A stretch of 62,474 nt of DNA from Bacillota bacterium (lineage in GTDB: Bacteria; Bacillota; UBA4882; UBA10575), in contig DUQR01000047.1 in NCBI GenBank assembly GCA_012837715.1, forward strand, positions 1 through 62,474, read 5' to 3'. Below are positions 1-62,474 of this stretch, piece by piece (within the stretch, counting starts at the first letter, position 1; every line of letters begins with the position of its first letter). Both the position numbers and the translations under genes were made by a program. A model generated the notes under the pieces. The model was not told the DNA's origin and made no database searches. It saw only the letters and a list, made by a program, of their open reading frames with translations.

Positions 1-25
1 AAGCGGAACACGGAAAGTTTCGCGG

Positions 26-66
26 CTCTTTAAACCTTTGGAGCGGCCGGCCAAAGGGGTAAAGAG
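26..66 (+). promoter_or_regulatory. Stem-loop in the flagellin mRNA leader
   Basis: CTCTTTA (26-32) pairs with TAAAGAG (60-66), and CCTTTGG (35-41) pairs with CCAAAGG (51-57), around a GC-rich loop. The structure lies just upstream of the flagellin ribosome binding site (AAGGAGG, about 79-85). A GGA triplet sits at the top of the upper stem. Flagellin leaders in Bacillus are controlled by CsrA/FliW, so a similar role is possible, but that is inference. Confidence 0.6.
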
Positions 67-92
67 AAAAAAATGTCAAGGAGGAATTTTTA

Positions 93-938
93 ATGAGAAT
101 TGTCAACAACATTTCTGCGATGAACACCAACCGGGTGTTGGGCGCAACCGACAACGCCATGGGAAAAACCCTGGAGAAACTCTCCTCCGGTTTACGGATT
201 AACCGGGCGGCAGACGACGCAGCGGGGCTAGCGATCTCCGAGAAGATGAGAGCCCAAATTCGCGGGATGAAACAAGCGATCCGTAACGCCCAGGATGGGA
301 TCAGCTTTATCCAGACCGCGGAAGGTGCCCTCAACGAGACCCACGCGATCCTCAATCGTATGAGAGAACTGGCAGTGCAAGCGTCGAACGGAATCTACAC
401 CGAAGATGATAAGCAAAAGCTGCAGGAAGTGTTCACGCAATTATATGATGAAATCGACCGGATCGCCCTCACCACCGAGTTTAACACCAAAAAAATCCTT
501 TCTGGTTCTTACCAAGATAACGGTGTGGTCTTCCAGATCGGGCCCAATGCCAACCAGATGATCTCCGGGACGATCACGAATATGACCGCAACCGGGCTGG
601 GTTTAGATGAAACACTTAAGTTAGGATCGGGCGGTATTGGCTTTAATTCGACCTATCAGACGATCCAATCTGTCATCGAGTCACTCGATACGGCCATTGA
701 CACCGTATCGGCTGAACGCTCCAAACTCGGTGCGATCCAGAACCGCTTAGAACACACCATCGCTAACCTCAGTGTTACCATGGAGAACCTGGCCGCTTCC
801 GAGAGCCGGATCCGCGACGTGGATATGGCTCAGGAAATGACCGAGTTTACCAAGAACCAGATTCTCATGCAGTCGGCTACCGCCATGTTGGCCCAAGCCA
901 ATATGAAACCGCAGGCAGTGTTGCAACTTCTCGGTTAG
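93..938 (+). CDS. hag: Flagellin
   Basis: Structural subunit of the flagellar filament, exported by the flagellar type III apparatus. The 281-residue protein begins with the conserved D0/D1 sequence (MRIVNNISAMNTNR, then the SSGLRINRAADDAAGLAIS-type stretch). It ends with the conserved C-terminal helix (SRIRDVDMAQEMTEFTK through MLAQAN to LLG). It is short for a flagellin: the two conserved ends are joined by only about 100 less conserved residues, so large outer D2/D3 domains are absent, as in Bacillus Hag. The AAGGAGG site sits 7 bases before the ATG. A GC-rich terminator follows, so it is probably transcribed alone, ahead of the flaG-fliD-fliS operon. Confidence 0.97.
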   Translation: MRIVNNISAMNTNRVLGATDNAMGKTLEKLSSGLRINRAADDAAGLAISEKMRAQIRGMKQAIRNAQDGISFIQTAEGALNETHAILNRMRELAVQASNGIYTEDDKQKLQEVFTQLYDEIDRIALTTEFNTKKILSGSYQDNGVVFQIGPNANQMISGTITNMTATGLGLDETLKLGSGGIGFNSTYQTIQSVIESLDTAIDTVSAERSKLGAIQNRLEHTIANLSVTMENLAASESRIRDVDMAQEMTEFTKNQILMQSATAMLAQANMKPQAVLQLLG

Positions 939-964
939 TTTTCCAACCTATAGGTTTGGTTTCC

Positions 965-1000
965 GGGCCGGCTGGCTTTCCGGCCGGCTTTTCCTTTGTT
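965..1000 (+). terminator. Intrinsic terminator after flagellin
   Basis: A GC-rich hairpin of about 9 bp (967-975 with 980-988, one G-U pair) is followed by TTTTCCTTTGTTTT. It separates flagellin from flaG. Confidence 0.8.
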
Positions 1001-1129
1001 TTAAGAGATTAATATTTTAGCGTGAACCATTGTTTGACTGGAATCAAGGTCGATAACTTGTCCATAAAAGATGAGATGATCAAACCTAGCTTGGCATTGA
1101 TTTTCTAAATATATCTGGGGGTGACAAAA

Positions 1130-1516
1130 ATGCGGGTCGAAAGGATTCAACCCGATTTAAGACCGACAGAAGGAACTGCTATATCCAATCATAATCAAAA
1201 AGAACCGGGTAAACTGTTAGAACCTTTTTTAACGCCTTTATCCCGTCTGGCACAAGAAGTGAAAGAGGAACGAAAGAAAACCGAACCTTATCTGCAGGAA
1301 AAACTAGAGGAAAAAATTGAACAATTGAATGAAACGGTGGAGATCTTCGATAAACAAATCCACTTTCAAATACACGAAGCAACCAACCGGATCATGGTTC
1401 AGGTGATCGAAAAAGAGACCGAAGAGGTTATTTCCGAGATCCCACCGGAAAAGATCCTGGATTTGGTAGCGCGGATTGAAGAGATGATCGGTCTAATTGT
1501 GGATAAAAAAGTGTGA
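1130..1516 (+). CDS. flaG: FlaG family flagellar protein
   Basis: A 128-residue protein whose C-terminal half carries the FlaG signature: an FDKQIHFQIHEATNRIMVQV-type strand, then a conserved IPPEKILDL motif. FlaG proteins influence filament length and are usually encoded next to fliD. The N-terminal half is charged and probably disordered or coiled. I chose ATG 1130 over the in-frame GTG at 1121 because the GGGGGTGA site (1117-1124) is spaced correctly for the ATG and would overlap the GTG. It is the first gene of a tight operon: fliD starts 12 bases after its stop. Confidence 0.9.
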   Translation: MRVERIQPDLRPTEGTAISNHNQKEPGKLLEPFLTPLSRLAQEVKEERKKTEPYLQEKLEEKIEQLNETVEIFDKQIHFQIHEATNRIMVQVIEKETEEVISEIPPEKILDLVARIEEMIGLIVDKKV

Positions 1517-1528
1517 GGAGGGGTAGAA

Positions 1529-2953
1529 ATGGCAGGTTTATCAATTTCAGGTATTGCTTCCGGGTTTGATACCGATGCAATGGTAAAAGCCATTATGGAT
1601 CAGGAAAGATTACCCCTGTCGAAGCTGGCGTCACAAAAAACAACCCTCCAGGCTCGTTCTGATGCCTGGCGAGAATTAAATTCCCGGATCTATAAATTAA
1701 AAGATGCCGCTTATAATCTGCAATCTTTTATGACTTTTCGCGCGCAGAAAGTATCCGTTTCTGATGAGGACAAATTGACGGCAACCGCGTCGGCGGAGGC
1801 TTTGCTTTCTTCTTATCAATTGAACATTAAGAGCTTAGCCCAAGCCCATTCCGTTGCTTCAAAGTTGATTGATGAGACAACCACCCTCTCGGGCGGCACA
1901 ATCCAACTAACGATTAACGGAGAAAGTAAAGAGATTGAGCTTAACCCGGAAGGCGACACAAATGAGGAGAAATTAAACTCCATCGCCCGGCAGATTAATG
2001 ATGCCCAGGCCGGAGTGACCGCTTCTGTAATCAAGCTGGCCAACAACCAATTTAAACTCTATTTAACCAGTAAAGAAACGGGTGAGGCTAACGCGCTCGA
2101 GTTAGCCGATGTGGGTTCCAACCGGGCGCTTAGGGATTTGGGTATTTTGGATGAGGGCGGTGAGCTTGCCTATCAGGTCCGGGCAGCTACCGACGCAGAA
2201 ATTGAGCTCAATGGCGATGCTTCTGCTACAGCCCGGAGGGCTAGTAATCAGATTACCGATCTAATTCCCGGCGTTACCCTAACTCTAAAAGAAGAGGGGA
2301 CTGTTACCTTAGGGGTTGAACTGGATCAAGATAAGATTGTCCAAGCCGTGAAGGGTTTTGTTGATGCTTACAATTCCGTGATGGATTATATTAACCAACA
2401 TAAAACCTTTAGTTATAATGAGGTTACGAAAAGTGGAAACAAAGGAGCCTTATTCGGAGATTCATCTTTGATGCATATCGAGTCCCAGATTAGAAATGCT
2501 CTCTACCAAACAGTCGAAGGGGTCGACCCGAGTGCCGGCTTATTGAGCCTAATCGGGATTAAAGGCGCTTCCGGGATTGAAGGGGCTAAATCTGGTCGGC
2601 TGGAGTTTGATGAAGAATTATTCAAGACCAAACTTGATTCCAACTTTGATGATATTGCCAAACTATTTGGCGCCACATCCGATGAGACGAAGGGGATCTT
2701 CACCCGCCTTCACGATGATCTTTTTGAGTGGACCAGTACGGACGGGGTTTTGAAATTGAAGACCAATACCATTGAACGGGAGATTACCAGCATAGATGAA
2801 CAACTAAGCGCGATGGAAGACCGGCTGGCCAAGCGGGAGGAGTACTATTACGCCAAATTTATGGCGATGGAGAAAGCGTTGGCGACCATCCAATCTCAAG
2901 CTACTTGGCTTACTGCGCAAATAGGTGCCCTTTCAACGACGTGGAAACGGTAG
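1529..2953 (+). CDS. fliD: Flagellar hook-associated protein 2 (filament cap)
   Basis: The cap protein that guides flagellin polymerisation at the filament tip. The 474-residue length is typical. The N-terminus (ISGIASGFDTDAMVKAIM) is the FliD_N signature. A central FliD_C-type region includes the SYNEVTKSGNKGALFGDSS-like segment, where FliD proteins carry their conserved GpL.GDs motif. The C-terminus is a long coiled coil (about residues 405-450, ITSIDEQLSAMEDRLAKREE) ending in the AMEKALATIQSQATWL motif. GAGGAGGGG precedes the ATG. It lies between flaG and its chaperone gene fliS. Confidence 0.96.
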   Translation: MAGLSISGIASGFDTDAMVKAIMDQERLPLSKLASQKTTLQARSDAWRELNSRIYKLKDAAYNLQSFMTFRAQKVSVSDEDKLTATASAEALLSSYQLNIKSLAQAHSVASKLIDETTTLSGGTIQLTINGESKEIELNPEGDTNEEKLNSIARQINDAQAGVTASVIKLANNQFKLYLTSKETGEANALELADVGSNRALRDLGILDEGGELAYQVRAATDAEIELNGDASATARRASNQITDLIPGVTLTLKEEGTVTLGVELDQDKIVQAVKGFVDAYNSVMDYINQHKTFSYNEVTKSGNKGALFGDSSLMHIESQIRNALYQTVEGVDPSAGLLSLIGIKGASGIEGAKSGRLEFDEELFKTKLDSNFDDIAKLFGATSDETKGIFTRLHDDLFEWTSTDGVLKLKTNTIEREITSIDEQLSAMEDRLAKREEYYYAKFMAMEKALATIQSQATWLTAQIGALSTTWKR

Positions 2954-2970
2954 AAAAAGGAGGGGATTAA

Positions 2971-3369
2971 TTGTTTATCGAAAGTAATCCTTATAAACGC
3001 TACCGACAGACTCAAGTAGAGACCGCCGGTCCGCTTGAATTGATCATTATGATGTATGACGGAGCAATCCGTTTCTGTAATCAGGCAAAAGGAGCGATCC
3101 AAGAGGATAATTATAATGAAGCTAACCGCTTGCTCCAGCGGGCGCAGGATATTGTCGATGAGTTAAATTTCAGTCTGAATATGGAAGCCGGTGAGATTGC
3201 CAATCGTCTACGCAGTCTTTATGATTTTATTAATAGTAAATTAATTGAAGCTAATGTCAATAAAGATCCTGCTCTTATCGACCAAATGGTTGAACTCCTT
3301 ACCGAACTTCGCAGTTCGTGGTCAGAACTGCAACATGGGAACAAAAAAGTAGCATTGGTAGGCGAATAA
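2971..3369 (+). CDS. fliS: Flagellar secretion chaperone FliS
   Basis: FliS binds the flagellin C-terminus and prevents premature polymerisation. The 132-residue protein has the family motifs NPYKRYRQTQVETAGPLELI near the N-terminus, then MYDGAIRFCNQA and a helical remainder with AQDIVDELNFSLNMEAGEIA. The start codon is TTG, preceded by AAAGGAGGGG at a normal distance. The stop is one base from the next start, indicating translational coupling with the small downstream gene. Confidence 0.95.
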   Translation: MFIESNPYKRYRQTQVETAGPLELIIMMYDGAIRFCNQAKGAIQEDNYNEANRLLQRAQDIVDELNFSLNMEAGEIANRLRSLYDFINSKLIEANVNKDPALIDQMVELLTELRSSWSELQHGNKKVALVGE

Positions 3370-3370
3370 G

Positions 3371-3748
3371 ATGGAATGGGATGGACTTGACCTCCGGGAA
3401 GGATTTAAGTTACTGGAGGATTGTTATGAGCGGCTGATGGAGGCGATTAAGGACGAAACGGTTGATCCAAAAGAAATCTCTTCTTTTGTGGAAGAGGCAG
3501 AACATATTGTAGTATTATTAACAAATATTCTACAAAAATCGCCAATCGATGAAGAGGCCCAACTAGAACTAATTAAAGCGGTCAAAGCGAAGGCGGATGC
3601 GATTATTCAAGTCCTGCACGAGGAGATGGAGACAATTGCCGCCTCTTATGAGCAGCTTAAAACCGGAAAAAGGGCTCTCAACGCCTATCAGCCACAACCG
3701 GTGGGTTTAGGTTACTCGGAAGGAAAATTTGTGGACCGGAAGAAATAA
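3371..3748 (+). CDS. Small helical flagellar protein, FliT/FlgN-like
   Basis: A 125-residue acidic, almost entirely helical protein in the position where many Bacillota carry fliT. The N-terminal half is a helical bundle (LDLREGFKLLEDCYERLMEAI). The C-terminal tail (TGKRALNAYQPQP, then a GLGYSEGKFVDRKK end) resembles the GK-x-LxAY ending of FlgN/FliT-type chaperones. FliT would chaperone FliD and FlgN would chaperone the hook-junction proteins, and I cannot separate these from sequence alone. Overlap-range spacing with fliS supports a shared function. The assignment rests on context and fold rather than strong sequence identity. Confidence 0.6.
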   Translation: MEWDGLDLREGFKLLEDCYERLMEAIKDETVDPKEISSFVEEAEHIVVLLTNILQKSPIDEEAQLELIKAVKAKADAIIQVLHEEMETIAASYEQLKTGKRALNAYQPQPVGLGYSEGKFVDRKK

Positions 3749-3781
3749 AAGTAATTTACGCTAATATTTTTCGTCAGCTAC

Positions 3782-3809
3782 TTGCATAATTTCATATTTC
3801 CGTTATAAT
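3782..3809 (+). promoter_or_regulatory. SigA-type promoter for the zinc-ribbon gene
   Basis: TTGCAT (3782-3787) and TATAAT (3804-3809) are separated by 16 bp. It lies about 105 bp upstream of the chosen start of the zinc-ribbon protein, leaving a leader of about 100 bases. Confidence 0.55.
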
Positions 3810-3913
3810 GATCATGAAGGTGTCTTGGTTTGGCGTTCAAGGAGGGATACTCAGGTATCAGAACGATTTTAACCCGGACAAAATTATCCTTAGGAAGGGA
3901 AGTAGAGTTTTTA

Positions 3914-4183
3914 ATGGCTTACGAGGACAAAACATTGGTATGTAAAGAATGCGGTGCGGATTTTGTTTTCACCGCGGGTGAACAGGAGTTTTATGCTGAG
4001 AAAGGATTCACTAACGAGCCGGCCCGTTGTCGTGATTGCCGACTAAAGAGAAAACAAAGAGGCCGGACGATGACTGAGGTGGTCTGTGCTAATTGTGGAG
4101 CAACGACGCAGGTTCCCTTTACGCCATCCCAGGATCGCCCTGTGTATTGCAAAGAATGCTATGATGCGATGAAAGTCAGCTAA
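3914..4183 (+). CDS. Zinc-ribbon domain protein (two CxxC pairs per ribbon)
   Basis: An 89-residue protein starting MAYEDKTLVCKECGADFVFT. It has a CxxC...CxxC ribbon (CKECG and CRDC), a short basic linker (KRKQRG), and a second ribbon (CANCG and CKECY). This matches the zf-trcl family of small zinc-ribbon proteins, common in Clostridia and of unknown function; nucleic-acid binding is likely. The open frame extends upstream to a TTG at 3830, but the family N-terminus (MAxEDKTLxC) and a GGAAGGGA-type site favour ATG 3914. It is transcribed alone between its own promoter and a strong terminator. Confidence 0.85.
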   Translation: MAYEDKTLVCKECGADFVFTAGEQEFYAEKGFTNEPARCRDCRLKRKQRGRTMTEVVCANCGATTQVPFTPSQDRPVYCKECYDAMKVS

Positions 4184-4231
4184 AAGCTGATTTAAATAAA
4201 GCTGGCTAGCGCTTATTGCAAAATAATAAGG

Positions 4232-4267
4232 AAAACCTCCTCTGCCCTCCAGAGGGGGTTTTTTTAT
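4232..4267 (+). terminator. Strong intrinsic terminator
   Basis: AAAACCTCCTCTG (4232-4244) pairs with CAGAGGGGGTTTT (4250-4262), one G-U pair, followed by more T residues. It ends the zinc-ribbon transcript. Confidence 0.9.
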
Positions 4268-4375
4268 GGCAACGCAAAAAGCATTCATTAGAATTGTTGA
4301 ATGAACCGATAAAATAGATAGAGAGACAACTACGAACTGACCAGGGTCCTCAATTATCGTCAAAAGTAGTAGCGG

Positions 4376-4429
4376 GATGGTCGGGTATAAGTGTGGACAA
4401 GAGATGGTCGTGCCTAAGTGTGAACAGGA
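4376..4429 (+). repeat. Imperfect 27-bp tandem duplication
   Basis: Two adjacent 27-bp units (4376-4402 and 4403-4429) agree at about 22 of 27 positions by hand count. Both begin GATGGTCG and share TAAGTGTG. They lie in the 550-bp gene-free stretch 4184-4736, which otherwise holds the terminator at 4232 and a leader-like hairpin at 4566. No coding sense is apparent. Confidence 0.55.
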
Positions 4430-4565
4430 TGGAATTGGCGGTAAAAGGGAACTAGAGGACTAGAGCGGACGTTCTTTAAATTAGGAATAACTGATCAAGA
4501 CGAAGGATTAATTTTCCTGAAAGGGAATATATCTAATATAACCGATCAAGCGATGACAGCATAAA

Positions 4566-4630
4566 GGGGGTGGGAGATGGAGAATGGTCTGACCTTTGGT
4601 GGTTAATGCCCACCTCCTGTTCTTTTTAAA
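4566..4630 (+). promoter_or_regulatory. Possible leader peptide and hairpin ahead of hpf
   Basis: GGGGGTGGG (4566-4574) can pair with CCCACCTCC (4609-4617), followed by TGTTCTTTTT. The loop encloses a ten-codon open frame including stop (4577-4606, peptide MENGLTFGG). It could be an attenuator or cis-regulatory leader of the hibernation factor gene 107 bases downstream. This is a low-confidence structural observation only. Confidence 0.3.
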
Positions 4631-4736
4631 GACAACACGATTAGTAATTAATTTAAAATTCTATTTCCAAATGCAAATTGGGTATATTATGCATGAAGCG
4701 GTGACCTCTAAAACGACTAGGGAAGGAGTGGATAGG

Positions 4737-5267
4737 ATGGAGGTTAAGGTCTTTGGAAAAAATATCGAGGTAACGGATGCGCTCCGTCAGTATGCAGAAA
4801 AAAAGGTGGGGAAGATTGGCAAATTTTTCGCCCAGGAGCCACCGGCAGCCCTTGTGACTTTATCGGTGGAGCGGGGAGTGCATGTTGTGGATATTACTAT
4901 CTCCATCAATGGTCTTTTGCTTCGGGGTGAAGAAAAAAGCTCCGATATGTACAGTTCGGTTGATGGCGCCGTCGAAAAGATTGAGCGCCAGATCCACAAG
5001 TATAAGACCAGAATTAACCGGAAACTCAGAGAAGATAACAAGATCATCTCACCCACACCCAAAGATACAGTGGAGGTAACCGCAGATCCGAAGATCGTCC
5101 GCACCAAGCGGTTTGCCATTAAACCGATGTCGGCGGAGGAAGCCGTGATGCAAATGGAATTGTTAGGCCATGACTTCTTTGTCTTCTTTAATCCGGAGTT
5201 AGAAGAGGTCAATGTGGTCTATAAACGGAAAGACGGTAATTATGGTTTGATCGAGCCGGAGTTCTAA
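4737..5267 (+). CDS. hpf: Ribosome hibernation promoting factor, long form
   Basis: Binds the decoding region of idle 30S subunits and, through its C-terminal domain, dimerises ribosomes into 100S particles. The 176-residue protein has the N-terminal S30AE domain (MEVKVFGKNIEVTDALRQY through about residue 100, with IERQIHKYKTRINRKL). A linker leads to the long-form C-terminal domain (VRTKRFAIKPMSAEEAVMQM...HDFFVFFN to the end). The frame is open upstream to 4596, but GGAAGGAG at 4721 and the family N-terminus fix ATG 4737. It is monocistronic; a bidirectional terminator follows after a collapsed repeat. Confidence 0.95.
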   Translation: MEVKVFGKNIEVTDALRQYAEKKVGKIGKFFAQEPPAALVTLSVERGVHVVDITISINGLLLRGEEKSSDMYSSVDGAVEKIERQIHKYKTRINRKLREDNKIISPTPKDTVEVTADPKIVRTKRFAIKPMSAEEAVMQMELLGHDFFVFFNPELEEVNVVYKRKDGNYGLIEPEF

Positions 5268-5356
5268 ATCACAAGGAAGCAATTGTCATGGGAAATGAAT
5301 TTTCATAACATAAATACCGCTGTTTCCATTTGACCATTATCATGTTTCTGCACTGA

Positions 5357-5380
5357 GCTTTTTGCGCACAACGGAAAAGC
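5357..5380 (-). repeat. Collapsed copy of the GCTTTTTGCG hairpin repeat (copy H)
   Basis: GCTTTTTGCG is followed almost directly by ACAACGGAAAAGC. These are the two terminal inverted repeats of the dispersed element with the whole interior missing. It lies between hpf and its terminator. Confidence 0.5.
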
Positions 5381-5395
5381 CCTAAGGGGTAAAGC

Positions 5396-5433
5396 AAACC
5401 GGTCCTGGCCGTAAGGTGGGGACCGGTTTTCCT
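5396..5433. terminator. Bidirectional terminator between hpf and the Eis-like gene
   Basis: AAACCGGTCC (5396-5405) pairs with GGACCGGTTT (5420-5429), with T-rich sequence on both sides. It serves the converging hpf and minus-strand acetyltransferase transcripts. Confidence 0.8.
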
Positions 5434-6597
5434 TTAAAAATATTCGTTCACAAAATTCCTGGTCGGCGGAAAAACGGTGTCAAGCAGTGCTCCAAGGTTC
5501 TTCCCGTAGACGGTTAGAGCGCCGCTTTCGATTAGGGCTTGGGGACGGGCCTGACCGGTGAGCAGACCGGCGAGGGCGCCGACGGAACAAGAGAGGTCTG
5601 GTTTTCCGCCGTTTTTTAGGGTTACTTTCGGCTGTCCGTTTGTGAGTTTTAGCTGGTAGAGACCGTTGTTTTCGGGCAGCAGCGGATCGGCGACCGCCAT
5701 AGTCCACTGGGCGGTAAGGGGTGGGTAGGTTAGAGCCTCCAGCGCCGACCGGACACTGGTGATCCGTCCGAGGTAGACCGGTTGGGTCTCCGGTAGATGA
5801 TAAGGGGTTAAGTGGTATACTTTGCCGTCCGTTCCGCCGAAGACGGTTCCGGGCAGGAGTGATTGGTCTATCCAGGCCAATTCGCGAAGCAGAGGACGAC
5901 CAAGGGGGGAGGTTGGTAGAACTAAGGCATAAACCTGTGGCTTGCTTGTTTGATAGGTCCCTGTTCCGACCTGCGGTGTGCCCAGCCAGATTTGGCCGCC
6001 GTCTAGGGTATGGTCTAAAAGGAGACAGGTCCAGTCTTCTTTTTCCCGTACTAAACCCCCGTCCCAAGTGGCAAGATAATGCTGATAAATCCCAGCCAAC
6101 GGTTGAGGGTCGGGTTTGGCCTGCTCAAACTGGTACCGCTCCTCAAGGGCGGGCGGAAGCCGGAATTGGTTGTTTGCTTTTATTGAGGTGGCGGGAAGGA
6201 CGAAAAGCCGGTGATCAGCCCATGCTCCCCAGCCTAAACGGGTATAAAATTCGATATTAAAAGGGAGTAAAAAAGTGAAAAAGATCTGGTTGGCCGCTAA
6301 ATGCCGGAGGGCATACGTTAGTAGAGTGCGGGCCAGTCCTAAATGGCGAAAGGAAGGCGTGGTAGCGAGGGCCAGTAAGTAAGCGGAAGAATAGACCCTG
6401 TTCCGGAGTTTAATCTTTCGGGGCGAAAGATGGACAGCGGACAGCAGGCGACTGTCGAGGAAAATTCCCAGCCCGTCGCGGGGCTGGAAACGGGTCTGGA
6501 AATACCAATCTAAAAAGGTTGGGTGGTCCTGGAAGCAGGTCTCCCACAGGACGCGGGCCTGCCCCATCTCTTCCGCGCTGAAAGGCCGGATCTCCAT
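5434..6597 (-). CDS. Eis-like GNAT acetyltransferase with SCP2-like C-terminus
   Basis: A 387-residue protein with the architecture of the Eis family: an N-terminal GNAT domain, a second degenerate GNAT-like region, and a C-terminal sterol-carrier-like domain. The N-terminal GNAT (residues 1-150) shows the acetyl-CoA loop region ALATTPSFRHLGLARTLL and the FYTRLGW segment. The end reads ...DLSCSVGALAGLLTGQARP with a final TVFPPTRNFVNEYF. Eis enzymes acetylate amines, including aminoglycosides and peptides, but the substrate here cannot be told. Its ATG overlaps the stop of the upstream DUF2156 gene by one base (TAATG), so the pair is co-translated. Confidence 0.85.
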   Translation of the reverse strand: MEIRPFSAEEMGQARVLWETCFQDHPTFLDWYFQTRFQPRDGLGIFLDSRLLSAVHLSPRKIKLRNRVYSSAYLLALATTPSFRHLGLARTLLTYALRHLAANQIFFTFLLPFNIEFYTRLGWGAWADHRLFVLPATSIKANNQFRLPPALEERYQFEQAKPDPQPLAGIYQHYLATWDGGLVREKEDWTCLLLDHTLDGGQIWLGTPQVGTGTYQTSKPQVYALVLPTSPLGRPLLRELAWIDQSLLPGTVFGGTDGKVYHLTPYHLPETQPVYLGRITSVRSALEALTYPPLTAQWTMAVADPLLPENNGLYQLKLTNGQPKVTLKNGGKPDLSCSVGALAGLLTGQARPQALIESGALTVYGKNLGALLDTVFPPTRNFVNEYF

Positions 6598-7478
6598 TAG
6601 GAAGGCACCTCCACCACTGTATATTTTTCGATCATCCGTAGCGGATGGTAACGTTCTTTGGCTTGACGGAGTCCGGGTAATCCCATATCATCTTCGCGGT
6701 TGATCAAACGGGTATCCGCCCATTCATGGGCAATAAACTGTTGGTTGATGACGGAATAGATTCCGGAGAAGGCCGGGTTGGCTTTTTCAAAATGGACAAG
6801 GACGGTATCCTTGTTGAGACGGCTGCCGATGGCAAAAGCCTGGATCTCCCCCCCTACTTCCAAAACGCCCCCTTTCAACTGAAGACGGGTATAATTAGCC
6901 AATCCTTCATTAAGGGCCAGCCGTTCTGCTTCCAGTTCGGGACCGGCGTCTTTTTCGGCCGCCCATGCTTCAAAGAGCCGCCGGCAAGCGGGAAAATGGA
7001 CGGGGGTCAGGGAATGGTAGGCGAAAGGGTAATACTGGCGGAAACGGTTAATGTGGTTCCGCTTCTGTTGGTATTTCCGACCGGGCAGTTCAATGAGATC
7101 TTTGGTCCGGTAGATATAATCCCAAAACCGGCGGTCAGGGATGCTCTGGAACTGGTTGGGCGGGAAAAGGGGAAGCATGTCCTGGGGCACGCCGCGAAAC
7201 ACAGTTGATTTGTGCTGCCGGTGGAAATAGTTGCTAATCCGTTGGAGAAGAAGGGCTGGGTCGAAGCCGGGCCTAATCAGTGGGGGTAAACAGTAGGTGG
7301 ATCCTTGGTGGGTACAGAGTAAAACGGCATAATCCGCCGTCTGTTCGATTTTAACCTGGTAGGAATCACGCCAGAGAAAAAGCGATACGGGAGAGAGGTC
7401 GGAGACTTCAATGTAAAAATCGCGAATAAAAGAAGAGTATTGCTTCAGATCAGCCCACGTTATCTCGTGAAAGTTAAT
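6597..7478 (-). CDS. DUF2156 protein, apparent ATT start
   Basis: Related to the phosphatidylglycerol lysyltransferase C-terminal (GNAT-fold) domain; members may transfer aminoacyl groups, but the function is unproven. The first conventional start (GTG 7202) would give 201 residues and cut through the first GNAT repeat. The same frame continues upstream without a stop for another 92 codons and encodes the expected family N-terminus (INFHEITWADLKQY, then SLFLWRDSYQ). A TAG precedes it. No ATG, GTG or TTG occurs there, but ATT at 7478 lies 7 bases after AGGGGGG. Using it gives 293 residues, the normal family length. It is coupled to the downstream Eis-like gene. Confidence 0.75.
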   Translation of the reverse strand: MNFHEITWADLKQYSSFIRDFYIEVSDLSPVSLFLWRDSYQVKIEQTADYAVLLCTHQGSTYCLPPLIRPGFDPALLLQRISNYFHRQHKSTVFRGVPQDMLPLFPPNQFQSIPDRRFWDYIYRTKDLIELPGRKYQQKRNHINRFRQYYPFAYHSLTPVHFPACRRLFEAWAAEKDAGPELEAERLALNEGLANYTRLQLKGGVLEVGGEIQAFAIGSRLNKDTVLVHFEKANPAFSGIYSVINQQFIAHEWADTRLINREDDMGLPGLRQAKERYHPLRMIEKYTVVEVPS

Positions 7479-7592
7479 GGCAAAGCCCCCCTAATTGTGT
7501 TAAAACCCCACATAAGTAGGGTTTTTCTTTTATTATACCTCTTTCTCTAGGCAAAGAAAAGGGGGGAATTACCAATTGAGCCCAGGCCTGTT

Positions 7593-7952
7593 TTAGCCCT
7601 TTGGTTTAAAAATCAGCGCCACCAGAAACCCGAAGATAATGGCGGCGGTAATTCCGGTGCTGGTTAATTCAAACATCCCCATTAAGACGCCGATCACTCC
7701 GTTTTTTTCCGCTTCCGTAATTGCTCCTTTCACTAAGGCATTACCGAAGCTTAGGATCGGCATGGTGGCGCCGCCACCGGCAAAGTCGATTAACTTGTCA
7801 TAAAGCCCAAGACCGCCCAAGATCCCGCCCAGGACGGTTAAGGAGGCGAGAATATGACCCATGTTTAATTTGGTATAATCCCAAACCAACTGGGTGAGGA
7901 GGCAAATCAAGCCGCCCACCCAGAACGCGTTAAAATAGATCTGTCCGTTCAT
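7593..7952 (-). CDS. spoVAE: Stage V sporulation protein AE
   Basis: One of the inner-membrane SpoVA proteins that move dipicolinic acid into the forespore and out on germination. The 119-residue protein has about four membrane helices. Family motifs are FWVGGLICLLTQ, the YDKLIDFAGGGATMPILSFGN segment, VKGAITEAE, and the C-terminal AAIIFGFLVALIFKPKG, very close to Bacillus SpoVAE. I chose ATG 7952 rather than the TTG at 7976 because GGGGAGG lies 6 bases before the ATG. It stands alone here, 41 kb from spoVAD and spoVAC at 48.5-50.0 kb. Confidence 0.94.
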   Translation of the reverse strand: MNGQIYFNAFWVGGLICLLTQLVWDYTKLNMGHILASLTVLGGILGGLGLYDKLIDFAGGGATMPILSFGNALVKGAITEAEKNGVIGVLMGMFELTSTGITAAIIFGFLVALIFKPKG

Positions 7953-8151
7953 GATAGCCTCCCCGGTAACCTTCAATAAAGTTTCCGTTTGTTTTTCATC
8001 AAACAGATTCTCCGAAAAAAAGAAGTAATATACCAGGAAAACGTTGTTACCTTCCCGTAATTTGCTTTTGTTTGTTTCTTAATCCCTTGGATCTCTTTTC
8101 TTTACCATAACATGGTATGATCGAGATGAACAAAGAAAGGAGGTAAGGTTA

Positions 8152-8280
8152 ATGAAAAGATGCGCCGATTGTCAAGTGCTGATTAAGAGTTGGGAGATCT
8201 TCTGTCCGAAGTGCAGCAAGAACTTATACGGTCCCCAACAACCCCGAAAGGCTAAGGCACGAAAGTGGAGATTATTCTAA
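8152..8280 (+). CDS. 42-residue zinc-ribbon protein
   Basis: A short gene with a strong AAAGGAGGTAAGG ribosome binding site and a possible TATGAT -10 at 8116. It encodes MKRCADCQVLIKSWEIFCPKCSKN and a basic tail (RKAKARKWRLF). The two CxxC pairs predict a single zinc-binding ribbon. The terminator hairpin begins inside the last codons, so the end of the protein is constrained by RNA structure. No function can be named. Confidence 0.7.
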   Translation: MKRCADCQVLIKSWEIFCPKCSKNLYGPQQPRKAKARKWRLF

Positions 8281-8302
8281 AAATCTCCACTTTTCGTTTT
8301 CT
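8261..8302 (+). terminator. Terminator overlapping the end of the small zinc-ribbon gene
   Basis: GAAAGTGGAGATT (8261-8273) pairs with AATCTCCACTTTTC (8282-8295), followed by GTTTTCT. The left arm is coding sequence. Confidence 0.8.
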
Positions 8303-8727
8303 ATCCCCAGAGATGGCTCGTGAATTTCCCACCACTAGTATCCCCCTTTGTTGTCCGCCTACCCTTTCCGCTGTTTACCGCTTTTCGCCCTCCTATTAAC
8401 CTTCATCAAACAAACCCCTTTCGTCATTTCCTTCTACTTGGAAAATTGCTTAAGTTTCACCCGATTTTGCTTAAATTACTGGCGTATACTGGTGGTCGTC
8501 GGCGTAAACAACCAATCAAAGCGCCGCTGGGACTTGTCCTGCCCGAGCTTTAATTTTCATCACTTCTGTGCGCGGGCGGTAGTTAGCGTGGGAAACGATG
8601 CTTTTTTTTTTCAACATTTCACCTTTAATTCTATACCAAGGTAATCGCTTAGCGTGGGCGACCACTTAAGATCCAGGGCGGATCGGACATACTACCAGTA
8701 ATCCAGTTTTGATAGGGGGTTAAGCTA
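8303..8727 (+). repeat. Gene-free stretch with mosaic intergenic repeat (copy 1)
   Basis: No convincing gene lies between 8281 and 8727. The segment 8474-8528 matches the complement of 32088-32142 at about 43 of 55 positions by hand count. The segment CGCGGGCGGTAGTTAGCGTG (8571-8590) matches the complement of 36016-36035 at 19 of 20. Short overlapping frames here (8320-8644) arise from the repeat and have no ribosome binding sites. Confidence 0.6.
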
Positions 8728-10599
8728 TTGGCTCCTCGACAGCAGAGAAGGGTGAAAAAGCGTTCTTCCTTTCGGCAAAACTTCCTACGTTGGTTGCTGA
8801 TTATGCTTTTCATCGGCGGCCTCGCCGGAGCGGTGTTGGTGTTATATAATCCGTTTATTAGCGAAGTTGATCTACACCAAATTGTCAGGCCTAATCTTCA
8901 GGCTTCGGTGCTCTTCGACCGGCACGGTGAAGAATTACTGACCCTTAGCCCTTCCCGAGTGGCTTGGACGCCTTTGGAGAAGATTCCTTTGTTGCTCCGC
9001 CGGGCGGTGGTAGCGGTGGAAGACCGTCGTTTTTATGAACACCGGGGTGTTGATTTTCAAGGGATTCTCCGCGCGATTTATTATGATCTCCGCCGGGGTG
9101 AGCGGGCGCAGGGGGGAAGCACCATTACCCAACAATTGGTGAAAAATTTATTGTTAACCAACGCCAAGACGATCACCCGCAAACTGGTGGAGATTGGGTA
9201 TGCCGTGAAAATTGAACGGAACTATACGAAGGATGAGATCCTGGAGGCCTATTTGAACGGGATCTACTTTGGTCATGGTGTTTACGGGGTGGAAGGCGCG
9301 GCCCGTTTTTACTTTGCTAAACATATTTGGGACTTGTCCGTGGACGAGCAAGCTTTATTGGTCGGATTACTCCGGGGTCCGGAAGTTTATTCTCCCTACC
9401 GCCATCCCGACCGGGCCCTAGCCCGCCGGAACTTGGTGCTGAAAATCCTCCTCGCGCAAGGATGGCTTACCGGGCGGGAGTATGAACAGCTGACCGCTTC
9501 CCCCGTGGAGGTGGAGGAAGACCCGGATTATTTAAGCCGGGGGGGCTATTTTGCCGATTATGTTGAAGACTGGTTAGCGGAGCAATATGGTTGGTCGGCC
9601 CAGTATATTCGGGCGGGCGGACTCCGGATCTACACCACCCTTGATGCTTATATCCAACGGATCGCGGAAGAGACAATCGCGGCCTTGCCCCAGGATGAAC
9701 AGGGGAGACCGGAGGCTGCTTTAGTCGCCTTAGATCCGCGTAACGGACAGATCCTCGCCATGGTCGGCGGCCGAAACTACCGTTTTTCCAAGTATAACCG
9801 GGCGGTCCGTTGGCGCCGGCAGATTGGTTCGGCGATTAAACCGTTAATCTTTGCCGCTGCGGTTGAAAACGGTTATACCCCTGATACCCAAGTCGTCGAT
9901 GAACCGGTTACCTATCATGTGCATGGGAAAGCGTGGACCCCTCAGAATTTTGACGGGCAATACCGGGGCCTGATTACTCTCCGGGATGCGCTGGCTTGGT
10001 CGGCAAATACGGTGGCGGTCCGTTTAGTGGATGAGCTTGGGGTGAAGTCAGTCTTTACCTTTCTCCAACGGATGGGCCTTCCTTTGGTGGAAACGGGCGC
10101 CCGGAACGACCAAGCATTAGCACCATTGGCTTTAGGCGGGTTGACCGAAGGGGTGACGCCTTTGGAATTGTGCGCCGCCTTTACCGCTCTGGCCAATTCC
10201 GGGATCCGTTCCCTACCCTTAGGTGTGCTCCGGGTGGAGGACGCCCAAGGTCGGGTTCTGCGACGGGGCACTATTCGCCAAGAGCAAGTGCTGCGGCCGG
10301 AGACGGCACAGGCGGTGACCGAAATGATGCAAGGGGTAATTAATTATGGCACCGGGCAAAGGGCTAATCCGGGACGACCGGCTGCCGGGAAGACCGGGAC
10401 CAGTGACGAAAATACCGATGCCTGGTTTATCGGTTACACCCCGGAGTTACTGGCCACCCTCTGGATCGGGAATGATGACCGGCGTCCACCCCGGGTCGGG
10501 GATCAGGTGATCGGGAGCGGGACCGCCGCTGAATACTGGGGGAGTTTTATCCAACGCGCCTTGGTCCGCAACAGGGTGAAAAGTTTCGGAAAAAGTTAA
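8728..10599 (+). CDS. Class A penicillin-binding protein (glycosyltransferase/transpeptidase)
   Basis: Bifunctional peptidoglycan synthase, 623 residues, anchored by one N-terminal membrane helix (about 20-42) after a basic start. The GT51 domain has EDRRFYEH (catalytic Glu98), GGSTITQQLVKN and the KIERNYTKDEILEAYLN stretch. The transpeptidase has GSAIKP (Ser368, Lys371), SANT as the SxN motif, and the KTGTSDENTDAWF motif near the end. No PASTA or other C-terminal extension is present. The start is TTG, 8 bases after a TAGGGGGT-type site. It lacks a partner operon gene. PBP1a/PBP2c-type function is likely; the exact cellular role is unknown. Confidence 0.95.
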   Translation: MAPRQQRRVKKRSSFRQNFLRWLLIMLFIGGLAGAVLVLYNPFISEVDLHQIVRPNLQASVLFDRHGEELLTLSPSRVAWTPLEKIPLLLRRAVVAVEDRRFYEHRGVDFQGILRAIYYDLRRGERAQGGSTITQQLVKNLLLTNAKTITRKLVEIGYAVKIERNYTKDEILEAYLNGIYFGHGVYGVEGAARFYFAKHIWDLSVDEQALLVGLLRGPEVYSPYRHPDRALARRNLVLKILLAQGWLTGREYEQLTASPVEVEEDPDYLSRGGYFADYVEDWLAEQYGWSAQYIRAGGLRIYTTLDAYIQRIAEETIAALPQDEQGRPEAALVALDPRNGQILAMVGGRNYRFSKYNRAVRWRRQIGSAIKPLIFAAAVENGYTPDTQVVDEPVTYHVHGKAWTPQNFDGQYRGLITLRDALAWSANTVAVRLVDELGVKSVFTFLQRMGLPLVETGARNDQALAPLALGGLTEGVTPLELCAAFTALANSGIRSLPLGVLRVEDAQGRVLRRGTIRQEQVLRPETAQAVTEMMQGVINYGTGQRANPGRPAAGKTGTSDENTDAWFIGYTPELLATLWIGNDDRRPPRVGDQVIGSGTAAEYWGSFIQRALVRNRVKSFGKS

Positions 10600-10711
10600 C
10601 ATAAGCGCTAAGAACCGGTTTGGGCAGCTGGAATAGGTTAGAAGCGAGCATAAAAAGCTATTTCTTTTACGGATTTCGGGATTATCCCGGGATTAGCGCC
10701 AAACTTAGGCA

Positions 10712-10740
10712 TTGACGGAACGCCAATGTAATTTTAAAAT
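10712..10740 (+). promoter_or_regulatory. SigA-type promoter upstream of the lytic transglycosylase
   Basis: TTGACG (10712-10717) and TAAAAT (10735-10740) are separated by 17 bp. It lies about 175 bp before the chosen start. The gap 10600-10915 holds this promoter and the hairpin at 10764, and nothing else that I recognise. Confidence 0.5.
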
Positions 10741-10763
10741 AGATACAATCATATATATAAGAA

Positions 10764-10802
10764 GGGAATTCCATGTTTGGCAATTCCCTGAGCGAGTTTT
10801 TT
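10764..10802 (+). promoter_or_regulatory. Leader hairpin, possible attenuator
   Basis: GGGAATT with CCA (10764-10773) pairs with the TGG-C-AATTCCC arm (10778-10788), one bulge, followed 8 bases later by TTTTTT (10797-10802). It lies between the promoter at 10712 and the transglycosylase start, so read-through may be regulated. Confidence 0.35.
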
Positions 10803-10915
10803 GTGATGTCAATCATCAAAATGATTCAATCCAATATACAGTGTCTCTCTTAATAAAAGCAAAAGACATCGCAAAAAGACCGAATATGGAGAAAGGTGTT
10901 TTTGAGGAGGTAGTC

Positions 10916-11470
10916 ATGGTTTACCGACGGGTGCTTAAGATTACTTTCCTGGCTTTGTTTTTGTTTTTCTTTACTTCACCGGCGGTCTTAGATTTTGTAA
11001 CCGGTCAATACCAGGAAGGAATGGCTAATGATCCACTGATCAAGATCGAAAAGTTTATCCGCAGTCATTACCCGGGGATTCCCCAAACCGATCTGGAGGA
11101 GATCACCATTGCGGTGCTCGAAGCCAGTGCCAAGTATCATGTGGATTCCTATTTGATTCTTTCGCTGATTGCTGCGGAGAGCAGTTTCCGGAAAACGGCG
11201 GTTTCCCGGAAAGGGGCGCGGGGTTTGACCCAACTGATGCCCGATAAATGTCAAGATTTCGACTGGAGAGATATCAAGGGTAATGTTTTTCGGGGGACCG
11301 AATATCTCCGGCAACAGTTGGAACGGTTTGGCACGATCCAATTGGCCTTGGCCGCTTATAATGCGGGGCCGACCCGGATTGCCCGTTCTACTGAATGGCC
11401 CCGCGAGACCCGGCACTATGTAAAGAAAGTGACCGAGTATTACCAGGATCTCATCGGGTACCGGAATTAG
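10916..11470 (+). CDS. Lytic murein transglycosylase (SLT domain)
   Basis: Cleaves the glycan backbone of peptidoglycan to give anhydro-muropeptides. The 184-residue protein has an N-terminal signal anchor (LKITFLALFLFFFTSPAVL). A single SLT domain follows: LILSLIAAESSFRKTAVSRK contains the catalytic Glu, then GARGLTQLMP, and the ALAAYNAGPTRI motif near the end. The frame is open back to 10712, but GAGGAGG at 10904-10910 and the signal sequence fix ATG 10916. A strong terminator shared with the converging mnmA follows. Confidence 0.92.
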   Translation: MVYRRVLKITFLALFLFFFTSPAVLDFVTGQYQEGMANDPLIKIEKFIRSHYPGIPQTDLEEITIAVLEASAKYHVDSYLILSLIAAESSFRKTAVSRKGARGLTQLMPDKCQDFDWRDIKGNVFRGTEYLRQQLERFGTIQLALAAYNAGPTRIARSTEWPRETRHYVKKVTEYYQDLIGYRN

Positions 11471-11503
11471 CGAAGATGAGCAAGGCAGGAACAGATTGAG
11501 CAG

Positions 11504-11535
11504 AAAAGCCTTCCCGTGGGGAAGGCTTTTTTTTA
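11504..11535. terminator. Bidirectional terminator between the transglycosylase and mnmA
   Basis: AAAAGCCTTCCC (11504-11515) pairs with GGGAAGGCTTTT (11519-11530), followed by TTTT. An A-run on the left makes it work for the minus strand too, where it ends the nifS-iscU-mnmA operon; it overlaps the last codon of mnmA. Confidence 0.9.
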
Positions 11536-12612
11536 GGCGCCGCGGTTAATGATCCCCCCACCGACAACCAGATCATCGTCGTAAAGGACCAAAGCTTGGC
11601 CGGGGGTAATCGCCCTTTGGGGTTCCAGAAAGGAACAGCGGAGCGTGTCGGCATCCACCATTTCGACTACGGCGGGCGCCGGAGTGTGATTGTAGCGGAT
11701 TTTGGCGCCGACTTTTATTTTGGTTTTCAGTTCCGGAAAAGGGATGAAATTTAACTGGTCGGCGTAGACGGTACTTTGATATACTTCCCGGTCTTCACCG
11801 ACCACCACTTCATTGGTCTCCGGCCGGATTGCGATGACATAAAGGGGGATCCCGGTCGCTAGGCCCAGCCCTTTACGTTGGCCGACCGTGTAGTGGATGA
11901 TTCCTTTATGCCGACCGAGGATCCGGCCCTGCCGGTCGACGAAGTTCCCGGGTTCACTGGGGGAGCCGGTGTGTTCTTCGATATAGCGGCCGTAATCATG
12001 GTCGGGAATGAAACAGATCTCTTGGCTGTCCGGTTTGTCGGCTACGGTCAACCCGATATCCGCGGCGATCCGGCGGACTTCTTCTTTTGTGTAATCCCCC
12101 AAGGGCATCAGGGTGTGGGCCAACTGGTCCTGGGTTAAGTTATAAAGGGCGTAGGTTTGGTCTTTTGTGGTGGCGGCCTTTTTCAAGAGATAACGGCCGG
12201 TTTGCGCGTTAAAGACAATCCGGGCGTAATGCCCGGTGGCGATATAGTCGGCGCCCAGTTGTAAAGCCTTCCCCAAGAGGGATTCCCATTTCACATGGCG
12301 GTTACAGGCAATACAGGGGTTGGGGGTACGGCCCCGCCGGTATTCATCGACAAAATATGCGATGACGTAGGCGTCGAATTCTTGCCGAAAGTTTAGGGTA
12401 TAATGGGCAATCCCTAACTGTTGACAAACGTGGCGGGCGTCATCGACTGCGGTTAATCCGCAACACCCGCCACTCTCTTCCCGGGGGGCATCTTCCGGCC
12501 AAATCTGCATGGTGACGCCGATCACTTCATAACCGGCCTTTTGCAACAGGTAGGCGGCGACGGAACTGTCCACGCCCCCCGACATCCCAACAATAACTTT
12601 TTGTTTGGTCAA
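11533..12612 (-). CDS. mnmA: tRNA-specific 2-thiouridylase MnmA
   Basis: Adds sulfur to C2 of wobble uridine 34 in tRNAs for Lys, Glu and Gln, using persulfide from a cysteine desulfurase. The 359-residue protein has the PP-loop SGGVDSS (11-17), the catalytic cysteine in TPNPCIAC (Cys100), and the second in SQEICF (Cys200). The ATGHYAR segment and a C-terminal beta-barrel complete it. The start is TTG after a GGGGTGG site. It follows nifS and iscU closely on the same strand, so the desulfurase encoded upstream is probably its sulfur donor. Confidence 0.96.
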   Translation of the reverse strand: MTKQKVIVGMSGGVDSSVAAYLLQKAGYEVIGVTMQIWPEDAPREESGGCCGLTAVDDARHVCQQLGIAHYTLNFRQEFDAYVIAYFVDEYRRGRTPNPCIACNRHVKWESLLGKALQLGADYIATGHYARIVFNAQTGRYLLKKAATTKDQTYALYNLTQDQLAHTLMPLGDYTKEEVRRIAADIGLTVADKPDSQEICFIPDHDYGRYIEEHTGSPSEPGNFVDRQGRILGRHKGIIHYTVGQRKGLGLATGIPLYVIAIRPETNEVVVGEDREVYQSTVYADQLNFIPFPELKTKIKVGAKIRYNHTPAPAVVEMVDADTLRCSFLEPQRAITPGQALVLYDDDLVVGGGIINRGA

Positions 12613-12627
12613 ATTTCCACCCCGCCG

Positions 12628-13068
12628 TTACTCTTCTCCCGCCGCTGCTTCATTCTTTTCTTCCACATAATTGGCGGGCGGAGTCAAGCCCTCAATGGAT
12701 AACTGGTTCTTCTGGGCGTAATTCCATATGGCGGCTTTTAACGCTTCTTCAGCCAGACAGGAACAATGCATTTTAACGGGAGGCAGCCCGTCGAGGGCTT
12801 CGGCCACTGCCTCATTGGTAATTTTCATTGCTTCCTCCACCGTTTTCCCCTTGATCATCTTGGTCAACATGGCACTGGTGGCAATCGCCGCGCCGCAACC
12901 GAAGGTTTTGAACTTAGCGTCTTGGATAGTATTATCTTCAATTTTAAGATAAATTTTCATTATATCGCCGCAGCGCGGGTTACCGACCGTGCCCACCCCG
13001 TCCGCATCTTGGATTTCCCCAACGTTCTGGGGGTTCATGAAACACTCCATCACTTTCTGACTGTACAT
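12628..13068 (-). CDS. iscU: Iron-sulfur cluster scaffold, NifU N-terminal/IscU type
   Basis: Scaffold on which [2Fe-2S]/[4Fe-4S] clusters are built from NifS-derived sulfur. The 146-residue protein carries the three ligand cysteines of the family: GNPRCGD (Cys33), FGCGAAIA (Cys58) and KMHCSCLA (Cys102, with an extra Cys104). The C-terminal tail is acidic and longer than in IscU. It lies 28 bases downstream of nifS and 15 bases upstream of mnmA in one operon. NifU and IscU names are used interchangeably for this clostridial type; no nitrogenase genes are near, so a housekeeping role is likely. Confidence 0.94.
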   Translation of the reverse strand: MYSQKVMECFMNPQNVGEIQDADGVGTVGNPRCGDIMKIYLKIEDNTIQDAKFKTFGCGAAIATSAMLTKMIKGKTVEEAMKITNEAVAEALDGLPPVKMHCSCLAEEALKAAIWNYAQKNQLSIEGLTPPANYVEEKNEAAAGEE

Positions 13069-13096
13069 TTTCTCACCTCAAAACAGTATATATTTA

Positions 13097-14269
13097 TTAT
13101 GAATTCTTCCGGACAAACTCTTCATAAAGGGGAGACATAGCCCGCAACCGTTCGACAAAGGACGGTAGTTTCGCGAGGACCAGGTCGATCTCTTCCTTGG
13201 TGTTATCCGCACCCAGGGTGAACCGGACCGAACCATGGGCCTGTTCGTGGGGTAATCCGATCGCCAACAGCACATGGGATGGGTCGAGCGAGCCGGAGGT
13301 GCAGGCTGAACCACTGGAGGCGGCGATTCCTTCAATATCCAAAAGGAGCAGGAGGGATTCCCCTTCAATAAACTCAAAGGAGAAATTGGCGTTGTTCGGC
13401 AGCCGTTGTTCCCGGTGGCCGTTTAAACGGGAATAAGGAATCCGTTCGCAAATCCCGTCGATCAGATAATCGCGGAGGGCTTTGAGTTTGGCGTTTTTTG
13501 CCTCTAAGTCTTGATAAGCCAGGTCAATGGCTTTCGCCAGCCCGACGATACCGGGAACATTTTCGGTCCCGGCCCGGCGACCCCGCTCCTGACCACCGCC
13601 GTGGAGGAAGGAGGGGAGTTGCAAGCCCCGGCGGATATAAAGGGCGCCGCTTCCTTTGGGGCCATAAAACTTGTGTCCCGATAAAGAAAGCAAATCAATG
13701 TTTTGGGCCTGTACATCGATGGGCAGGTGGCCGACGGCTTGGACCGCATCGGTATGGAAGGCCACGTTGTGCTTTTTCGCGACCGCACCAATTTCCGTAA
13801 TGGGCATAATCGTACCAATTTCGTTGTTGGCATACATGATGGAGATAAGAATCGTCTCCGGACGAATGGCCTGTTCGACCTGGTCGGGGGTGATCAATCC
13901 GTCCTGGTTTACTTCGAGATAAGTGACGTCAAAGCCGTGTTTCTCCAAATACGCACAGGTATGGAGGATGGCATGGTGTTCAATGTTGGTGGTAATCAGG
14001 TGGCGCCCCTTATCCTTTAAAGCCTCGGCCATTCCTTTGAGCGCCCAGTTATCGGCCTCGGTCCCGCCCGAGGTGAAAATGATCTCGTTCGGTTGGGCGC
14101 CTAAATGCTTGGCGACGACGGCCCGGGCGTCACTAATGGCTTTTCGATTCCGTTGGGCCAGTCGGTACACGCTGGAAGGATTCCCATATTCTTCGGTAAA
14201 GTAGGGTAACATTGCTTCTAAAACATCCGGATGAACCGGGGTTGTGGCTGCATGGTCCAGATAGATCAT
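13097..14269 (-). CDS. nifS: Cysteine desulfurase, NifS/IscS type
   Basis: PLP enzyme that takes sulfur from cysteine for Fe-S cluster assembly and tRNA thiolation. The 390-residue protein starts MIYLDHAATTPVHPDVLEAM. It has the PLP lysine in SLSGHKFYGPKG (Lys200) and the persulfide cysteine in SSGSACTSGS (Cys323) within a long flexible loop typical of group I desulfurases. It is the first gene of nifS-iscU-mnmA, immediately downstream of a strong promoter and a palindromic operator. No iscR gene is in the window. Confidence 0.96.
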   Translation of the reverse strand: MIYLDHAATTPVHPDVLEAMLPYFTEEYGNPSSVYRLAQRNRKAISDARAVVAKHLGAQPNEIIFTSGGTEADNWALKGMAEALKDKGRHLITTNIEHHAILHTCAYLEKHGFDVTYLEVNQDGLITPDQVEQAIRPETILISIMYANNEIGTIMPITEIGAVAKKHNVAFHTDAVQAVGHLPIDVQAQNIDLLSLSGHKFYGPKGSGALYIRRGLQLPSFLHGGGQERGRRAGTENVPGIVGLAKAIDLAYQDLEAKNAKLKALRDYLIDGICERIPYSRLNGHREQRLPNNANFSFEFIEGESLLLLLDIEGIAASSGSACTSGSLDPSHVLLAIGLPHEQAHGSVRFTLGADNTKEEIDLVLAKLPSFVERLRAMSPLYEEFVRKNS

Positions 14270-14352
14270 CCTTTGCTAACTCCTTTCCTCCGCTCAAGTT
14301 TAAATCGGGCTCACGATCACCGTAAAAGCGCGTCATCTAGGGAAACTGTTTA

Positions 14353-14413
14353 ATCCCTAGTTATTTACTAGGAATACTAAAAACAGGATAACATGCTCTT
14401 TTTCCTTTGTCAA
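14353..14413 (-). promoter_or_regulatory. Promoter of the nifS operon with Rrf2/IscR-like operator
   Basis: On the minus strand, TTGACA (14413-14408) and TATCCT (14390-14385) are spaced by 17 bp, a near-consensus SigA promoter. Immediately downstream, ATTCCTAGT and ACTAGGGAT form an inverted repeat around 5 bases (14375-14353), close to the transcription start. That position suits a repressor. IscR/Rrf2-family control of this type of operon is known; assignment of this site to such a regulator is inference. Confidence 0.7.
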
Positions 14414-14459
14414 CGTTTTCTCGGTTAAAAATAAATAACCAAGGGCAGGGCGGTTGAGG

Positions 14460-15401
14460 TTAGTTTTCGACCCGACATTCTTCCGGCGGCCGTTCCCGTA
14501 GTCCTTTATAAAGCGGATGCCGGAGATGACCATCGGGGGTGACGGCCAGAAACTCCACGGCACAGACGAGACGGGGTTTCAGCCAGCGAACGTTTTTCAG
14601 GACCGGTGGGTTCGCCAATGGTGTTTTCTCCTGCTGCAAGGGGGCAAAGAGGCGGAGCAGATGCTCGATCTCCCTTTGTCCTAATCCGGCGCCGACCAGC
14701 CCATACGAGAGCAGCTTTTCTCCGGCGTATAACCCAATGACCAGAGCGGAGAGATCGGTGCGCCCCTTGGGGTTGGTGGTATACCCGCAAATCACAAAAT
14801 CGGCTTCTTTAGTGACCCGGGCTTTTTTCCAGTGGGGACTGCGTTTGCCGGGGAGGTAGGGACTATTTTTTGCTTTCCCAACGATCCCTTCTAGGCCTAA
14901 AGCCGCCACCTGGGTAAAAAGGGCTTTTCCAGTTTCAGGGATCGGTTCACTGATGATCAGATGAGGGCCAGGGGTGACCAACGAATAGAGTGCCTCCTGG
15001 CGGACTTCCAGGGGACGGGTCATGAGGGATTGGCCTTGGTGGTAGAGGAGATCGAAAACGACATAGATGACCGGATTATGGCGGACCCCTTCCCGGATTC
15101 CCAGAGCAGAGGTGGCGTGCATGCGGTTCTGTAAACGGGAAAAACTGGGTTTACCGTCGGCCAGGACGATGATCTCGCCATCCAGGACGACTCCGGCCGC
15201 TTTCACCTGCCGGTGTAGGTCGTTGAGTTCAGGGTATTGGGCGGTAATCGTTCTTCCGTTCCGGCTTTGCAGCCGGGTGGTTTCTTCGAGAAAAGCTAGA
15301 CAGCGCAGACCATCCCACTTGATCTCAAAGCGATAAGCGGGGGAGTCGAAAGGCGGGGCACTGACGGCGAGCATGGGTGCAATTTGCATGGGTAAGGCCA
15401 T
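14460..15401 (-). CDS. ligD: ATP-dependent DNA ligase, LigD ligase-domain type
   Basis: Seals DNA ends in bacterial non-homologous end joining with Ku. The 313-residue protein contains only the ligase module: adenylation domain with EIKWDGLR (motif I, nucleophile Lys28), VVLDGEIIV (motif III), and EGIVGKAKNSPYLPG (motif IV), then an OB domain from about residue 200 ending LRERPPEE. The phosphoesterase and polymerase domains of full LigD are absent. It lies 3 bases downstream of the Ku gene, so they form one transcript. Confidence 0.93.
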   Translation of the reverse strand: MALPMQIAPMLAVSAPPFDSPAYRFEIKWDGLRCLAFLEETTRLQSRNGRTITAQYPELNDLHRQVKAAGVVLDGEIIVLADGKPSFSRLQNRMHATSALGIREGVRHNPVIYVVFDLLYHQGQSLMTRPLEVRQEALYSLVTPGPHLIISEPIPETGKALFTQVAALGLEGIVGKAKNSPYLPGKRSPHWKKARVTKEADFVICGYTTNPKGRTDLSALVIGLYAGEKLLSYGLVGAGLGQREIEHLLRLFAPLQQEKTPLANPPVLKNVRWLKPRLVCAVEFLAVTPDGHLRHPLYKGLRERPPEECRVEN

Positions 15402-15404
15402 CTT

Positions 15405-16220
15405 TTATCCGGTCTTCTTTTTCCTTCTTTTTTTCGGGGGTTCTTCCTCTTGTTTAGTGGTCGCTTGTAAACTGGCCCGTAAGGCTTCCATCAGATCAAC
15501 GACTTTACCCGTTTCCGGGGCGGTCGGAATCGCCACCTCTTCTCCGGCAATCTTAGCTTGAATCATCTCCATTAGCTTGGACCGGTATTCATTGGTGTAT
15601 TTCCCCGGTTCAAAAGAGGACGAAAGGTTTCCGATTAAGCTGGTGGCCATGGAGATCTCGTTGGGATGAAGTGTTACCTCTTTAAACTCAGCGGTTAACC
15701 TTTCCGGCGCCCGAATTTCATCAGGGAAAAACATTGTCTCCATGACGAGGATTTGGTCCCAGCCCCGGATACAGGCGAGGACTGTTTTCGACCGGATCAT
15801 GACCCGGGCGATCGCAATTTTTCCAGTTTCAGCCATCGCCTGTTTGAGGAGGGCGTAGGCTTTTTCCCCACCCGGATTGGGCCCTAGGTAATAGCTGCGG
15901 TCAAAATAGACCGGGTCAATCTCAGCCAGGTCCACAAAGTCGAGGATATCGATGGTTTTCGTGTTTTCCCCGGGTAACATTTGCAGATCTTCCTCCCGGA
16001 GGATGACATACTTTCCTTTTTCGTATTCATAACCGCGGACCAGCTCTTCCGGGTTGACTTCCACTTGGCATGAGGGGCAGAATTTCCGGTATTGGATGGG
16101 GGTTTTACAGGTGGCATGGAGTTGATGGAAATGGAGATCTTTCCGTTCAGTGGCGGTGTACATCTTGACCGGAATGTTGACCAACCCAAAACTGATGGCT
16201 CCTTTCCAAAGCGTACGCAT
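15405..16220 (-). CDS. ku: Ku protein (non-homologous end joining)
   Basis: Homodimeric ring that binds broken DNA ends and recruits the LigD ligase. The 271-residue protein begins MRTLWKGAISFGLVNIPVKM and contains the conserved CKTPIQYRKFCPSC and YVILREEDLQML segments. A basic tail (PPKKRRKKKTG) probably interacts with DNA. I chose ATG 16220 over an in-frame TTG at 16226 because GGAGG lies 6 bases before the ATG. NHEJ genes fit a spore former, since spores must repair breaks at germination. Confidence 0.96.
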   Translation of the reverse strand: MRTLWKGAISFGLVNIPVKMYTATERKDLHFHQLHATCKTPIQYRKFCPSCQVEVNPEELVRGYEYEKGKYVILREEDLQMLPGENTKTIDILDFVDLAEIDPVYFDRSYYLGPNPGGEKAYALLKQAMAETGKIAIARVMIRSKTVLACIRGWDQILVMETMFFPDEIRAPERLTAEFKEVTLHPNEISMATSLIGNLSSSFEPGKYTNEYRSKLMEMIQAKIAGEEVAIPTAPETGKVVDLMEALRASLQATTKQEEEPPKKRRKKKTG

Positions 16221-16238
16221 GACCAACCTCCTGTTTGG

Positions 16239-16345
16239 GCTTTTGCGTTGTTCTTTGACTTAACAATTCCAATACAATATATTGATGGCCTGATTTTAAT
16301 CGAACATTGTACCGAAATCCTTTCGTTGGTTACAACGCAATAAGC
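16239..16345 (-). repeat. Dispersed hairpin repeat, copy A
   Basis: About 107 bp bounded by GCTTTTGCGTTGT (16239-16251) and ACAACGCAATAAGC (16332-16345), which are inverted copies of each other. The interior contains CAATACAATATATTGAT. Read on the minus strand, it aligns along its whole length with copy C at 33879-33990. It lies upstream of ku and downstream of the GNAT-like gene. Confidence 0.75.
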
Positions 16346-16408
16346 TTTGTTTGTCGCTTTCTGATCTATTATCCCCCGGTCTTCTTCCTCCTAGTGGTCT
16401 TACCCGAT

Positions 16409-16431
16409 AAAAAAAGCCGGGAAAATTCGGC
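16409..16431 (-). terminator. Terminator of the GNAT-like gene
   Basis: On the minus strand GCCG (16431-16428) and CGGC (16419-16416) close a short hairpin followed by TTTTTTT. The stem is short but the T-run is good. Confidence 0.55.
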
Positions 16432-16440
16432 AAAGGCCTT

Positions 16441-17574
16441 TTAAAGGCTTTTTTTATATACCCGGTAGGTTTTGTAGTGGTAACCACCTGCTCCTTCCGC
16501 GTCCCGCCGCATTGGGGTGTTATCTTCGGCGATGGTGGATCCTTCGCCGTAGGTAAAACCAAGTGCTTTCGCTTTGAGTAACAAATGATAGAAGATGGTT
16601 CCGGAGACGCCTTTTTTGCGATAGTCCGGAACGACAAAAAGTAGAAAAACCCGGGCGCCGGAGATACGGTGCCGGTTCAGAAAGAATTTGGCCCACCCGA
16701 TGGGGAGTAGACGGCCGCCGAGTTTGGGTAATACCCGGTTGTAATCGGGAATGGAGACGGCAAAACCAATGGGTTCTCCCGTGACACTGCGGGCGATGGG
16801 TATTAGTTCGGGGATGATTAAGTCTTTTAGTTGGTAGGCAAAGGCTTTCAGCTCCTCCATACTTGGTGGGGTAAGCTCACACCAGTCTTCCGGGAGGGCG
16901 TGATCCAGGATGTGTTTAAGGTCATTTAGTTCCGCCTCAAGGTTGTTGAGGTTGAGTGGATTAACCCGAAACCCGTATTTTTTCTGGGCATAGCTGACAA
17001 CCCGGGCGGTCTTGCGTTCATCCAGCTTCTTGAGGTCATAGTAGTAAGCGTAAAGATCAAGATCTTTCGTGAAGCCGGCTTTTTCAAAGTAGGTGGCGTA
17101 GGCCGGTGGATTATAGGCGTTCATGAGAACCGGGGGGGAGTTAAATCCCCAAATTAAAAGGCCGCGCAGGTTTTCACCCTTCGTGGGGGAGATTGGCCCC
17201 CTAACCTCCGTCACTCCCTGGTTTAAGGAAGCAACCCAGTCACAGGCGTGGGTTAGGATGAGAATCGCTGCGCTCTCGTTATAAGCTTCAAACAGGGTGA
17301 GATAGCCTTCTTTCTTGGCAGCGTCTTTGTTCCCGACGGTATCTAAGCCCACCATTACCCGGCTGACAGGCCGTCCCACCGAATCACAGGCCAGAAGGAG
17401 ACGGTATGGACCTCTGGTGAGGAGTGGGTTGAACCGGGGATCCAGGTTCTTTTTCACCTCTTTGATTAAAGGGGGAACCCAGTTCGGATCATTTTTATAT
17501 ATGTTCCATGGTAACCAGAGGAATTCCCGCATATCACTGCGGGTTACAACAGGTTTAATGGAAATACGATCCAT
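16441..17574 (-). CDS. GNAT-like protein of the YghO/GTNAT type
   Basis: A 377-residue protein with the N-terminal pattern FLWLPWNIYKNDPNWVPPL and the central GPISPTKGENLRGLLIWGFN and MNAYNPPAYATYFEKAGF segments. These are shared with a family of uncharacterised GNAT-fold proteins found in many anaerobes. The C-terminal half contains FLLFVVPDYRKKGVSGTIFY, which looks like an acetyl-CoA binding loop. Substrate and role are unknown. ATG 17574 is preceded by TTGGAGGG at 6 bases; the frame is open further up to a TTG at 17607. It is single, with its own terminator. Confidence 0.75.
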   Translation of the reverse strand: MDRISIKPVVTRSDMREFLWLPWNIYKNDPNWVPPLIKEVKKNLDPRFNPLLTRGPYRLLLACDSVGRPVSRVMVGLDTVGNKDAAKKEGYLTLFEAYNESAAILILTHACDWVASLNQGVTEVRGPISPTKGENLRGLLIWGFNSPPVLMNAYNPPAYATYFEKAGFTKDLDLYAYYYDLKKLDERKTARVVSYAQKKYGFRVNPLNLNNLEAELNDLKHILDHALPEDWCELTPPSMEELKAFAYQLKDLIIPELIPIARSVTGEPIGFAVSIPDYNRVLPKLGGRLLPIGWAKFFLNRHRISGARVFLLFVVPDYRKKGVSGTIFYHLLLKAKALGFTYGEGSTIAEDNTPMRRDAEGAGGYHYKTYRVYKKSL

Positions 17575-17747
17575 TAAAAACCCTCCAATAATTTTCTTCT
17601 CGGCCAAACGGCTTGCTAGATCACAGTTAGTATAGACTGATTACGGAACCGGATCAAACGGGGATTACCGGGACCGGCCGGGTTGCCCTCTTTTTTCCTT
17701 CTAAATCGGTTTGTTCTTTCATAATTTGTAAAGAGGAAGCCCGGGGG

Positions 17748-19040
17748 GTGGCGACGATTACCAAAAAAAAGATCTTCTGGTTAAATATTGTATGGCGACA
17801 GGAGTATATAATTGCCATCATTTTACTAATTATCTTAGGTTTTTTCTACGGTTGGACCCGATGGGGACAGCCCGTTGAGGCTCCGTCCCTGTTACCGTCG
17901 GCGATCTCCGGGAAAATAATTGTGATTGATGCCGGGCATGGGGGTACCGACCCCGGAGCAGTCGGCCGGAGCGGACTGGAGGAAAAAGTGATCACGTTAG
18001 ACCTGGCAAAAAGGTTGAAACGGTATTTTTCCCGGGTTGGTGTTTACGTGGTGATGATCAGAGAAACGGATGTCGATTATGGCCAAATGCCCGCCGCGGG
18101 GGTGTTAACCAAGAAACGCCGGGATTTACTCCACCGGGTGCAGATGGCGAATGAAAGTAAAGCCGATCTGCTTTTAAGCATCCATGTGAACAGTTTTCCG
18201 CAGTCGATTTGGTCGGGGGCCCAATGTTTCTATGATAGTAAAATACCCGAAAGTAAGCTCTTGGCGGAGGCCATTCAAGACAGTCTGGTTACCAGGTTGG
18301 GTCCTAACCGGCGAAAAGCGAAAAGCGCCGATTATCTAATCCTGAAGGCGACCACTATGCCTTCGGTCACCGTAGAGGTGGGTTTCATCTCCAACCCCCG
18401 CGAAGAGGAACTTCTGGCCGATCCGGAATACCGGGAAAAACTAGCGGAGGCTATCTTTTACGGGACCGCTGCCTATTTGACTCAGCAAGCTCATGAGACG
18501 GTGTCGGTGGCGACCAATCCGGGCGGTGAGTCGGCTGGGCTAACCGCCAAAGTCTACCCGGAATTGACTTTTCCCACCGTTGATCCGGGGATGGCCTGTT
18601 TATACTTTGCGACGCCCAATAATGAGGATCTGAGTTTAACCCCAGAAATAAGACGCCTGCCGGAAGGAGCCGAGGGGAACAAAGAAAAAAAGGGGCAGGT
18701 TATTTTGGGAGAATTGGCGCGCGGACCGGGCGAAGGCAGCGCCCTTTTACCCTGTTTGCCGTGGGGAGATTGGGTGAAAAGTCTCCGGTTGGAAGGAACG
18801 CGGGGGGTAATTGATGTCCGTTCGGAACTGGGCACTTTTATTAACGGGGGAGGGGCTTCTGAGCTTTTGGCCATCTATAGTTTGGTCAATACTTTAGCCG
18901 TTAATCTGGAGCTCAAAGAAGTGACCATCCTGGTTGACGGGGTCAAGAGTGTGACCTTGGGCGGGCATTTTCTCCTGGATGGGCCAATCCGTCCCCGGCC
19001 GGAACTGGGGCTGACCGGGACAGAAGGGGAGACAAAGTAG
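17748..19040 (+). CDS. CwlD-type N-acetylmuramoyl-L-alanine amidase fused to a GerM domain
   Basis: A 430-residue protein with an N-terminal membrane anchor (about 17-37). An Amidase_3 domain follows (about 55-235) with zinc-site motifs VIDAGHGGTDPGA, SIHVNSF and VEVGFISNPREE. CwlD makes muramic-delta-lactam in spore cortex. After a linker rich in Gly, Pro and Glu comes a GerMN domain (about 285-410), recognisable from LYFATPNNEDLSLTPEIRRL, GELARGPG, VRSELGTFINGGGASELLA and IYSLVNTL. GerM is normally a separate sporulation/germination lipoprotein. The start is GTG after a GGGGGGTG-type site. The fusion suggests the two activities work together on cortex. Confidence 0.88.
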   Translation: MATITKKKIFWLNIVWRQEYIIAIILLIILGFFYGWTRWGQPVEAPSLLPSAISGKIIVIDAGHGGTDPGAVGRSGLEEKVITLDLAKRLKRYFSRVGVYVVMIRETDVDYGQMPAAGVLTKKRRDLLHRVQMANESKADLLLSIHVNSFPQSIWSGAQCFYDSKIPESKLLAEAIQDSLVTRLGPNRRKAKSADYLILKATTMPSVTVEVGFISNPREEELLADPEYREKLAEAIFYGTAAYLTQQAHETVSVATNPGGESAGLTAKVYPELTFPTVDPGMACLYFATPNNEDLSLTPEIRRLPEGAEGNKEKKGQVILGELARGPGEGSALLPCLPWGDWVKSLRLEGTRGVIDVRSELGTFINGGGASELLAIYSLVNTLAVNLELKEVTILVDGVKSVTLGGHFLLDGPIRPRPELGLTGTEGETK

Positions 19041-19195
19041 GCCGAATAGGCGCTCGACCCGCTTTCAATCTCCCCTTCCCGAAGAAGACGAAACCAAGAA
19101 AATCAATTCATACGGAGAATACCATTGGCCCCGGTTGGGAAATACGGGTCAAGGCCATCATTCACGTGGGGCAATGAGGCTATTTTCTGGGTAAG

Positions 19196-19705
19196 CTAAG
19201 CGATAAAAACGGCGGAGTACCAATTCTGTTCCTGATTTTCGTCCTTTAAGGTTTGGATGGGCAACCCAAAACGCCGGACGGTGCGGAAAACATCAATTCC
19301 GACGCTGTGAAAGGCGGGCCGTGCCTTTTTCGGTTGGACACAGGGTGCCCCTTTGAACCCGGCGCATTCGGTGCAGAGGGTGCAATCGCTGAGGGAAAAG
19401 GCAAAGTAATAACCATCAAGGAAAGCTTGCCGTTCAATGGTCAAGGAGACTTCCTGGGAAGTTTTTTTATCGGTGGAATGAATGATTACGCCCCAGGAAT
19501 ATTCCGCCAATACTCTCCGGTATTCCCAGGGTTTTAAGGATCCCGGTCGGGAAGGACAAGTATGGCCTTTTCCCCAGTCGGCACAGCCGTACATACATTT
19601 GAGGATTGTCCGGGAATCAAAGATAATATCTTTCAATTCAAAAAGGACGGCATGATCCGCGCCTAATTTCAGCGCGCGTTCGACATAATAAGTCCGTTCG
19701 GGCAT
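19196..19705 (-). CDS. DUF2284 cysteine-rich metal-binding protein
   Basis: A 169-residue protein of the DUF2284 family. Cysteines cluster in KCMYGCADWGKGHTCPSRPG and again in SDCTLCTECAGFKGAPC, a pattern suited to Fe-S or zinc binding. The C-terminal PAFHSVGIDVFRTVRRFG segment is also family-typical. Function is not established. The first ATG with a spaced site (AGGGAGTGG) is 19705; a TTG six codons earlier is less likely. It stands alone. Confidence 0.82.
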   Translation of the reverse strand: MPERTYYVERALKLGADHAVLFELKDIIFDSRTILKCMYGCADWGKGHTCPSRPGSLKPWEYRRVLAEYSWGVIIHSTDKKTSQEVSLTIERQAFLDGYYFAFSLSDCTLCTECAGFKGAPCVQPKKARPAFHSVGIDVFRTVRRFGLPIQTLKDENQEQNWYSAVFIA

Positions 19706-19837
19706 TGAACCACTCCCTAACAATAATCGGTTTCTAAACTTGATTATACCACTTTTGAAGTTGCTTAGCCTATTCTAAAGTTCAGCTCCCTCGAACCAGA
19801 CAAAACCACCTTTTGGGGTTTTTTACTTTCCGCCTCG

Positions 19838-19960
19838 CTTCTTGTCTCAACTTCTCAACTTGGGGCTGGCGACCGCTCTGTCACTGGATTCGGTTTCAAG
19901 TGCCGTCCGTTAAGAGGAAGCAAGGCAACGGAGAGCGTCAGTGATGAAAAACTTAAAGCC
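19838..19960 (-). repeat. Mosaic intergenic repeat, copy 6
   Basis: On the minus strand this stretch contains TTTTTCATCACT, CGCTCTCCG with GCCTTG and CTTCCTC, and a segment ending GGTCGCCAGCCCC. They appear in the same order as in 31944-32050 (minus). It lies in the gap 19706-20027, which otherwise holds the groEL terminator and a weak hairpin at about 19803. Confidence 0.4.
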
Positions 19961-19969
19961 GGGTATTAA

Positions 19970-20006
19970 AAAAAGCGGTTTTAGCATTATGCTAAAACCG
20001 CTTTTT
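19970..20006 (-). terminator. Terminator of groESL
   Basis: A long perfect inverted repeat (AAAAAGCGGTTTTAGCAT with its complement, 19970-20006) flanked by A and T runs. Confidence 0.92.
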
Positions 20007-20027
20007 CCTTTCAACCGAGCCTTTTCT

Positions 20028-21704
<1,677 letters not shown>

Positions 21705-21723
21705 TTAATATTTTTCTCAAGTT

Positions 21724-22011
21724 TTAGCCGACGATCGCCAGGACGTCGCTTTCTTTTAATACCATGTATTCTTCGCCGTCCAGCTTAACTTCGGTTCCGG
21801 CGTATTTGGCAAACAGGACTTTGTCGCCAACTTTCACTTCCAACGGGACTTTCTCGCCGTTTTCCAGGGTTTTGCCGGAGCCGACCGCTAATACTTCACC
21901 CATTTGTGGTTTTTCTTTGGCGGTGTCAGGGAGGACAATGCCGCTTTTGGTCTTTTCCTCACTCTCCAAAACTTTGATGACGATTCTTTCGCCTAATGGT
22001 TTAATATTCAT
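21724..22011 (-). CDS. groES: Co-chaperonin GroES (10 kDa)
   Basis: Heptameric lid of GroEL. The 95-residue protein begins [20 protein letters not shown], has the mobile loop [17 protein letters not shown], and the [15 protein letters not shown] segment. ATG 22011 follows GGAGGG at about 5 bases. It is the first gene of groESL, 25 bases downstream of a CIRCE operator. Confidence 0.98.
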
Positions 22012-22035
22012 TTTCTCCCTCCTCAAACTTTGTTA

Positions 22036-22062
22036 TTAGCACTCATTAAAGGTGAGTGCTAA
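22036..22062 (-). promoter_or_regulatory. CIRCE operator (HrcA binding site)
   Basis: TTAGCACTC (22036-22044), nine bases, then GAGTGCTAA (22054-22062): an exact consensus CIRCE inverted repeat just upstream of groES. HrcA repression and heat induction of groESL follow from known biology; hrcA is not in the window. Confidence 0.97.
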
Positions 22063-22103
22063 TCTAGGTTTAATTTTATTAACCAAACCTGGAAAATGCA
22101 AGA

Positions 22104-22225
22104 AGCCTAAATAGCCGATTTTGACTGTTTTCCGGAATAATGAGCGACTAAAGAAAAATATCGGCTATTTGCTTCATCAGCCGAAAGATTGGGCTAAATA
22201 TCTCTCGGAAATTCCCAATCCGGCT
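22104..22225. promoter_or_regulatory. Two consecutive imperfect hairpins between groES and tRNA-Leu
   Basis: GAAGC and AAATAGCCGAT (to 22119) pair with ATCGGCTATTT and GCTTC (22160-22175). Next, AGCCG and GATTGGG (22180-22193) pair with CCCAATC and CGGCT (22214-22225). Both have small bulges. They fill most of the 315-bp gap 22012-22326, together with CIRCE and the tRNA promoter. I cannot tell which strand is transcribed. Confidence 0.45.
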
Positions 22226-22285
22226 ATATTTTACGGTTAATTCCCCAAAAATATACAGAAATTATACATTCGGAGCAACTTTCTC

Positions 22286-22314
22286 TTTACAAGTCGATGA
22301 TTTTCAGGTATAAT
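22286..22314 (+). promoter_or_regulatory. Promoter of tRNA-Leu(CAG)
   Basis: TTTACA (22286-22291) and TATAAT (22309-22314) are spaced by 17 bp. The -10 box ends 12 bases before the first base of the mature tRNA. Confidence 0.85.
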
Positions 22315-22326
22315 ATCTTTTGCGAT

Positions 22327-22413
22327 GCCGAAGTGGCGGAATTGGCAGACGCGCTGTGTTCAGGGCGCAGTGGGAGCACTCTCGTGTGGGTTCAAATCCC
22401 ACCTTCGGCACCA
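22327..22413 (+). tRNA. tRNA-Leu (anticodon CAG)
   Basis: An 87-nt type II tRNA. The acceptor GCCGAAG pairs with CTTCGGC, followed by A and an encoded CCA. The anticodon stem CTGTG/CGCAG encloses TTCAGGG. A long variable arm (TGGGAGCACTCTCG region) and a T-loop GGTTCAAATCC are present. It is followed at once by a terminator. Confidence 0.97.
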
Positions 22414-22426
22414 ATAAAGACGATCA

Positions 22427-22456
22427 AAACCTCCGTTGGAAAACGGAGGTTTCTTT
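22427..22456 (+). terminator. Terminator after tRNA-Leu
   Basis: AAACCTCCGTT (22427-22437) pairs with AACGGAGGTTT (22442-22452), followed by CTTTATC. Confidence 0.85.
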
Positions 22457-22528
22457 ATCAAACAGTCTTGCGGGGAAAACAGCAACGCGCGGAAGAAAAA
22501 ACAAAAAGGATCACGCTTATTATTTCCG

Positions 22529-22556
22529 AAAAGGTCGTTAGGGGACGGCCTTTTTT
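22529..22556 (+). terminator. Second hairpin terminator
   Basis: AAAAGGTCGT (22529-22538) pairs with ACGGCCTTTT (22545-22554, one G-U pair), followed by TT. No gene lies between it and the previous terminator, so it probably stops read-through into the export operon. Confidence 0.65.
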
Positions 22557-22585
22557 CATAGGTTAGTTTAAGGAGTAAGGTTTAT

Positions 22586-22636
22586 TATTGTTCTCCCTTG
22601 ATTTATTAATTTCAATACAATACAATAAATTGATTG
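22586..22636 (-). repeat. Half-copy of the dispersed hairpin repeat (copy E)
   Basis: ATTTCAATACAATACAATA with the AATTGATTGCC that follows resembles the right half of copy A, but the terminal repeats are lost. A 60-codon frame from TTG 22588 to 22770 runs through it and onward. Its first part is translated repeat and its ribosome binding site is poorly spaced, so I do not call it a gene. Nothing else is recognisable in 22557-22860. Confidence 0.45.
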
Positions 22637-22860
22637 CCAAAATTAAACACGCCCGCTTGGATAGGAAGCATGGTAATGCTACAACGGCGCAAGCTCAAGT
22701 AAAAAAATTTGAACAAATGGGCTGGAACAGGAACAAACTAGGAGAATTGGCGTTATTTGTGTACAGCTAGCATGATCCTTTCGGCATAGATGCCAAAAAT
22801 GGGCAACATTATATAGAAGCGGAAATTTTACTTAAATCTACAATATTGGAGGGAAAGTGG

Positions 22861-23922
22861 TTGCGGAAAAAGGTAAGATTAGCGATTTTCTGCTGGGTAC
22901 TGGTAGGGCTCACCATCGCTCCCGGACTGTCGGCTGCCAAAGAGCAGGAAATAAGCTTGGTCCAGGCGCTAACGCTGGGGATGGATGCGAATTATGCGAT
23001 TAAAAAAGCGAAGCTGACTTGGGATAACGCCAGCCTTAATTATGAAAAAAACAAGGCGGCTCAGCCTTTAACCGGCTCCCGCTCCAGCGAGCTGCAGTTG
23101 GAGCTGAACTTGTGGCAAGCGGAGGAGAATTACCGGCGGACTAAAGATCAGGCCTTACTGGCTATTGCCCGGCAGTACCTGGAGGCGCTCAAAACCGAAC
23201 AGGAAAGATTATGGCGGAGTAAACAGCTGGAATGGGAGGAGATGACGCTACGCTTATTGGAGCAACAGGTGGCGAAAGGTTATGAAACCCGTTTAGCCTT
23301 AATCCGACAAGAAAATAAGTACCATAACGCCCGGCAGGAACTGAAAACCCTAGAGGATAACTATGATCAATTGGTACGGGAATTGGCGGTGGCCATCGGC
23401 TGGCCGACGGAGGCGACGCACTTTCGGCTCATGCCGGTGAACACTGCTTTAACGTGGGAATTGAGTGAAGCCGACTGTCAGAACTTAGCCCGGGCGAACA
23501 GTCTTTCCCTCCGGTCAGCCAGTTTAGAAGTGGAGTTAGCACAGCTTGCTTTGGAGCGGGCGCGGATCGGTTCAGCCTTGCCCGTGGAAATAATGGAGAT
23601 GGAGAACAATTTAGCCTTGGCGAACCTGCGTCGGGATGAAGCCGCAAGGGAACTGGAAAATACCGTTCGTCAACAGTACAGGGTCTTAACCCAATTGGCC
23701 GAAAATTTAGCTTTGAACGAAATCCATATAGCGACTGTGCGGGAGAATTTCAGTAAGGTGCAACAACAACGGCAGGTGGGTTTGGTAAAAGAAGTCGACT
23801 ATTTAGCAGCCGAAGCCGAATTGCTTCAGGCGGAATACCAGATGTCGTCAGCCGTCACCAATTACCGCATTAAAAAATGGGAGTTCCAGCAGTTACTAGG
23901 TCTGGACCTGGAGGTGGAATAA
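22861..23922 (+). CDS. TolC-family protein, short form
   Basis: A 353-residue secreted protein. The signal peptide (VRLAIFCWVLVGLTIAPGLSAA) is followed by long amphipathic helices with coiled-coil character across nearly the whole length, as in the alpha-helical barrel of TolC-type outer membrane factors. The usual repeated pattern is visible (EISLVQALTLGMDANYAI near the start and QVGLVKEVDYLAAEAELLQAEYQ near the end). It is about 100 residues shorter than typical, and I see few transmembrane beta-strands. TTG 22861 is chosen because TTGGAGGG precedes it by 7 bases. It overlaps the next TolC gene by one base. It probably works with the adaptor and MacB-like transporter downstream. Confidence 0.8.
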   Translation: MRKKVRLAIFCWVLVGLTIAPGLSAAKEQEISLVQALTLGMDANYAIKKAKLTWDNASLNYEKNKAAQPLTGSRSSELQLELNLWQAEENYRRTKDQALLAIARQYLEALKTEQERLWRSKQLEWEEMTLRLLEQQVAKGYETRLALIRQENKYHNARQELKTLEDNYDQLVRELAVAIGWPTEATHFRLMPVNTALTWELSEADCQNLARANSLSLRSASLEVELAQLALERARIGSALPVEIMEMENNLALANLRRDEAARELENTVRQQYRVLTQLAENLALNEIHIATVRENFSKVQQQRQVGLVKEVDYLAAEAELLQAEYQMSSAVTNYRIKKWEFQQLLGLDLEVE

Positions 23923-25334
23923 TGAACAAAAAACTTAAACCTTTGTTTGTTTTTTGCTTTCTTTTGCTGACCGTTCTCTTGGTCCGGCCGGGGAAGATTC
24001 TTCAGGCGGCAGAGGCAGGGAGCCTGGAAGAAGCGGTGGCCTGGGGGTTAGCCCATAGTCCTACCGTCCTCACGCTGGAGGAAGAAATCGCCCAGCTCCA
24101 CCGTCAACTGGCTAAGATCGAAACGAATCTTCATTGGCAGATTGGGTTGGGGGCAGGCCTCAGCAGTGGGGGTGGAGGTGGCGCCATAGGAGCTGCTCCA
24201 GGGGGTACCGGCAACGGGCTAGCCACCGCGGAGCTTACCGGTCAAAAGCTTTTTCGCTCCGGTCTTTCGCTTGAACCGAAGTTGTCATTAAAGAAAGATT
24301 TGAGCAAGGATGACGATCCCGAACTTGGTTTCACCTTCTCCATCAATCAACAGCTTTATCCTTGGGTTCCGTCTGCTGCGGAGCAGGAGTATTACAAGAC
24401 CTTGAATGCCTTAAAAAAGGCGGAAGCGAATTTAACTTGGCGGGTTAACAGTTTGAAAATCGATTGGTTGGAAGGTTATCTTAAACTTTTACGCCTGCGG
24501 GAACAGCTGGAGGTAGCGGAAACCCAGTACGCTTTGGCCGTTGATGAGTTGGCTTTAACCCAAAAGCGGCAGGAGATTAGCGAGGCCAGTCCGGGGCAGG
24601 TCCTGGCGGCCCGGATCAGTTTAAAGCAAGCAGAATACGAGCGAAGACAGGTCAATAACCGCTTTTTAGAGGCAAAACGGGAGTGGCTATTGGCTTTAGG
24701 GTTGCCCACTACTTATGAGATCAAATTTGAGGAGGATAATCAATATTACCATAAGCTTCGGGAGGAAGTGCATAACCTCTCCGTGACTACGGAAGACCCG
24801 GCTCTCCTCTATACTAAGCTCGAAGCGACCCATTACCAACTGGCCGCCAAGGAGATCGACCGGGAGCAGTTGGAGCAGGTCTGGACTTGGAATGAGGCCA
24901 GTTATCTACCGAAGGTGGCCGCCGGCGGAACCTATAACGGGTCGAACGATAAATGGAGCCTTAACTTAAACCTCAGTTATCGACTGTGGGACGGGGGCGC
25001 AAAACGACTGGCCCGGGAAGAACATGAAGCGAAACTGGCTGCTTTAGAACGGGAACTACAGAATCTACGGGCTAACCTTGAGACGGAGTTGTATACACGG
25101 TTGAACGCCCAGGAGCTGGCCGAGTTAAAGCTGGAAGAGACGAGTTTAGCTTTGGAGAAAGCCCGATTGGAACGGGAACTTTACCGGGAACAATGGGAGG
25201 CTGGCTTTCTTTCCGAAAAAGACTGGACTTTAAAGGAATTGGCTTGGAAAAACGCGGAGATTAGTTCTAAATCTGCGCAAGATCAGGTCTTTCTGAATAA
25301 GTTACGGGTTTTACAATTAATCGGTCTGATTTAG
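23922..25334 (+). CDS. TolC-family outer membrane efflux protein
   Basis: A 470-residue protein with a signal peptide (LFVFCFLLLTVLLVRPGKILQAAEA). Two OEP-type repeats follow, each with long helices. Beta-rich stretches consistent with membrane strands occur in each half: around residues 105-150 (SLEPKLSLKK, LGFTFSINQQLYPW) and around 340-360 (WSLNLNLSYRLWDGG). A Gly-rich loop precedes the first. TolC trimers form a channel across an outer membrane and periplasm, so its presence argues for an outer membrane in this organism. ATG 23922 overlaps the stop of the previous gene (TAATG). Confidence 0.85.
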   Translation: MNKKLKPLFVFCFLLLTVLLVRPGKILQAAEAGSLEEAVAWGLAHSPTVLTLEEEIAQLHRQLAKIETNLHWQIGLGAGLSSGGGGGAIGAAPGGTGNGLATAELTGQKLFRSGLSLEPKLSLKKDLSKDDDPELGFTFSINQQLYPWVPSAAEQEYYKTLNALKKAEANLTWRVNSLKIDWLEGYLKLLRLREQLEVAETQYALAVDELALTQKRQEISEASPGQVLAARISLKQAEYERRQVNNRFLEAKREWLLALGLPTTYEIKFEEDNQYYHKLREEVHNLSVTTEDPALLYTKLEATHYQLAAKEIDREQLEQVWTWNEASYLPKVAAGGTYNGSNDKWSLNLNLSYRLWDGGAKRLAREEHEAKLAALERELQNLRANLETELYTRLNAQELAELKLEETSLALEKARLERELYREQWEAGFLSEKDWTLKELAWKNAEISSKSAQDQVFLNKLRVLQLIGLI

Positions 25335-25374
25335 GGGAAAACCTTCCGGAACAGGCTCCGGATCTTATATTAAA

Positions 25375-25477
25375 GCTTGTTGCGTTTTGGCTTCCATTAC
25401 AATATATAGTGCTTCCTGCAATCAGGCGATCAATATATTGTATCGAAATGATTAAAGCCAAGGCCAACGCAGAAAGC
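25375..25477 (+). repeat. Dispersed hairpin repeat, copy D
   Basis: About 103 bp bounded by GCTTGTTGCGTT (25375-25386) and AACGCAGAAAGC (25466-25477). The interior has ACAATATAT and ATCAATATATTGTATCGAAA. It sits between the second TolC gene and the adaptor gene, inside what is otherwise one operon, and may form a hairpin in the mRNA. Confidence 0.75.
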
Positions 25478-25510
25478 CCGCGGAGGCTTTAAAGTGAGGG
25501 GGTTTCAACA

Positions 25511-26566
25511 ATGAGAAAAAAGAAACGGTGGTTCCTACCGGTGATCATCATTTTAGTTGTGGGTGGCTTTATCTTTTGGCAATGGCAAGGCCGTAAAGCT
25601 AAACTGGCTGTAGACGGGCCGCTCAATCTGGAGATTTCACCGCAAGCGGTGATGAAAGTGGGAAGGGGGACGATCCGAAAGACCATTGCGGCCAGTGGTT
25701 ATTTATCCCCTCAGCAGAGGAAGGAGTTATTCTTTAGTGTTAGCGGAAAGGTAAAAACCGATCGGTTGACGGAAGGCCGGGCGGTGAAGAAGGACGAGGT
25801 GCTTGTGGAACTTGATTCGACCCGCCAAGAACTGGATTATCTCAAGGCGAAAAAGGCCTATGATTTAGCGTTAATCAACGGGTTGGAACGGGAGATTCGC
25901 GAGGCGGAACTAAGTCTAAAGATGGCTAAGGAGAACCTGGAAGCAACGACCTTACGGGCGCCTTTTGACGGGATTATCACCAGGGACCTGGTGGATGCCG
26001 GTGACTACGTGGGGATTAATGAACAGAATGCGGTCGGGACCATCATCGCCGACGGTCCTTATGAGATCGAAGTAAATATTAGTGAGAATGAAAGTCCCCA
26101 GGTGAGGGTCGGTCAGAGAGCAATCATTACCGCCGAGGCTATTCCCGAACGGAAGTTTGAAGGCCGGGTGAAAGAAGTAGCTCTCCAGGCCGTTAATAAT
26201 GGCGGGGTTGTGACTTTACCGGTAAAGGTTATCCTGACCGAAGAATCGGAGTTGTTAAAACCGGAATTCTCCGCCGAAGTGGAAATTATTGTCGATGAAA
26301 TCGCGGATCAAATCGTGGTTCCGATTACCGCGATCGCAAATAAGCATGGGGTGGAACAGGTGATTAAAGTGGTGGCGCAAAAACCGGTGCCTACCCCGGT
26401 CAAGACCGGTTTGAATAATGGATTGGAAGTCGTGATCCTGGAGGGAGTGGACCCCGGGGACGAAATCCTGATTAATGCCCATCAATTTTCAGATAGTCTC
26501 CAAGGCAACACCGGCTTCGGCCCGGGCCAACCGGGAACACGGGCGGGAATCACGATCAGAAGGTGA
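25511..26566 (+). CDS. MacA-like periplasmic adaptor (HlyD/RND family)
   Basis: A 351-residue membrane-fusion protein that would link the ABC transporter to TolC. It has an N-terminal membrane anchor (about 7-23) and a first beta-barrel/lipoyl half ([32 protein letters not shown]). A short helical hairpin follows (about 95-140, [20 protein letters not shown]). The second lipoyl half contains the family motif [21 protein letters not shown]. The helical hairpin is shorter than in Escherichia coli MacA. ATG 25511 has a GAGGGGG site. It is followed by the ABC ATPase with a 5-base gap. Confidence 0.92.
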
Positions 26567-26571
26567 AAGCG

Positions 26572-27255
26572 ATGTTAATTCGAGCGGTTAATTTGCAAAA
26601 AACTTACCGGATGGGCGCCGTCCAGGTGGAAGCCTTAAAAGACGCTACCTTCCAGATTGATGCCGGAGAATTCGTGGCGATTATCGGTCCCTCGGGCTCC
26701 GGAAAATCTACCCTTATGCATATCCTGGGGTGTCTTGATCAACCAACGGCCGGCCGCTACTATCTGGAGGAGCAAGATATCAGTGCTGTTACCGATAATC
26801 AATTGGCGGAGATTAGGAATAAGAAGATAGGTTTTGTTTTTCAACAGTTTAATCTGCTGCCGAAGGCGACGATTTTACAGAATGTCTGTGTCCCGCTGAT
26901 TTACGCCGGAATCCGTGGCCGTCGGCGCCAGTTGAAACGGGCCGAGCATGCTTTACACCAAGTTGGGCTTAGTGATCGTTTACATCACCGCCCTAATGAA
27001 ATTTCCGGCGGCCAAAAACAACGGGTGGCGATTGCCCGCGCTTTAATCAATAACCCGGCGTTGATTTTAGCCGATGAACCTACGGGAAATCTGGATACCA
27101 AGACCGGTCAAGAGATTTTAGGAATTTTCCGTCAGTTAAATGAGGAAGGTCATACCATTATCATGGTCACCCATGACCAGGAAATTGCCGCACAAGCAAA
27201 ACGAATCATTCAAATCCGGGATGGTTTGATCCAGAGAGACGAGGTGATTGCATGA
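26572..27255 (+). CDS. ABC transporter ATP-binding protein, MacB/LolD type
   Basis: A 227-residue nucleotide-binding subunit. The Walker A is GPSGSGKST, the Q-loop [10 protein letters not shown], the signature [15 protein letters not shown], Walker [14 protein letters not shown], and the H-loop VTHD. Sequence and partners place it in the MacB/LolD/FtsE group of mechanotransmission ABC systems. ATG 26572 with AGAAGGTGA upstream is preferred to GTG 26563, which overlaps the adaptor stop. It overlaps the permease start by four bases (ATGA). Confidence 0.95.
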
Positions 27256-28463
27256 TTTGGGAGATTTTAAGGATGGCAGTCGATAGCCTGACGGTGAACA
27301 AATTACGCTCATTCCTGTCGATGTTGGGAATCATCATCGGGGTTGGCGCAGTGATTGCCATCGTGTCGGTAGGTTCCGGCGCTCAAACCCAAGTAACCAG
27401 TGAAATATCCCAACTTGGATCCAATTTGATTATGGTTAACCCCGGAATTCGCCGGGGGAGAGGTGGCCGGATCAGCCTGGCGGCGACCGATGTTTTTACG
27501 ATGGAGTTGGCCTATCGGATCCTCCAGAACTGTCCATCGGTGGAACGGATCATCCCCAACTTACAAACCTCCGGCCTGCTCATTGCCAGGGAGAACAATT
27601 ACAATACGACGGTCGTCGGGGTAACCCCGACTTACCAGGAGATTTATAATTTTTATCCGGCGCGGGGGCAGTTTATTACTGCGGAGCATCAAGCCAACGC
27701 CACTAACGTTATTGTTTTGGGATCGGGTTTGGCCAAGGAACTCTTCCCGGAGACCGATCCCTTGGGACAAAAGGTGAAGTTGTATGTGAGGAACCGGCAT
27801 CTCCTTTTTGTGGTAGTTGGGGTGATGGAGGAGAAAGGGACCGGGATCTGGGGAAACATGGAGAATCAGGCCTTTATTCCGGCGTCGGTGTTAATGAAAA
27901 AGATTAATAACCGGAAATACGTAAATGGATATGTTGCCCAGGCGGCGGAGGCGGAAGCCTCCCATGCGGCGGTGGCGGAGATCGAATTCTTTCTCACCCG
28001 TTATATAGGGAATCCCGACGATTTCCAGGTATCTAGTCAGGAACAACTCTTAGAGATGATTAGCCAAGTGACGGGGACATTAAGCATCATGTTGGGTGGG
28101 ATTGCCGGGATCTCCTTGTTGGTTGGGGGGATTGGCATTATGAATATTATGCTGGTTTCGGTCACGGAGCGGACTCGTGAAATCGGGATCCGGAAGGCCC
28201 TGGGGGCAAAAGGTCGGCACATTATGACTCAGTTTATCATCGAGTCTCTGGCCATGAGTGGATTTGGCGGTTTAATCGGAATCGGCCTCGGTTGGTTGGG
28301 CGCCGCCGGCGTAGCTAAAGTTGGTGGTTGGCCGCTAGTGGTGACCCATACCTCGATTTTCGTGGCTTTTTCCTTTGCCCTTGCCGTCGGGTTATTCTTT
28401 GGAATATATCCGGCCCGGAAAGCCTCGAAATTGGATCCGGTGATCGCCTTGAGTTATGAATGA
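27252..28463 (+). CDS. MacB-type ABC transporter permease
   Basis: A 403-residue membrane protein with one N-terminal helix, a large extracytoplasmic MacB_PCD domain (about 50-240), and three C-terminal helices with the FtsX domain. Motifs include [26 protein letters not shown] at the start, and the [16 protein letters not shown] coupling loop between helices near the end. The ATPase is a separate subunit, unlike fused E. coli MacB. With the two TolC proteins and adaptor it forms a complete tripartite exporter. The substrate is unknown; peptides, siderophores or macrolides are known for relatives. Confidence 0.95.
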
Positions 28464-28568
28464 GTGAAGCCCGGCTAGCTCCATGGTTTGCTTGGAAAAA
28501 TAGCGCCGGAAAAACAACTTTGGGCCGATGCTTCTTATATGGATTAAAGACTATTTCCAAGCGAGGGA

Positions 28569-28600
28569 AGAGGTTATCCGGAAAGCGGATAACCTCTTTA
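28569..28600 (+). terminator. Terminator of the export operon
   Basis: AGAGGTTATCCG (28569-28580) pairs with CGGATAACCTCT (28586-28597), followed by TTATATTTT. Confidence 0.9.
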
Positions 28601-28700
28601 TATTTTGGCAAACAATGTTAACGGCAGGAGTTTGGCGGCTATTTATGGAATATGTATGGATGAAGCATAATCAAGAGAAGATGTTGACGAGGTGAAAAAG

Positions 28701-29207
28701 ATGGATGTCATGGAAGCAATTAGAGCACGGCGGAGCATCCGGCAGTACGAGAACCGTCCACTACCGGAGGAGGTTTTGGGTGAAATTTTGGAAGCGGCCC
28801 GACTCGCCCCTTCAGCCCGCAACCGGCAAGACTGGCGTTTTGTAGTGGTCAAGGATGAACAGCAAGTTCAGCGGGTGGCCGCCGCCACTGGCCAGTCTTT
28901 CTTGGCAACGGCGCCGGTAATCATTGCCGGAGTTGGTCTCCAACCTGAACAGGTCATGCGGTGTGGGGTCCCAAATTATGCGGTGGATTTGGCCATTGCC
29001 ATGACCAATATTACACTTGCCGCTACCGCCCATGGGTTAGGCACTTGTTGGATTGGCTCCTTTGATCAAGAGGAAGTGAAGAAGGTTTTAAAGATTCCTG
29101 ACACATATAAAGTGGTTGAGCTGATGTCCCTTGGTTATCCGGCGGAACAACCGGCGGCGCGACCACGGAAACCCTTAAGCGAGGTTGTCTCCTATGACTA
29201 TTTTTAA
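28701..29207 (+). CDS. Nitroreductase family protein
   Basis: A 168-residue FMN-dependent oxidoreductase of the small nitroreductase type. It begins MDVMEAIRARRSIRQYENRPL, with the FMN-phosphate binding RRSIRQY motif, LAPSARNRQDWRFVVV, and a C-terminal GLGTCWIGSFDQEEVKKVL segment. It ends LSEVVSYDYF, normal for the family. Substrate unknown. ATG 28701 with GAGGTG at 6 bases is preferred to GTG 28692. It lies alone between the export operon and dnaX. Confidence 0.9.
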   Translation: MDVMEAIRARRSIRQYENRPLPEEVLGEILEAARLAPSARNRQDWRFVVVKDEQQVQRVAAATGQSFLATAPVIIAGVGLQPEQVMRCGVPNYAVDLAIAMTNITLAATAHGLGTCWIGSFDQEEVKKVLKIPDTYKVVELMSLGYPAEQPAARPRKPLSEVVSYDYF

Positions 29208-29246
29208 CAAGGTTTTGAACTAAACGGGAAGGAGACGGGAAAACTA

Positions 29247-30872
29247 TTGGAGTATCTTAGTCTTTATCGAAAATGGCGGCCGCAAAGTTTCTCAGAAGGT
29301 TTTGTCGGTCAGGAACATGTGGTGCGAACCTTACGCAATGCTTTGCTCCAGAATAAGGTGGCCCATGCTTATCTTTTCACCGGTCCCCGGGGTACCGGAA
29401 AAACTTCGGCCGCAAAAATATTGGCAAAAGCAGTCAATTGTACCCGCCGGGGGGAGAGCCCCGATCCATGTAATCAATGCTCCAGTTGCCAGCGGATCAA
29501 TGACGGGGTATCCCTGGATGTATTGGAAATTGACGGCGCTTCCAACCGGGGGATTGACGAGGTTCGGGATTTACGCGAAAAGGTAAAGTTTGCACCGGTC
29601 GAGGGGAATTTTAAGGTTTACATTATTGATGAAGTCCATATGCTCACGACTGAAGCTTTTAATGCCCTTTTAAAGACGTTGGAGGAGCCGCCGCCGCATG
29701 TCATTTTTATCTTCGCCACCACCGAAAGTCATAAAGTACCAGCGACGATCCTTTCCCGTTGTCAAAAGTTTGACTTTAAACGCCTATCAATGCGGGAGAT
29801 CAGCACCCACCTTGCCCGGTTGGTCGCGGCGGAAGGATTAGAAGCCGAGGAGGAAGCCCTCCGCTTAATCGGACAGGAGACCGACGGCGGGCTACGGGAT
29901 GCGATCGGCCTGTTGGAGCAGGGTTTGGCTTATGCGGAAGGTAAATTAACCGTTGGTGATGTCCGGGCGGTTTTAGGTTTAGCCGAGAACGAAATGCTTT
30001 TGGCTCTAGGCCAAGCGGCAGCGGATCAGGATCCGGTTGTTGGCTTTCAACTGATCCAAAAAGCCGGCGCCGAAGGGAAGGATTTGCCCCTTTTCGCCCG
30101 GCAGCTGGCCAGATTTTTCCGGGACCTTCTCCTTTTACACTGGACCGAAACGGAAGGGGAAGTTTCTTTAACACCCCCGGAGCAAGTGACCGCCCGGGCG
30201 ATCGCCGAAAAGATGGGGCAGACCAATTTGAAACGGGGGGTCGCTCTTTTTCTAGAGGCCGGCTCGGTGGCGCGGCGGGGAACAGAAGGCAGCCTTCCTT
30301 TGGAGATGGCTTTCTTACGCTTGATTACGGAAGACGAGGGGACTGGTAACCACCTGCTGGCGCAAAAAGTGGCTGTTTTGGAAGAACGGTTGGCGAAGGT
30401 GGAAGCCGATCTGGCCAGTATGGCTCCAACTTGGCGGGGAATGGCGTCCGTTCATGCCCCGGTCTTGTCGAAGCCTGGGGACGCCGGTAATTTGGCAAAA
30501 CCAGAAAAGACCGGAACAGCCACCGAAAAAATACAACCCTTTGACCGCTGGGAAGAGGTCTTGGAAGGCGTCAAGCAGCGGAAACGAACGGTGGAAGCCT
30601 TGTTGCGGGAAGGAACCCCCGTCGGGCTAAGCGGGAAGCGGTTACTGATCCGTTTTACCCTCAAGTTTCACTGGGAGAAGATTCGCGAACCGGAATACAC
30701 CCGTTTGGTGACCGATGTTCTACAGGAAATAACCGGAGAACAATTGTTTCCTGAGTTCATCCTAGCGGAGGCTGAAGATAAAGAAACAGCGGAGCAAACT
30801 CCGGAATTACTCCGGAAAACATTAGAACTTTTTGGTGGGGAAATTACCGAAATAAAAGAGGAGGATCGATAA
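29247..30872 (+). CDS. dnaX: DNA polymerase III subunit gamma/tau
   Basis: ATPase of the clamp loader. The 541-residue protein has GPRGTGKTSAAK (Walker A), the zinc cysteines in CTRRGESPDPCNQCSSC, IIDEVHML (Walker B), and the FATTESHKVPATILSRCQ sensor region, then domain III. A low-complexity linker leads to a C-terminal tau-like region (KQRKRTVEALLREGTPVGL onward). The start is TTG, with AAGGAG about 12 bases before it, a long spacing. I see no A-AAA-AAG slippery site, so only one product is predicted. Its stop overlaps the ybaB start. Confidence 0.96.
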   Translation: MEYLSLYRKWRPQSFSEGFVGQEHVVRTLRNALLQNKVAHAYLFTGPRGTGKTSAAKILAKAVNCTRRGESPDPCNQCSSCQRINDGVSLDVLEIDGASNRGIDEVRDLREKVKFAPVEGNFKVYIIDEVHMLTTEAFNALLKTLEEPPPHVIFIFATTESHKVPATILSRCQKFDFKRLSMREISTHLARLVAAEGLEAEEEALRLIGQETDGGLRDAIGLLEQGLAYAEGKLTVGDVRAVLGLAENEMLLALGQAAADQDPVVGFQLIQKAGAEGKDLPLFARQLARFFRDLLLLHWTETEGEVSLTPPEQVTARAIAEKMGQTNLKRGVALFLEAGSVARRGTEGSLPLEMAFLRLITEDEGTGNHLLAQKVAVLEERLAKVEADLASMAPTWRGMASVHAPVLSKPGDAGNLAKPEKTGTATEKIQPFDRWEEVLEGVKQRKRTVEALLREGTPVGLSGKRLLIRFTLKFHWEKIREPEYTRLVTDVLQEITGEQLFPEFILAEAEDKETAEQTPELLRKTLELFGGEITEIKEEDR

Positions 30873-31189
30873 TGGCTAAGATGCAACAGGCCCTGAAACA
30901 GATCCAAAAGATGCAAGCGGAGATGAAACGGGTTCAAGATGAATTGGCGATTAAGACGGTCACCAAGACAGCGGGTGGCGGAGCCGTCGCTGTGGAGATC
31001 AGTGGCGCCCTAGAGGTAAAAAAAGTGACGATTGAACCGGAAGTTTTAGAAGATAAAGAGATGTTGGAGGATCTATTGGTGGCGGCTGTGAACGAAGCGA
31101 TCAAGGAAGCTCAGGAGTTATCGGCCAATGAGATGGCGAAAGTGACCGGTAATTTAAAGATACCGGGTTTGCCCGGAGGCCTTTTCTAG
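30872..31189 (+). CDS. ybaB: Nucleoid-associated protein, YbaB/EbfC family
   Basis: A small dimeric DNA-binding protein of 105 residues: Met/Gln-rich helix at the start ([19 protein letters not shown]), a central beta region [18 protein letters not shown], and a C-terminal helix ending GLPGGLF. It sits in the widely conserved dnaX-ybaB-recR order. The start overlaps the dnaX stop (TAATG). Confidence 0.96.
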
Positions 31190-31199
31190 CGGTACCGGG

Positions 31200-31802
31200 A
31201 TGATGAATTACTATCCGAAACCAATGAGCCGGCTCATCAAAGAGCTGGCTAAATTACCGGGGATTGGACCGAAGACTGCTCAACGGCTGGCTTTTTATCT
31301 TTTCGAGTTACCCCGGGATGAGGTGGTAGGGCTTGCTACCGCCATGGTTGAAGCGAAAGATTCCTTAAAGTTTTGCGCAATTTGTGGCCACCTAACCGAC
31401 GAATCCCCCTGCCGGGTCTGTCAGGACACAACCCGGGATCACCACCTCCTTTGCGTGGTGGAAGAACCGAAGGATGTCATTGCTCTCGAAAAAACCAGAG
31501 AATTTCGAGGAATGTACCATGTATTACACGGCGCCCTTTCTCCGTTAGAAGGAATCGGTCCGGAAGAACTCAACATCAAACAGCTGCTCAACCGATTACA
31601 GACGGAAGAGATTAATGAGGTAATTCTGGCTTGTGATCCGGATCTGGAAGGGGAAGCGACCGCCTTATACCTGGCGCGAATAATCAAACCCTTACAGATC
31701 AAAGTTACCCGGCTGGCCCGGGGGCTCCCCATCGGGGGCGACCTTGAGTATATCGATGAGGTGACTCTGGGGAAAGCCATTGAAGGTCGGCAAGAACTCT
31801 GA
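31200..31802 (+). CDS. recR: Recombination mediator RecR
   Basis: Works with RecF/RecO to load RecA on gapped DNA. The 200-residue protein has the helix-hairpin-helix [19 protein letters not shown], a zinc finger [16 protein letters not shown], and a Toprim domain ([15 protein letters not shown] to [15 protein letters not shown]). It ends [20 protein letters not shown]. The ribosome binding site is weak; translation may depend on coupling with ybaB 10 bases upstream. ATG 31203 is an alternative. Confidence 0.96.
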
Positions 31803-31860
31803 AGAGTTTACAGTAAGCAAAAAGTTTATTTGTAAGTGATCAAGAAGACCTTTAAACCAA

Positions 31861-31896
31861 TCCTACAGGAAAGCAGTATTTCCTGTAGGAGTTTTC
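31861..31896 (+). terminator. Terminator of dnaX-ybaB-recR
   Basis: TCCTACAGGAAA (31861-31872) pairs perfectly with TTTCCTGTAGGA (31879-31890), followed by GTTTTC. Confidence 0.88.
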
Positions 31897-31943
31897 TTAA
31901 ATCTAAGTGGTCGTTCATGCTGGTAACCGCTTTACGGTTTTTT

Positions 31944-32142
31944 CTGAACGGAAAGGGGCTCGCGACCTCCCTGGCGTTCGAACCGCTTTCAATAAGACTA
32001 GGCGAGGAAAGACAAGGCCTGCGGAGAGCGCCTCTGGCCCCGGCTGGGTAAACGCTGATCGAAGGCGGACAGAAGCTGGTCGTTCGTAGCGGCGCTTGAA
32101 TAGGTTGTTCATGCCGACTCCCGACAGTATACAGCAATAATT
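31944..32142 (-). repeat. Mosaic intergenic repeat, copy 2
   Basis: On the minus strand this stretch contains three segments found elsewhere. 32142-32088 matches 8474-8528. 32052-32039 (TTTACCCAGCCGGG) with its flanks matches 48354-48367 exactly and 34956-34932 closely. 31992-31944 matches 48424-48472. It fills most of the gap 31803-32215 after the recR terminator. Several short frames here share translated similarity only because the DNA is repeated. Confidence 0.65.
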
Positions 32143-32215
32143 GAATCAAAGTCGGGTGAACAATTTAAGCTATTTTCTAAGTAGGATCCTGGGTGGAGAA
32201 AGGAGCGTGTTTGAC

Positions 32216-33874
32216 GTGGAAACAAAGGAGCAAAAAACACCAAGCTTATGGGGGATCGCCCAATTATCTCTGCGGAGTCTCATCTTAGGGGCGGTCGGTT
32301 CGGCGATCATTACCGCTAGTTCCATGTATACGGCCTTACGGATGGGGGCTTTACCCTGGCCGACGATTTTCGTCGCCGTTCTCTCCATGACCGTCCTCAA
32401 GTTGCTGGGGCGAACCAATTTAAAGGAGATCAGTATTGCGCAAACGGCCATGTCGGCCGGGGCAATGGTGGCCGGCGGGATGGCTTTTACCCTTCCCGGA
32501 CTCTGGATCACCGGCGTCTGGTCGGGACCGGATGTCCTGGCAAACCACTGGTGGAAAGTCCTGGCCATCGCGTGGACGGGAATGATTCTCGGTGCGATCC
32601 TGACCTGGTGGTTGCGGCCAAAGTATATTGAACGGGACTCCTTGCCCTTTCCCATCGGGAAAGCGGCGGCGCACACCCTGATCACCGGTGACCAAGGGGG
32701 GAGAAAATCCATCCTTTTATTCGGAGCGATGGGTTTTTCTGCAGTCATTACCTATCTCCGGGATAGTCTAGGTTGGCTTCCGGCGGCGATAACTTCCGAT
32801 TGGTTTTCCCGACGCCGGATGGAGGTGGGGGTCATGTTCTCCCCGATGGCCGTGGGGATTGGGTACCTGATTGGCCCGCAGGCAACGGGAGTCTGGTTTT
32901 TAGGCGCCCTCCTCGCTTATCTCTTGATTATTCCGCTGGGGCCCACCCTCGGGCTGCTGGCTTCGACCGAAGCGGCGGTGGCTTTCAAAAATACCCTGGG
33001 TTTAGGTCTCATGGTGGGGACGGGGATCGGAATTATTATCCGTTTTATCATAAATTTAGGCCAGCGACCGGCGCGGAAGGAGCAGAACTCCGGAGTATGG
33101 GAACAGACCGGCCAAAGTAAAGGACGGTTTAACGGCCGTATCTTACAAATTGCTGGCGTGGTCTTAGCCTATCTTTTCAGTCTGATCGCGGGGTTACCAC
33201 CCTTGGCCGCGCTCTTGTTGATCGGCGGTGTTTTCGTGGCGACCACCATGGCGGCGACGATTACTGGTGAAACGGGGATTAACCCCATGGAAATCTTCGG
33301 TATTATCATTCTTTTAGCCCTTCGCCTTTTGGTGCCTTTGACTACCACCGCTGCTTTTCTGGTGGCCGCTGTGGTCGCGATTGCCTGTGGCTACGCCGGG
33401 GATATTCTCAATGACTATAAATCCGGCTCTTTATTAAAAACCAACCCCAAAGCCCAATTTGTCTCCGAATTAGTGGGGGGTTCCGTCGGCACGGTGGTGG
33501 CGACCCTGGCCATGATCGCTTTGATCACCCGCTACGGGGGGGTTGGGAACGAGTATGGATTACCGGCTGTCCAGGCCTTTGCCGTTTCCCAAATGGTGCA
33601 CGGAATTGGGGATCCGCTGGTCTTCGGGATCGCGATGGGGATCGGCGCCTTGTTATACCTGGCGAAAATACCCGCGATGACCTTAGGGATTGGGATGTAC
33701 TTACCCTTTGCGCTGTCGGGCACGGTTTTTCTCGGCGGGATGTCACGCCTGGTTTATCAGCGGATCAAACCGGGCGCTGCGGAGAACGGCGATGTGGTGG
33801 CGTCGGGTCTTTTTGGCGGCGAAGGAATTACCGGGGTGACGATCGCGATTATTCGGATGATCACCGGGGCTTGA
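32216..33874 (+). CDS. OPT-family oligopeptide/metal-chelate transporter
   Basis: An integral membrane protein of about 552 residues with roughly 14 hydrophobic segments. It has OPT-family features: LRSLILGAVGSAIITASSMYTALRMG near the start, ISIAQTAMSAGAMVAGGMAFTLPGLW, PFPIGKAAAHTLI, VGVMFSPMAVGIGYLIGPQATGVWF, and DYKSGSLLKTNPKAQF. Prokaryotic OPT proteins import oligopeptides or metal chelates; the substrate here is unknown. The frame is open from 32141. I favour GTG 32216, 10 bases after AAAGGAG, but the exact start is uncertain. Confidence 0.88.
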   Translation: METKEQKTPSLWGIAQLSLRSLILGAVGSAIITASSMYTALRMGALPWPTIFVAVLSMTVLKLLGRTNLKEISIAQTAMSAGAMVAGGMAFTLPGLWITGVWSGPDVLANHWWKVLAIAWTGMILGAILTWWLRPKYIERDSLPFPIGKAAAHTLITGDQGGRKSILLFGAMGFSAVITYLRDSLGWLPAAITSDWFSRRRMEVGVMFSPMAVGIGYLIGPQATGVWFLGALLAYLLIIPLGPTLGLLASTEAAVAFKNTLGLGLMVGTGIGIIIRFIINLGQRPARKEQNSGVWEQTGQSKGRFNGRILQIAGVVLAYLFSLIAGLPPLAALLLIGGVFVATTMAATITGETGINPMEIFGIIILLALRLLVPLTTTAAFLVAAVVAIACGYAGDILNDYKSGSLLKTNPKAQFVSELVGGSVGTVVATLAMIALITRYGGVGNEYGLPAVQAFAVSQMVHGIGDPLVFGIAMGIGALLYLAKIPAMTLGIGMYLPFALSGTVFLGGMSRLVYQRIKPGAAENGDVVASGLFGGEGITGVTIAIIRMITGA

Positions 33875-33878
33875 TGAA

Positions 33879-33990
33879 GCTTTTTGCGTTGTAACCAGCA
33901 ACAAGGATGCTGATACAATAGATAGCATTTAACATCAATTAAGCGATCAATATATTTGTCGGGATTCTTAAAAACAAAGCACAACGCAAA
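33879..33990 (+). repeat. Dispersed hairpin repeat, copy C
   Basis: About 112 bp beginning GCTTTTTGCGTTGT (33879-33892) and ending ACAACGCAAA (33981-33990). The interior has AAGGATGCTGATACAATA and GATCAATATATTTGTCGGGA. It starts 4 bases after the OPT stop and ends just before the coaW ribosome binding site, so it fills the whole gap. Confidence 0.8.
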
Positions 33991-34016
33991 TACCCTGATC
34001 GGGAGGGGACTTGAAG

Positions 34017-34838
34017 ATGGGGATGGTAATTGGCATTGATGTTGGTGGCAGCACCACCAAGATTGTGGGTTTAAAGAAAGATCAACTGTTTAGTCCCGTT
34101 TGGGTGAAAGCCAATGATCCAGTGGCTTCAATCTATGGGGCTTTCGGAAAGTTCATTAATCTCAACGGGTTAGCTTTGGACGATATTGAACAAGTGATGG
34201 TGACCGGGGTTGGCGCCTCTTATATTAATCAACCGTTATACGGTATTTCGACGCGGAAGATCGATGAGTTCCGGGCGATCGGGAAAGGGGGACTGTTCTT
34301 AAGCGGTCTCCACCGGGCGATCATTGTCAGTATGGGGACGGGGACCGCCTATGTCATGGCCGACCTGAACGAAGTGAAACATATTGGGGGCACCGGGGTC
34401 GGGGGCGGCACTTTGCTTGGACTCTCCAATAAAATGTTGAATATCCGGCATTTCCATGATCTAATTGCGATGGCGGAAGGTGGCAACCTGGCCCATATCG
34501 ATTTGCTGATTGGTGATATTACCCAGGATCAAATTGTTGGGTTACCGCCGGAAACAACTGCTTCTAATTTTGGGAAGATCAGCGATTTGGCGACGAAAGC
34601 CGATACTGCCCTTGGCATTATTAACTTGGTCTTCCAGACCATCGGGATGCTGGCGGTTTTTGCCACCCGGATTTACGGCGTCAGCGATGTGGTCTTAACC
34701 GGGAATCTGACCAATGTGCCCCAAGCGGGGGAGATCTTCACGATGCTGCACCAACTGTACCAGGTGCGTTTCCACACGCCGGTGCATGCCGAGTTTGCGA
34801 CGGCGACTGGCGCCGCCCTAGCGTCCAAATGTAAGTAG
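34017..34838 (+). CDS. coaW: Type II pantothenate kinase
   Basis: First step of coenzyme A synthesis. The 273-residue actin-fold kinase starts with the phosphate-1 motif IGIDVGGSTTKIVG. It has VTGVGASYINQPLYG, the phosphate-2 region SMGTGTAYVM, and GGTGVGGGTLLGLS, and ends with the VLTGNLTN segment and FATATGAALA. Type II enzymes are found in staphylococci and some Clostridia. ATG 34017 lies 8 bases after GGGAGGGG; TTG 34011 is less likely. Confidence 0.92.
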   Translation: MGMVIGIDVGGSTTKIVGLKKDQLFSPVWVKANDPVASIYGAFGKFINLNGLALDDIEQVMVTGVGASYINQPLYGISTRKIDEFRAIGKGGLFLSGLHRAIIVSMGTGTAYVMADLNEVKHIGGTGVGGGTLLGLSNKMLNIRHFHDLIAMAEGGNLAHIDLLIGDITQDQIVGLPPETTASNFGKISDLATKADTALGIINLVFQTIGMLAVFATRIYGVSDVVLTGNLTNVPQAGEIFTMLHQLYQVRFHTPVHAEFATATGAALASKCK

Positions 34839-34931
34839 GGGCCCAAGCTGGTTTCCGCCAGGACAACGAAGTGGAGAAAGAAGAAAACCGGGTGAGTCGA
34901 GAAGGAGCGAAAGCATTTCTAATCGCGGCGT

Positions 34932-34958
34932 GCGCCTCTGGCCCAGCTGGATAAATGC
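34932..34958 (-). repeat. Mosaic intergenic repeat, copy 3
   Basis: GCGCCTCTGGCCC, AGCTGG and TAAATGC at 34932-34958 match 32028-32055 with few differences. It lies between the converging coaW and PHP genes. A minor second match, GAAGAAAACC preceded by CAACGAAG (34864-34890), recurs at 35947-35961. Confidence 0.5.
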
Positions 34959-34974
34959 GGGTAAAGATAACCAT

Positions 34975-35838
34975 TCATCGTTTTGCTGTCGTTAGCTGGC
35001 GCCGGGCGATGGCCGCTAACAGGGGTGGAAGATAAGCATCATCGACGACGGGGCGGCCCAGCTGACGGCCAGCGAAATCACCATGGTAGTCGGAGCCGCC
35101 GGTGATTAATAGGTGGTGGCTCTGGCAGAATTCGCAGTAAAAAGCGGTTTCCTCCGGGGTATGACTGTTGGCGATGGCCTCTAATCCTTCGATGCCCCAG
35201 GACAAGAGGGTTTGGCGGAAAGCCGGGCTGGTCATGAGTTTTTGATTGTCTTCAAAATAAAGGCCGGGGTGGGCCAGGATCGGAACGCCACCGGCCGCTT
35301 TGATTGTGCTGATCGCTTCCTCCGGCGAGATAAAGCTAGAGGTGACATAGGCCGGACACCCTACCCCAAAATACTTACTGAAATACTCATTGACGTCGCG
35401 GATTAACCCCATCTCCTTCAGAGTTTGGAACAGCGGCCAACCGCCGGCTTCCGGGTGGGCTTTCCAGTAGCCATAACGTTGCCGGTCGATTTTGATCGCC
35501 AGTTTTTCCAGGGCGGCGATGGAGTCTTCCTCATTCTGGTCCCAGGCTTTTTGGTTATGGGCGAGGACCCGGCGGAGTCGGGGGTGGTCGGGGTTGATCC
35601 CGTACCCCAAAAAATGAAGACTAAGGTCCGGGGTGAAACTGGCCGAAACCTCGACACCGGGGATAAAGGTTAAACCCAATTCCGCCGCCACCGCGGCACC
35701 GACGGTCAGTGCGCCGGTGGCATCATGATCGGTGATGGCAACCGCGGTCAGCCCGAGCTCAGCCGCAGCGGTGAGGAGCGCCTGCGGCGAGAGGGTGCCG
35801 TCGGAAGCATGGGTGTGGAGGTGCAGATCGATGGCCAT
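34975..35838 (-). CDS. PHP-domain phosphoesterase
   Basis: A 287-residue metal-dependent phosphoesterase of the PHP superfamily, close to enzymes that hydrolyse nucleoside 3',5'-bisphosphate or trim RNA 5' ends (RNase AM/YciV type). Metal ligands are visible in DLHLHTHASDGT, AITDHDAT, the PGVEVS segment, ILAHPG and GGSDYHGD. An insertion domain (about 90-190) is characteristic of this subgroup. ATG 35838 follows AAGGAG by 7 bases; ATG 35856 overlaps the site. Confidence 0.9.
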   Translation of the reverse strand: MAIDLHLHTHASDGTLSPQALLTAAAELGLTAVAITDHDATGALTVGAAVAAELGLTFIPGVEVSASFTPDLSLHFLGYGINPDHPRLRRVLAHNQKAWDQNEEDSIAALEKLAIKIDRQRYGYWKAHPEAGGWPLFQTLKEMGLIRDVNEYFSKYFGVGCPAYVTSSFISPEEAISTIKAAGGVPILAHPGLYFEDNQKLMTSPAFRQTLLSWGIEGLEAIANSHTPEETAFYCEFCQSHHLLITGGSDYHGDFAGRQLGRPVVDDAYLPPLLAAIARRQLTTAKR

Positions 35839-36015
35839 ACCATTACTCCTTCGCATTAATCTCTGACATGTCGGTAATCTTTCGCTTAATATTAAACCGT
35901 GGGCTCAATTTTGTCAAGATTCAGCGCCCAAGGAGCGTTTATGCCACAACGAAGAGAAGAAAACCAAAGCTAGACAAACCCCGGCTCCGATAGCAGCTGA
36001 TCGTGGGCAGTGGCT

Positions 36016-36035
36016 CACGCTAGCTACCGCCCGCG
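36016..36035 (-). repeat. Mosaic intergenic repeat, copy 5 (core)
   Basis: On the minus strand CGCGGGCGGTAGCTAGCGTG matches 8571-8590 at 19 of 20 positions, with TTTTCATC and CTTC preceding it at both sites. It lies in the 240-bp divergent gap between the PHP gene and recQ. Confidence 0.55.
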
Positions 36036-36096
36036 TAACGAAGGGATGAAAACTTAGAAAAGCGACCACGGAGAAAAGCTTCGGACCGAACCGGAG

Positions 36097-37881
36097 GTGG
36101 AAACCATTTTTACACAGGCGGAGGAATTACTCCAAAGATATTACGGGTACCAATCTTTTCGTCCGGGACAAGCCCGGGTGATTAAAAGTATTCTCCAAGG
36201 TTGTGATACCTTGGCCATCATGCCGACCGGGGCGGGGAAATCCATTTGTTTTCAGATCCCCGCCCTCCTCTTTGACGGGGTTACTTTAGTGGTTTCTCCT
36301 TTGATCGCGTTGATGAAGGATCAGGTTGATACCTTGACCAATCTGGAGATCCCGGCTTCTTTCATCAATAGTTCATTAAGTGCCGGTGAAGTCGAACGCC
36401 GTATTGAAAAGACGGCGGCCGGCGCCTATAAAATTTTGTATGTGGCCCCCGAGCGCCTGGCGGCCCCGACCTTTCTGGAGATGGTGAAGGAGCTGAAGGT
36501 AGCCTTTCTCGCCATCGATGAAGCCCACTGCGTTTCCCAGTGGGGTCATGACTTTCGCCCTAGTTACCGGCGGATTGCCGCCTTCGTGTCCAAATTGGCC
36601 AGGCGGCCAGTGGTCGCCGCCTTTACCGCCACTGCCACCGACCAAGTGCAGACTGATATTTTGCGCCTATTGGCCTTAAACGACCCCAATGTTTATGTGA
36701 CCGGTTTTGACCGAAGTAATCTGTACTTCAGTGTATACCGGCGGGTTAAAAAAGAGGATTTTCTCTTCTCTTATCTTGCGCAAAACGCAAATGAGAGCGG
36801 GATCATTTATGCCGCCACCCGCAAAGAGGTGGATAAGATCTATACCTTCTTGCAAGAAAAAGGATTTGCCGTCGGCCGTTATCATGCCGGTTTACGGGAA
36901 AAGGAGCGGAAGGCGGCGCAGGAGAGATTTTTGAACGATGACTTTCAGATTATGGTGGCGACCAATGCCTTCGGGATGGGGATCGATAAATCGAATATTC
37001 GATATGTAATCCATTACAATCTACCAAAGAATATGGAGGCCTATTACCAAGAAGCCGGGCGCGCCGGCCGGGACGGGGAACCAAGCGCGTGTATTCTTCT
37101 TTTTAGTCCCCAAGATATCATCATTCAAAAATACCTGATTGAACAGACGGTTTACGCACCGGCGCGCAAGAAAAACGAACTGGAGAAACTCCAAACCATG
37201 GTCGATTATGTCCATACCAATCAGTGTCTCCGCCGGTTTATCCTGGCTTATTTCGACGAAGATGATTTACCGGAAAACTGTGGGCACTGCCGGAATTGTG
37301 ATGGACAATGGATTACAGTGGATTTGACGGAAGAAGCGGAAAAGATCTTCTCTTGCATTGTCCGGATGCGGGGGGCTTACGGGATCAATCTTATTGCCCA
37401 AGTTTTAAAGGGTTCGTCCAGTAAAAAGATTAAAGGTTTGGGTTTTGACCATTTATCCACCTACGGGATTATGCAAGAGAAAACCTTGGATGAGATTAAA
37501 GACTTGATCAACCAATTGATCGCCGAAGATTACCTGGAAGTTACCGGCGGTCAGTATCCTGTGGTTAAGCTACGTCCGAAGGCGTTGGCTGTATTGAAGG
37601 GTCCCACTCAGGTTTGGGGCAAACGGGAAAAAATCGAACCGGCCTTAGCCGAAAAGGATCCCTTGTTTGAAGAGTTGCGCCGTTTGCGAAAGACCATCGC
37701 CGAACAAGAAAAGGTGCCACCCTATATTATCTTTAACGATGCTACCCTCCGGGAAATGGCCAGGAAAAAGCCGACCACCAAAGAAGAGCTTCTCACCGTA
37801 AAGGGGGTCGGCGGAAAGAAATTGGAAAAGTATGGCGCTGTTTTTTTAGCCGTGATCCGAGGGGAGGAGCCGGAATCGTGA
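36097..37881 (+). CDS. recQ: ATP-dependent DNA helicase RecQ
   Basis: 3'-5' helicase for recombination and fork repair. The protein has the Q motif (YYGYQSFRPGQ), Walker A MPTGAGKS, DEAHCVSQWGHDFRP, ATNAFGMGIDKSNIRYVIHY, and QEAGRAGRDG. A zinc-binding domain (CLRRFI...CGHCRNC), a winged helix, and a C-terminal HRDC domain (about 510-590) follow. I give the GTG at 36097 as the conventional start, but it abuts GGAG. An ATT at 36106, 6 bases after GGAGGTG, is better placed and matches the family N-terminus. Confidence 0.95.
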   Translation: METIFTQAEELLQRYYGYQSFRPGQARVIKSILQGCDTLAIMPTGAGKSICFQIPALLFDGVTLVVSPLIALMKDQVDTLTNLEIPASFINSSLSAGEVERRIEKTAAGAYKILYVAPERLAAPTFLEMVKELKVAFLAIDEAHCVSQWGHDFRPSYRRIAAFVSKLARRPVVAAFTATATDQVQTDILRLLALNDPNVYVTGFDRSNLYFSVYRRVKKEDFLFSYLAQNANESGIIYAATRKEVDKIYTFLQEKGFAVGRYHAGLREKERKAAQERFLNDDFQIMVATNAFGMGIDKSNIRYVIHYNLPKNMEAYYQEAGRAGRDGEPSACILLFSPQDIIIQKYLIEQTVYAPARKKNELEKLQTMVDYVHTNQCLRRFILAYFDEDDLPENCGHCRNCDGQWITVDLTEEAEKIFSCIVRMRGAYGINLIAQVLKGSSSKKIKGLGFDHLSTYGIMQEKTLDEIKDLINQLIAEDYLEVTGGQYPVVKLRPKALAVLKGPTQVWGKREKIEPALAEKDPLFEELRRLRKTIAEQEKVPPYIIFNDATLREMARKKPTTKEELLTVKGVGGKKLEKYGAVFLAVIRGEEPES

Positions 37882-37918
37882 CGAGCAACGAGAACGATCC
37901 GCAATCACCTGGTAGACC

Positions 37919-39769
37919 TCAGCGCTGAACATAAGGAACCGCTTCGAGGGAAAGAGGCCCGTCCAGAAAAGCGAGGGTTTCAGGATCGAGAAGATAGACC
38001 GGTTCTCCCCGGGAGGAGTAACCAATTCCGCAAAGGCAGCGGTCGGCTTCGGGATTCGCTTCCAGGCAGCTGATTAAAAGTTCCTCTTCACCAAGAAATT
38101 CCATGCTCTTAAGCGGAGGAGGGGTTTTTCCGTCACCGGTCAGGAAGGCCGCATCCATGGTCGCCTCCGTCGCAACAGGTAATCCACACAGCCGGTTCGC
38201 GCTGCGGAAGAGCAGGACGCGGGCGCCCAGGTACCGAAAGGGGATTTTTAAAGTAAAAGTAGTTCCTTGTCCTTCCGTGGTTTCGATTTCAATAGTACCG
38301 TTGAGTTTACTGATATTGTTTTCGACAATACATAGGCCAACACCACGGCCGCAAAGCTGATCAACTTTTGCCGCCGTGGTAAAACCAGGACTAAAGAGGA
38401 CCTTATGTAAAAGACAGTCCTCCTGCGCACCGGTTTTACCTTCCGGACGGTGCCGCTCGGCCGCTAGTGGTGAAGCATGGATGGCTTTCTGGTTCAAACC
38501 CCGGCCATCATCGCTAATACGGACAATGAGGCTTCCTTTAGCCAGCCGGGTCTCCAGGCGAATTGTTCCGGTCTCATTTTTGCCGGCGGCTTTCCGTTCA
38601 GCCGGTGTTTCCAGCCCGTGGGCAACGGCATTTTGGGCCAACTGGGTTAGGGGATCGATCAGTAGTTCGGCCACTTCTTTTTCGATCCGCAGGTCGTTTT
38701 CGTCTAAAACAATCTTTACCACTTTATGGCTTTCCCAGGCCATTTTACGAATGGCATGGGTAAAGCGGGAGAAAAGCTGTTTTACCGAGATCATCTGGAG
38801 ACTGATGATTCCCAACCGCAGTAAGTTTAAATCATCCCCCAGTGCCCGTAGGGCGGTCCCCAGCTTTTGTTTGGTCGTGGCATCGGGGCAGGGGACAGAA
38901 TGGAGCGCGCAGACCCGCCTATAATCCGTCTCCATCGCGGCAACCGTTTGCACCAATTTCTGCAGCGCGTTGCCATCGACCCGGAGGGTCTTGGTAAAAT
39001 GTTGACTTTCTTCTTTCCGGTAAGACCATTCGCGGATGTAAACCCCCTCCACCCCTTCATTCGCCGGGAAAACCGTGATTTTCTCTTTCTCCTCCGGGGA
39101 AAGGGGGATGGGACAAAAGAGGACCGCCTTGAAGATGGCGAAATTTTCTGCTGGTAGCTGGTCAAAGGTGGGGACGGTTGTTAAAATTGCCCCAAATTTC
39201 TGCAGGTAGTTGTAGAAAGCGATCGCGGTGGCGCTCCGGAAAGGTGCTTCCTGACTGAAGAAAAGTTCGATGCCGTATACCATTTTCCCCTCTTCCTGCC
39301 AAGAAGCGACTTTCTCCTTCTCTTCCTGACTGAGGATGAGGGGGAGGTCCAGTTTGGGCGGTGCTTGATTTTCCGTGGTGGTTGAAGGCGAGGTATAGAT
39401 ACGGAAACGGGCGTGCCAGTAATCTCCATCCCAATGGTGGCTTTCTTTCGTGACCATGATCTCTAAAGCGGTGGTCAAATCCGACAGTAAGGGGAATAGC
39501 GAAGGATCATCCTGGGGATTCCATTGGGTGAGGATGTTTTCCACTTCATGTAAGGTCTTGCTTAATGGGATCAAGCCAACGACAGCGGCCGACCCCTTTA
39601 TTTGGTGAATGATGCGGAGAAGAGCTTTCTGCCTTTCGGAAAAGAGGACGAAAGGATGATCTTCTTTCGGTAAGAGGCGGGTTAGCTCGGCTAGATGGCC
39701 GGCGGTTTCTTCAAAAAAGTAAGGAAGGAGCGGGTAGTCGATCTCCGTCTCCAGGCGATGGGTGCCCAT
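37919..39769 (-). CDS. cheA: CheA-like chemotaxis histidine kinase, orphan
   Basis: A 616-residue kinase. The N-terminal Hpt domain has IIHQIKGSAAVVGL with phospho-acceptor His55. A variable linker follows in place of a clear CheY-binding P2. Next comes a dimerisation helix pair (VDGNALQKLVQTVAAM) and an HATPase domain with QNAVAHGLETPAERKAAG, SDDGRGLN and GRGVGLCIVENNISKLNGT. The C-terminus is CheW-like (LLFRSANRLCGLPV). The N-box Asp of classical CheA (NAIDHG) is Ala here. The start follows AAGGAGG by 7 bases. No cheY, cheW or cheB is adjacent, so it may control something other than flagella. Confidence 0.88.
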   Translation of the reverse strand: MGTHRLETEIDYPLLPYFFEETAGHLAELTRLLPKEDHPFVLFSERQKALLRIIHQIKGSAAVVGLIPLSKTLHEVENILTQWNPQDDPSLFPLLSDLTTALEIMVTKESHHWDGDYWHARFRIYTSPSTTTENQAPPKLDLPLILSQEEKEKVASWQEEGKMVYGIELFFSQEAPFRSATAIAFYNYLQKFGAILTTVPTFDQLPAENFAIFKAVLFCPIPLSPEEKEKITVFPANEGVEGVYIREWSYRKEESQHFTKTLRVDGNALQKLVQTVAAMETDYRRVCALHSVPCPDATTKQKLGTALRALGDDLNLLRLGIISLQMISVKQLFSRFTHAIRKMAWESHKVVKIVLDENDLRIEKEVAELLIDPLTQLAQNAVAHGLETPAERKAAGKNETGTIRLETRLAKGSLIVRISDDGRGLNQKAIHASPLAAERHRPEGKTGAQEDCLLHKVLFSPGFTTAAKVDQLCGRGVGLCIVENNISKLNGTIEIETTEGQGTTFTLKIPFRYLGARVLLFRSANRLCGLPVATEATMDAAFLTGDGKTPPPLKSMEFLGEEELLISCLEANPEADRCLCGIGYSSRGEPVYLLDPETLAFLDGPLSLEAVPYVQR

Positions 39770-39917
39770 GTGTTAACCTCCTTGTTCATTCAACGTTGTA
39801 ACCATTATATCGTCCTGATCGGCGTTGGACTTGAGTTCGGGAGGTTTTCGGTAAGGGATGAGTGAGGAAGATAATATTAACAATTCTTGAAAATTCGTTT
39901 GTATTTCCATTAACTTG

Positions 39918-39946
39918 TTGAAGATTATAACGATCTTTTATACAAT
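39918..39946 (+). promoter_or_regulatory. Promoter of the GAPDH gene
   Basis: TTGAAG (39918-39923) and TACAAT (39941-39946) are separated by 17 bp, with AT-rich sequence upstream. Confidence 0.65.
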
Positions 39947-39960
39947 TAAAACTAAAGTAG

Positions 39961-41043
<1,083 letters not shown>

Positions 41044-41072
41044 GGAGCTTCTAGACTTTGAGCTAATACAAA

Positions 41073-41105
41073 GAAGGGTGTCCCAAAACCGGGATACCCT
41101 TTTTC
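41073..41105 (+). terminator. Terminator of gap
   Basis: AGGGTGTCCC (41075-41084) pairs with GGGATACCCT (41091-41100, one mismatch), followed by TTTTTC. Confidence 0.85.
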
Positions 41106-41457
41106 GTTCTGATGAAGAGTTCAATTCCGAGGGAAGTGGCCCGCTTGGAGGTTTCCAAAGCCGTTTTGCCGATTAGCCTTGATCCGATCATTAGTTCCGG
41201 GTTATCTAGGGTAGGCAATTTACTACGGGGATCAAGGAATTTGAAAGGGGAGAGAAGGCTAAAACTGAGGCGGGAGAAAGGAGGTAATAAGTTTCCGTCG
41301 AAGTATTCTTTCATTACCATGATGAAAAAGATCGGGTTTTCTTAGGGCCAGGAAGCCGGTTAAGTAGTCTGACTGCGGCGCATTGAGACACCACGAAACG
41401 TCATCAGGAAAGTGAGTACGATGGGACGAGAACTGTTTTCAGAGGAGGTGATCTAGA
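41106..41457. other. Gene-free stretch, nothing recognised
   Basis: About 350 bp between the gap terminator and the response regulator. Frames on both strands reach 77 and 85 codons but lack ribosome binding sites and resemble no family I know. No match to either repeat family was found by eye. Confidence 0.4.
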
Positions 41458-42081
41458 GTGATTAGTGTCTATATTGTAGATGACCATCCCTTTGTCCGGG
41501 AAGGACTCAAGACCTATTTAAGCACTGATCCGGAGGTCCACATCGTTGGGGAAGCGGGGGACGGCGAGACCGCCTTACCGGCGTTGAAAGCGCTGGAGCC
41601 GGAGGTGGCCATCATTGATCTCCACCTCCCGCGGATGAGTGGCGTGGAGATCATCAAAGCCATCAAAGAAAGTCAGTTACGGACCCAAGTGATTATCCTC
41701 TCCAGTTTTTGTGAAGATGAAGAGATTATCGCTGCCATCGACGGCGGAGCATTAAGCTACTTACTAAAAGACTCGCCTCCCGAAAAATTGTTGGCAGCGG
41801 TCAAAGCCGCACAGCGCGGCGAACCCGTTCTGCATCCTCGGATCGTTAAAAAGTTAATGCAGCGCGTTCGCCAGGACAAACCGGCGATTGAACCTCTGAC
41901 GTCCAAAGAAAAGGAGGTCCTGGAGCAACTAGTAAAAGGCAAGTCCAATAAAGAGATCGGCGCCGAACTGTATATCTCCGAAACTACCGTTAAAACCCAT
42001 GTCAGCAGTATTCTTCAGAAATTGCAAGTCAAAGACCGGACCCAAGCGGTAATCAAAGCCATCAACCTGAAACTGGTTTAA
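41458..42081 (+). CDS. NarL/FixJ-type response regulator
   Basis: A 207-residue two-component regulator. The receiver domain has the acidic pair IVDDHP, phospho-acceptor Asp54 in AIIDLHLPRMSG, and the conserved Lys in YLLKDSPPEKL. The C-terminal LuxR-type helix-turn-helix has LTSKEKEVLEQLVKGKSNKE and ETTVKTHVSSILQKLQVKDRTQAV. The start is GTG after AGAGGAGGTGATC. No sensor kinase lies next to it, so its partner is elsewhere or is the orphan CheA; the latter is speculation. Confidence 0.93.
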   Translation: MISVYIVDDHPFVREGLKTYLSTDPEVHIVGEAGDGETALPALKALEPEVAIIDLHLPRMSGVEIIKAIKESQLRTQVIILSSFCEDEEIIAAIDGGALSYLLKDSPPEKLLAAVKAAQRGEPVLHPRIVKKLMQRVRQDKPAIEPLTSKEKEVLEQLVKGKSNKEIGAELYISETTVKTHVSSILQKLQVKDRTQAVIKAINLKLV

Positions 42082-42337
42082 ATGATTCCATCTCCCCTCC
42101 AATTTCTCCACCTTTACCTTTGCCTACTACAGTCGAATTTTTTACTTTTTTAGGATAAACAGTCCGCTCGTTACCTTTTGCCTCCCGTTGCGGAAAGCTC
42201 CTCCTCTCTAGCCTTGTCCCTCGCGCCGAAAACCCCTCCTTCTTCGAAGAAGATTTTCCCCCGCTTTTATCAAAGCCGACAGCTGTGGAATGGTAGACTC
42301 CTCGAAAAGGAATATTTTAGATAATATTTGTCACCCC

Positions 42338-42366
42338 TTGAAAAAAATTGAAATATGCTGTATTAT
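42338..42366 (+). promoter_or_regulatory. Promoter of the methyl-accepting protein gene
   Basis: TTGAAA (42338-42343) and TATTAT (42361-42366) are spaced by 17 bp in a strongly AT-rich region. The rest of the gap 42082-42461 is pyrimidine-rich and holds a small palindrome TTCTTCGAAGAA near 42240, with nothing else recognised. Confidence 0.6.
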
Positions 42367-42461
42367 TTAACAAAAATATGGTAAAAAATGAAAACAAATT
42401 AAAATTTGGGACTAACAACAATAATAAGCTACTTTTTCCGAGTAAAATGGGGGTGGGTTTA

Positions 42462-44570
42462 ATGAAACTAGGGAGGAAGAGGTTAAAGTTCCGTTTCAAT
42501 TTCCATTTTATCCAAAAATTTAACATCCATTATAAACTAATCCTGTTTTTTCTACTAATCGCCTTAATTCCTCTCTCCTTCAGCGGGGGGGTTACCTATC
42601 TCTTTGCTAAATCTGCCATCATCAATAAAATTAAGGATTACTCCAAGGAAAGTCTGGCCCAAAAGGGCGTTAATATTGAGGTTAAATTAAAGAACTATGA
42701 AGATATTTCCTTTCAACTGATCGCCAATAGTGAAATCAATAATATTGTCGATTCGATGGTAAACAGTCCCCATTTTTTCGAACGGTATAATATGAAAAAC
42801 TTATTCACGCAATATTTGGCCGGTTTTAAATACGGCGATGAATATATTTTTGATATGGTTTTTCTTGATCCTAGTCAAAAAGTGGTTTATAACTTATCGG
42901 ACCGGGTTCCCCAAAGTTTTATTAACACGCATGCTTTTCAGGAATATGCGCAAGAACTTGACCGCCATGAATTTGCGTGGTCCTCTTTATTGCCGGTGCC
43001 CAACATTAACCAGGAAATGGTCAACAACGTAATATTTGGGCGGAAAATTACCAAGAGCGGAACCAACGAAAATTTAGGATCCTTTTTTATCTTTCTGCGA
43101 GAAGAGAGTTTGGATCAACTATTAAATCATGAGTTATATCGGGAGAAAAATAATCAGTTACTAAACAAGAAAAAGAATAAATACTCTATGTTACTTAGCG
43201 AAGAGGGGCAAGTTATTTCGGCGCCTTTTAAAGAGTACGTGGGTGCAGAAATTACTACCTTGATCAATAACGCTCAACCCCTTCCCCTCCAAAAGCAAAA
43301 AGATGAGCTTTATAGTAGTTTGGAAGAGACGAGAGTTTTATTTACTTTTCAACCCCTCGAACATAACTGGTATCTCCTTAATGTTTTTCCCGTTTCGTAT
43401 CTTTTTAAAGAGATTGGTTGGCTACGCTGGATAACCCTTGCGCTCCTTATTCTGGCTGGCCTATTTGCTTTCATTCTTTCTTGGCGGCTATCGAAAATGA
43501 TCTCTATTCCCATAATCCAAGTGGTGGATGCCATGAAACAAACGGAAGAGGGGGATTTAAAACCTAGAACTAATGTGAACTCCGAAGATGAACTAGGTTA
43601 CCTGGGAAAAGCTTTCAATAAAATGATGGATAAATTCAGTGCTTTGATTATCGAAACGAAAAAAGCTGTTGAGCAAGTGGTTCAACTTGGTGAATTAATG
43701 AATCAAAGCGCGGAAGAATTAACCCAAACTTCCGAAGGGGTTGCCACCGCCATGGAGCAGATCACGAGAGGAACGACCGAGCAATCTTCGGAAATTGAGA
43801 AAACTTCCTCGGAAATTTTTCACTTAGCCGAAGGGATCGATCAGATGTTGCAAAGAACAGGAGAGATTGAGGGCATAGCCCTCACAACGAAAAAGCTAAG
43901 TCTTGATTCGCAAGGAGCCATGAATCAACTGCTAAGAAAGGCGAAAGAGACAGGGGAAATAACCGATCTGGTTTATGAAAATATTAGTGAACTGACTAGT
44001 GAAGCCAATGAAATTGGTAAAATCACAGAAACCATTACCAGCTTTGCTGAACAGGCTAATCTCCTGGCGATCAATACGGCCATTGAAGCTGCCCGGGTGG
44101 GCGAAGCCGGCCGTGGTTTTTCTGTTCTTGCTGGTGAAATTGATAATTTAGGAACCCAATCGAAAAAAGCGGCGGCCACGATTAACCGTATTTTATCGAG
44201 GATTCAGGAAAAGACGTTAAATTCTGCCGAATATGTGGGACAAGCCCACCAAATTGTTGATGAACATTTTGCCGCCGTAACTATAGTCAATGATAGCTTT
44301 TCTGAAATTATCAACGCAATGGATAAAACCGTGACTATGATTAATCAGGCTGCTCTTGATTTGACACGGGTAAATCTGTTAAAAGAGTCTTCGGTCAATT
44401 CAATGCTGACGATCAATTCAATTTCTGGAGAAACCGCTTCCGCTGCTGAAGAAGTATCCGGTGCGGCTGAAGAACAGGCTAGTACGGCAACCCACCTTCA
44501 GCAGCTGGCCTTTAACCTGAAGTTGATGGCGGAACGGTTGGAGGCAGCCATTAAAGTATTTAAAGTATAA
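42462..44570 (+). CDS. Methyl-accepting chemotaxis protein
   Basis: A 702-residue transmembrane receptor. The first membrane helix (LILFFLLIALIPLSFSGGV) is at about 25-45. A large extracytoplasmic sensor of Cache type (about 50-320) follows, then a second helix (WITLALLILAGLFAFILSW), a HAMP domain, and a C-terminal signalling coiled coil. The signalling tip contains FAEQANLLAINTAIEAARVG and EAGRGFSVLAGEIDNL. ATG 42462 follows GGGGGTGGG; the frame is open back to 42348. The gene is more AT-rich and Asn/Lys-rich than its neighbours, especially in the sensor part, suggesting different history or relaxed composition. Confidence 0.93.
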   Translation: MKLGRKRLKFRFNFHFIQKFNIHYKLILFFLLIALIPLSFSGGVTYLFAKSAIINKIKDYSKESLAQKGVNIEVKLKNYEDISFQLIANSEINNIVDSMVNSPHFFERYNMKNLFTQYLAGFKYGDEYIFDMVFLDPSQKVVYNLSDRVPQSFINTHAFQEYAQELDRHEFAWSSLLPVPNINQEMVNNVIFGRKITKSGTNENLGSFFIFLREESLDQLLNHELYREKNNQLLNKKKNKYSMLLSEEGQVISAPFKEYVGAEITTLINNAQPLPLQKQKDELYSSLEETRVLFTFQPLEHNWYLLNVFPVSYLFKEIGWLRWITLALLILAGLFAFILSWRLSKMISIPIIQVVDAMKQTEEGDLKPRTNVNSEDELGYLGKAFNKMMDKFSALIIETKKAVEQVVQLGELMNQSAEELTQTSEGVATAMEQITRGTTEQSSEIEKTSSEIFHLAEGIDQMLQRTGEIEGIALTTKKLSLDSQGAMNQLLRKAKETGEITDLVYENISELTSEANEIGKITETITSFAEQANLLAINTAIEAARVGEAGRGFSVLAGEIDNLGTQSKKAAATINRILSRIQEKTLNSAEYVGQAHQIVDEHFAAVTIVNDSFSEIINAMDKTVTMINQAALDLTRVNLLKESSVNSMLTINSISGETASAAEEVSGAAEEQASTATHLQQLAFNLKLMAERLEAAIKVFKV

Positions 44571-44583
44571 AGCCGAAATCAAT

Positions 44584-44952
44584 TTATTGTTCAACCAGCC
44601 AGTCCATAGCCTCTTCCACTGAAGGGAAAACAGGGATGTTCCGTTTCGTAATCCTAATAACGGTATCATAAGCGATTTTTTGGATTCCGGTGATGCCGAC
44701 AATCGACGCCGCCTTGACAAAGGGCTGATTGTGGATGGAAAACTCTTTTATGGTATTGACTAATTCCATCGAAAAACGTAATCCGGTGACATTGGTGAGG
44801 GTGAGGAGCGAATGAGGGGTTTGCTTGGCGATATAAGACTTGGCTTCTTCAATTAAACTCAGGACTTCCTGTCTTTTATCGAGCATGTCACCGTAGGAGA
44901 AGTTTAGGTAAAGGATCTCCTTTCCCTTATGGTTTAAGGTTGTAATTTCCAT
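44584..44952 (-). CDS. STAS/SpoIIAA-like single-domain protein
   Basis: A 122-residue protein with the alternating strand-helix pattern of the STAS/SEC14-like family: strand ILYLNFSYGDML, helix KRQEVLSLIEEAKSYI, strand HSLLTLTNVTG, then ASIVGITGIQKIAYDTVIRIT, and a helix SVEEAMDWLVEQ. Proteins of this type occur next to chemoreceptors and histidine kinases, but no function is established. ATG 44952 with AAGGGGGGA upstream is chosen over a further open frame to 45012. It converges with the receptor gene, 13 bases apart. Confidence 0.7.
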   Translation of the reverse strand: MEITTLNHKGKEILYLNFSYGDMLDKRQEVLSLIEEAKSYIAKQTPHSLLTLTNVTGLRFSMELVNTIKEFSIHNQPFVKAASIVGITGIQKIAYDTVIRITKRNIPVFPSVEEAMDWLVEQ

Positions 44953-45079
44953 CAGTAAGTCCCCCCTTTCAGAATAAGTGTGGAAATATTGTAACACATC
45001 AGTACCGACCAAGTCACCTATAATTTGTCATTTATGAAATAATTTATATTTTATTGGTAAATAAAAAGCCCTTGGCAGG

Positions 45080-45175
45080 GCTTTTTGCGTTGTCCTTCGG
45101 TTTAATCATGCCAAGACAATATACTGAGCGCAATATTGTCTTGGCATCCTTTTTATTGGTTACAACGGAAAAAGC
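45080..45175 (-). repeat. Dispersed hairpin repeat, copy B (best palindrome)
   Basis: 96 bp bounded by GCTTTTTGCGTTGT (45080-45093) and ACAACGGAAAAAGC (45162-45175). The internal ATGCCAAGACAATAT (45108-45122) and ATATTGTCTTGGCAT (45134-45148) are perfect complements, so the whole element can fold into one long hairpin. The right end merges into the terminator at 45170. Confidence 0.85.
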
Positions 45176-45209
45176 TTTGGTCATACCGGAAGGTAAGACC
45201 AAAGCTTTT
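45170..45209. terminator. Bidirectional terminator partly made from repeat copy B
   Basis: AAAAGCTTTGGTC (45170-45182) pairs with GACCAAAGCTTTT (45197-45209), with T-runs on both strands. It ends the minus-strand glutamate-synthase-like gene. Confidence 0.85.
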
Positions 45210-45238
45210 CTTTTCTGTGTCGGCGATATGTTCTTTGC

Positions 45239-46645
45239 TCAGTGGGGAACAGGAACTTCCTCACCAATGGTCGCAGGTTGTTCCTGCATGGGAAAGACGG
45301 CGGTTCCCTTTCTACGGTAAGCAAGCTCCACCCCGGTGATCTCGGCTACCGCAGGGGTAAGGGCGCAGAGGTCTTGGCGGTTAACCTCCGTTAAAGCATT
45401 TTTCCCTAAAGCCACCACCCCTAAAACCATCTCCGCCACACAGGAGTTCAGGTAGTTGGTGAGGCTTTTTGCCGCCAGGTCGATATCGAGCTCGTCTTTG
45501 AGCCGCCCGCTGTAGAGAACCAGTTGGGTAGGGGGCTCAAAGGGACTGCTCTCTACCATTTGGGTATGGATCATGGCCATGACCGCGGCGGTGCCGATGT
45601 AAACCGCATCTGCCCCTAAGGCCATGGCTTTTAGAAAGTGGGCGGGGGAGAGGAGCCCGCCGGCGGCAATGATGGAAACCCGGTCCCGGACCCCTTTTTC
45701 CTCCAGGTAATCGACGGCCCGCACCAGTGCATGCATGGTTGGTAAACCAAAGGCGTCTTCAACTAGAGGCTGGCCGGCGTGGGTCCCTGCTTCGGCGCCG
45801 TCAATGACGATGACATCAATTCCAGCGTTGACCGCCAATTCGATCTCTTCCTCCAGGTAGTGGGAAGCGGCAAATTTATAGGAGATGGGAACGCCTCCGG
45901 TTTCTTCCTTCAACCGGGAGACTAAGTGCTTCAGATCTTTCCCCGACTCGAGTCCATCAAGGCGGGAAGCGATCACCGCATCTTCTCCTGCTTCCAAACC
46001 GAAAATATCCCGGAACTCTTCGTCGATCTTGTCGGCCTTCGTGGACTGGGGTGTTGACGCCTGGGCTCCTTGACCCAGTTGGATCTCGATCATATCGGCC
46101 AAAGCGTAAAACTCTTTTTTATTGCCATGGGGCCACCGGCCGCGATGGTATTGGTAGATGTATTTGGCGGCGGCCTCCCGCTCTTCCGGAAGGTAGGCGC
46201 TTTCTCCGGTATTGGTGGCGGTGCCGGCGGCCGTCGATGCTTTGGCCAAAGCAATTCGGGCTTGTTTGCTCAAGGCGCCACCGAAAGACATCCCGGAAAG
46301 GATGATTGGGATCTGAAGCTCCAATGGCCGTTCGGCATTGGGGCCAAGAGTGACTTTGGTGTCGACGTTTTTTTGATCGGCGGTTGGTAACCGCACGAGA
46401 TGGACCGGATTAAACAGCAAATCTTGCCACGGGGAAAAATGATAGACTGAACCGAAGGGACGGCCTAAGGGTTTCCCCTTTTCCGCCCGGAGCACAATTT
46501 CCATCAGATCCCGGGGAGTTACCTTCATCGTTGTGGAGATGATTTCCCAGAGATTTTCCACATAGGGATCACGCATTAACCGCAGGAGCAGTTGGTCGGC
46601 GATCTTATCCACCAAGGTTCGGCTGACTTCATCGATCACACCCAC
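45239..46645 (-). CDS. FMN-binding glutamate synthase family protein
   Basis: A 468-residue protein corresponding to the central FMN/TIM-barrel domain of glutamate synthase, without the glutaminase domain. Visible motifs are PIILSGMSFGGALSKQARIALAKAS, VIVIDGAEAGTHAGQPL, and the IIAAGGLLSPAHFLKAMALGADAVYIG phosphate-binding region. The usual TGEGG motif is replaced by NTGESAYLPEEREA, so this is a divergent branch whose reaction may not be glutamate synthesis. It overlaps the upstream ThDP-enzyme gene by 10 bases, so translation is coupled. Confidence 0.85.
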   Translation of the reverse strand: MGVIDEVSRTLVDKIADQLLLRLMRDPYVENLWEIISTTMKVTPRDLMEIVLRAEKGKPLGRPFGSVYHFSPWQDLLFNPVHLVRLPTADQKNVDTKVTLGPNAERPLELQIPIILSGMSFGGALSKQARIALAKASTAAGTATNTGESAYLPEEREAAAKYIYQYHRGRWPHGNKKEFYALADMIEIQLGQGAQASTPQSTKADKIDEEFRDIFGLEAGEDAVIASRLDGLESGKDLKHLVSRLKEETGGVPISYKFAASHYLEEEIELAVNAGIDVIVIDGAEAGTHAGQPLVEDAFGLPTMHALVRAVDYLEEKGVRDRVSIIAAGGLLSPAHFLKAMALGADAVYIGTAAVMAMIHTQMVESSPFEPPTQLVLYSGRLKDELDIDLAAKSLTNYLNSCVAEMVLGVVALGKNALTEVNRQDLCALTPAVAEITGVELAYRRKGTAVFPMQEQPATIGEEVPVPH

Positions 46646-48297
46646 AGGGCAACACTCCTTTTTTGCTCTTGTTTTTCTCTGCTTAATTGGGAGACTAGTC
46701 CGGGGAAGACAGGGGCGGCTGTTTGCACCTGAACGATGGAGGGTTCCAAGCTATTTAGCGCTTGGCCTAAAATCTCTTCCAATTGGTAAGAATGATGAAC
46801 GGTAAACCCCTTTCCACCACAGGCCTTAGCAAAGGTGGCAAAATCCGGTGTCACTAGCCGCGTGACCCAAGTGTCCATCGCCAACAGTTCCATCCGGTCT
46901 CGTTCCATCGCCAGCCATTCGTTTTTCAACACAATTACCGTCAGTGGTAAATGGTAGCGGACGGCGGTCACGAAATCCGCTAAACTTTGGGCCAGGCCGC
47001 CATCGCCAACCAAGGCGATGACTTGTCGGTCCGGATGGGCAATTTTAGCGCTGAGCGCGGCCGGGAGACCGAATCCCATCGATCGCCAGTTGCCGGAGAG
47101 GAGGACTTTTTGGCGGCTGCCGTTGAAAAGACGGTTGAACCAGACGGTATGGTCACCGACATCAAGACAGATTACCGCGTCTTCCCGTATGGTCCGCTCC
47201 AGGGCTAGGATGACCCGTCCCGGCGGGACCGGCGTTCCTTCCACCTCCCGTTCCGGTGTGATCTTTTCTCGCCAGTTGGTTTTTAGTTCAGCCAAGCGTT
47301 GTTGCCAGTGGGGTTTCTCTTTTTTCGCGATTCCTTCCCGTAGACGAGGAAGAAGAAGGCGAAGGTCACCGGCGATCCCGTAGGTGACGGGGATCTTTCC
47401 GCCGATGTTTTCAACCGCGGTGTCAAGCTGGACGATTTTAAGCTGCTCCGGGAGGTAAAGTTCGGGCCACCAGGTGGCGCCGGCGATGAGCAGGAGGTCG
47501 GCTTCGGCCAGCATTTTACTGGAGGCGGCACTGCCCCCGGGACCTAAGCCACCAAGGACCAAGGGGTGCTCCCCGGGAACCGCCCCTTTGGCTGGCATAG
47601 TGAGCGCAATGCCGCTTTCCCAGTGGGTGGCCAGGTCCAGAAGGAGCGGCCCGAGGCCGCTAATCCCCCGACCGGCGAGAATAGCCGGCCGTTCCGCCTC
47701 ATTTAAGAGGGGAAAGACACCGGTCACCACCTCCGGGCTAGATTGGGGTTTGGTCGTGAGGTAGGGTTCGGGTGACCGGACCGGCTCATCCACCGGTTGC
47801 GACCAGACGTCTTTCGTAAAAGCCAAATGGGCGGGGCGCCCTTGGGTGATGGCGGCGCGGAGCGCTTTGACCAAAAGGTCGTTGACCGCTTGGGCGGTGG
47901 TGGCTAACCCGGAGAAACCTACGGCTGGCGCCAGGAGTAGATTTTCATCCACCGTTTGCTTGTAATCGGTGTCCAGGTTATAACTGGCTACCTGACCGGT
48001 TAAGGCTAAAACTGGCGCGCGGTCTTTTTTGGCGTCCATCAGTCCGTTTAAGAGATTGGCCACGCCCGGTCCGCTGGTGGCGACGCAAACTCCCAATTCT
48101 CCGCTGAATTTAGCTTGGGCGGAAGCCATAAAGGCGGCGGTTGCTTCATGGATGACGCTGTAGAACCGGATTTGGGGATGCTCTTCCAAAGCGGCCAATA
48201 ATGGAAGGATGGCATCACCGGCTACGCCGTATAATGCTTGCACACCCCAGGCTGCTAGCTGGTGGACGACCCATTGGGCCACGGTGGTGGTGGACAT
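46636..48297 (-). CDS. ThDP-dependent enzyme of the pyruvate oxidase/acetolactate synthase type
   Basis: A 553-residue thiamine-diphosphate enzyme with the three-domain layout. The N-terminal pyrimidine-binding domain has catalytic Glu in VIHEATAAFMASAQAK and ATSGPGVANLLNGLMDAKKD. The central domain may bind FAD. The C-terminal diphosphate-binding domain has LVGDGGLAQSLADFVTAVRY...VLKNEWLAM. Overall it resembles pyruvate oxidase (PoxB) more than anabolic acetolactate synthase, but specificity is uncertain. It is followed with a 10-base overlap by the FMN protein, an unusual pairing. Confidence 0.85.
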   Translation of the reverse strand: MSTTTVAQWVVHQLAAWGVQALYGVAGDAILPLLAALEEHPQIRFYSVIHEATAAFMASAQAKFSGELGVCVATSGPGVANLLNGLMDAKKDRAPVLALTGQVASYNLDTDYKQTVDENLLLAPAVGFSGLATTAQAVNDLLVKALRAAITQGRPAHLAFTKDVWSQPVDEPVRSPEPYLTTKPQSSPEVVTGVFPLLNEAERPAILAGRGISGLGPLLLDLATHWESGIALTMPAKGAVPGEHPLVLGGLGPGGSAASSKMLAEADLLLIAGATWWPELYLPEQLKIVQLDTAVENIGGKIPVTYGIAGDLRLLLPRLREGIAKKEKPHWQQRLAELKTNWREKITPEREVEGTPVPPGRVILALERTIREDAVICLDVGDHTVWFNRLFNGSRQKVLLSGNWRSMGFGLPAALSAKIAHPDRQVIALVGDGGLAQSLADFVTAVRYHLPLTVIVLKNEWLAMERDRMELLAMDTWVTRLVTPDFATFAKACGGKGFTVHHSYQLEEILGQALNSLEPSIVQVQTAAPVFPGLVSQLSREKQEQKRSVALWV

Positions 48298-48353
48298 CGG
48301 TTTATTCCTCCTGTTTAGGGAAGCCTTTGGCTGAAAGATTACCCTGGCCAGTA

Positions 48354-48472
48354 TTTACCCAGCCGGGACCGGATGCTCCGCGTGACTTGAATTTCTTGGC
48401 TTAAATTTTTCGCGAAGTACAGGTTGAAAGCGGGGCAAGCGACCGGGAGGCCGCAAGCCCCTTTGGGTTCAG
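48354..48472 (+). repeat. Mosaic intergenic repeat, copy 4
   Basis: TTTACCCAGCCGGG (48354-48367) is identical to the complement of 32039-32052. The segment 48424-48472 (TTGAAAGCGG to CCCCTTTGGGTTCAG) matches the complement of 31944-31992, in the same order and nearly the same spacing. It lies between the ThDP enzyme and spoVAD, both on the minus strand. Confidence 0.65.
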
Positions 48473-48497
48473 GCGGAACGATAAAGCGGCGGGGCAA

Positions 48498-49505
48498 CTA
48501 TGCTTCAATGCGCACCGCATGAGCAATGCAGGGGATGTTCTCGCCCTGTTGGAAAGAGGTGGTGCTATGGAGTGCCCCGGTTCCGACCAGGAGCAGACGG
48601 TTGATCTCTTGCCGCTGGAATTTCTTATAAAGGTGACCGTAGACGACTAAGGCGGAAGCGGCACAACCGCTACCTCCGGCATGGACATCCTGTTTGTTGA
48701 GGTCATAAATTAAGAGCCCGCAGTCATGGAAATTAGCACCGAGGTCAAGACCGTTTTCCGATAATTCCTGGCGGCAGAGGTCAAACCCAACCTTGCCCAG
48801 ATCGCCGGTGACAATAAGGTCGAAGGTCTTTGGATCCCAGCCGGTATCCGCAAAATGCTGGAGGATGGTGTCGACGGCGGCGGGAGCCATGGCCGCGCCC
48901 ATATTTAACGGATCCTTTGAACCCAAATCAACTACTTTACCGAAGGTGACGGCGGTGATCTTTGGCCCTTCCCCATGGTAGCCAAGCAGGGCGGCGCCAG
49001 CGCCGGTTACGGTCCATTGCTGATAAGGACGGCGTTGCCCGCCGTATTCGGTGGGATAGCGGTATTGCCTTTCCGCCGTGGAATTATGGCTGACCGTAGC
49101 GGCCAAGACTGTACCGGCGAACCCCCCATCCAGGAGCATGGCGCCGAGGCCAAGACTGAGGGCAGCGGTCGAACAGGCGCCATAGAGTCCAAGGAAAGGG
49201 ATGCCTAAGGTAATGGCGGTAAAATTGGCGGAAATGATCTGGTTTAACAGATCGCCGGCCAGAAAAAGATCGACCTCACTGGTGGAGTAGGAAGCATGAT
49301 CCAAGGCTAATTGGCAGGCTTTGGTTAACATGGAACGTTCGGCTTTTTCAAAGGTTGCTTCGTTATTCCGTGGATCGGTCAGAACTTCATCAAAATCTTC
49401 ATGCAGTGGGCCAAGCCCTTCAAAGGGACCGGCGACGGTGCCGGTGCTGATGATCTTAGGTGGATTACCAAATTGGTAGGTTTGTTTTCCCGTTTTCTTG
49501 CTCAC
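48498..49505 (-). CDS. spoVAD: Stage V sporulation protein AD
   Basis: Soluble DPA-binding member of the SpoVA complex with a thiolase-like fold. The 335-residue protein begins near QTYQFGNPPKIISTGTVAGP and has AERSMLTKACQLALDHA, GIPFLGLYGACSTAALSLGLG, and ATVSHNSTAERQYRYPTEYGG. The end segment is HAGGSGCAASALVVYGHL. It lies 35 bases downstream of spoVAC. Confidence 0.96.
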   Translation of the reverse strand: MSKKTGKQTYQFGNPPKIISTGTVAGPFEGLGPLHEDFDEVLTDPRNNEATFEKAERSMLTKACQLALDHASYSTSEVDLFLAGDLLNQIISANFTAITLGIPFLGLYGACSTAALSLGLGAMLLDGGFAGTVLAATVSHNSTAERQYRYPTEYGGQRRPYQQWTVTGAGAALLGYHGEGPKITAVTFGKVVDLGSKDPLNMGAAMAPAAVDTILQHFADTGWDPKTFDLIVTGDLGKVGFDLCRQELSENGLDLGANFHDCGLLIYDLNKQDVHAGGSGCAASALVVYGHLYKKFQRQEINRLLLVGTGALHSTTSFQQGENIPCIAHAVRIEA

Positions 49506-49540
49506 GCTTTTCCCTCTGTTCGCTTTTATAAATCGCCGGA

Positions 49541-49996
49541 CTAATGAAAAAGGGCGTGGATTAACCCAAAGACAAAGGCGGTCATGACTCCGAAGGTGAT
49601 GACGGCGCCGGCGAGGGTGAACATTTTAGCGCAGACGCCGTAGACCAAACCTTCTTCCCGGAATTCTAAAGCGGAGGAGACCACCGAATTGGCAAAACCG
49701 GTGACCGGAACGGCCAGTCCGGCGCCGGCGTATTTGGCCAAGTTATCAAAGACCCCAAAGCCGGTCAGGAGCGCGCCAAGCAAAATCATGGTGGCGGTGG
49801 CTGGATTGGCGGCTTCCTTAGGGGGAACTTTCAGGACTTGGCTATAAAGATCGATCAAAGCTTGTCCCAACAGGCAAACCAGGCCACCGCTGACAAAGGC
49901 GGAGAAAGCGTTTCGAAGATAAGGGGGTTTCGGTTCTGCTTTTTTGGCCTTTGTCTGGTACTTTTGTTGTTTTGGGGTCAATTTGGCTTTGGCCAT
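49541..49996 (-). CDS. spoVAC: Stage V sporulation protein AC
   Basis: Membrane subunit of the DPA channel, thought to be mechanosensitive. The 151-residue protein has a basic N-terminus (KLTPKQQKYQTKAKKAEPK) and four membrane helices, with FVSGGLVCLLGQALIDLY and the KYAGAGLAVPVTGFANSVVSSALEFR motif. It ends FVFGLIHALFH. ATG 49996 follows AGAGGTG at 6 bases. It pairs with spoVAD; the AE subunit is 41 kb away. Confidence 0.96.
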   Translation of the reverse strand: MAKAKLTPKQQKYQTKAKKAEPKPPYLRNAFSAFVSGGLVCLLGQALIDLYSQVLKVPPKEAANPATATMILLGALLTGFGVFDNLAKYAGAGLAVPVTGFANSVVSSALEFREEGLVYGVCAKMFTLAGAVITFGVMTAFVFGLIHALFH

Positions 49997-50166
49997 CTCC
50001 TTCACCTCTCTTTTAACTTTTCCAAGGCGGAGTTTTTTATGCCGTTGAAAGGGAGAAGCTGAGAGTGGGGAATGGGGGAGCTTTGGAAAGCGATGGAAGG
50101 TGGCCTCTTTGGCGATGAAAGTAAATAGGCCGAACGCTGGCGGGCGGTTCGGCGGGAGGGAAAAAG

Positions 50167-50841
50167 ATGCCGCGGATTTTGGAAGCTTATGTCGGGGAGT
50201 ATGCCAGCGGAAAAAGTGAGAATGCTATTAACCGGAGCCTGCGCTTGGTCAAGGCCGGCCGCCGGGTGCGACTGGTCGATTTGGATTTGGTGGAGCCCAC
50301 TTATACGCTGCGCCCGCTCAAGCGGAAACTGGAAGCCAAAGGCATTCAGGTTTTAGCTTGGGAGACCAGGGAGCTGATTGGTCTGGGGGAAGCGGCGATT
50401 CCGTTCAAAAAGGAGATGGGATCAGCCCTTGCGTTTGCCGGGGATGTGATTATCGATTTAGGTTACGGGGTGGAGGGTCGCAGGCTCTTAAATTTAATTG
50501 CGGGTAGTTTATCCCCGGCGGGCAGGGGAGAATCCCTCCAACTGATTATGGTGGTGAACACGACTCGACCGGTAACTTCTTCCCTCCCCTTACTCCTGGC
50601 CTATCTTGCGGAGTTTGGACCCGTGGATGGTTTAATCAACAATACCCATCTCGGGGAGGAAACAACAGTTGAGCTTATTCAAGAAGGGGCCGGGCTGGTG
50701 ACTGCTGCTGCCCGTCGGGTTGGTTGTCCAGTGGTAGCTACTACGGCTTTACGTCCTTATGCCCGCCAGCTTGGTCCCGTAGACCGGATGGCCAATCCGG
50801 TCTGGCCAATAGAGCGCTATATGCCGGATGCTTTCTGGTGA
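50167..50841 (+). CDS. P-loop NTPase-like protein upstream of kor genes
   Basis: A 224-residue protein with a Walker A-like motif GEYASGKS (10-17), a VRLVDLDLVEPTYTLRPLKRK region reminiscent of MinD/ParA switch motifs, and VIIDLGYGVEGRRLL as a possible Walker B. The later LIMVVNTTRPVTSS and NNTHLGEETTVELI segments fit the SIMIBI nucleotide-binding fold. Similar small ATPases are encoded directly before 2-oxoacid:ferredoxin oxidoreductase genes in several anaerobes, suggesting a maturation or regulatory role. That role is inference. A 96-base gap separates it from korA. Confidence 0.7.
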   Translation: MPRILEAYVGEYASGKSENAINRSLRLVKAGRRVRLVDLDLVEPTYTLRPLKRKLEAKGIQVLAWETRELIGLGEAAIPFKKEMGSALAFAGDVIIDLGYGVEGRRLLNLIAGSLSPAGRGESLQLIMVVNTTRPVTSSLPLLLAYLAEFGPVDGLINNTHLGEETTVELIQEGAGLVTAAARRVGCPVVATTALRPYARQLGPVDRMANPVWPIERYMPDAFW

Positions 50842-50937
50842 AATAGATGGTATTGGGATCTTTAAATTAATGGATAATGGAAAAAGCCCCGTGAAAGAGG
50901 GAAGGCACCCATTAATGATGAGGCAACAGAGAGAAAG

Positions 50938-52083
50938 GTGGGGAGAAAAATCGCAAACATCCAGTTAAGTGAGGAATACGAAGGGGTGCTCCGGAAAGAA
51001 CAGCGTAGTTTCATGACGGGAAACGAAGTGGTGGCCTGGGCGGCCCTGGCCGCGAAGGCTGATTTTATGTATGGTTATCCGATTACACCGCAGAATGAAA
51101 TCATGCATTATTGGGCTCGCCTGGCGCCCCACTTCGGCCGGGGTTTTCTCCAAACGGAGGATGAAATGTCGGCCGGTTTTGCGATGCTGGGCGGCGCTTT
51201 GGTGGGGAAGAAAACCTTTTCGGCCACGGCCGGACCGGGTAATGTTTTAATGCAGGAACCCATCTCCATGGCGGAGATGATGCGGATACCGGGAGTCTGG
51301 ATTATTCAGCAGCGGGGGGGCCCTTCTACGGCGACGGTGATCTATTCCCAACAGGAATTGCGGTTGACCACCACCGGGGGTAATGGGGAAGGGCTCCGGA
51401 TCGTCTATTCCACCGCTTCCCACCAGGAACTCTTCGAATATACGATTAAGGCGTTTAATACCGCTTGGCAGTACCGGTTTCCCACTTTCGTCCTTGGCGA
51501 CGGGTATCAGGCCAAAATGCGGGAAGCGGTCACCCTTTTCCGTCCGGAGGCCAGAGGGTGGAGGCTGATTCCAGCCGAGCCCATCTTACGTCCGCCGGGC
51601 GTTCCGGCGCGGGATCGCGATCCGGTCCATCTCCGGAACACCTTTAATATTGAGGAAGAGTTGTATGACCGTTTAGTGGATCAGCTGGCGGCTTATGATC
51701 GTATGACGGCGGAGGTTATTGAGTGGGAAGCGGAGGTTTCGCCCGAAACGGAGCTGCTATTAGTGGCCCATGGTATTGTCGCCCGGGCGGCGAAACAAGC
51801 CCAGGAAAACCTGAACCGGCAAGGGAAAAAGGTTGGTTATTTCCGGCCGATTACGGTCCGGCCCTTTCCGGGTTCTGCTTTACGTCAAGCAGTGGCGGCT
51901 AACCCCAACCTTCGCCTCCTGGTCGTGGAGTCGGCCCACGGACAGTTGTTGGCGCTGGTCAAAGCGGAGCTGTATGGGTTCACCAATCCGCTTGACTCCT
52001 TATTAAGACCGGGGGTTGGGATTACGGCGGAAGAGATTGAGGAAGCCGTTACGCAACACGGACAAAAGGAGGCGGTCTCATGA
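50938..52083 (+). CDS. korA: 2-oxoacid:ferredoxin oxidoreductase subunit alpha
   Basis: Oxidises a 2-oxoacid, probably 2-oxoglutarate, to acyl-CoA with ferredoxin. The 381-residue alpha subunit has the N-terminal MTGNEVVAWAALAAKADFMYGYPITPQNEIMH pyrimidine-binding region, TEDEMSAGFAMLGGALVGKKTFSATAGPGNVLMQE, and a C-terminal LLVAHGIVARAAKQA domain. The GTG at 50938 lacks an upstream site. An ATC at 50950 follows GGTGGGGAG, so the true start is uncertain. Its stop overlaps korB by four bases. Confidence 0.92.
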   Translation: MGRKIANIQLSEEYEGVLRKEQRSFMTGNEVVAWAALAAKADFMYGYPITPQNEIMHYWARLAPHFGRGFLQTEDEMSAGFAMLGGALVGKKTFSATAGPGNVLMQEPISMAEMMRIPGVWIIQQRGGPSTATVIYSQQELRLTTTGGNGEGLRIVYSTASHQELFEYTIKAFNTAWQYRFPTFVLGDGYQAKMREAVTLFRPEARGWRLIPAEPILRPPGVPARDRDPVHLRNTFNIEEELYDRLVDQLAAYDRMTAEVIEWEAEVSPETELLLVAHGIVARAAKQAQENLNRQGKKVGYFRPITVRPFPGSALRQAVAANPNLRLLVVESAHGQLLALVKAELYGFTNPLDSLLRPGVGITAEEIEEAVTQHGQKEAVS

Positions 52084-52874
52084 GGGAAAGCGGGAGGATG
52101 GTGATCCGGGAACCACTGGTGAACGAGAATATGCCTCTTTCCTGGCGGAAAGAGACGAAACCCCATCGTTTTTGTCCCGGCTGCGGCCATGGGATCGCCC
52201 TGAAGGCTTTAGGAGAAGTCGTCGATGAACTGGGAATTCTCGATCAAGTCCTGTATGGCTGTGACATCGGTTGTTCCCTGCTGAGTTGGGATTTTTTTAA
52301 CTTTGACAGTATCCAGACCCATCACGGGCGGACCATCCCCGTAATTGTCGGCGCCAAACGGGCCCGTCCGGAGACGGTCGGCATCGCTTATATGGGTGAC
52401 GGTGGGGGTTATGCCATCGGCGCCCAACATTTGGTCAACGCCGCGCAGCGGGGGGAGCAGATTACGGCGATCCTCGCCAATAATACTTTATACGCGATGA
52501 CCGGTGGACAGATGGCGCCAACGACTCTGCCGGGGCAAAAAACGGGAACTTCCCCCTACGGGCGGGAAGTTACAAAGACCGGTCTTCCTCTGCAAGGGCC
52601 GGAGCTGGTCGCCGCCATAGCGCCGGAAGGGTCTTACGTGGCCCGGGCGACCGTCGGAGAGTACCAGCAATTAAAGAAGTATCTAAAGAAGGCTCTTGAC
52701 AACCAAATCGCCGGGCGGGGTTTCTCCTTTGTCGAAGTTTTATCGACCTGCCCGACCAACTGGCGGACCAATGCCAAACAAACCTGGGCTTTTCTTCAGG
52801 GGGAGATGGCCCGCCATTTTAAAGTGGGCGAGTTCCGGGCGGCAGAAACAATCCCGGCAGGGGAGGAAAGGTAA
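52080..52874 (+). CDS. korB: 2-oxoacid:ferredoxin oxidoreductase subunit beta
   Basis: ThDP-binding subunit, 264 residues, with RFCPGCGHGIALKAL, LYGCDIGCSLLSWDFF, the ThDP motif YMGDGGGYAIGAQHLVNAA...ANNTLYAMTGGQ, and PTTLPGQKT. AAAGGAGG lies 7 bases before ATG 52080. The VEVLSTCPTNW segment in the C-terminal part is typical of Kor-type beta subunits. Confidence 0.94.
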   Translation: MRESGRMVIREPLVNENMPLSWRKETKPHRFCPGCGHGIALKALGEVVDELGILDQVLYGCDIGCSLLSWDFFNFDSIQTHHGRTIPVIVGAKRARPETVGIAYMGDGGGYAIGAQHLVNAAQRGEQITAILANNTLYAMTGGQMAPTTLPGQKTGTSPYGREVTKTGLPLQGPELVAAIAPEGSYVARATVGEYQQLKKYLKKALDNQIAGRGFSFVEVLSTCPTNWRTNAKQTWAFLQGEMARHFKVGEFRAAETIPAGEER

Positions 52875-53546
52875 ATGCCTGAAAATAAACGATGGAAGAT
52901 CATCATTGCCGGCGAAGGGGGCCAGGGGGTCCAGAGTATCGGCGAGCTCTTGGCGGAAGCAGCCTTCCGATCGGGAAAACAAGCCCTCTATATCCCCAAC
53001 TTTGGGGTGGAACAACGGGGCGGTGTCTCCGTGGCCTATGTCCAGATTGCCGACGGGGCGATTGGCGCGCCCAAATTTCAAAAGGCCGACCTCTTGGCTG
53101 TCTTAAGTAAGCGAGCGGCCGAGCGGACCAAAGGTTATCTCCGACCGGGGTCGATCTACCTCTATGACCAATCGGCCCTCCAGGCGCTGGCCATCGACGA
53201 CAGGAGCATCGGGATTCAGGGTTACGAGACAGTAGCGCCGGAAGGCTTTGCTCAGATGGTCGGGGCGGAAACGGAGTCGCCCCTAGAACCACCGGCCAAA
53301 GACCAGGTGAGGGCTTTAGGCATTCCTGCCGCCCAGGTAGCTAAAGGGGAATTGACCACCCGGGTCTTTAACATCATTGTTTTGGGGGCGATCGTAAGAC
53401 TGATTCAGGATTTATCCCTTCCCCAGGTGGAGGCGGCCATCGAACAAAAATTCCGGGAGAAGTTCCGGTCAAATCCGGAGTTGAGAGCTTTGAATTTACA
53501 GGCTTTAACTAAGGGGTTAGCAATGGTGCCGGTACCGACAGCATAA
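52875..53546 (+). CDS. korC: 2-oxoacid:ferredoxin oxidoreductase subunit gamma
   Basis: A 223-residue gamma subunit starting with the IIIAGEGGQGVQSIGELLAEA motif, then YIPNFGVEQRGGVSVAYVQI and KADLLAVLSK. It begins directly after the korB stop with a GGGGAGG site inside the end of korB. It completes the CoA-binding part of the complex. Confidence 0.94.
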   Translation: MPENKRWKIIIAGEGGQGVQSIGELLAEAAFRSGKQALYIPNFGVEQRGGVSVAYVQIADGAIGAPKFQKADLLAVLSKRAAERTKGYLRPGSIYLYDQSALQALAIDDRSIGIQGYETVAPEGFAQMVGAETESPLEPPAKDQVRALGIPAAQVAKGELTTRVFNIIVLGAIVRLIQDLSLPQVEAAIEQKFREKFRSNPELRALNLQALTKGLAMVPVPTA

Positions 53547-53573
53547 AGACTTACGAAGGGAAGACGGACCAAA

Positions 53574-53867
53574 ATGGCGACAGAAAACAAGCTTCAGGAG
53601 TTGGCGACTACTGCTCCCAGTGCTCAAGAGCAACGGTTTACCGGCGAACGGTGGCTGACGGCGCGGGGTTCATGGACCATCTTTCCTCAACTATGTAAAG
53701 GTTGTGGCCTATGTATTGAAAGGTGTCCAGTGGCAGTGATTAGCTGGGCCTCGGATTTCGGCGCTTATGGCACCAACCGGGTGACGGTTGACGCCGACGG
53801 CTGTGTCACTTGTAGAACGTGTGCCTACTATTGTCCGGATGCCGCGCTCAGTGTGGTTGTTAACTAA
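53574..53867 (+). CDS. korD: Ferredoxin subunit delta of the oxidoreductase (2x[4Fe-4S])
   Basis: A 97-residue protein with two cluster motifs, CKGCGLCIERCP and CVTCRTCAYYCP, that would carry electrons from the catalytic subunits to ferredoxin. About 40 extra N-terminal residues precede the first cluster. It sits last in the operon, after which a degenerate repeat and terminator follow. Confidence 0.92.
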   Translation: MATENKLQELATTAPSAQEQRFTGERWLTARGSWTIFPQLCKGCGLCIERCPVAVISWASDFGAYGTNRVTVDADGCVTCRTCAYYCPDAALSVVVN

Positions 53868-53887
53868 ACGTATAAAGCCCCGTATAA

Positions 53888-53931
53888 ATGTCTTGGCATC
53901 CTCTAAATGTCACAAAGAAAAACTTTGGTGA
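53888..53931 (-). repeat. Half-copy of the dispersed hairpin repeat (copy G)
   Basis: ATGTCTTGGCATCCTC, then AAAGAAAAACTTTGG, correspond to one half of copy B (45134-45180), with the other terminal repeat missing. It lies just after korD. Confidence 0.55.
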
Positions 53932-53981
53932 GGACACCTTTTAACCCGCTTGCTTTAATTTTAGATCATCCTTTTGGGGCG

Positions 53982-54013
53982 AGGAAGCCGTGACCGAGGC
54001 GGCTTCTTTTTTA
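53982..54013 (+). terminator. Terminator of the kor operon
   Basis: GAAGCCG (53984-53990) pairs with CGGCTTC (54000-54006), followed by TTTTTTA. Confidence 0.8.
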
Positions 54014-54288
54014 TGGGGATTTAGTAATTTTCTGCCTAGCCGAAAGCAGTTTCTCCAGGGTCTGCTCCAGCCGGAGAAGGGCGTCCTGGAGGGTCGAATG
54101 GGGACAGGCAATAGTTTGCTCCGGCCTGCCGAGCAAGGGGACTTTCCTTATTAGACCGGGTACGATAGAATAATGGGGGAAAAATGGCGCTTCGTGCAGA
54201 AGCCTTGACCAAAGAAATTCAGATCATGCGGAGAATAGGATCCGGCCTCGGCGGAGTGATGCGGATCTAACGGACCGTAGCTGGTCAT
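54011..54288 (-). pseudogene. Possible frameshifted small gene
   Basis: The stretch 54014-54361 has no intact gene. On the minus strand, a frame from ATG 54288 encodes 45 residues (MTSYGPLDPHHSAEAGSYSP, then NFFGQGF) and stops at 54151. A second frame open from 54223 to the TAA at 54011 encodes APFFPHYSIVPGLIRKV, then GRPEQTIACPHSTLQDALLR and a Leu/Glu-rich helix. Both have protein-like composition and overlap, as expected of one gene with a frameshift. I recognise no family and see no ribosome binding site, so this is tentative. Confidence 0.3.
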
Positions 54289-54361
54289 TGGTAGTGTGGT
54301 CACTAACCGGGTTGATCCAATTTAGATACGGTTATTTTTTGGGCAGAAAGGGCGGGGAACA

Positions 54362-55591
54362 ATGAAAAGACGGATTTTGGTGATCGGTGGTGGGGCTGCC
54401 GGGATGATGGCCGCGATTATTGCCTGCCGGCGGGGGGCGGTCGTCACTCTGATCGAACGAAACCCTCGGGTCGGAAAGAAATTGCTGGTAACCGGGAACG
54501 GGCGCTGCAATTATACAAATACAAACTTAGATTACCATTGTTTTCAGGGGGAGAATCCCCAGTTTGCCGCAGCCGCCTTCCGGCGTTTTGATAGTCGGGA
54601 GACAATGGCTTTCTTTGAGGAACTGGGGGTGGTCCCCAAGCTAGAAGAGGAGGGGAAAGTCTATCCATGGTCTGACCAGGCTTCCAGTGTGCTCGATCTC
54701 CTCTTACATGAGTTAGAAGCGGGCGGTGTTAAAGTGATGGTGAACGCCTTTGTCCGACGGGTCCGGAAACAGGGGGCGAAATTCCAGGTCGAGCTGGCCG
54801 ACGGTTCAATCGTCGAGGGGGACCGCTTGATCTTGACTCCGGGGGGGAAGGCCAAACCGTCAACGGGTTCCGACGGGAATGGTTATGATTTAGCCCGGAG
54901 TTTCGGCCATACTATCACCCCGCTTTACCCCGGCCTTGTTCAGTTAAAATTGGCCGGTTCGTTTTTTCACCAGATTCAAGGGGTTAAACTGGTCGGAACG
55001 GTGGCGTTGTTGGACGGGACGGTAGAACTCAGCCGGGAACGGGGGGATATTATCTTCGGGAACTACGGCCTTTCCGGCCCGCCGGTTTTTCAACTTAGTT
55101 CGCTGGTCGGACGGTTGCTGGCGGTAGGGAAGGAACCGGTATTGCGACTGACCATCATCGACCGGATGGACCGGGCGGCGTTGACCGCCTTGTTAAACGC
55201 CCGTTTCCAGCAAGCCGCCGGGAAGAGCCTCGACTTTAGTCTGGTGGGGTTCATCAATAAGCGCTTGATCCCGGTTATATTGAAAGTGGCTGGTTTTCAG
55301 GATTTGAAACGACCAGCCGTTACGCTCACCCCAGAGGAGATCGGCCGGATTGGCCGGATCCTGACCGACTGGCGGTTTCCGGTCCGGGGGACGAAGAGCT
55401 GGCCCAGTGCCCAGGTGACGGTGGGAGGGGTGGCCACCGACGAACTGAATCCGGAAACCATGGAATCAAAACTGGTCCCCGGACTCTTTCTGGCCGGGGA
55501 GATTATTGATCTGGCCGGCCGTTGCGGGGGCTATAACCTGCAATGGGCTTGGTCTTCCGGCTATGTAGCCGGAGAAAACGCGGCCCACTAA
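54362..55591 (+). CDS. HI0933/BaiN-family flavoprotein
   Basis: A 409-residue FAD-binding protein with the Rossmann motif VIGGGAAGMMAAIIACRRGA, the family signature GKKLLVTGNGRCNYTN, and LYPGLVQLKL. The C-terminal GGVATDELNPETMESKLVPG, then LFLAGEIIDLAGRCGGYNLQWAWSSG, closes the FAD site. Relatives act as NAD(P)/FAD oxidoreductases; the bile-acid enzyme BaiN belongs here, but most have unknown substrates. GGCGGGGA-type sequence precedes the ATG. Confidence 0.9.
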   Translation: MKRRILVIGGGAAGMMAAIIACRRGAVVTLIERNPRVGKKLLVTGNGRCNYTNTNLDYHCFQGENPQFAAAAFRRFDSRETMAFFEELGVVPKLEEEGKVYPWSDQASSVLDLLLHELEAGGVKVMVNAFVRRVRKQGAKFQVELADGSIVEGDRLILTPGGKAKPSTGSDGNGYDLARSFGHTITPLYPGLVQLKLAGSFFHQIQGVKLVGTVALLDGTVELSRERGDIIFGNYGLSGPPVFQLSSLVGRLLAVGKEPVLRLTIIDRMDRAALTALLNARFQQAAGKSLDFSLVGFINKRLIPVILKVAGFQDLKRPAVTLTPEEIGRIGRILTDWRFPVRGTKSWPSAQVTVGGVATDELNPETMESKLVPGLFLAGEIIDLAGRCGGYNLQWAWSSGYVAGENAAH

Positions 55592-55617
55592 CCTTATATG
55601 GAAAGGGAAAAAGTCTT

Positions 55618-55646
55618 TTGGTTCTGGATCTTTAACATAATATTAT
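55618..55646 (+). promoter_or_regulatory. Promoter of the PfkB-family kinase gene
   Basis: TTGGTT (55618-55623) and TATTAT (55641-55646) are separated by 17 bp, about 50 bp upstream of the start codon. Confidence 0.6.
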
Positions 55647-55697
55647 GGTATCCTTTAGGAAGGTAAATCTAACCATTAGCGCAAAGGAGGATTTACT

Positions 55698-56777
55698 TTG
55701 ACCATCAAACTTAGAAAAGACTTTTCCTATGCCATGCTGGTACCGACCAGTATGGGGGTGCGGATTTCTCCCCTTTATGGTCAGCCCGTTTATTCCAGTA
55801 ACACCTTTTTCATGCATGCCACCAGCGCGGAGACGAATGTGGCCAGTATCTCTTCTTATCTTGGCCTCCCGGTGAAAGTACTTACCACGTTTGTGCAAGG
55901 TAGCCCGATCGCGCAGTTTATCAAGGATGATTTGGCCAGTAGACATATGGTGTATGAAGGCCCGGAAGTACCTCAAGGCGGTCCGTGGGGCTTTCGGCAC
56001 CAATTCAATATTGCCGATAGCGGGTACGGTTCCCGGGGACCCCGGGTTCATAACGACCGTGCGGGTGAAGTGGGGCGGACCCTTAATGTAAAGGACTTTG
56101 ATTTAGAACGGATCTTTGGACAGGAAGGGGTACAAATTGTTCACCTTTCCGGCTTAATTGCTGCTTTATCTCCGGAAACCGGGGTATTCTGTCAGGAATT
56201 GGCCAGAACGGCTAAGAAGTATGGGACGCGAATCGCCTTTGATCTTAATTACCGGGCGACTTTCTGGAAAGGACGCGAAGGGGAATTGCGGGCGATCTTT
56301 ACCGAAATAGCTGAACTGGCGGATATTCTCGTTGGTAATGAGGAAGATTTCCAACTTAGCCTGGGGATTAGGGGACCCGAAGCCGGTGGTAAAGATTTGA
56401 CCGCGAAGATTGAGGGCTTTAAGGAAATGATCAGCCGGGTAAAGGAAGCTTTCCCCAATGCTTCCGTTTTTGCCAACACCCTGCGGGAAGTGGTTGACGT
56501 TAACAATCATCTTTGGGGTGCTCTGATGCGGGAGGGGGAGAATTGGCATGTGGTAGAACCCAGGCCGATCACTGTTTTAGACCGGATTGGCGGCGGGGAC
56601 GGGTTTGTCGGCGGCCTCTTATACGCCATTCTCCGTGGTTGGGAGCCGGCCAAGTGGATCCAGTTTGCTTGGGCAACCGGGGCCATGGCTACTACATTCC
56701 TGACCGACTACGCCCAACCCACCGATGAAGACCAAGTCTGGAGTATTTGGGAAGGTAATGCCCGTGTCCAACGGTAA
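55698..56777 (+). CDS. PfkB-family carbohydrate kinase, KDG-kinase-like
   Basis: A 359-residue ribokinase-fold kinase. ATP and catalytic features include FDLNYRATFW, ADILVGNEEDFQLSLG, and the RIGGGDGFVGGLLYAIL motif with the catalytic Asp, which in 2-keto-3-deoxygluconate kinases reads GxGDxF. Substrate-side residues differ from fructokinases, so KDG or a related sugar acid is most likely; this is inference. The start is TTG with AAAGGAGG 8 bases upstream. Own promoter and terminator. Confidence 0.85.
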   Translation: MTIKLRKDFSYAMLVPTSMGVRISPLYGQPVYSSNTFFMHATSAETNVASISSYLGLPVKVLTTFVQGSPIAQFIKDDLASRHMVYEGPEVPQGGPWGFRHQFNIADSGYGSRGPRVHNDRAGEVGRTLNVKDFDLERIFGQEGVQIVHLSGLIAALSPETGVFCQELARTAKKYGTRIAFDLNYRATFWKGREGELRAIFTEIAELADILVGNEEDFQLSLGIRGPEAGGKDLTAKIEGFKEMISRVKEAFPNASVFANTLREVVDVNNHLWGALMREGENWHVVEPRPITVLDRIGGGDGFVGGLLYAILRGWEPAKWIQFAWATGAMATTFLTDYAQPTDEDQVWSIWEGNARVQR

Positions 56778-56805
56778 ACATCTTGAGTGGGAGATTTCCC
56801 CGGCC

Positions 56806-56836
56806 GGACCCACCGTTAGCAGTGGGTCCTTTCTTT
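56806..56836 (+). terminator. Terminator after the PfkB-family gene
   Basis: GGACCCAC (56806-56813) pairs with GTGGGTCC (56822-56829), followed by TTTCTTTTC. Confidence 0.85.
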
Positions 56837-56997
56837 TCCGCCCGGACCGCCAATCGAACATACCGAAAAAGCTCCTTTCAGGTAGTCGCTCCTCCTTCAT
56901 TAGTCCCACTTGTCTTGGGAAATTTTGGTCATGAAGAGGAGACCCGAAAAAGATAACGAAGTTATTAGAAAAAGTTCTTTTTAAAGGGGGATTGGCG

Positions 56998-57957
56998 ATG
57001 AACCAGCCTAATCCTCGGGTGATTGCGGAGAAAATGATCCGTAATATCGGCCTGGTTTTAGTTGGAAAAGAAGAAGCGGTGGAGCTCTCTTTGGTGGCTT
57101 TAGGATGCGAAGGACATTTATTGGTTGAAGATGTTCCGGGGGTAGGCAAAACCATGTTAGCCCGGTCATTAGCCTGTTCTTTGGGTTTATCTTTTAGCCG
57201 GATTCAGTGTACTCCGGATCTGTTGCCTTCGGACATAACCGGCGTCTCCGTTTTTAATCCCCAGAAAGGGTCTTTTTCTTTCCGCAGGGGGCCGGTGATG
57301 GCCAATATCGTTCTGGTGGATGAGATTAACCGGGCCACACCCCGTACCCAGTCCGGTCTCTTGGAAGTAATGGGCGAACGACAGGTGACGGTTGACGGCC
57401 AGACTTATCCTTTGTCCTCTCCTTTTATGGTGATCGCGACGAACAATCCCATTGAATTTGAGGGGACTTTTCCCCTGCCCGAAGCGCAACTCGATCGATT
57501 TTTAATGCGAATCTCATTGGGTTATCCCAGTTCCGACCAAGAGACCGCGATTTTATCCCGGATGGAAAAGGAGCATCCAATCGGTAAAATAACCCAAGTC
57601 GTCTCCCCCGAAGAGATTACCGGTTTGATCCAGGCGGCAAAGGAAGTCTTTGTTGAGGATAGTCTCCGGGCTTATATTGTGGAGTTGGTTAACGGAACCC
57701 GCCGTCACCCCTGCCTGGAGTTGGGGGCCAGTCCCCGCGGGAGCATTGCTTTGTTCCAGGCCTCCCGTGTGCTTGCGGTCTTACGGGGCCGAAATTTTGT
57801 TCTACCGGAAGATATCAAATATTTAGCCCCCTTTGTTCTTGCCCACCGTTTAGTGTTGACCACGGAAGCCTTTGCGCGGGGTGAGAAGAGCAGCAGTGTT
57901 TTACAGGAAATTCTTGCTTCCACTCCTGTTCCGACGGAGGAAGCGCTACATGGGTAG
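56998..57957 (+). CDS. MoxR-family AAA ATPase
   Basis: A 319-residue AAA+ protein thought to act as a chaperone in metal-centre or envelope-protein assembly. It has Walker A EDVPGVGKTMLARSLA, FSRIQCTPDLLPSDITG, Walker B VLVDEINRATPRTQ, and sensor ATNNPIEFEGTFPLPEAQLDRF. ATG 56998 lies 7 bases after AAAGGGGG. It is first in a moxR-DUF58-membrane-DUF4129 operon and overlaps the DUF58 start by 8 bases. Confidence 0.95.
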   Translation: MNQPNPRVIAEKMIRNIGLVLVGKEEAVELSLVALGCEGHLLVEDVPGVGKTMLARSLACSLGLSFSRIQCTPDLLPSDITGVSVFNPQKGSFSFRRGPVMANIVLVDEINRATPRTQSGLLEVMGERQVTVDGQTYPLSSPFMVIATNNPIEFEGTFPLPEAQLDRFLMRISLGYPSSDQETAILSRMEKEHPIGKITQVVSPEEITGLIQAAKEVFVEDSLRAYIVELVNGTRRHPCLELGASPRGSIALFQASRVLAVLRGRNFVLPEDIKYLAPFVLAHRLVLTTEAFARGEKSSSVLQEILASTPVPTEEALHG

Positions 57958-59140
57958 GAACTTAGGTCTGTTCTGTTTTGCCGTATTTCTGTTCACCGCG
58001 GTTAGTTTTGCCCCGGCCGTAACCCTCTATCTTCTTACCGGGCTATTGTTGGTCACCCGGTGGGGGCAGAAAAGGGTCACAAAAAAGCTCCAGCTGGCCA
58101 GGGAAGTAACCAAAGGGAAGGGTTTTGTCGGGAATGATCTTGAAGTCAAGATCCGGTTGGTAAACCCTACTTGGTTTCCGGTTTTCTGGTGTACGGTTTA
58201 CCATTCTTTTTCGCAACTGAGCACCGACCGGAATAAGGTTTTACTTTTTCTTCCTCCCGGCCGGCAACGGGAGTTTATCCTCAAGATCCGGGCCGAACGC
58301 CGCGGTATTTATGATTTGCCCCCCAGTCAATTGGTTTATGGTGATCCCTGGGGGTTAACGGAACAACAGATCACGGTAAGCGGGGAGGAAAGAATAATGG
58401 TCTTTCCGACTCTGCGGGCGCTCCGCGGGCTTACCCTGACCCGACGGATGCCAAACGGGCCTTACCGGTATTCCTGTCGCTTATATGAAGACCCTACCAG
58501 GCTTCAGGGCTGCCGGGAGTATCTGCCCGGTGACAGTTTGAAAAAAATCCATTGGCCGAATGTGGCGCGGACCGGCAGCTTACAAGTGAAAGAATGGGAA
58601 ACAACCCTCAAAACCGATTACGGTATCTTTCTAAATTTGCGGGAAAAAGATCTACCCGTGCGCGAATGGTATTATTTATCGGAATTCTTAATTGAACTGG
58701 CCGCTTCCCTCCTTCATTGTTATGCCGAAAAAGACGAGAACATTGGTTTTTATTGTAATGGAAAGGCTTTTGGCGGTAAAGAGGGTATTTTTCGTTTACC
58801 GCCGAAACGGGGAAAGCATCAAGAGGAAAAAATCCTTTCTTACTTGGCCGGGGTCTCGCCTGGGCATGAGCTGGAAGAGGAAGCCCTCTTATTGGAAGCC
58901 CAACGCTTGCCGGCCGGGTCCGTATTGCTCTTTCTAACACCGGTTATTACCCAAAGGATGGTGGAAATAGCCAGCCGTCTGCGGAAAAATGGCTTTCAGC
59001 CGGTCTTTTTATGGCCCTATTTTCCGGAGGGAAAGGTTCCGGCGACGGATTTAAAAAATCATCATCTGCAATGGCATATTGTACGTAAAGGGCGTGACTG
59101 GGATGGATTCACCGTTACACCAGGCACAACAGGAAAGTAG
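57950..59140 (+). CDS. DUF58 membrane-anchored protein
   Basis: A 396-residue protein with two N-terminal membrane helices (about 5-38), a beta-rich region, and the DUF58 signature YLPGDSLKKIHWPNVART. A vWA-like C-terminal half follows. DUF58 proteins are regular partners of MoxR ATPases. ATG 57950 follows GGAGG by 9 bases and lies inside the end of moxR. Confidence 0.93.
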   Translation: MGRNLGLFCFAVFLFTAVSFAPAVTLYLLTGLLLVTRWGQKRVTKKLQLAREVTKGKGFVGNDLEVKIRLVNPTWFPVFWCTVYHSFSQLSTDRNKVLLFLPPGRQREFILKIRAERRGIYDLPPSQLVYGDPWGLTEQQITVSGEERIMVFPTLRALRGLTLTRRMPNGPYRYSCRLYEDPTRLQGCREYLPGDSLKKIHWPNVARTGSLQVKEWETTLKTDYGIFLNLREKDLPVREWYYLSEFLIELAASLLHCYAEKDENIGFYCNGKAFGGKEGIFRLPPKRGKHQEEKILSYLAGVSPGHELEEEALLLEAQRLPAGSVLLFLTPVITQRMVEIASRLRKNGFQPVFLWPYFPEGKVPATDLKNHHLQWHIVRKGRDWDGFTVTPGTTGK

Positions 59141-59504
59141 AGTATTTTCCGGTTGGCTACAGTTATTAACCGCCATTTTTTTCTGGCTGTTTATGATATT
59201 GCTTACCCTTTTCTTATGGCCGGACTTATACGGATCCAATTTCCTAGCCCCAACTTTGCTGTTGCTTTTTTTGGCGGTGGGCGGTAGCTTTTATGCGGCG
59301 TTGTTACCGCTGCATGCCTTGCCGGTTATGATGCGGGTTATCTTCTTTTTGTTGCTGCAGTGGAGTGTCCTTCTTTTCTGGGCTTGGACCGGAGGGGAAG
59401 AATTAGGTCCCCTCCTTGTTCCTTGGCAAGGCCTTCGCCGGTTTGCCCGTTGGTGGATTACAGCGGTAATTGCTTGGTGGTCGGGAAGACATTGGGTCGG
59501 TTAA
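59103..59504 (+). CDS. Small membrane protein in the MoxR operon
   Basis: A 133-residue protein with about four membrane helices (LLTAIFFWLFMILLTLFLW, APTLLLLFLAVGGSFYAALL, VIFFLLLQWSVLLFWAW and ITAVIAWWSG). It probably supplies the N-terminal membrane part that is often fused to DUF4129 in other genomes. ATG 59103 overlaps the DUF58 gene by 38 bases; TTG 59079 is an alternative. Its stop overlaps the next gene. Function unknown. Confidence 0.7.
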   Translation: MDSPLHQAQQESRVFSGWLQLLTAIFFWLFMILLTLFLWPDLYGSNFLAPTLLLLFLAVGGSFYAALLPLHALPVMMRVIFFLLLQWSVLLFWAWTGGEELGPLLVPWQGLRRFARWWITAVIAWWSGRHWVG

Positions 59505-60652
59505 TTTACAACTTGCAGCTTCGTCCGTGCCGGACGGCGCGTTCTTGGGATCGGCAGTGGGATGAGCGTTCGACGGATCTGACTTTCTGGATCGAATCTT
59601 GGCGGCGGTTTCAAGTGGCTATGGGCAGTATCTTGGTGGGCGCGGTCGCCGGTTTAGCCCTTTTTTCCCATCTTGACAAGGAACTCTGGCCATCGGTGAT
59701 GACGAGGGGAAAAATCTTACTGTGGCTCCTAACCTGTACCGGTCTGTTTCTCCTGGCCGAGGCCTATTATCTTTATAAATGCGCTTTTTGGCTTGAAGAA
59801 GGGATTGAGATCAGTTCTTCCCTGCGCCAAGCATGGCGGGGGCAGACGGCTAAGGTTCTCCTTTTCTTATCTGTTCTGACCTGGCTGTTACCCCCTAATT
59901 TTCAGGCGGTGGGCTGGCGCGGGTTGGTCCGGCTTTACACCGGTTTGGTTTCTCTGTGGCCTAAATTAAAGCCGCCGGTTGAGATGGGATCTTTACCCCC
60001 TCCGGCGCCCCAAGCGGAAATACCCGTTTCCCCCGGTGGAGAACCAGGATTACTGGGTACCGTATTTTCCCTCTTTTTTTTCTTGCTCCTAATCTTTCTG
60101 GCGGTTGTACTCGTAAGTATTTGCCTGTTTCTCCTTGGTTCTTTTCTGTACCATTCACTGTCTGGAGAAATTGACAAGTTACGCGGTCTACCCAAAGGTT
60201 TGGTCCGGTTCTATCTGCTCTTACGTCGGCTCTGGGCGAGCTGGCGGCAAAAGTCCGGCTTTTTTGAACGGGAAGGGGGAGCATACCGGGAGGGGGAAAC
60301 CACGCTGCACCGTAAACGAAAAACGGCTTTCACCTGGGGAAAAGGCTTCCGGGCGCTTGTTCGCCGGGGATATTATCGCCTGTTGACAAGTGCCCGGCAA
60401 CAGGGACTGCCCTGGCGGGCCAGTCAGACTCCAAAGGAGATCGGCATGGCGCTCACCTCCCTGCTGCCGGAAGAGGAAGAAACGGTCAAGCTGGTTACCG
60501 ATCTTTACGAAGAAGCCCGTTACGGACCGGTTGATCCGGACAAAGAAAAAGCGCTCCGTTTTGAACGGCGGCGCCGGGCTTTACAAAAAAGGTTGGGTTG
60601 GACGGCCAAGACTGGCAAGAAAACGGTTGTTGATCATGGAAAAATGAGCTAA
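59492..60652 (+). CDS. DUF4129-domain membrane protein
   Basis: About 386 residues. Membrane helices occur at VAMGSILVGAVAGLALF, ILLWLLTCTGLFLLAEAYYLY, VLLFLSVLTWLLP and FSLFFFLLLIFLAVVLVSICLFLL. A proline-rich loop follows the third, and a basic cytoplasmic part leads to the C-terminal DUF4129 domain (YYRLLTSARQQGLPWRASQT, then a DLYEEARYGP motif). The start is uncertain: TTG 59492 is the nearest conventional codon, while ATT 59504 overlaps the upstream stop as TAATT. The frame is open back to 59360. Confidence 0.8.
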   Translation: MGRLIYNLQLRPCRTARSWDRQWDERSTDLTFWIESWRRFQVAMGSILVGAVAGLALFSHLDKELWPSVMTRGKILLWLLTCTGLFLLAEAYYLYKCAFWLEEGIEISSSLRQAWRGQTAKVLLFLSVLTWLLPPNFQAVGWRGLVRLYTGLVSLWPKLKPPVEMGSLPPPAPQAEIPVSPGGEPGLLGTVFSLFFFLLLIFLAVVLVSICLFLLGSFLYHSLSGEIDKLRGLPKGLVRFYLLLRRLWASWRQKSGFFEREGGAYREGETTLHRKRKTAFTWGKGFRALVRRGYYRLLTSARQQGLPWRASQTPKEIGMALTSLLPEEEETVKLVTDLYEEARYGPVDPDKEKALRFERRRRALQKRLGWTAKTGKKTVVDHGKMS

Positions 60653-60771
60653 TATATAATTATCTTATTCTGACTGGGCTTGGGTGGTTGCTCTGTTTAC
60701 AGTCCAAATATGGCAGTAATGAATAAGGCAATTCTTGAGGATTGAACTAAGATTTTTTGGAGGTGAACGTG

Positions 60772-61260
60772 ATGAAGGGTCTGCTTACACTGGTTCTTAC
60801 GGTGACAATGGTTTTTTTAATGGCGACCGCGGCTTATGGCGTCTGGGAGAATTTGGTCTGGTTGGGAGTGGATTTGGGCCAGACCGGCCGGGAAATGGGG
60901 TACCGCCACGAGGATGATGTTGCGACTAAAATTATCTCCAATCAGGTGGACGGGGTCTTTACCTCAGAGATCCAAATCAGTAGTACTCTAGCCCATTTTA
61001 CCAATGATTCGGGTTTGTACGCGATGGTGGGGGCGAACATCAGTAATAAATTGGATTTTGTGTTTGGCGCCGGTTTTAATTACTACAATAGTTATTCCCC
61101 TTTTTTACTAAGTGGGGGGGTAAAATGTTTAGTCCCTTCGCAGCTCGTTGTGTATGACATAGAAGCTTTTTATCAGATTCTCCCGCCTTTACTGGTCCGT
61201 CTGGGTTATAATAGCCATGCCAACGCCATATTTTTTGGGGTGGGTTTAGTCTATAACTAA
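60772..61260 (+). CDS. Secreted small beta-barrel-like protein
   Basis: A 162-residue protein with a clear signal peptide (LLTLVLTVTMVFLMATAAYG). The mature part is strand-rich, with alternating hydrophobic residues: VFTSEIQISSTLAHF, LYAMVGANISNKLDFVFGAG, FLLSGGVKCLVPSQLVVYDI, LVRLGYNSHANAIFF. It ends VGLVYN, similar to outer membrane beta-barrels that end in an aromatic strand. I recognise no family. ATG 60772 follows GGAGGTGA. With the TolC operon it argues for an outer membrane. A periplasmic beta-protein is the alternative. Confidence 0.65.
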   Translation: MKGLLTLVLTVTMVFLMATAAYGVWENLVWLGVDLGQTGREMGYRHEDDVATKIISNQVDGVFTSEIQISSTLAHFTNDSGLYAMVGANISNKLDFVFGAGFNYYNSYSPFLLSGGVKCLVPSQLVVYDIEAFYQILPPLLVRLGYNSHANAIFFGVGLVYN

Positions 61261-61340
61261 GCTTTTTCCTGTTGTATCCGTTAAGAAGGATTCTGATCCA
61301 ATAAATGGAATTATTGAAGCCAAGGACTACATAAAACACC
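61261..61340 (+). repeat. Degenerate copy of the dispersed hairpin repeat (copy F)
   Basis: GCTTTTTCCTGTTGTATCCG, then AAGGATTCTGATCCAATAAA, align with the start of copy C, and GAAGCCAAGGACTAC aligns with the end of copy D. About 25 internal bases are missing. It starts immediately after the stop codon of the barrel-like gene. Confidence 0.6.
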
Positions 61341-61459
61341 CAGAACTAGCCAGAATGGTTAACCTTTCCCCAATTACCAAAGGATAAGGGGTTAATCACC
61401 TCCCCGTTATTATGTTATCATCATTGTACATAATGGTAACAAGCGCGGAGGTGATAAAG

Positions 61460-62137
61460 GTGCAAATTTTGTCTTTCATGAAATCCATCCAGAAACGGTG
61501 GGTGGCTTTATTCTTCTTATTATGTTGGGTTTTACCTTTCTTAGGCATGCTAAGTTTTAGTATAATGGTCCCGCCTTCGGCGGTCAACCAACGGGATAGC
61601 GCCAAAACGGCAATGGAACAAGAAACAATGGTTCCAAGTGAACCGAAAGCCGATCCGGTCGCGCCGCTGGAGCAAGAAAAGCCCAGTCAAAGACAGCCGG
61701 TGACGAAACCGGCGCTGCAGGGGGGGCAAACTCAAGCTCCAACCCAAAGTTCGGCACCTACTCCTGCTGCTAACCGGCAACCGGATCCGATTGACCTTAA
61801 TTTACTGGCCCGGGTGATTTATGCGGAAGCCCGGGGCGAACCGTTGGAAGGACAAGTTGCCGTTGGCGCCGTACTGATTAACCGGGTCCGTAATGCCAAT
61901 TTCCCCAATGATTTGTGGGGCGTAGTCTTTAGGAAAGGCGAGTTTTGCACGGTCCGGGACGGTCAGGTCTGGATGGAGCCGAATGCCACCGCTTACCGGG
62001 CTGCCCGGTTAGCGAAGGCGGGTTGGGATCCGACCAACGGTGCTTTATATTTCTACAATCCGAGTAAAACAACATCCACCTGGATCTGGTCACGCACTGT
62101 GACCACGCGGATTGGTCGGCATGTCTTTGCGGTCTAA
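61460..62137 (+). CDS. sleB: Spore cortex-lytic enzyme SleB-type hydrolase
   Basis: Germination enzyme that cleaves cortex peptidoglycan containing muramic-delta-lactam, made by CwlD. The 225-residue protein has a membrane anchor or signal (WVALFFLLCWVLPFLGMLSF), a Pro/Gln-rich linker (about 60-115) in place of a peptidoglycan-binding domain, and a Hydrolase_2 domain. The domain has LLARVIYAEARGEPLEGQVA with the catalytic Glu, VLINRVRNANFPN, and the TNGALYFYNPSKT end. The start is GTG 61460, 5 bases after GGAGGTGA. No ypeB follows, so it is a SleB/CwlJ-type enzyme without its usual partner here. Confidence 0.9.
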   Translation: MQILSFMKSIQKRWVALFFLLCWVLPFLGMLSFSIMVPPSAVNQRDSAKTAMEQETMVPSEPKADPVAPLEQEKPSQRQPVTKPALQGGQTQAPTQSSAPTPAANRQPDPIDLNLLARVIYAEARGEPLEGQVAVGAVLINRVRNANFPNDLWGVVFRKGEFCTVRDGQVWMEPNATAYRAARLAKAGWDPTNGALYFYNPSKTTSTWIWSRTVTTRIGRHVFAV

Positions 62138-62292
62138 AGCTAAGTCTTCTCCCGGAGCCGTATGCTATTTCCTTCTCCCGGTGAATTTTTTGGCCTATTC
62201 TAAAGCGCAACTCGGGCTATTTTCTAGGCAGGTGATTGACGATCCGCTACTTTCTATGGTAGTATTATAAAGTAAGTTTTATTGATAGGTTT

Positions 62293-62375
62293 GCGAGAGT
62301 GGCGGAATTGGCAGACGCGCTAGACTTAGGATCTAGTGGGCAACCGTAGGGGTTCAAGTCCCCTCTCTCGCACCA
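62293..62375 (+). tRNA. tRNA-Leu (anticodon TAG)
   Basis: An 83-nt type II tRNA: acceptor GCGAGAG pairs with CTCTCGC, then A and an encoded CCA. The anticodon stem CTAGA/TCTAG encloses CTTAGGA. A short variable arm and a GGTTCAAGTCC T-arm are present. A possible -35 TTGACG lies at 62236 with TATTAT at 62263, but the spacing (21 bp) is too long to be confident of the promoter. Confidence 0.96.
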
Positions 62376-62404
62376 AAAAATAACGGTGTCAGCCGTTTTT
62401 TTTC
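62376..62404 (+). terminator. Terminator after tRNA-Leu(TAG)
   Basis: AACGG (62382-62386) pairs with CCGTT (62393-62397), with A-rich and T-rich flanks (TTTTTTTTC). The stem is short. Nothing else is recognisable up to the window end at 62474. Confidence 0.65.
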
Positions 62405-62474
62405 TTTTATTAACTTGACACCCGATCTTTGGAAAGTTAAAATTTAGGCATGGCATGGATAAAGGTTGGAACGA

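Follow-up and report, generated by a model that had tools for sequence, protein, structure and literature searches.

A DUF2156 gene from a draft Bacillota genome very probably begins translation at an AUU codon, because relatives across two bacterial groups keep an AUU start. The gene lies in what we call the window, the whole stretch of DNA analyzed (62,474 nucleotides), which is one contig of a 2.4 Mb draft genome in 53 contigs. The position of the start, its Shine-Dalgarno (SD) sequence, and its conservation across both a Hydrogenispora-like family and the class Negativicutes are, taken jointly, nearly certain.

The DUF2156 locus and its product

On the minus strand, the frame runs in the order TAG (7493-7491), GGG GGC TTT GCC, ATT (7478-7476), AAC TTT CAC GAG, and onward to TAA (6599-6597). 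The TAG stands in frame five codons upstream of the ATT, and the 7-nt spacer CTTTGCC separates the ATT from the SD (Table 1). A first-pass annotation, made from the sequence alone, had described a DUF2156 gene at 6597-7478 that is bounded upstream by a TAG and whose sole well-placed initiator is the ATT at 7478, 7 bases after AGGGGGG. The sequence and the strong match to PF09924 described below bear out this description. The earliest in-frame ATG, GTG, or TTG codon is the GTG at 7202, which corresponds to residue 93, such that an AUU codon occupies the SD-defined start without an alternative initiator. Position, SD spacing, a coding signal that reaches up to the ATT, and conservation together support the assignment of this codon as the start.

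Table 1. Features of the window discussed in the text, with the evidence for each.
Feature	Position	Strand	Evidence
DUF2156 / PF09924 (LPG_synthase_C) gene, 293 aa read from ATT, tandem-GNAT fold	6597..7478	-	profile, structure
ATT (AUU) start codon	7476..7478	-	sequence, family alignment, and Negativicutes orthologues
Shine-Dalgarno AGGGGGG	7486..7492	-	computed duplex -10.9 kcal/mol, aligned spacing 7
In-frame TAG, closes frame upstream, overlaps SD	7491..7493	-	sequence
Leader hairpin AAAACCCTAC-loop-GTGGGGTTTT	7502..7525	-	folding; recurs in family
TATAAT, putative -10 box without recognizable -35	7532..7537	-	invariant in eight genus members
Eis-like GNAT + SCP2 gene, ATG start	5434..6597	-	overlaps DUF2156 stop (TAATG)
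recQ, conserved ATT start (GGAGGTG-gaaacc-ATT)	36106..37881 (start region 36093-36108)	+	relatives

The same annotation had claimed a family-like N-terminus upstream of the first canonical codon, and several observations agree with this claim. Among five genome pairs, pN/pS for residues 2-92 is 0.15-0.25, compared with 0.09-0.23 for the remainder of the protein. This similar degree of purifying selection argues that the region upstream of GTG 7202 is coding. Likewise, the alignment to the best fold match, 2HQY, starts at query residue 2 (TM 0.92/0.91 over 299 columns, 33% identity), and the AF2 model has a pLDDT of 92 overall and of 94 over residues 1-10.

The product is probably a stand-alone tandem-GNAT DUF2156 protein that functions as an acyl- or acetyltransferase. 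Its PF09924 match scores 169.8 bits against a gathering score of 27.5 and begins at residue 35 of the frame read from 7490 to 6600. As in 2HQY, two GNAT-like domains make up the full length of the model, without a membrane part. The next structural matches are MprF C-terminal domains (TM 0.65-0.69). We rejected assignment as an MprF lysyl-phosphatidylglycerol synthase, as the similarity is confined to the C-terminal domain of MprF and the 293-residue alpha/beta protein, whose frame is closed by a stop five codons before its start, has no N-terminal multi-spanning flippase domain. Two other stand-alone DUF2156 proteins offer a guide to function. BT3689 (2HQY), which is alike in fold and length, holds acetyl-CoA, and the Helicobacter pylori protein HPB8_1270, also assigned to DUF2156, contributes to the acetylation of four RNase J lysines (PMC10700544). 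Because of this ligand and these genetic data, an acetyltransferase is our best guess for the product.

In genus members, the leader presents TATAAT, then closely a hairpin (AAACCCCC-loop-GGGGGTTTT), the SD, and the ATT. The hairpin arm GGGGTTTT and the SD GGGGGG are near-copies (window 7525-7486, minus strand), and therefore the CCC arm could pair with either. We considered sequestration of the SD by the CCCCC arm and rejected it, as predicted folds pair the arm with the nearer GGGG copy, and in two genomes (L008 and L012) both arms have changed in a way that preserves the hairpin. The Negativicutes sequences read show no comparable leader. The hairpin, seen only in the window's own family, is thus a local addition and cannot be the general cause of the unusual start; that it has a 5´-stabilizing or weakly attenuating role is only a guess. 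An Rfam search yielded no match, and a promoter and terminator scan returned none, with no sigma-70 pair recognized, though all members of the genus share the TATAAT. In several of them, such as L006, a TTTCTTT..AAAGAAA inverted repeat directly precedes a conserved GAG(G/T)TATAAT, and could possibly be an operator or an unusual promoter.

Downstream, the Eis-like gene encodes Acetyltransf_9 and SCP2 domains, with Acetyltransf_17 in relatives. This partner is found in 15 of 16 own-family loci and in at least 47 of 107 Negativicutes loci, many of whose sequences end soon downstream, and its translation is likely coupled to that of the DUF2156 gene.

Conservation of the start codon

The comparison with orthologues that the first-pass annotation had suggested finds the start conserved both in the window's own family and in Negativicutes. 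The own-family genomes, among them a genus member labeled Hydrogenispora sp. (L035), are apparently metagenome assemblies. At the position of residue 1, the eight genus genomes and genera g5 and g6 all have ATT, and genus g2 has ATC. Among 12 aligned family members, 10 carry ATT and two carry ATC, and all 12 have a G-rich AGGGGG-type SD at an aligned spacing of 7-9. The codon that precedes the start varies (GCC, GTC, AAC, ATC, ACC, GTT, ATT), as does the codon that follows it, and other isoleucine positions of the gene are a mixture of ATT and ATC.

Starts were called by a homology-anchored, SD-based rule that takes competing SDs into account. By this rule, 14 of 16 own-family loci are AUU-type; the exceptions are L013, with a TTG start, and L005, which retains the conserved ATT but has a competing TTG near the SD. 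The gene is present in 140 of 150 Negativicutes genomes, which provided 107 distinct sequences for start calling. The rule assigned AUU, AUC, or AUA to 94 of these, and few members have an ATG, GTG, or TTG start (12 canonical, plus one canonical without an SD). In-frame ATG, GTG, and TTG are entirely absent between codons -12 and +3 relative to the anchor in 57 of the 94 AUU-type sequences, and in 74 sequences of the whole set. The gene from the cultured isolate Negativicoccus massiliensis (L041) begins AGGAGTGAACTATCATTAATTTT, with a TGA three codons before the ATT. Where an ATG or GTG overlaps the SD or directly adjoins it, as in some members, it is hardly usable as a start; in other members, two neighboring AUU-type codons leave the exact start ambiguous. 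AUU-type starts also occur in the smaller lineages f11, f54, and f128.

Two control genes from Negativicutes were examined. With the same SD energies and spacing limits, the 29 readable mutL genes gave 28 canonical starts, no AUU-type start, and one start without a clear SD. The infC genes, as expected, gave mostly ATT or ATA; some gave an ATG or GTG that overlaps the SD, and the motif used failed to anchor a number of infC frames. We also built a FastTree phylogeny of the DUF2156 gene without the first N-terminal columns and set five start-class labels by hand. Start class is clustered on this tree, changing 14 times compared with at least 55 times (mean 66) in 200 label shuffles.

Other AUU-type starts and alternative explanations

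Conserved AUU-type starts occur in at least six genes of the window's own family, namely infC, the DUF2156 gene, recQ, aspartate kinase, ksgA, and a gene of the TIGR03936 family. The recQ start is ATT in all seven genomes of g1, g5, and g6 in which it is readable, one of which has a TAA directly before it. A scan of the window, later extended to 811 kb of the genome, sought non-canonical codons at SD spacing with no good canonical start preceding. In the 811 kb, ATT is the commonest such codon, with 60 matches per 1000 ATT codons versus 11 per 1000 for codons other than ATT, ATC, and ATA, although a fair part of the genome-scan matches represents background.

ATT starts in the same genome were seen for aspartate kinase (L387 18531, minus strand), ksgA (L401 17732, minus strand), and the TIGR03936 gene (L415 1371, plus strand). 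Relatives were sought with one query that joined the N-terminal parts of the three proteins. In nearly all own-family genomes read, the aligned start or a codon adjacent to it is AUU-type, and for aspartate kinase most genus members carry a TGA in frame within the SD. Candidate AUU or AUC starts were noted as well for rpe (L401 2917, minus strand), RNase Y (L401 14580, minus strand), a Kbl/BioF-like gene (L417 19765, minus strand), and a lipoprotein gene (L410 18657, plus strand).

Two ATT candidates in the window were set aside. One is in cwlD, which encodes a CwlD-like amidase (Amidase_3 + Germane) and reads GGGGGGTGGCGACGATT at 17744-17759 (plus strand). The ATT at 17757 was rejected as a conserved start because most close relatives have an ATG one codon upstream. 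This ATG is ACG in the present genome, which makes the cwlD start ambiguous (GTG 17748 or ATT 17757). The other, at 59402, is doubtful, as reading from it gives a frame different from the one that matches DUF4129.

The presence of at least six AUU-type genes favors a lineage-wide habit, which could be a regulon or mere tolerance. We offer tentatively, as a speculation, that AUU is a routine fourth start codon in the Hydrogenispora-like family (about 1% of genes), that its genes form an IF3-responsive translational regulon, and that Negativicutes DUF2156 genes kept this control through most of the class. Members of the regulon would be the six genes named above and perhaps rpe, RNase Y, and others.

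Alternatively, AUU might be a start without any regulatory role, a fourth start codon tolerated in lineages with very strong SDs and kept by drift, which we consider rather unlikely. That several unrelated family genes have AUU starts, and that ATT is the commonest of the non-canonical codons at SD spacing, suggests that the codon may be broadly tolerated rather than specifically regulatory. However, although a single substitution would turn ATT into ATG, the DUF2156 genes of Negativicutes have kept AUU-type starts throughout the class, whereas mutL in the same class is canonical. Moreover, in the three Negativicutes genomes read, aspartate kinase, ksgA, and TIGR03936 mostly start at ATG.

It is highly improbable that a canonical codon serves as the start, either GTG 7202 or a leader ATG combined with frameshifting, and that the ATT is an ordinary codon. 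GTG 7202 is indeed in frame, and an ATG at 7513 in the leader opens a short frame, which is out of phase with the gene. Yet the GTG has no SD (-2.0 kcal), and its use would remove 92 conserved residues and, with them, the conserved N-terminal portion of the first GNAT-like domain. Among relatives, the residue at which a canonical codon first occurs downstream also differs widely (17-101), and the leader ATG is missing or differently framed in relatives, one of which (L011) has a stop in that region.

That the ATT reflects a mistake in sequencing or assembly, or the decayed start of a pseudogene, has a vanishingly small probability and is refuted for the group as a whole: although the window comes from a draft assembly, the base-call error that the first-pass annotation had raised is excluded because the same codon recurs in many independent assemblies of the genus, the family, and a separate class, including large single contigs (several Negativicutes loci sit in contigs of 2-5 Mb) and the named isolate, and pN/pS is well below 1 on either side of GTG 7202.

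Proposed mechanism and comparison with known systems

We hypothesize that the AUU codon would be decoded by initiator tRNA as methionine, with a predicted N-terminus of M-N-F-H-E, and that the strong SD would hold the 30S subunit at a codon against which IF3 discriminates. Expression would stay low and rise when initiation stringency falls, and the coupled Eis-like gene would use its own ATG. Considered as a whole, an AUU start joined to a strong SD that leads to low, IF3-open expression is the best explanation and a probable one. Its functional elements taken jointly, which are a low yield, dependence on IF3, and selection that favors a low dosage, are somewhat more likely than not. The start itself probably keeps production of the DUF2156 protein low. 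Low, IF3-sensitive expression is suggested by an architecture that resembles those of sigR, ccpN, and cvfC1, with a weak codon, a strong SD, and a second gene with a normal start.

IF3 destabilizes non-AUG starts, and infC, which encodes this factor, has an AUU or AUA start through which IF3 autoregulates. The infC gene of the window's genome (L138; G000) encodes an intact, full-length IF3 and itself starts at ATT (AGGAGGTGGCGGCCGATT); elsewhere in the family infC likewise has ATT, but apparently ATA in three genomes (L134, L133, and L143). The initiator tRNA was not seen, as the single CAT-anticodon tRNA found is without the initiator's first-pair mismatch.

Gene finders normally accept only ATG, GTG, and TTG, and thus the DUF2156 gene is presumably truncated or mis-started in the annotations of many genomes from Negativicutes and the Hydrogenispora-like group. 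Because most of a class has retained an AUU-type start in a gene other than infC, this gene offers a clean natural system. Why keep an inefficient codon, and is the IF3 level used as a signal? The several such genes in one family suggest that AUU starts are commoner than the few textbook cases. Loss of ksgA rRNA methylation is reported to affect initiation fidelity, which makes the presence of ksgA in this set notable.

Our literature search, mostly of sources other than subscription papers and preprints, found no paper that treats AUU starts together with Negativicutes, or start codons together with Hydrogenispora; earlier reports may exist. A survey of genes that prefer non-AUG starts is available on arXiv (Gvozdjak and Samanta, as cited in PMC9094748). 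Genes with AUU starts are already known as a kind, whereas conservation this deep in a gene other than infC, and several such genes within one family, appear to be new within the searchable literature.

The first-pass annotation named infC and pcnB as the main genes with AUU starts; both examples stand, and the list should be extended to ccpN and cvfC1 (PMC13009471) and to the GUC start of sigR (PMC5472188). Escherichia coli pcnB likewise has an AUU start on a non-ribosomal enzyme gene, where the codon limits translation (Binns and Masters, 2002, as cited in PMC13009471). It belongs to another protein family, however, and the DUF2156 start is conserved across a whole class.

The ccpN (AUA; S. 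aureus and B. subtilis) and cvfC1 (AUU; S. aureus) genes similarly have conserved non-canonical starts with extended, strong, well-spaced SDs, and these starts give about 10% of the AUG yield in reporters, in poor medium (PMC13009471). These are other genes in other lineages, and were established by Ribo-Ret and reporters, whereas the DUF2156 start is established by comparison. Streptomyces sigR, which comes first in a coupled gene pair, also combines a non-canonical start with an extended SD (PMC5472188). Its codon is GUC rather than AUU, and repression by IF3 has been demonstrated for sigR, whereas for DUF2156 we infer it. Finally, infC shares with the DUF2156 gene a conserved AUU-type start and a strong SD, down to the ATT in the same genome. 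In contrast to IF3, the DUF2156 protein is not an initiation factor, and therefore its control would be regulation by IF3 rather than autoregulation.
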